Shown here piece by piece: positions 1-17,321 of a DNA stretch of 17,321 bases (positions are counted from its first letter, which is position 1; each line of letters starts with the position of its first letter). The notes beneath the pieces were generated by a model. The model was not told the DNA's origin. It worked only from the letters and a program-made list of their open reading frames with translations, and made no database searches. The translations under genes were made by a program, and so were the position numbers. Source of the DNA: Anaerolineaceae bacterium (GTDB lineage Bacteria; Chloroflexota; Anaerolineae; Anaerolineales; Anaerolineaceae); NCBI GenBank assembly GCA_003542325.1, contig DPKV01000244.1:736-18056 (forward strand), given 5' to 3'.

Positions 1-288
1 ATCACCTGTGACGGCCGGTATAGTCTGCGCAAGTGGAACAAACCCAATATGACAACATTTGAGAGCTGGACGGACAGCAATACGATCAATATCGGCGATA
101 ATGCCCAGAATACGCTCGGTGTCTTGACCAATGATGGGACGATCAGCCTGTATATCAATGGCGTAAAGGTCAAAGAAGTATCCGAGGGCACTTTCAAGAC
201 CGGCCTCTTTGGGATATTTGTCGGGATGGATAATGTGGAAGACCTGACCATCTGGGTTGACCAGATCCGTTATTGGACAAATCCCTAA
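1..288 (+). CDS. C-terminal part of a LamG-like extracellular protein (5' end outside window)
   Basis: The reading frame is open from base 1 and stops at 286-288. The first in-frame ATG is at 49, but the residues before it (beginning ITCDG) are clearly part of the same domain, so the gene starts upstream of the window. The fragment is about 95 residues of beta-rich sequence ending in WVDQIRYWTNP. It aligns with the end of the lipoprotein at 1765-2604: ITCDG matches ITCSG, an INGV segment matches IDGV, and VDQIRYW matches VDELKYW. The two are therefore paralogues sharing a concanavalin-like (LamG/DUF1080-type) fold, which often binds carbohydrate. The N-terminus is missing, so a lipoprotein signal is only assumed by analogy. 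No catalytic residues can be assigned. Confidence 0.75.
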   Translation: MTCDGRYSLRKWNKPNMTTFESWTDSNTINIGDNAQNTLGVLTNDGTISLYINGVKVKEVSEGTFKTGLFGIFVGMDNVEDLTIWVDQIRYWTNP

Positions 289-305
289 ATCCCATTATTT
301 GGCAA

Positions 306-345
306 ATCAAACCCCGGGGATTTTGGAAAATCCCCGGGGTTTGAT
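306..345. terminator. Bidirectional terminator between convergent genes
   Basis: A perfect 19-bp inverted repeat (306-324 with 327-345) surrounds a two-base GG loop. The stem centre is ACCCCGGGGA and both ends are A/T-rich, so either strand gives a GC stem followed by a short T-rich tail. It lies between the end of the rightward LamG-like gene (288) and the end of the leftward SPT-like gene (386), where a shared factor-independent terminator is expected. Confidence 0.85.
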
Positions 346-385
346 ATTTAAACCTGGTTGTTAAAGGCTATTTACTTTCTGCTGA

Positions 386-1564
386 TTAGATCAACCCCAA
401 TTCCTTGCCGACCTTTTCAAAGATTGTAAGAACCTGATCCATCTGCTCATCCGTGTGCGTGGCCATGTAACTGGTGCGCAGCAACTGCCGCCCGGGGGAC
501 ACCGCCGGAGAAATCACCGGGTTGACAAAGATGCCATTCTCAAATAGTCGCTTCCAGGTCATGAAGGTCAATGCATCGTCGCCAATGATGATTGGGATGA
601 CCGGTGTGACCGAATCGCCCGTATCGAAACCGAGGGTCTTATATTCCCGGCGCATTCGCTCGCCAATCGCATTCACCCGTGCAATCCGTTCCGGTTCCTC
701 TTTCATCACCTCCAGTGCAGCCAGGGCTGCGGCGGCATTGGCGGCGGGGATGCTGGCGCTGAAGATCAGGCTGCGGGCTTTGTGTTTAATGTAATCCACT
801 ACGTCCGCTTCACCGGCGATGAACCCACCCAGGGAAGCGAACGACTTGCTGAAAGTGGACATGATCAGGTCCACATCATCGGTCATGCCGAAATGCGCTG
901 CTGTACCACGCCCGCCCCCCAGCACACCCATCGCATGAGCGTCATCCACCATCAGGCGGACTCCGTATTGCTTGCATAATGGCACGATCTCAGGCAATGG
1001 GGCAATATCGCCTTCCATGCTGAACAGGCCATCCACGACCAGCAACTTACCCCGGTCTTCCGGCAGGTTCTTAAACACCCGCTCAAGATGATCGACGTCA
1101 TTATGCGTATAGCGTACGATCTTCCCGCTGCTCAGGAAAGCCCCATCCACAATACTGGCATGGTCTTCCTTATCCAGAACCACGTAATCCCCCCTGCCAA
1201 CCATGGCGCTGATCGTCCCCAGGTTCACCTGCATACGGGTGGAGAAGACCAGTGCAGCGTCTTTGCCCACCCATTCGGCAAGCCTGGCTTCCAGCGTCTC
1301 ATGCAGGGTCATATTCCCATTCAGGAAACGGGAACCCGTGCAGCTGGTACCGTAGCGCTTGATGGCGTTGATCGCAGCTTCCCGAACCTTGGGATGAGTC
1401 GTCAATCCGAGGTAGTTATTGGAGCCGCACATGATAACCCGCTGGCCGTTAAAAATGACTTCTGTTCCCTCGTTCTCATCCAGGGGAATAAAATACGGGT
1501 AGATGCCGGTCTCCTTCGCGTCCTTGACCGTACTGAAATCGTAACATTTCCTAAAAATATCCAT
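386..1564 (-). CDS. Serine palmitoyltransferase-like PLP-dependent alpha-oxoamine synthase
   Basis: This 392-residue protein belongs to the alpha-oxoamine synthase family (SPT, BioF, Kbl), which condenses an amino acid with an acyl-CoA and releases CO2 using pyridoxal phosphate. Visible features are the NNYLGL entry motif (49-54), H135 in the DHAS motif that stacks on PLP, the DDAHAMG motif with D208 and H210, and the Schiff-base lysine K240 in STFSKSFASLGGF. The FSKSFASLGG form, together with GLFSMEGDIAPL and RSLIFSAS, resembles bacterial serine palmitoyltransferases more than BioF or Kbl, whose lysine loop is usually GTLGKA. If so, it makes 3-ketosphinganine or a similar long-chain ketone in the cytoplasm. 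The start is ATG at 1564-1562, with AAGGA upstream. It stands alone on the minus strand between two paralogous LamG-like genes. Glycine C-acetyltransferase is the main alternative; substrate cannot be fixed by eye. Confidence 0.75.
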   Translation of the reverse strand: MDIFRKCYDFSTVKDAKETGIYPYFIPLDENEGTEVIFNGQRVIMCGSNNYLGLTTHPKVREAAINAIKRYGTSCTGSRFLNGNMTLHETLEARLAEWVGKDAALVFSTRMQVNLGTISAMVGRGDYVVLDKEDHASIVDGAFLSSGKIVRYTHNDVDHLERVFKNLPEDRGKLLVVDGLFSMEGDIAPLPEIVPLCKQYGVRLMVDDAHAMGVLGGGRGTAAHFGMTDDVDLIMSTFSKSFASLGGFIAGEADVVDYIKHKARSLIFSASIPAANAAAALAALEVMKEEPERIARVNAIGERMRREYKTLGFDTGDSVTPVIPIIIGDDALTFMTWKRLFENGIFVNPVISPAVSPGRQLLRTSYMATHTDEQMDQVLTIFEKVGKELGLI

Positions 1565-1607
1565 AATTTCATCCTTGAGTATTGATTATAAAGAAATAAC
1601 ACCCGTC

Positions 1608-1634
1608 ATTATACACGAACTTGATTAACATCAA
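1608..1634 (-). promoter_or_regulatory. Candidate promoter for the SPT-like gene
   Basis: Read on the minus strand, a perfect TATAAT (1613-1608) follows TTGATG (1634-1629) with a short 15-bp spacer. It lies about 45 bases upstream of the ATG. The -10 box is convincing but the -35 box and spacing are not ideal. Confidence 0.4.
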
Positions 1635-1691
1635 CATCATGCTTCGGTAAAATAAGATTATGTAATACTTAACGTCTGTTTGGTATTCAAG

Positions 1692-1720
1692 TTGCGTTCC
1701 GGTCATGTAAACCCTATAAT
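1692..1720 (+). promoter_or_regulatory. Candidate sigma70-type promoter for the LamG-like lipoprotein
   Basis: TTGCGT (1692-1697) and a perfect TATAAT (1715-1720) are separated by 17 bp. The predicted start of transcription would leave a leader of about 37 bases containing the AAGGAGG ribosome-binding site (1752-1758) before the ATG at 1765. The region between 1565 and 1764 is A/T-rich and serves two divergent genes. Confidence 0.5.
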
Positions 1721-1764
1721 TACAGAAGGATTTTCACTTACTTAATTTAAATAAGGAGGTTTCC

Positions 1765-2604
1765 ATGAAAAGAACCATCCAAGTCACAAGTTTCCTGTTG
1801 CTGGTTCTCCTGCTCGCAGGCTGTAACCTGCCCGGCAAGGTCAGCGAACCCACAGCCGACCTGGTGTCAACCCAGGTGGCGCGGCTGCAAACGGAAAGCG
1901 CCGTGGATGAAGAAGGCCAAATGGTGACTGAAACATTGGCCCCTCCCACCGAGACGGTTGCCGTCGCATCCCCAACAGTCACCCAGACGAACACAGTCAC
2001 ACCCACGGCAACCCTGGAACCGGGTGACCCCGCCCAACAACTGGGATCACCGGCCTGGACCCAGGATTTCAGCGGGTCATCCAGTGCCTGGGATTTTGAT
2101 TATCCCCAGGCCACCTTCCAAACATCGGGAGGTTACCTCAACCTGATCACCAAAGCCAACGCCAACTGGCATAGCTGGTATGTCTCCAGCCCCAAACTGA
2201 AAGACGCCTATGTCGAAGCCACGATCAAGATGTCCAATTGCTCAGGGTCAGACCGCTTCGGTTTGGCAGTACGAGCGAGCTCCGATGGTCAGCAATTCTA
2301 CTATATGGGGATCACCTGCAGCGGCCAATGGGGATTCTTCCGCATGGCACCTGACGTCGAGATCCATGAGATTAAGGGTTACCAAACGGCTGCCCCGCTC
2401 AGCGGCGGCACAAACCAACCTCACCGGATTGGCATCCGGATGGATGGCTCAACCTTTACCTTTTTTATCGACGGCGTGGAAGTCGGTACGGCATCTGACT
2501 CAACCCTGACCGGTGAAGGTTATACCGGTTTCCTGATCGTATTCTCCAACACGGCCGGCTTCACCACCCAGGTGGATGAATTGAAGTACTGGAACATTCC
2601 ATAG
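1765..2604 (+). CDS. Lipoprotein with Thr/Pro-rich tether and LamG-like C-terminal domain
   Basis: This 279-residue protein starts at an ATG preceded by a strong AAGGAGG. It has a type II signal peptide: basic MKR, a Leu-rich core, then the lipobox LLAGC with the lipidated cysteine at position 20. It should be anchored on the outer face of the membrane. Residues from about 55 to 92 are rich in Thr, Pro and Val (TATLEPG at the end), a flexible tether common in Chloroflexota surface proteins. From about 95 to the end is a beta-rich domain resembling LamG/DUF1080-type concanavalin folds, with two cysteines (C159, C185) that could pair. Its last 95 residues resemble the partial gene at 1-288. A binding rather than enzymatic role is likely because no catalytic motif is evident. 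The ligand is unknown. Confidence 0.8.
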   Translation: MKRTIQVTSFLLLVLLLAGCNLPGKVSEPTADLVSTQVARLQTESAVDEEGQMVTETLAPPTETVAVASPTVTQTNTVTPTATLEPGDPAQQLGSPAWTQDFSGSSSAWDFDYPQATFQTSGGYLNLITKANANWHSWYVSSPKLKDAYVEATIKMSNCSGSDRFGLAVRASSDGQQFYYMGITCSGQWGFFRMAPDVEIHEIKGYQTAAPLSGGTNQPHRIGIRMDGSTFTFFIDGVEVGTASDSTLTGEGYTGFLIVFSNTAGFTTQVDELKYWNIP

Positions 2605-2628
2605 TAAAATCCACATATCATAGACAGG

Positions 2629-2663
2629 CGAAAAAGAAGATCCTGATTGGATCTTCTTTTTCG
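2629..2663 (+). terminator. Factor-independent terminator after the LamG-like lipoprotein gene
   Basis: A 15-bp perfect stem (2629-2643 with 2649-2663) encloses the loop TGATT. The descending arm GGATCTTCTTTTTCG includes a run of T. It lies 25 bases after the lipoprotein stop codon, so the GNAT-like gene at 2712 probably has its own promoter or depends on read-through. Confidence 0.75.
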
Positions 2664-2711
2664 GACACAGTATTCATTCATTTTATTAAATACTTCTACC
2701 GAGATAGTCTT

Positions 2712-3833
2712 ATGGAAATCATCCAAATCCTTCCCGCTGATCGTCAACATCAAAACGCCTTCATCCAATTTCCCTTCGACCTTTACAGCAAGACCCCGCA
2801 ATGGGTGCCGCCGCTGCGGATGGAAATGCGAAAGATATTCATACCCAGCTACGCTTTTTATGATTATGGCGAAGCGGTGTTTTATCTTGCGAAAGATGAG
2901 TTTGGTCAAGTGATCGGCCGGCTGACGGTTGCGAATAACCATCGTTATAACGATTTTCATGGCACCAGGACAGCGTTTTTTTATTATTTCGAATCGGAGA
3001 ACGATCCGGCCATCGCTAAAGGCCTCTTTTCACGCGGCTTCGATTGGGCCAGGTCCCAGGGGCTGGATCACATTCTGGGCCCCAAGGGACTGACCGTTTT
3101 GGACGGATTCGGGATGCTGGTCAAAGGCTTTGAGCATCAGCCTGCCTTCGGGCAACCGTATAACCCCTCCTATTACCCTGAACTGATTGAGGGTTTGGGC
3201 TTTACAAAGGTAAAAGATATCTACACCGGCCGCATCTCCCGTGAAACGCATTTTCCGGAGAAGGTATTAAAAGCGGCCCCACTGGTTGAGAAACGGATCG
3301 GTTTTTCCGCGCCTGAATTGCACAACAAGAAAGAACTCAAACAGGTCATCCAGGATTTCAAACGCCTCTATAATGAATCGCTCGCCGGACCGGCGGGAAA
3401 CGCCGCCTTGACCGATGAAGATATGAATGCGATGGTCTCACAATTAATGTGGATCGCTGATCCCCGCCTGGTCAAGTTGATCTACAAGGACGGAAAGGCG
3501 GTTGGCTGGTTGTTGGGTTACCCAGATATCGGCCGCGCCTTGCAGCGCTGCAAAGGCCGTCTGTTCCCCTTTGGCTGGCTGCAGATCTTACTGGAAGCCA
3601 AACAAACCCATTGGATTGATCTCAATGGGATTGGGATCATTAAAGAATACCAGCGCCTCGGCGGCACAGCGATCCTCTATAACGAGATTTACAAAAGTGT
3701 GATGAACTTCAAACAGTACGATTACGCCGAAATGCTCCAAATGCGCGAAGAGAATATCAACATCCTCCTCGAAGCTGACAGCTTCGATATCGACTTCCAT
3801 AAGATGCATCGGCAGTATGAGAAAGGGTTGTGA
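2712..3833 (+). CDS. GNAT-fold acyltransferase-like protein, possible lipid N-acyltransferase
   Basis: This 373-residue protein has the pattern of a widespread bacterial family annotated as GNAT or hypothetical: FPFDLY...WVPPLR near the start (20-36), a strand FYLAKDEFGQVIGRLTVANNHRYNDF (57-82), a FFYYFE segment (89-94), and QPYNPSYYPELIEGLGF (148-164). The C-terminal half repeats the fold: KAVGWLLG, then an acyl-CoA-loop-like QRLGGTA at 314-320. This layout suggests a double GNAT fold. No signal peptide or membrane segment is seen, so it is probably cytosolic or peripheral. The bacterial ceramide synthase described in Caulobacter is also a GNAT-type acyltransferase, and an SPT-like gene lies about 1.1 kb away, so ceramide-type N-acylation is a reasonable but unproven guess. 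The ATG at 2712 has only a weak purine-rich stretch upstream. The substrate is unknown. Confidence 0.65.
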   Translation: MEIIQILPADRQHQNAFIQFPFDLYSKTPQWVPPLRMEMRKIFIPSYAFYDYGEAVFYLAKDEFGQVIGRLTVANNHRYNDFHGTRTAFFYYFESENDPAIAKGLFSRGFDWARSQGLDHILGPKGLTVLDGFGMLVKGFEHQPAFGQPYNPSYYPELIEGLGFTKVKDIYTGRISRETHFPEKVLKAAPLVEKRIGFSAPELHNKKELKQVIQDFKRLYNESLAGPAGNAALTDEDMNAMVSQLMWIADPRLVKLIYKDGKAVGWLLGYPDIGRALQRCKGRLFPFGWLQILLEAKQTHWIDLNGIGIIKEYQRLGGTAILYNEIYKSVMNFKQYDYAEMLQMREENINILLEADSFDIDFHKMHRQYEKGL

Positions 3834-4200
3834 GTTGTGAATGGTGAGTGGGGAATAGTCAATTAGGCGATTAGGGGATTAGGTATTAGGTAATTAGGTA
3901 TTAGGTACAGAATTAGAAAATTCATCCTATCCATCAATAAAACACAATAGTTGGAGCGCGGACTTCAGTCCGCATAACTGATTTTCATTAATGTCAATGG
4001 AAGAATAAAATAACAGATGAGCGATTTTTAGATAAATCCCTTTTCTTGTGAAAATAGGTGCGGACTGAAGTCCGCGCTCCTTTTCAACTGTGTCAATTAG
4101 TGATCCAAGACCATTAGGAGTCCAATAGACATTATTACCTAGTTATCTAATACCTGATACCTGATACCTACTCCCCCTTCACTCCTCACAATCCCCTATC
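3834..4200. repeat. Gene-free stretch with outer imperfect inverted repeat built from AGGTATTAGG-type units
   Basis: The left part (about 3834-3907) contains TTGTGAATGGTGAGTGGGG followed by repeated ATTAGG/GGTATTAGG units. The right part (about 4136-4200), read on the minus strand, contains TTGTGAGGAGTGAAGGGGG followed by GTAGGTATCAGGTATCAGG. About 18 of 24 positions match between the two leading segments, and the short tandem units agree in kind. The two arms flank the 128-bp inner element at 3953-4080. No gene is supported anywhere in this stretch. It lies between the GNAT-like gene and the FadR-like gene. It may be a slipped-strand repeat or the remains of mobile DNA. Confidence 0.6.
3953..4080. 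mobile_element. Candidate MITE-like element with 22-bp perfect terminal inverted repeats
   Basis: Bases 3953-3974 are the exact reverse complement of 4059-4080. Each arm is also a small hairpin on its own, with core GCGGACTTCAGTCCGC (7-bp stem, TC loop) and its complement form GCGGACTGAAGTCCGC. The arms enclose 84 bases of A/T-rich DNA with no coding potential. An element of 128 bp with terminal repeats and no transposase fits a non-autonomous element. No clear target-site duplication is visible, so mobility is inferred only. Confidence 0.5.
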
Positions 4201-4203
4201 CTA

Positions 4204-4232
4204 TTGATTTTTCCCGTAATTCATTGTACACT
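4204..4232 (+). promoter_or_regulatory. Candidate promoter of the FadR-like gene and downstream cluster
   Basis: TTGATT (4204-4209) and TACACT (4227-4232) are spaced by 17 bp; each matches four of six consensus bases. Transcription would start about seven bases after the -10 box, at or next to the ATG at 4239. No Shine-Dalgarno sequence precedes that ATG, so a leaderless transcript is suggested. Confidence 0.5.
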
Positions 4233-4234
4233 AC

Positions 4235-4245
4235 TGGTATGACCA
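4235..4245. promoter_or_regulatory. Candidate FadR/GntR operator across the start codon
   Basis: TGGTATGACCA is a perfect TGGT-N3-ACCA palindrome. It matches the TNGTNNNACNA pattern of FadR-subfamily GntR sites, and extended (ACTGGTATGACCACT) resembles the E. coli FadR operator. It begins two bases after the -10 box and includes the ATG of the regulator gene, so bound protein would block transcription initiation. I found no second good copy in the other intergenic regions. Confidence 0.6.
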
Positions 4246-4964
4246 CTTACCAGTCAGATTCCAATCCATCCAACAACTGGCATCCCATCCTCAAACCCGC
4301 TGAGCTGGCCGAATCACGCCTGATCGAAGCCATCCTCAATGGCACGTTCCCCATCAACAGCACCCTCCCCGGTGAGCGCGAACTCTCTGAAATACTGGGC
4401 GTGACCCGTCCTACTCTGAGGGAGGCGTTACAACGTCTGGAACGGGACGGCTGGGTGGAGATCCACCAGGGTAAATCCACCCGCATCCGGGACTATTGGA
4501 AAGAGGGCAAGCTGGCCGTGCTCAGTACCCTTTCAGAACATTCGGCCCAGCTCCCGCAAAAGTTTGTCCCCGACCTGCTCAATGTCCGGCTCGCCATGGC
4601 ACCCATGTACACGGAACTGGCGGTCAGGAATGCGCCGGATGCCGTGGTTGGGATCCTGGAAGGCCGCCACTCACTCTACAACCAACCTGAAAACTATGTG
4701 GATTTTGACTGGACCTTGCAGCATGAGCTGACGATCCTGGGCGGGAACCCCGTCTTTATCATGATGTTGAACAGCTTCAAGGACTTGTTCCTCAATCTCG
4801 CCCCTTATTACTTCACCATCTCGCAAGCGCGTGAATCTTCTTTAAAATACTATGATGAATTTGCCCAGGCAGCGACTCAAAAGGACGCTGAACTGGCGGC
4901 ACAACTCACCCACGACATCATGCGTGACAGCTTGTTCTTCTGGCAGCAAATTCAACTCAGCTAA
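4239..4964 (+). CDS. FadR-type GntR-family regulator, probably acyl-CoA responsive
   Basis: This 241-residue protein has an N-terminal winged helix (about 20-85) with PGERELSEILGVTRPTLREALQRLERDGW, very close to E. coli FadR. By alignment from memory, the FadR DNA contacts R35, R45, R49 and G66 correspond to R47, R57, R61 and G78 here, while H65 becomes Q77. The C-terminal half resembles the FadR_C effector domain rather than the commoner FCD domain: LLNVRLAM, GNPVFIMMLNSFKDLF and a final helix in which FadR S219 and W223 align with S231 and W235, E218 with D230, and G216 with M228. It therefore probably binds long-chain acyl-CoA and releases DNA. An in-frame TTG at 4224 was rejected because it lies in the promoter. 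The gene is followed after 20 bases by the AGPS-like gene, its likely target. Confidence 0.8.
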   Translation: MTTYQSDSNPSNNWHPILKPAELAESRLIEAILNGTFPINSTLPGERELSEILGVTRPTLREALQRLERDGWVEIHQGKSTRIRDYWKEGKLAVLSTLSEHSAQLPQKFVPDLLNVRLAMAPMYTELAVRNAPDAVVGILEGRHSLYNQPENYVDFDWTLQHELTILGGNPVFIMMLNSFKDLFLNLAPYYFTISQARESSLKYYDEFAQAATQKDAELAAQLTHDIMRDSLFFWQQIQLS

Positions 4965-4984
4965 AACCTTTTTCGGAGGAAACC

Positions 4985-6583
4985 ATGAAAAGAATTCAAG
5001 GTTGGGGAAACTCAGAGACGGATTATCCTGTCCCTGAACCCGCCCAGCAATATTTGGAAAGTGTTGTCGGAAAACCGCGCCAGCTTAAAAACGCCAGCGT
5101 GGACTCATTAATTAAAAAAGTGCCTTCATCCGATTTGCCAAAGCACCCGCTTGTGTCAACCGATGCTGAAGACCGCCTACGCCATGCCCGCGGCCAATCC
5201 CTGAATGACTGGGTCGATATGCAGGACGGCCTGGTCAATACCTTCCCGGATGGCGTCGCCTACCCAGCTTCAGATGAAGACGTTCGGGACCTGATCGTCT
5301 ATGCCGGACAGCACCGGATCAATCTGATCCCCTATGGCGGCGGCTCCAGCGTCGTCGGTCACCTGACCCCGCCCGGAGACGGCCCTCTCACCCTGAGTGT
5401 GGACCTGTGCAAAATGAATAAACTCCTTAATCTGAATGAGGAAAACCATGAAGCCACCTTTGGCGCGGGTGTCAGCGGACCTGATCTGGAAGCCCAATTA
5501 CAACAGCATGGTTATATCCTCGGCCATTTCCCCCAATCCTGGGAATATTCCACCCTGGGCGGCTGGATTGTCACCCGGTCCGTCGGCCAGCAATCGATTC
5601 ATTACGGGCGGATCGAACCGCTCTTTGTCACCGGCCACATGGAAACCCCTTCGGGGCCTTTGACGTTTCCCCGCGTCCCGAAAAGCGCTGCCGGGCCGAA
5701 TCTGAAACATATCGCTTTAGGCTCCGAGGCTCGTTTGGGCATCCTGACCGAAGCGACGATGCGCATCCGCCGATTGCCGGAAGAGGAACATTTCTATTCC
5801 GCTTTCTTCCCCAATTTTGAAATCGGAGTAGAAGCGATCCGCAAGATCGCCCAGGCCGAACTCCCGCTTTCCATGCTGCGGTTGAGCGATCCCTTTGAAA
5901 CCGAAACGACCTTCCAGCTTTCCGGTGAGGAAAAACTGGTCAACATCGCCAAGAAAGGGCTCAACCTCTTCGGGCAGGGAGACGAACGCTGCATGCTGGT
6001 CTACGGCCTGACCGGGAACCGCTCTGAGAACCGGCTGGCCGACCGGGAACTCGCTCACGCCGTCCGGGCGCATGATGGTATGTTGGTCAAGTTTTATCTC
6101 GGTCAGGAATGGATCAAGAAGCGTTTCCTGACGCCCTATCTGCGGAACACCCTTTGGGACCTCGGCTATGCTCTGGATACCCTGGAGACAGCCCTGCCCT
6201 GGGATAAATTACAGGAAGGACGCAAAGCCATCCTCGGGGCGATCCGGAACGGCTTAAAGGACGAAAATGAACCGATCCTGGTGTTCAGTCACGTATCGCA
6301 CGTTTATACCAACGGCGGCTCCATGTATGTGACCTACCTCTACCGCCGGTCCACCGATCCCGAGCAGACCCTGGCGCATTGGCGCAGGCTAAAAGGAGCT
6401 GCCAGCCAGCAGATTGTGGCGCATGGCGGCACCATTTCCCACCAGCATGGCGTTGGATTGGACCACAAACCCTACCTGCCGCTTGAAAAAGGCGCATTAG
6501 GGATGCAGATCATGCAGAATATCATCCGTGACGTCGATCCCCATGGGATCATGAACCGCGGCAAATTACTGGACACCGATTAA
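4985..6583 (+). CDS. Alkylglycerone-phosphate-synthase-like FAD-binding oxidase
   Basis: This 532-residue flavoprotein belongs to the VAO/PCMH FAD family (COG0277) and resembles alkyldihydroxyacetonephosphate synthase along its length. Marks are an N-terminal GWG...YPVP segment, the FAD pyrophosphate loop PYGGGSS (116-122), PDLEAQLQQHGY, a STLGGWIVTRSVGQ segment, GSEARLGILTEATMRIR, the conserved R299 in LRLSD, and GGTISHQHGVGLDH near the C-terminus. AGPS normally has three histidines there; this protein has H486-Q487-H488. No membrane segment or signal is seen. AGPS exchanges the acyl chain of acyl-DHAP for a fatty alcohol, creating the ether bond of ether lipids. Bacterial relatives such as E. 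coli YgcU are uncharacterised oxidoreductases, so an oxidase role is possible. A GGAGGA site precedes the ATG. It is 27 bases from the glpD-like gene. Confidence 0.75.
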   Translation: MKRIQGWGNSETDYPVPEPAQQYLESVVGKPRQLKNASVDSLIKKVPSSDLPKHPLVSTDAEDRLRHARGQSLNDWVDMQDGLVNTFPDGVAYPASDEDVRDLIVYAGQHRINLIPYGGGSSVVGHLTPPGDGPLTLSVDLCKMNKLLNLNEENHEATFGAGVSGPDLEAQLQQHGYILGHFPQSWEYSTLGGWIVTRSVGQQSIHYGRIEPLFVTGHMETPSGPLTFPRVPKSAAGPNLKHIALGSEARLGILTEATMRIRRLPEEEHFYSAFFPNFEIGVEAIRKIAQAELPLSMLRLSDPFETETTFQLSGEEKLVNIAKKGLNLFGQGDERCMLVYGLTGNRSENRLADRELAHAVRAHDGMLVKFYLGQEWIKKRFLTPYLRNTLWDLGYALDTLETALPWDKLQEGRKAILGAIRNGLKDENEPILVFSHVSHVYTNGGSMYVTYLYRRSTDPEQTLAHWRRLKGAASQQIVAHGGTISHQHGVGLDHKPYLPLEKGALGMQIMQNIIRDVDPHGIMNRGKLLDTD

Positions 6584-6610
6584 TGATCATCATTAGGAAC
6601 GGAGGGAATC

Positions 6611-8188
6611 ATGCTCGATAAGGCCTGGCGTGAAAGGACCTGGTCAGAACTCGATCAACTCTGGGACATCATCGTCATTGGTGGGGGAATTACAGGCGCA
6701 GGGATCTTTAATATGGCCGCTCAGAAAGGCCTGAAAGTCGTTCTGCTGGAAGGGCGTGACTTTGCGTTTGGCACCTCCAGCCGCTCGTCAAAGCTCGTTC
6801 ATGGGGGGATTCGCTATCTCCGAAACCGCCAGTTTAAAGTCGTCCGGGAATCGGTGACGGAACGGGAACGCCTGATCCGTGAATCAGACAGCCTGGTTGA
6901 CCCTTTGGCGTTCATTTTCCCATCTTATAAAGACAACACGCACGATACCCGTATGATGCGGATTGGGGTCGCAGCATACGACCTTTTGGGATCAAAATGG
7001 CAGCACGGCGATCTCGAGCCCCAGGAAGTCAGGAAGGCCTTGCCGGCATTGAACACCGAAAACCTGATCGGCGGTGTGAAGTACTTCGATTCCCGCGTCG
7101 ATGACTCCCAGCTTGTGTTGCGGGTCATCAACGACGGCATCCGGTTCGGCGGCACAGCCATCAACTACGCCAAAGTGGTAAATTTATGCAAATCCAAAAA
7201 CGGCAAAGTGGAAGGCGTCGTCGTTCGGGATGAGACGGGGACTTTATCCCCTTCGTCGATTGAGCTGCTGGGGAATGTCGTGATCAACGCTACCGGGCCC
7301 TGGTCCGACGAACTGCGCGAAAAAGTGGGCGGTGCGCCCAAGCTGCGCCGTTTGCGCGGGAGTCACCTGGTCCTCCCTCGTGAGAATCTGCCCATTGAAG
7401 CAGCAATCACCCTGCTCCACCCCCGTGATAACCGCGCCTTATTTGCAATTCCCTGGGAAGGTCGGACGATTATCGGCACCACCGATCTCGATCACGATCT
7501 CCATGAGGATGAAACCCGCATCACCCGTGATGAACTGACCTATTTATTGGAAGTCGCTGAACAGGCCTTCCCGGATTATCCCCTGACGGAATCCGATGTC
7601 ATCGCCACCTTTTCCGGTCTGCGACCCATCATCAACACCAACGCTCCAACCCCATCTCAGGAATCTCGCGCCCATGCGATTTGGGAGGAGGATGGTCTGG
7701 TCACCATCACCGGCGGGAAACTGACTATTTTCCGTGTCATGGCTGCCGATGTCCTAAACTTCTGCCGGGAACGTCTCCCGGATGAACCCGGCTTCGACCA
7801 TGCCGCGCCTTGTTTCATTCACCCTGTTCCGGAGACCCAGGCGGATGCTGAAAATCCAACCTGGAAGATGATGGCCGGCCGCCTCGGGCAGGATGTGGAT
7901 CCTTTCTTTGAGACCGCCAATCCGGAAGACCTGACCCCCATCTCCCCCATCCCCCAAACCTGGGCTGAATTGACCTGGGCGGCCCGCAATGAGGCCGTCG
8001 CCCACCTGGACGACCTCCTCCTCCGGCGCGTGCGTCTGGGCCTCCTGATGCCGCGCGGCGGAATGGATATGCTTGATCCAATCAGGGGTTTGGTTCAGAA
8101 ACCACTGGGCTGGACCGATAAAACCTGGCAAGAGGAAGTGCAACGCTATCAAGCGATTTGGGAGAAAAACTACGCCGTTCCGGATTAA
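6611..8188 (+). CDS. glpD: FAD-dependent glycerol-3-phosphate dehydrogenase (GlpD family)
   Basis: This 525-residue enzyme oxidises sn-glycerol 3-phosphate to dihydroxyacetone phosphate at the inner face of the membrane, passing electrons to quinone. The FAD Rossmann motif GGGITGAG is at 24-31, followed by TSSRSSKLVHGGIRYL (55-70), typical of GlpD. The substrate-binding arginine and lysine are likely R338 in SGLRP and K370 in TGGKLT. The C-terminal DAO_C-type domain contains ARNEAVAHLDDLLLRRVRLGLL. Length is normal for the family. GGAGGG (6601-6606) precedes the ATG. Placed between an AGPS-like gene and an FGGY kinase, it could supply or consume DHAP for the same pathway. A related dehydrogenase acting on another phosphorylated polyol cannot be excluded. 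Confidence 0.85.
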   Translation: MLDKAWRERTWSELDQLWDIIVIGGGITGAGIFNMAAQKGLKVVLLEGRDFAFGTSSRSSKLVHGGIRYLRNRQFKVVRESVTERERLIRESDSLVDPLAFIFPSYKDNTHDTRMMRIGVAAYDLLGSKWQHGDLEPQEVRKALPALNTENLIGGVKYFDSRVDDSQLVLRVINDGIRFGGTAINYAKVVNLCKSKNGKVEGVVVRDETGTLSPSSIELLGNVVINATGPWSDELREKVGGAPKLRRLRGSHLVLPRENLPIEAAITLLHPRDNRALFAIPWEGRTIIGTTDLDHDLHEDETRITRDELTYLLEVAEQAFPDYPLTESDVIATFSGLRPIINTNAPTPSQESRAHAIWEEDGLVTITGGKLTIFRVMAADVLNFCRERLPDEPGFDHAAPCFIHPVPETQADAENPTWKMMAGRLGQDVDPFFETANPEDLTPISPIPQTWAELTWAARNEAVAHLDDLLLRRVRLGLLMPRGGMDMLDPIRGLVQKPLGWTDKTWQEEVQRYQAIWEKNYAVPD

Positions 8189-8272
8189 CTCCTGATTTCA
8201 CTCAGCCCTGACTCTTCTTTTGTGTTATAAAAGACCATTGACAGTATAAATAAGTCTATTCGGGAGGATACC

Positions 8273-9820
8273 ATGGCAGGTGAACAAATCCTGGCAATTG
8301 ACAACGGTACGCAAAGCGTTCGCGCACTCATTTTTGATCTGAGGGGCAACCTGATCGCCAAAAAGCGGGTTCCCATTCAACCCTACTACTCCGACAAACC
8401 CGGTTGGGCCGAACAGGATCCATTGGTCTTTTGGCGGGGTGTCTGCGAAGCCTGCCAGGGCCTGTGGGAAATGGAAGGCGTCAGGAAGGATGCCATCGTC
8501 GGGGTCGGCCTGACTACTCAACGTTCCACGGTGATCAACCTGGATTCGAACCAGCAGCCGCTCCGTCCTGCCATCGTCTGGCTCGATCAACGCCGGACGG
8601 AAGGGCTGGAACCCGTTAAAGGACTTTGGGGATTGTTGTTCAAGCTGGCGGGGATGCAGGAGACCGTCGCCTATCTCCAGGCGGAAACGGAAGCAAACTG
8701 GATCAAGACCCATCAACCTGAAATTTGGGACAAGACGGAAAAATACGTCTTCTTATCAGGGTACCTCACCCATAAACTGACCGGCCAGGTCATCGACTCC
8801 GTCGGCTGCCAGGTGGGTTACATGCCTTTCGACTATAAGAGTCAGGACTGGGCCAAACCCTCCGATTGGAAATGGGACGCCGTCATGGTTGATCGTGAGA
8901 TGCTCCCGGACCTGGTTCCACCGACCGGATTACTGGGTCACATCACACCGGAAGCCTCCGCAGCGACCGGGATCCCCGTGGGTCTGCCGCTGATCGCAAC
9001 CGCAGCTGACAAAGCGACCGAGGTGATCGGCGCAGGCTGTCTCGACCCTCAAATCGGCTGCCTGAGTTATGGCACTACAGCGACCATCAACACCACCCAC
9101 AGGAAATTCACCGAAGTCATCCCCCTGATCCCGCCCTATCCAGCGGCGGTTCCGGGCGCGTATTCTTTGGAAGTCCAGATCTATCGGGGTTTCTGGATGG
9201 TAAGCTGGTTCAAGGAAGAATTCGGCCAGGTTGAGCGCCGGGAAGCTGAACGGCTGGGGATTGAAGCGGAAGCCCTGTTTGACAAACTGCTGCAGGAAGT
9301 CCCTGCAGGCGCAGAGGGCTTGATTTTACAGCCTTACTGGTCACCCGGCCTGAAGATTCCCGGTCCGGAAGCCAAAGGCGCTGTGATCGGGTTTGGCGAT
9401 GTCCACAGCCGGGCGCACTTCTACCGGGCTATTATTGAGGGTCTCGCCTATGCCTTGCGGGAAGGCGCGGAACGCACCGAGAAACGCTCTCATGTTCCCA
9501 TCACCGCCCTGCGGGTGGCCGGCGGCGGCAGCCAAAGCCCCGGGGCCATGCAGATCACAGCCGATATCTTCGGCCTTCCGGTATCAAAACCGCACGTGTA
9601 CGAAGCATCCGGTCTGGGCGCTGCAATTGATGTCGCTGTCGGGTTAAATCTGCATCCCGATTTCAATATGGCGGTGAACCAAATGACCCGCCTCGGAGAA
9701 ACTTTCGAGCCTGACCGCTCCCGTCATCAGATGTACAGCGAGCTTTACGAGAAGGTCTATAAAAAAATGTACAACCAGCTCAAGCCTTTGTATGGCGAGA
9801 TCCGGGAGATCATCAAATAA
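8273..9820 (+). CDS. FGGY-family carbohydrate/polyol kinase, substrate unknown
   Basis: This 515-residue kinase has the two-lobed FGGY layout: ATP-binding [10 protein letters not shown] (8-17), the sugar-site strand GLTTQRSTV (79-87), IVWLDQRR, the probable catalytic base D246 in [10 protein letters not shown], a YGTTATIN phosphate loop, and the C-terminal adenosine motif AGGGSQSPG (416-424). Glycerol kinase has NQRET at the sugar site, where Arg and Glu hold glycerol; here it is TQRST, with S85 replacing that Glu. It is therefore probably not a standard glycerol kinase despite its place beside glpD. E. coli YgcE, an FGGY kinase of unknown substrate encoded near the AGPS-like YgcU, is a useful comparison. 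The gene has GGGAGGA before its ATG and an 84-base gap from glpD, large enough for extra regulation. It ends the cluster. Confidence 0.8.
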
Positions 9821-9834
9821 ACCGAACACACCAC

Positions 9835-9864
9835 AAATGACGGGAATTCCATCACCCGTCATTT
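9835..9864 (+). terminator. Terminator closing the FadR-AGPS-GlpD-FGGY cluster
   Basis: AAATGACGGG (9835-9844) pairs perfectly with CCCGTCATTT (9855-9864) around a 10-base loop, followed by TTCGTTT. It lies 14 bases after the FGGY stop codon and separates the cluster from the peptidase gene. Confidence 0.75.
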
Positions 9865-9969
9865 TTCGTTTGACCTGTGCACCTAAGACATCTTTTAAAA
9901 GCTAATATTACAGGTATTGAGAATCTGGGCGAGTTGATTAACAGCTTGGAAAAGACCTAAGGATTTGGT

Positions 9970-11466
9970 ATGAAAATCAAGGATCAGATTATTTTCGTGC
10001 TCGCGGTTGTCGTATGCCTGATAAGTTTGACCGGTTGCGTGAATCAGACCCCACCCACACCAACGGCGACTTCAGTGCCTGCCACCGCTGCGACAACACC
10101 TGAACCGGTCATGCCTGCGGCAACTGAATTAATCGCATCCGTGAATACCGAAGAACCAACGCCCCCAGTTGAAGTTGCAGATACGCAAGCGGATATCAGG
10201 TATCAATTGGATGTCAGCCTGGATTATGCGGGTCACACCATGACGATCACACAAACCATCGACTATACGAATAGTACTGAAACCAGTCTCTCGGAAGTCC
10301 CCCTGATCCTCCCCCCCATTCGAACCGCTGATGGTTTTTCCCTCCTTAACTTTCAGATGGGGACAGGGTATGAAGCATCCACGTACGACTTTCAGAATGA
10401 AATCCTCTGGCTGACCGTTTCACCTGCGCTGGAAGCCGGGCAGCGTTTGTCCCTCAACCTCTTATATAAACTGGAAATTCCCGAAAGTCAGACCGCCTTT
10501 GGATATACGGACCGCCAAATGCTGCTTTCGGATTGGTATGCCTTCATCCCGCCTTACCTGCCCGGTGAAGGCTGGCTGATCAACCAGCCGGGCTATGTCG
10601 GTGAATACCTCGCGTATCCACTTGCTGATTTCACCGTCAACGTGCGGCTCTCGCCGCCGATGGACTCGCTGGTGGTCGCCGCCAGCGCACCGCTCCAGTC
10701 ATTGGACGGGAACTGCTGGCGGTATTCCGCACAACAAGTCCGAAACTTTTCGCTGGCGATCAGTCCGGAATACCAGGTTTTTTCGGCGGGTACTGACCAG
10801 GTGACAATTTACGCTTATCTATTCCCCGAACATGCAGCCCTTGGCGCGAGGGCGGCGTCAATCGCATTGGAGGCCTGGGTGCTCTACAGCGAACTTTACG
10901 GCGATAATCCACGCCAGTTCATGAGCATCATCGAGGCCGATCTGACGGACGGTTTGGAATGTGATGGGTTGTTTTACCTTTCAGAAAGTTATTTTGCCTC
11001 AGCAGATGAAACCCCGCAAAATTACTTTCACCTCCTCGTCGCCCATGAGACGGCCCACCAGTGGTTTTACGGCCTGGTCCCCAATGACCAGGCGTTTGAG
11101 CCCTGGCTGGATGAATCCCTGGCTGCCTACAGTGAACTCCTCTACCTTGAACGTTACTATCCTGACCTGGTTGACTGGTGGTGGGGGTTCAGGGTACGGG
11201 CGTTTGGGCCGACCGGTGCAGTTAACAGCATCATTTACGACTTCCTGACTTCGAGACCCTATATCAACGCCGTCTACCTGCGCGGCGTGACCTTCCAGCA
11301 GGCCCTGCGCGATGCAGTCGGTGACGAAGCTTATTTTGCTGCGCTCAAGCGCTATGCTGACTCATCGCAGGGTGACACCTTCCGGGATGCGGACTCCTTT
11401 TTTGATGCATTTCACCAGGTTACGGACATCGATTTTACCCAACTCACAGCGATATACTTTAAATAA
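9970..11466 (+). CDS. Membrane-anchored M1-family (gluzincin) metallopeptidase
   Basis: This 498-residue protein begins with a lipoprotein signal: MKIKDQ, a hydrophobic stretch, and SLTGC with the lipidated cysteine at 23. A Pro/Thr/Ala-rich tether follows to about residue 70. A beta-rich N-terminal domain (about 75-270) precedes the catalytic domain. The zinc site is H359-E-T-A-H363-Q-W followed 18 residues later by E382 (in WLDES), the HEXXH-X18-E pattern of M1. Y436 in VYLRG is the likely transition-state tyrosine. The exopeptidase motif GXMEN appears as G328-L-E-C-D, keeping E330. It should act outside the cell on peptides, probably as an aminopeptidase. AAGGAT lies six bases before the ATG. 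It is flanked by a terminator upstream and appears to be a single-gene unit. Confidence 0.85.
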   Translation: MKIKDQIIFVLAVVVCLISLTGCVNQTPPTPTATSVPATAATTPEPVMPAATELIASVNTEEPTPPVEVADTQADIRYQLDVSLDYAGHTMTITQTIDYTNSTETSLSEVPLILPPIRTADGFSLLNFQMGTGYEASTYDFQNEILWLTVSPALEAGQRLSLNLLYKLEIPESQTAFGYTDRQMLLSDWYAFIPPYLPGEGWLINQPGYVGEYLAYPLADFTVNVRLSPPMDSLVVAASAPLQSLDGNCWRYSAQQVRNFSLAISPEYQVFSAGTDQVTIYAYLFPEHAALGARAASIALEAWVLYSELYGDNPRQFMSIIEADLTDGLECDGLFYLSESYFASADETPQNYFHLLVAHETAHQWFYGLVPNDQAFEPWLDESLAAYSELLYLERYYPDLVDWWWGFRVRAFGPTGAVNSIIYDFLTSRPYINAVYLRGVTFQQALRDAVGDEAYFAALKRYADSSQGDTFRDADSFFDAFHQVTDIDFTQLTAIYFK

Positions 11467-11634
11467 CCGTGATTGAGCAGATATAATAAAGCATAAGCCA
11501 CATTCATCAGAGTGGTCTCATTCATTGAAAGATCAAGGTATGTATAAGCAATATTACCATTTATCCAACAATCAACCCAGGATCCCTTTGGGCATTATCG
11601 ATCGTCGCGAATTATCATTACTGGGAGGACGGAA

Positions 11635-12909
11635 ATGAAAACTTTTTCTCTGCCCTACGGCAACGCCAGCCTGACATTTACTTTGCCCGAATCCTGTCAG
11701 GTTGAGGAAATTCTTCCCCATCCCTATACGATGCCGGTAAATGTGGATCAGACATTACAAGCTGCGCTGAAAGACCCTTTGGGGTCGACCGCCTTCAGTC
11801 ATTTTCCCAAAGACGCTTCCGTGGGGATTGCCATCAATGACAAAACCCGACCGATACCCAAGCCGAATCCCCTCCGGCACCTCCTCCAAACTCTCGAAAA
11901 GGAAGGTTTTGCCCGGGAAAAGATCACCCTGTTTATCAGTTCCGGCACCCATACGGCGATGCCCGAAGTGGAATACTCACGTTTGTTGGCCGAGGATATC
12001 GTTGCGAATTATAAAATCGTCGTCCATGATTGCGATCGTTCTCCAATGGTGGATTTGGGGAAAACAGCTTACCAGACGCCTATCCTGATCAATCAAGCCT
12101 ATTTCGAAAGCGATCTCAAGATCGCCGTGGGTAATATCGAACCCCATCACTTCATGGGCTTTTCAGGGGGCGTCAAGACCGTTGCCATTGGCCTGGCAGG
12201 CAGAGAAACGATCAATACCAACCATGCCATGCTGATCCGTGACCATACCCTTTCAGGCGTCTACCATATCAATCCGATGCGTCAGGACGTGGAAGAGATC
12301 GGCCGTAAAGCCGGCGTCCACCTTGTTCTTGGCACGGTTCTGAACGAGGAAAAGGAAATCATGCGGGTCTTCTTTGGCGATCCCATCTCCGTCATGCTCG
12401 CAGCAGTGCCTGTCGTTCGTGAGGTTTTTGGCCGGACTGTCCCGCAACCCTACGATCTGGTCATCGCCTCACCTGGCGGCGCGCCGAAAGATATCAACCT
12501 TTACCAATCCCAAAAGGGGCTGACGCATGCGGCTCGGATCACCAAAGATGACGGTTGGGTTGTGCTGTTGGCAGCCTGTCCGGAAGGATCCGGCAGCCAA
12601 TCCTATGAGGACTACATCACGAATGTGGACTCTCACAAATCCGTCCTAAATGAATTCAAATCAGGTTTCTTCAAAGTCGGCCCCCATAAAGCCTTCCAGA
12701 TCGCAAGAGAAGCCATCCGGGTCAGGATTATCCTGGTCTCGGAGATCGCCCCGCAGAACGTAAAACAATGGAAAATTACGCCCAGCCAACCGGAAAAACT
12801 GCAGGATTTATTGGATTGGCTGTTCATCCAACTCCCCCCCAATCCCCGAATCGCCATCCTTCCGGGAGCGACCCGAACCATGGCCGAGGTACAAAATACC
12901 AATGACTGA
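11635..12909 (+). CDS. LarA-type nickel-pincer alpha-hydroxyacid racemase/epimerase
   Basis: This 424-residue protein belongs to the lactate racemase LarA family. Every catalytic position known from Lactiplantibacillus plantarum LarA has a match at nearly the same spacing: D69 and R72 (NDKTR), H106 (SGTHTAM), H171 (EPHHF), K181 (SGGVK, the lysine that binds the pincer cofactor), H197 (NTNHAM), and Q291 with K294 (YQSQKG). The enzyme should therefore carry the nickel-pincer nucleotide and interconvert stereoisomers of a 2-hydroxyacid by hydride transfer. LarA homologues act on lactate, malate, aromatic and longer hydroxyacids and sugar acids, so the substrate is open. The cofactor genes larB, larC and larE are not in this window. 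GGGAGG (11623-11628) precedes the ATG. The gene overlaps the next one by 8 bases. Confidence 0.85.
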   Translation: MKTFSLPYGNASLTFTLPESCQVEEILPHPYTMPVNVDQTLQAALKDPLGSTAFSHFPKDASVGIAINDKTRPIPKPNPLRHLLQTLEKEGFAREKITLFISSGTHTAMPEVEYSRLLAEDIVANYKIVVHDCDRSPMVDLGKTAYQTPILINQAYFESDLKIAVGNIEPHHFMGFSGGVKTVAIGLAGRETINTNHAMLIRDHTLSGVYHINPMRQDVEEIGRKAGVHLVLGTVLNEEKEIMRVFFGDPISVMLAAVPVVREVFGRTVPQPYDLVIASPGGAPKDINLYQSQKGLTHAARITKDDGWVVLLAACPEGSGSQSYEDYITNVDSHKSVLNEFKSGFFKVGPHKAFQIAREAIRVRIILVSEIAPQNVKQWKITPSQPEKLQDLLDWLFIQLPPNPRIAILPGATRTMAEVQNTND

Positions 12910-13642
12910 CTTTATGAAGAACCCCCAGCTTGAAGGCGATGATTTCTTTTGGAAGGGAAATTCAACCGGCTTCTTATTAATCCACGGCTTCACCGCCACC
13001 ACCGCTGAAATCCGGTTGATGGCTGAAAAACTGCATGCAGATGGCTTCACCACTTCCGGTGTACTCCTTCCCGGACATGGCACACGCCCCGAAGAACTCA
13101 GCCATACACCCTGGCAAATGTGGCTGGATAAGGTCAAACGGTCTTATGAAGCCCTGCTTCGTGAATGCGATCGGGTTTTCATCATCGCCGAATCCATGGG
13201 GGCTTTGCTGGCCATTGACCTCGCCGCCCAGCACCGGGAAATTGCCGGGCTATTGTTATTCGCGCCGGCTATCAAAGTCAGGAAACTGTGGCTTGCAAGG
13301 TTTATCGCACCCTTCAAGGAAAATTTTGAGAAGTCCGGCAAGAATGATGGCTTACCCTGGAAAGGATATACGGTCTACCCGGTCAAAGCGGCGGTTGAGA
13401 TGTTGAAACTACAGGAATTCACCCGTAAACAACTCAAGCGCGTCACCCAACCCACCCTCATTTTTACGGGCGGGCATGAACGCACTATCACGGCGGACTC
13501 CGCCCAAATTGTGTTCGATGGGTTGTTATCAAAGGTCAAAGGGATGATCCACATGGCTGAATCCCCCCATTGCATCCTGCTCGATAAGGAATTGGACCTG
13601 GCTTACAAGGATGTGATTGAATTTGTGCATGAGCATTCCTAA
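12902..13642 (+). CDS. Alpha/beta hydrolase of the carboxylesterase/monoacylglycerol lipase type
   Basis: This 246-residue cytosolic protein resembles Geobacillus Est30 and bacterial monoacylglycerol lipases. It has the oxyanion HGF motif (28-30), PGHG (57-60) and a nucleophile elbow AESMGA with S98. The late segment GGHERTITADSAQIV aligns with Est30 ARHDEMINPDSANII, which puts E193 where the catalytic Asp normally lies; H223 in ESPHCILLD is the likely catalytic histidine. The elbow is also unusual, with Ala in place of the first Gly of GXSXG. The ATG lies inside the last codons of the LarA-like gene, so the two are co-transcribed and probably translationally coupled. It may release the hydroxyacid from an ester, but the substrate is unknown. 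No terminator is obvious after it. Confidence 0.75.
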   Translation: MTDFMKNPQLEGDDFFWKGNSTGFLLIHGFTATTAEIRLMAEKLHADGFTTSGVLLPGHGTRPEELSHTPWQMWLDKVKRSYEALLRECDRVFIIAESMGALLAIDLAAQHREIAGLLLFAPAIKVRKLWLARFIAPFKENFEKSGKNDGLPWKGYTVYPVKAAVEMLKLQEFTRKQLKRVTQPTLIFTGGHERTITADSAQIVFDGLLSKVKGMIHMAESPHCILLDKELDLAYKDVIEFVHEHS

Positions 13643-13686
13643 AACCAGTAGAAGGGTCTCTCTAATCACGCTCTCTTCTCGCAAGT

Positions 13687-13715
13687 TTGACACTCAGAGC
13701 ACTTCAAGGTAAACT
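13687..13715 (+). promoter_or_regulatory. Candidate promoter for the ABC exporter pair
   Basis: A perfect TTGACA (13687-13692) is followed after exactly 17 bp by TAAACT (13710-13715), four of six matches to the -10 consensus. A second option is TGACATAAT (13762-13770), an extended -10 form closer to the gene. The gap between 13643 and 13884 holds no other recognisable feature. Confidence 0.4.
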
Positions 13716-13870
13716 TACTGCCTCGGGAACAACTCAACTTCAAATGCAAACCTCACTTTCGTGACATAATGGAAAACGTGTTGCGCCTTTCGCGCGCGTG
13801 GACCTCAAGATCAAACTCGATTGCCAAGCCGCTATTGATGTTTGTTACGTCGTCTTATTTACCTACTTTT

Positions 13871-13877
13871 GGAGAGG
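13871..13877 (+). promoter_or_regulatory. Ribosome-binding site that sets the GTG start of the first ABC gene
   Basis: GGAGAGG lies seven bases before the GTG at 13885. The in-frame ATG at 13879 is only one base from the end of the GGAGAGGA run, too close for normal initiation, so the GTG is preferred. Confidence 0.55.
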
Positions 13878-13884
13878 AATGCTT

Positions 13885-15699
13885 GTGTCTACTAATCCAT
13901 ACTACGATCTTGACCTGAAAAAAACCATATCCAAAAACAAATTGGTGGGCCTTTGGCGTTTGATGAAAGGCTACCAGTGGATGTATTTGGGCGCTATTGC
14001 CGCGCTGGCTGTTGCGACTGTCGCCCGGACTGGGATCTATCTGGTCCTCCGCCGCTTTATTGATAATGTCATTCTGGCAGGAAATTTCGGCACAGAAATG
14101 ATCTTCGTCGTCCTCAGCTTTATCGGGTATTCACTGCTCCAGGGCAGTTTCACCTTCTTATCCGGTTGGCTGGCATCAAAAACATCTGAAAGCGTAACCC
14201 GCCGGCTGCGAAATTACGTATTCGACCATCTCCAAAGGCTGCCGTATTCGTACCATGCGGAAGCGCAAACAGGTGATTTGATCTCCCGCTCAACCTCCGA
14301 TGTAGATGCCATCAACCGGTTCTTCAGTGAGCAGGCCATCGGAATCGGGCGCATCCTGTTGATGTTCATTGTCAACATCATCGCATTGCTGCAATTGAAC
14401 ACGAAATTAGCCCTGATCTCAATCATTGCCATTCCAGCGATCATTGCTGTTTCCATCTTCTTTTTCAGCAAGGTTTCCAAAGCCTATGAAAAATATCAGG
14501 ATCAGGAAGCAACTTTATCCAGCCGTTTACAGGAAAACCTGACCGGTGTCCGGGTCGTCAAGGCCTTTGTCCGGCAGGGCTATGAAAGTTATAAATTCGA
14601 CCGTGAAAATTGGGAGAAATTCCGCCTTGGCAAACAGCTCCTGACGATCCATTCCACTTTCTGGCCGATCTCGGATATCATCTGTGGTCTCCAAATGCTG
14701 GGGTCCTTCTTCGCCGGTGCTATGATGGCCGTGAACGGCGAGATCAGCGTTGGCACATATATCGCATTCACGGCTCTTGTTGTCTGGATCATCTGGCCGA
14801 TGCGCGGGCTGGGGCGGTTGATCGTCCAAACCTCGACAGGTATGGTCTCCTATAAACGCGTTGCTCACATCCTGGAGCAGGACCGCGAACCCCTTTTGGA
14901 AGGGTCATATACCCCAGATGGTGATGTCCAGGGTGAATTGATCTTCAACCATGTTTTCTTCGAATACGAAAAGGATAACCCGGTTCTGGAAGATATTTCC
15001 TTCGAGTGTAAACCCGGGAACGTGATCGCCTTGTTAGGTTCAACAGGGTCCGGAAAAACCTCACTGGTGAACCTCCTCCCCCGGTTTTACGACCCCACCC
15101 AGGGGATAATCACCCTCGACGGCGTGGATATCACAGATTATCCGCGGAAATACCTGCGGTCACAGATCGGGATCGTTGAACAGGAACCCTTCCTGTTTTC
15201 ACGCTCGATCAAAGAGAACATCACCTATGGCGTCCACCGCGAGGTCTCGGACGAAGAGGTTATCCAGGCGGCCAGGTTTGCCGCAATCCATGACGTCATT
15301 GAGGAGTTCCCAAAGGGCTATGACACCCTGGTTGGCGAACGGGGTGTGACCCTCTCGGGCGGCCAGAAACAAAGGGTTGCCATTGCCCGTGCGCTGCTCA
15401 AGAACCCGCGCATCCTGATCCTGGATGATTCGACCTCCAGTGTCGACACAGAGACTGAAGCTCAAATCCGTGGCGCGCTTGACCACCTGATGACAGATCG
15501 GACAACGTTCATTATCGCCCATCGGATTCAGAGCGTCATGAAAGCCGACCTGATCCTGGTCTTTGACAAGGGCAAGATCATCCAACAAGGCACCCATGAC
15601 AGTCTGGTCAAGGCTGATGGAATGTACCGTGAAATCTTTTACATCCAAACAAGAATTGAAGTTGAACTAGAAAAGGAAATCGCCAGTGTCAACTTATAA
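13885..15699 (+). CDS. ABC exporter half-transporter with degenerate Walker B (subunit 1 of a heterodimer)
   Basis: From the GTG start the protein is 604 residues: an N-terminal type IV (ABCB-like) membrane domain with about six hydrophobic helices (about 35-310), then a nucleotide-binding domain. Motifs are Walker A GSTGSGKT (385-392), a Q-loop in VEQEPFLFS, the signature LSGGQ (490-494), Walker B ILILDDSTSS with D515 where the catalytic glutamate normally lies, and the H-loop H546. The Asp substitution is typical of one partner in heterodimeric exporters such as TM287/288 and BmrCD. A longer frame to 13798 exists, but the extra 29 residues lack a ribosome-binding site and family resemblance. 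It overlaps the next gene by 14 bases. It likely exports a lipophilic compound or drug; the substrate is unknown. Confidence 0.85.
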   Translation: MSTNPYYDLDLKKTISKNKLVGLWRLMKGYQWMYLGAIAALAVATVARTGIYLVLRRFIDNVILAGNFGTEMIFVVLSFIGYSLLQGSFTFLSGWLASKTSESVTRRLRNYVFDHLQRLPYSYHAEAQTGDLISRSTSDVDAINRFFSEQAIGIGRILLMFIVNIIALLQLNTKLALISIIAIPAIIAVSIFFFSKVSKAYEKYQDQEATLSSRLQENLTGVRVVKAFVRQGYESYKFDRENWEKFRLGKQLLTIHSTFWPISDIICGLQMLGSFFAGAMMAVNGEISVGTYIAFTALVVWIIWPMRGLGRLIVQTSTGMVSYKRVAHILEQDREPLLEGSYTPDGDVQGELIFNHVFFEYEKDNPVLEDISFECKPGNVIALLGSTGSGKTSLVNLLPRFYDPTQGIITLDGVDITDYPRKYLRSQIGIVEQEPFLFSRSIKENITYGVHREVSDEEVIQAARFAAIHDVIEEFPKGYDTLVGERGVTLSGGQKQRVAIARALLKNPRILILDDSTSSVDTETEAQIRGALDHLMTDRTTFIIAHRIQSVMKADLILVFDKGKIIQQGTHDSLVKADGMYREIFYIQTRIEVELEKEIASVNL

Positions 15700-17321
15700 C
15701 GAATTAGACGAAAAAGATTATGGAAAACTGACCGGGAAGATCTTTTCCCGTCTGCTGGGTCTGCTTAAACCCCACTGGAAAATGGTTCTCGGTTTTTTGG
15801 TATGCATTGCGATTGTGTCAGCAATCGATTCCTACACAACTTTCCTGAGTAAACGGATCATTGACGACGGGATCACCGCAGGAAATCCTGAAGCGATCAT
15901 CCGCACCGTGCTGATCTATGGTTCCGTGATTCTCATCCAGGCTGCCGCAGCCTTTGGCTTTATCTACCTTGTCGGCATTATGGCCGAACGGGTCCGGTAC
16001 GAAATGCGCAAGCAGATGTTCAACCATTTGCAGCAGCTTTCGCTGTCCTATTACAGCCAAACACCTGTCGGATGGATCATGTCCCGGCTGACTTCGGACA
16101 CAGAGCGCCTATCTGACCTCCTCTCCTGGGGCATTCTGGATGTCACCTGGGCGGTCATCAACATCACCACCTCGGCAATATTCATGTTCATCATCAACGC
16201 AAAACTCGCCTTGATTGTGATCGCCATGCTGCCCATCCTGGTTCTGGTAGCTTTCCGCTTCCGTTTGGAAATCCTGAAGTATTATCGGAAATCTCGCAAG
16301 ATGAATTCCCGGATCATTGGGGCGTTCAATGAAGGGATTACCGGCGTGCGTGTGATCAAGGCGCTCTCACGGGAAGAATCCAACCTTGAGGAGTTCGCTG
16401 AAATTACAGATGGGATGTACAAAGCCAGTTTCAAGGCAGCCTGGCTCTCTGCGCTTTTCCTCCCGATTGTCCAGGTTATCAGCGCAATCGGATTGGGGAT
16501 TGTCCTTTGGCAGAGCGGCTTGCAATTCCAGGTGGGCGGGATGACCATCGGCGGGATTCAAGCCTTTGTCTCCTACATTACCTTTATCATGTGGCCCATT
16601 CAGGATATTGCCAGGGTTTATGCCCAAATGCAAAACGCCGTTGCTTCAGCGGAACGAATTTTCAGCCTGATGGATACGGAACCGGATGTCCGGAACCGCA
16701 GAAATACCATCGAAACCGAGACCATCCAGGGCGATATTCGCTTTGAGGACGTCCACTTCCACTATGAAGAAAACGATCCGGTTATCAAAGGCCTGGATTT
16801 CTATGTCAAGCAAGGAGAAATGGTCGCGCTGGTCGGTCCCACAGGCGGTGGTAAAACGACCATCGTCAACCTGCTTTGCCGTTTTTATGAACCTTCAAAA
16901 GGGAAGATTTACCTCAACGGGATGGATTACCTGGACATGAAACTCCAGGATATCCAGTCCCGGATTGGTTTGGTACTGCAAACGCCGCATCTCTTTTCCG
17001 GATCCATTGAAGATAACATCCGTTACGGCAGATTGACCGCGACGGAAGAGGAAATCATTGAGGCTTCCAAACTGGCGGGGGCTCATGAATTCATCCTCAA
17101 GTTTGAGCATGGATACAAACAGGATGTGGGCGAAGGCGGTAATTTGCTATCCGTGGGTCAAAAACAGTTGATCAGCATCGCCCGTGCCATCCTCGCCAAG
17201 CCGGAAATCTTCATCATGGACGAGGCAACAAGCTCTGTGGATACCCTGACCGAAGCCCTGATCCAACAGGGTATGGACCAGCTCATGGCTGGCCGCACAT
17301 CATTTGTCATCGCCCACCGCC
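15686..17321 (+). CDS. ABC exporter half-transporter with catalytic NBD (subunit 2), truncated by window end
   Basis: The gene starts at a GTG (15686; VSTYNELDEKDYG) inside the end of subunit 1, with AAGGAAA upstream, and runs off the window after 545 codons. The membrane domain spans about residues 20-320. The nucleotide-binding domain has Walker A GPTGGGKT (384-391), the Q-loop in LVLQTPHLFS, a signature of LSVGQ (488-492) in place of LSGGQ, a canonical Walker B IFIMDEATSS with catalytic E513, and H-loop H544 in VIAHR at the window edge. Its normal glutamate and altered signature complement subunit 1: the pair should form one working and one degenerate ATP site. The frame shows no interruption; only the last part is missing. 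Confidence 0.85.
   Translation, partial: MSTYNELDEKDYGKLTGKIFSRLLGLLKPHWKMVLGFLVCIAIVSAIDSYTTFLSKRIIDDGITAGNPEAIIRTVLIYGSVILIQAAAAFGFIYLVGIMAERVRYEMRKQMFNHLQQLSLSYYSQTPVGWIMSRLTSDTERLSDLLSWGILDVTWAVINITTSAIFMFIINAKLALIVIAMLPILVLVAFRFRLEILKYYRKSRKMNSRIIGAFNEGITGVRVIKALSREESNLEEFAEITDGMYKASFKAAWLSALFLPIVQVISAIGLGIVLWQSGLQFQVGGMTIGGIQAFVSYITFIMWPIQDIARVYAQMQNAVASAERIFSLMDTEPDVRNRRNTIETETIQGDIRFEDVHFHYEENDPVIKGLDFYVKQGEMVALVGPTGGGKTTIVNLLCRFYEPSKGKIYLNGMDYLDMKLQDIQSRIGLVLQTPHLFSGSIEDNIRYGRLTATEEEIIEASKLAGAHEFILKFEHGYKQDVGEGGNLLSVGQKQLISIARAILAKPEIFIMDEATSSVDTLTEALIQQGMDQLMAGRTSFVIAHR

Follow-up and report, generated by a model that had tools for sequence, protein, structure and literature searches.

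A FadR-linked AGPS-GlpD-FGGY gene cluster of Anaerolineae as a candidate oxygen-independent route for alkyl-glycerol ether breakdown

Microbes and sediments contain ether lipids in abundance, and Anaerolineae are largely anaerobes. According to the accessible text of a 2021 review of AGMO, the only enzyme known to cleave the alkyl-glycerol ether requires O2 (PMC7911779). The closest gene set described is the PA3026-PA3025-PA3024 operon of P. aeruginosa, published in 2021 and controlled by GliR. In the portions of the paper available to us, a synthetic direction is proposed for this operon, GliR is reported also to raise phospholipase C and a lipid kinase, the operon is described in few strains, and its deletion left growth unchanged on the media tested (PMC8151288). 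In E. coli, ygcU, ygcW and ygcE lie together, with ygcU and ygcE on opposite strands. We found no paper in the open-licence literature that treats ygcU together with ygcE, and the accessible part of an FGGY review yielded nothing on the YgcE-like group.

The window (the whole 17,321-nucleotide stretch of DNA that was analysed) contains four adjacent, co-directional genes, as the original prediction had stated and as ORF calls and Pfam families bear out. All lie on the plus strand: a FadR-family regulator with GntR and FadR_C domains (4239-4964, alternative TTG start at 4224), an AGPS-family flavoprotein of the GlpD-linked clade (4985-6583, 532 aa, motifs HFPQSW and SHQHG), a GlpD-like FAD dehydrogenase with DAO and DAO_C domains (6611-8188, 525 aa) and an FGGY kinase of a YgcE-like group with FGGY_N and FGGY_C domains (8273-9820, 515 aa). 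Successive genes are spaced by 20, 27 and 84 bases. By the annotation given in the available text on PA3026-PA3024, the two operons have families and order in common, namely an AGPS-step oxidoreductase, a G3P dehydrogenase and an FGGY kinase. They differ in the regulator, which is FadR with a FadR operator in the window and a divergent AraC-type GliR in P. aeruginosa. The AGPS-GlpD-FGGY order was also found at gammaproteobacterial loci L201-L204, L206 and L207, with a divergent AraC gene at L201 and a weaker AraC match at L206. The E. coli ygcU-ygcW-ygcE genes resemble the window in placing an AGPS-like flavoprotein near an FGGY kinase of the same broad group, an association that had been stated correctly, but GlpD and FadR are missing there, the sequences are remote and YgcU falls well outside the cluster clade.

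The AGPS-GlpD linkage, whose conservation in relatives had been named as a check, is kept widely. A co-directional GlpD-like gene lies no more than 500 bases downstream of AGPS at 50 of 56 Chloroflexota-type loci and at 10 of 11 gammaproteobacterial loci, at least one place being counted twice in each set (L046/L082, L050/L205). Among 199 Anaerolineae-class genomes, 65 have both AGPS and GlpD-A/B, five AGPS only, one GlpD only and 128 neither; these figures leave out G175, whose sole listed AGPS-like match is at 39% and of the L120-L123 type, and become 65, 6, 1 and 127 when it is included. The two genes are thus matched almost one for one, although the p-values for this table carry no correction for relatedness. 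The pair is thus found in 65/199 genomes of the class, as against the few strains described for P. aeruginosa. The kinase is less tightly associated: only 20 of the 48 Chloroflexota-type loci with room for it have FGGY at 5 kb or less from AGPS, its orthologue is absent from 48 of 70 AGPS genomes, and 8 of 30 genomes with the orthologue have no cluster-type AGPS. Two MAGs carry questionable labels: L037, assigned to Marinimicrobia, shares 75% identity with the window, and L045, assigned to Bacillota, falls inside Chloroflexota.

We found that the flavoprotein, with FAD_binding_4 and FAD-oxidase_C domains, matches AGPS best in the PDB (2uuu, E 1.5e-79; 4bby, 2.1e-65), with D-lactate dehydrogenase far behind (3.6e-24). 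Like these AGPS/ADPS structures, it has the two domains and the catalytic residues (two Arg, Tyr and His); H300, R419, R515, Y578, H615 and H617 are kept in 65/65 rows of the cluster clade. The equivalents of guinea-pig R419, R515 and Y578 correspond to Dictyostelium R352, R447 and Y508, reported in the accessible text as important for catalysis (PMC3509576). The Dictyostelium chain numbering appears to be offset by 3, as all three positions match with that shift. E. coli GlcD has only H617 of the six conserved residues and differs at 7 of the 8 positions checked, and the flavoprotein reaches 119.9 bits against NCBIfam GlcD, far under the cut-off of 567.9. On PDB ranking, residues and trees a GlcD/lactate-oxidase identity was rejected, and on the second check proposed, its grouping, the protein sides with AGPS and not with the glycolate/lactate oxidases.

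In the tree, the cluster clade (support 100/99) is separate from the animal/Dictyostelium AGPS clade (97/97). Residue 303 is Gln in all rows of three dehydrogenase-linked groups (65/65, 11/11 and 7/7) and Asp in 15/15 rows of the animal/Dictyostelium-type clade, and the cluster clade also has Gln in place of AGPS His616. Judged from alignments and tree, the cluster flavoprotein keeps the AGPS catalytic residues yet is not an orthologue of animal AGPS. Gene context differs as well, the cluster flavoprotein being linked to a dehydrogenase, often to a kinase, and not to an acyltransferase. In the gammaproteobacterial members of the animal-type clade (L208, L209, L210) an acyltransferase adjoins AGPS or is fused to it, and L208 and L209 additionally carry an SDR or NAD_binding_4 (male sterility) protein. 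A search of 116 loci with the acyltransferases of these three as queries detected none of their type within 5 kb at the remaining 113. The animal-type clade also has members in Chloroflexota, and these show no acyltransferase nearby, so the context contrast between the clades rests on three loci. Both AGPS types occur together in five genomes, four from Chloroflexota and one gammaproteobacterial; genome G316 contains both operon kinds, dehydrogenase-linked at L204 and animal-type at L209.

These genes could be read as an ether-lipid biosynthesis pathway, in which the kinase would supply G3P, GlpD would convert it to DHAP, an unlinked acyltransferase would form acyl-DHAP and the AGPS-like enzyme would swap in a fatty alcohol. 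Family membership and catalytic residues suit this route, which has been proposed for P. aeruginosa in the available part of that report (PMC8151288), and the accessible text of another (PMC11868695) reads Agps homologues, present in 56 of 558 Black Sea MAGs of Chloroflexota, as alkenyl-ether potential. Acyl-CoA control would be equally compatible with synthesis. We nevertheless consider synthesis unlikely, as the flavoprotein lies outside the clade of characterised AGPS enzymes with no acyltransferase of the L208-L210 type within 5 kb, the two AGPS types co-reside in the five genomes above, and the FGGY kinase has lost presumed glycerol-binding residues (see below). In addition, GlpD-type enzymes run in the oxidising direction.

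Given the conserved linkage and the grouping with AGPS, it is fair to read the cluster, as originally predicted, as a pathway of ether lipids or alkylglycerols with acyl-CoA-type control; the separate clade, and partners that are a dehydrogenase and often a kinase rather than an acyltransferase and a reductase, moved its direction from assembly to breakdown, which would fit the evidence better. We tentatively propose that the cluster may well be an operon that breaks down alkyl-glycerol ethers without O2 under the control of FadR, converting alkylglycerol via alkyl-G3P and alkyl-DHAP to DHAP and fatty alcohol. The FGGY kinase would phosphorylate 1-O-alkylglycerol at its free end to 1-O-alkyl-glycerol 3-phosphate, and the GlpD-like enzyme would oxidise C2, passing electrons to the quinone pool and yielding 1-O-alkyl-DHAP. 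The AGPS-family enzyme, with its known flavin-N5 exchange chemistry reversed, would then free the fatty alcohol, leaving DHAP if water is the acceptor or acyl-DHAP if a fatty acid is. DHAP would enter glycolysis and the alcohol would be oxidised to a fatty acid, whose acyl-CoA would lift FadR repression of the operon. We infer every substrate, the direction of the flavoprotein step and acyl-CoA as the FadR ligand. The operon contains no fatty-alcohol dehydrogenase, and we found no earlier report of ether cleavage by AGPS in the open-licence literature. AGMO would share the net job, cleavage of alkyl-glycerol ethers, but requires O2 and tetrahydrobiopterin by the available review text (PMC7911779), whereas the proposed route would require neither.

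We compared the dehydrogenase and the kinase with their glycerol-pathway counterparts. In the GlpD-like rows, R54, Y55, H233, R317, R332 and K354, which we take to be G3P-site residues, are kept in 78/78, and the protein misses the NCBIfam GlpD equivalog cut-offs (266.2 vs 360, 240.6 vs 352). Judged by these residues, the site would suit plain G3P equally well. The kinase misses the NCBIfam GlpK cut-off (162.7 vs 590.35). Among the residues presumed to bind glycerol, R84, W104 and D246 are kept in 47/47 rows, while E85 is lost in 47/47, Y136 in 46 and Q247 in 46; F271 was left out of the comparison because two alignments were in conflict. A canonical GlpK is encoded outside the cluster in 44 of the 48 host genomes (it was not found in the window's own genome, which is 66.6% complete), and a GlpA-type dehydrogenase is present in 32 of the 48, within 5 kb of GlpK in 26 of those. 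The cluster pair is therefore a second kinase-dehydrogenase set in most hosts. A role for FGGY as the cell's glycerol kinase is disfavoured by the GlpK cut-off, the lost residues and the separate GlpK. The cluster GlpD is the sole GlpD-type match in most of the 48 genomes. That it is the cell's only G3P dehydrogenase was rejected for the 32 genomes with a GlpA-type enzyme and not for the other 16; in the 13 with GlpK and no listed GlpA it could be the ordinary G3P dehydrogenase.

The kinase also bears on another reading, in which the cluster breaks down a different polyol, or else a small glycoside or glyceryl ether, and the substrate of the AGPS-like enzyme is a non-lipid DHAP adduct. Its nearest E. 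coli relative among those tested is YgcE (32%), and FGGY and AGPS-like genes also occur together in E. coli ygc, at Chloroflexota L141 and, with an ABC transporter and a glycerol dehydrogenase, at Roseibium L218; a non-lipid adduct may apply to E. coli YgcU/YgcE and Roseibium. For the cluster we think it as unlikely as synthesis. FadR and its operator indicate long acyl chains, the core operon has no sugar transporter, and R515, kept in the cluster clade, is replaced in the AGPS-like proteins of Roseibium, Xanthobacter, Aminobacter, Moraxella and M. dioxanotrophicus, whose substrates therefore probably differ from those of the cluster clade.

The regulator has a FadR_C domain (E 1.4e-33) and passes NCBIfam NF003444 FadR (202.9 vs cut-off 189), and it scores under the own cut-off of TIGR02812, the gammaproteobacterial FadR. 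A predicted FadR-type operator at 4232-4256 on the plus strand (core ACTGGTATGACCACTT at 4233-4248; extended form TACTGGTATGACCACTTACCAGTCA) overlaps the FadR ATG at 4239, and its 11-base core CTGGTNNGACC also lies about 30 bases ahead of E. coli fadB. Such an operator stands before FadR at 31 of the 34 loci (26 exact, five with one mismatch), which is a count and no blind test, the pattern having been fixed after the first matches had been viewed. Exact copies occur once per genome in 9 of 12 genomes, every time at the operon, and in the window's genome the operator is the sole site with at most one mismatch. Off-operon sites at that threshold numbered 33 in the 12 genomes against 197 for a backward-read control pattern, so there is no sign of a wider FadR regulon, and FadR as a global regulator was rejected. 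Of the positions we take to be acyl-CoA-binding, S219 is kept in 33/34 and W223 in 34/34 alignment rows, and F149, Y215 and G216 in 0/34.

Downstream on the plus strand (12902-13642) lies an alpha/beta hydrolase resembling bacterial monoacylglycerol lipases, which are its best PDB matches (E 1.6e-32). Among the 12 nearest loci (L032-L043, some of which end at a contig edge), six have it downstream, and it is a possible supplier of (alkyl)glycerol outside the conserved core. A neighbouring 373-aa protein had no match in Pfam or PDB. The hydrolase would also serve salvage of acyl glycerols by the same three enzymes, from monoacylglycerol through lysophosphatidate and acyl-DHAP to DHAP and fatty acid; the gene set would be identical, and fatty acid release from acyl-DHAP is natural to AGPS by the accessible text of PMC3509576. 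We judge this very unlikely, as esterases and lipases suffice without a kinase or flavoprotein and a dedicated operon for acyl glycerols would be surprising.

Returning to ether breakdown, a broader and more tentative possibility is that bacteria cleave alkyl-glycerol ethers independently of O2 by a kinase, a C2 dehydrogenase and a reversed AGPS-type flavoenzyme. The AGPS superfamily would then have one biosynthetic branch, marked by Asp303 and acyltransferase partners, and several that cleave ethers, marked by Gln303 and a kinase or dehydrogenase as partner; across phyla, unrelated families could take the place of the kinase and the dehydrogenase. If so, a dedicated anaerobic route would explain the recycling of ether lipids, bacterial 'AGPS' annotations would gain a testable split, and a bacterial AGPS gene alone would be no safe evidence of ether-lipid production. 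Variant neighbourhoods suggest that kinase and dehydrogenase can be swapped between lineages. Treponema L059 has a row of a GlpA-like enzyme, a pyridine-nucleotide oxidoreductase, DUF1667, FGGY and AGPS, and Streptomyces L212 and Tsukamurella L216 have GlpD, TetR, AGPS and a YegS/diacylglycerol-type lipid kinase. In Herbidospora GlpD adjoins AGPS with no lipid kinase next to AGPS, and GlpD is annotated beside AGPS in Streptomyces fungicidicus and Tsukamurella.

Family assignment bore out the families named in the original prediction: FadR (4239-4964), an AGPS-like flavoprotein (4985-6583), a GlpD-like dehydrogenase (6611-8188) and an FGGY kinase (8273-9820), all in the same direction. Their contig (C124) is part of a 1.84 Mb MAG, 66.6% complete, with Anaerolineaceae and Brevefilum as its closest named relatives. 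The recurrence that had been suspected was confirmed by gene-neighbourhood comparison. The comparison took in 56 loci of Chloroflexota and of MAGs bearing the label Marinimicrobia or Bacillota, with L046 and L082 representing a single place; in 50 of them a GlpD-like gene lay no more than 500 bases after AGPS, on the same strand. Where there was room, FadR lay upstream of AGPS at 31 of 53 loci and FGGY no more than 5 kb downstream at 20/48. Gammaproteobacterial AGPS matches (E<=1e-50) were found in 10 of 321 genomes; GlpD followed AGPS at 10 of 11 such loci and FGGY at 9 (L050 and L205 are one place), and FadR was present at none of eight. A second AGPS group (38-42% identity) was adjoined by its own GlpD type in 8/10 loci. 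Across 199 genomes of the class, with at most seven candidates scored per genome, AGPS (groups 1 and 2) and GlpD (types A and B) were both present in 65, AGPS only in 5, GlpD only in 1 and neither in 128; for type A alone the figures were 49, 2, 0 and 148. An FGGY orthologue (63-73% identity) was found in 30 of the 199, 22 of these with AGPS, and the next-best FGGY paralogue reached at most 35% identity in a 48-genome search.

Ahead of FadR, 31 of 34 loci carry a palindromic element, ACTGGTNNGACCNCTT, in exact form (26) or with a single mismatch, and in many copies ACCAG comes next. In an equal-length gene-body stretch, the best match had at least three mismatches. The window copy (4233-4248) overlaps the FadR ATG. 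When 12 genomes were searched, nine contained the exact element, one copy each and invariably at the AGPS operon; two others had an operon site with one mismatch, and in G144 none was found at the operon. The same 11-base core is found in E. coli about 30 bases before fadB. FadR DNA-contact positions R35, R45, T47, R49 and G66 are kept in 34/34 rows, while H65 is not (13/34) and T46 is Pro in all rows. Of the residues that we take to form the acyl-CoA pocket, S219 and W223 are kept and F149, Y215 and G216 are not. FadR is therefore likely a dedicated repressor responding to a putative fatty-acyl ligand. The FadR N-terminus MTTYQ (4239-4253), conserved in near relatives, is the operator's own translation.

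Quick (95 proteins) and careful (54 proteins) trees gave concordant placement of AGPS. The window flavoprotein falls in a 25-row clade (support 100/99) that unites proteins of Chloroflexota and gammaproteobacteria with a single one labelled Bacillota. A separate, AGPS-proper clade (12 rows, support 97/97) holds the guinea-pig and Dictyostelium enzymes, as well as Chloroflexota proteins whose identity to the guinea-pig one reaches 47-48%. Both kinds coexist in Chloroflexota genomes G035, G067, G114 and G194, and in G316. Catalytic R419, R515 and Y578 (guinea-pig numbering) are kept throughout the AGPS-proper clade and three mostly dehydrogenase-linked groups. Residue 303 is Asp in 15/15 rows of the former and Gln in 65/65, 11/11 and 7/7 rows of the latter; H616 is replaced by Gln in 64/65 rows of the window's clade.

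In the cluster FGGY the catalytic Asp is conserved, but three residues that, from GlpK, we presume to contact glycerol have been lost. The GlpD-like enzyme retains the whole of what we take to be the G3P site, so its substrate should bear a glycerol-3-phosphate head. Canonical GlpK (42-61% to E. coli) is encoded elsewhere in 44 of 48 genomes with window-type AGPS, and GlpA-type dehydrogenase in 32, in 26 cases no more than 5 kb from GlpK. Thus, ordinary glycerol use is a system apart from the cluster in most hosts, although 13 genomes have GlpK without a listed GlpA. AGPS chemistry depends on a C2 ketone in the glycerol backbone, and exchange proceeds via a flavin-N5 adduct (PMC3509576). A kinase and then a C2 dehydrogenase would convert alkylglycerol to alkyl-DHAP, exactly the product of AGPS, from which the reverse AGPS reaction would release free fatty alcohol. 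This combination is probably how the operon works; we infer its direction, substrates and ligand.

Synthesis is the direction proposed for a P. aeruginosa operon of the same gene families: PMC8151288 suggests conversion of glycerol to alkylglycerone phosphate, and finds growth unimpaired on the media tried. Chloroflexota Agps homologues are counted as alkenyl-ether potential in PMC11868695. Synthesis would call for an acyltransferase acting ahead of AGPS and a reductase acting downstream, as in gammaproteobacterial operons of the animal-type clade. Loci there have biosynthetic neighbours: acyltransferase-AGPS-SDR (L208), AGPS-acyltransferase (PF01553, GPAT_C)-NAD_binding_4 (L209) and an acyltransferase fused to AGPS (L210). 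Of the 116 loci, the remaining 113 gave no match to these acyltransferases in a 5 kb search range, Chloroflexota members of the animal-type clade included, so the contrast in acyltransferase context rests on three loci. Lipid breakdown fits with the monoacylglycerol-lipase-like gene downstream in the window, and with a GliR regulon that includes phospholipase C and a lipid kinase (PMC8151288). Alkylglycerol monooxygenase (AGMO) is the sole enzyme known to break alkylglycerol ethers according to PMC7911779, and the open-licence literature searched yielded no suggestion that an AGPS-type enzyme cleaves ethers.

The kinase and dehydrogenase partners of AGPS vary between phyla while the theme is constant: GlpA-like, FGGY and AGPS occur together in Treponema, and GlpD, AGPS and a lipid kinase in Streptomyces and Tsukamurella. 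Nine annotated plasmid regions with AGPS-like genes were compared (two more carried no annotation); two contained the GlpD/lipid-kinase set, four had other neighbours and one (Roseibium) had FGGY with glycerol dehydrogenase. On plasmids of Xanthobacter dioxanivorans (L215), a dioxane degrader, and Aminobacter (L219), the AGPS-like gene lies among alcohol/aldehyde dehydrogenase, glutathione-transferase and CoA-ligase genes, neighbourhoods that presumably resemble PEG degradation clusters. Both proteins have Met in place of R515 and possibly cleave ethers of non-phosphorylated substrates. On a Rhodococcus pseudokoreensis plasmid (L217), the AGPS-like gene is near two genes annotated 'sterol desaturase family', a possible further ether-lipid link because AGMO is a member of the sterol desaturase superfamily. 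A Chloroflexota genome (L141) carries a ygcU-ygcW-ygcE-like cluster, so the E. coli-type ygc module also occurs in the window's class.

Elsewhere in the window, upstream of the cluster, 386-1564 (-) encodes a serine-palmitoyltransferase-like enzyme whose top PDB hit is a solved SPT (E 4e-125), and 2712-3833 (+) a 373-aa protein that matched nothing in Pfam or PDB. Both are kept at seven of the 12 nearest loci (L032, L034, L035, L038, L039, L041, L043) and mark a possible sphingolipid locus in Anaerolineaceae. The LarA-family racemase gene (11635-12909) scored 507.7 against an NCBIfam cut-off of 462 for the nickel-dependent malate racemase LarAH5, and is followed in several relatives by lipase-like and MsbA-like ABC transporter genes. 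The stretch that separates the 373-aa gene from FadR contains, at 3949-4089, an imperfect inverted repeat around GCGGACTTCAGTCCGC / GCGGACTGAAGTCCGC with the look of a small mobile or repeat element.
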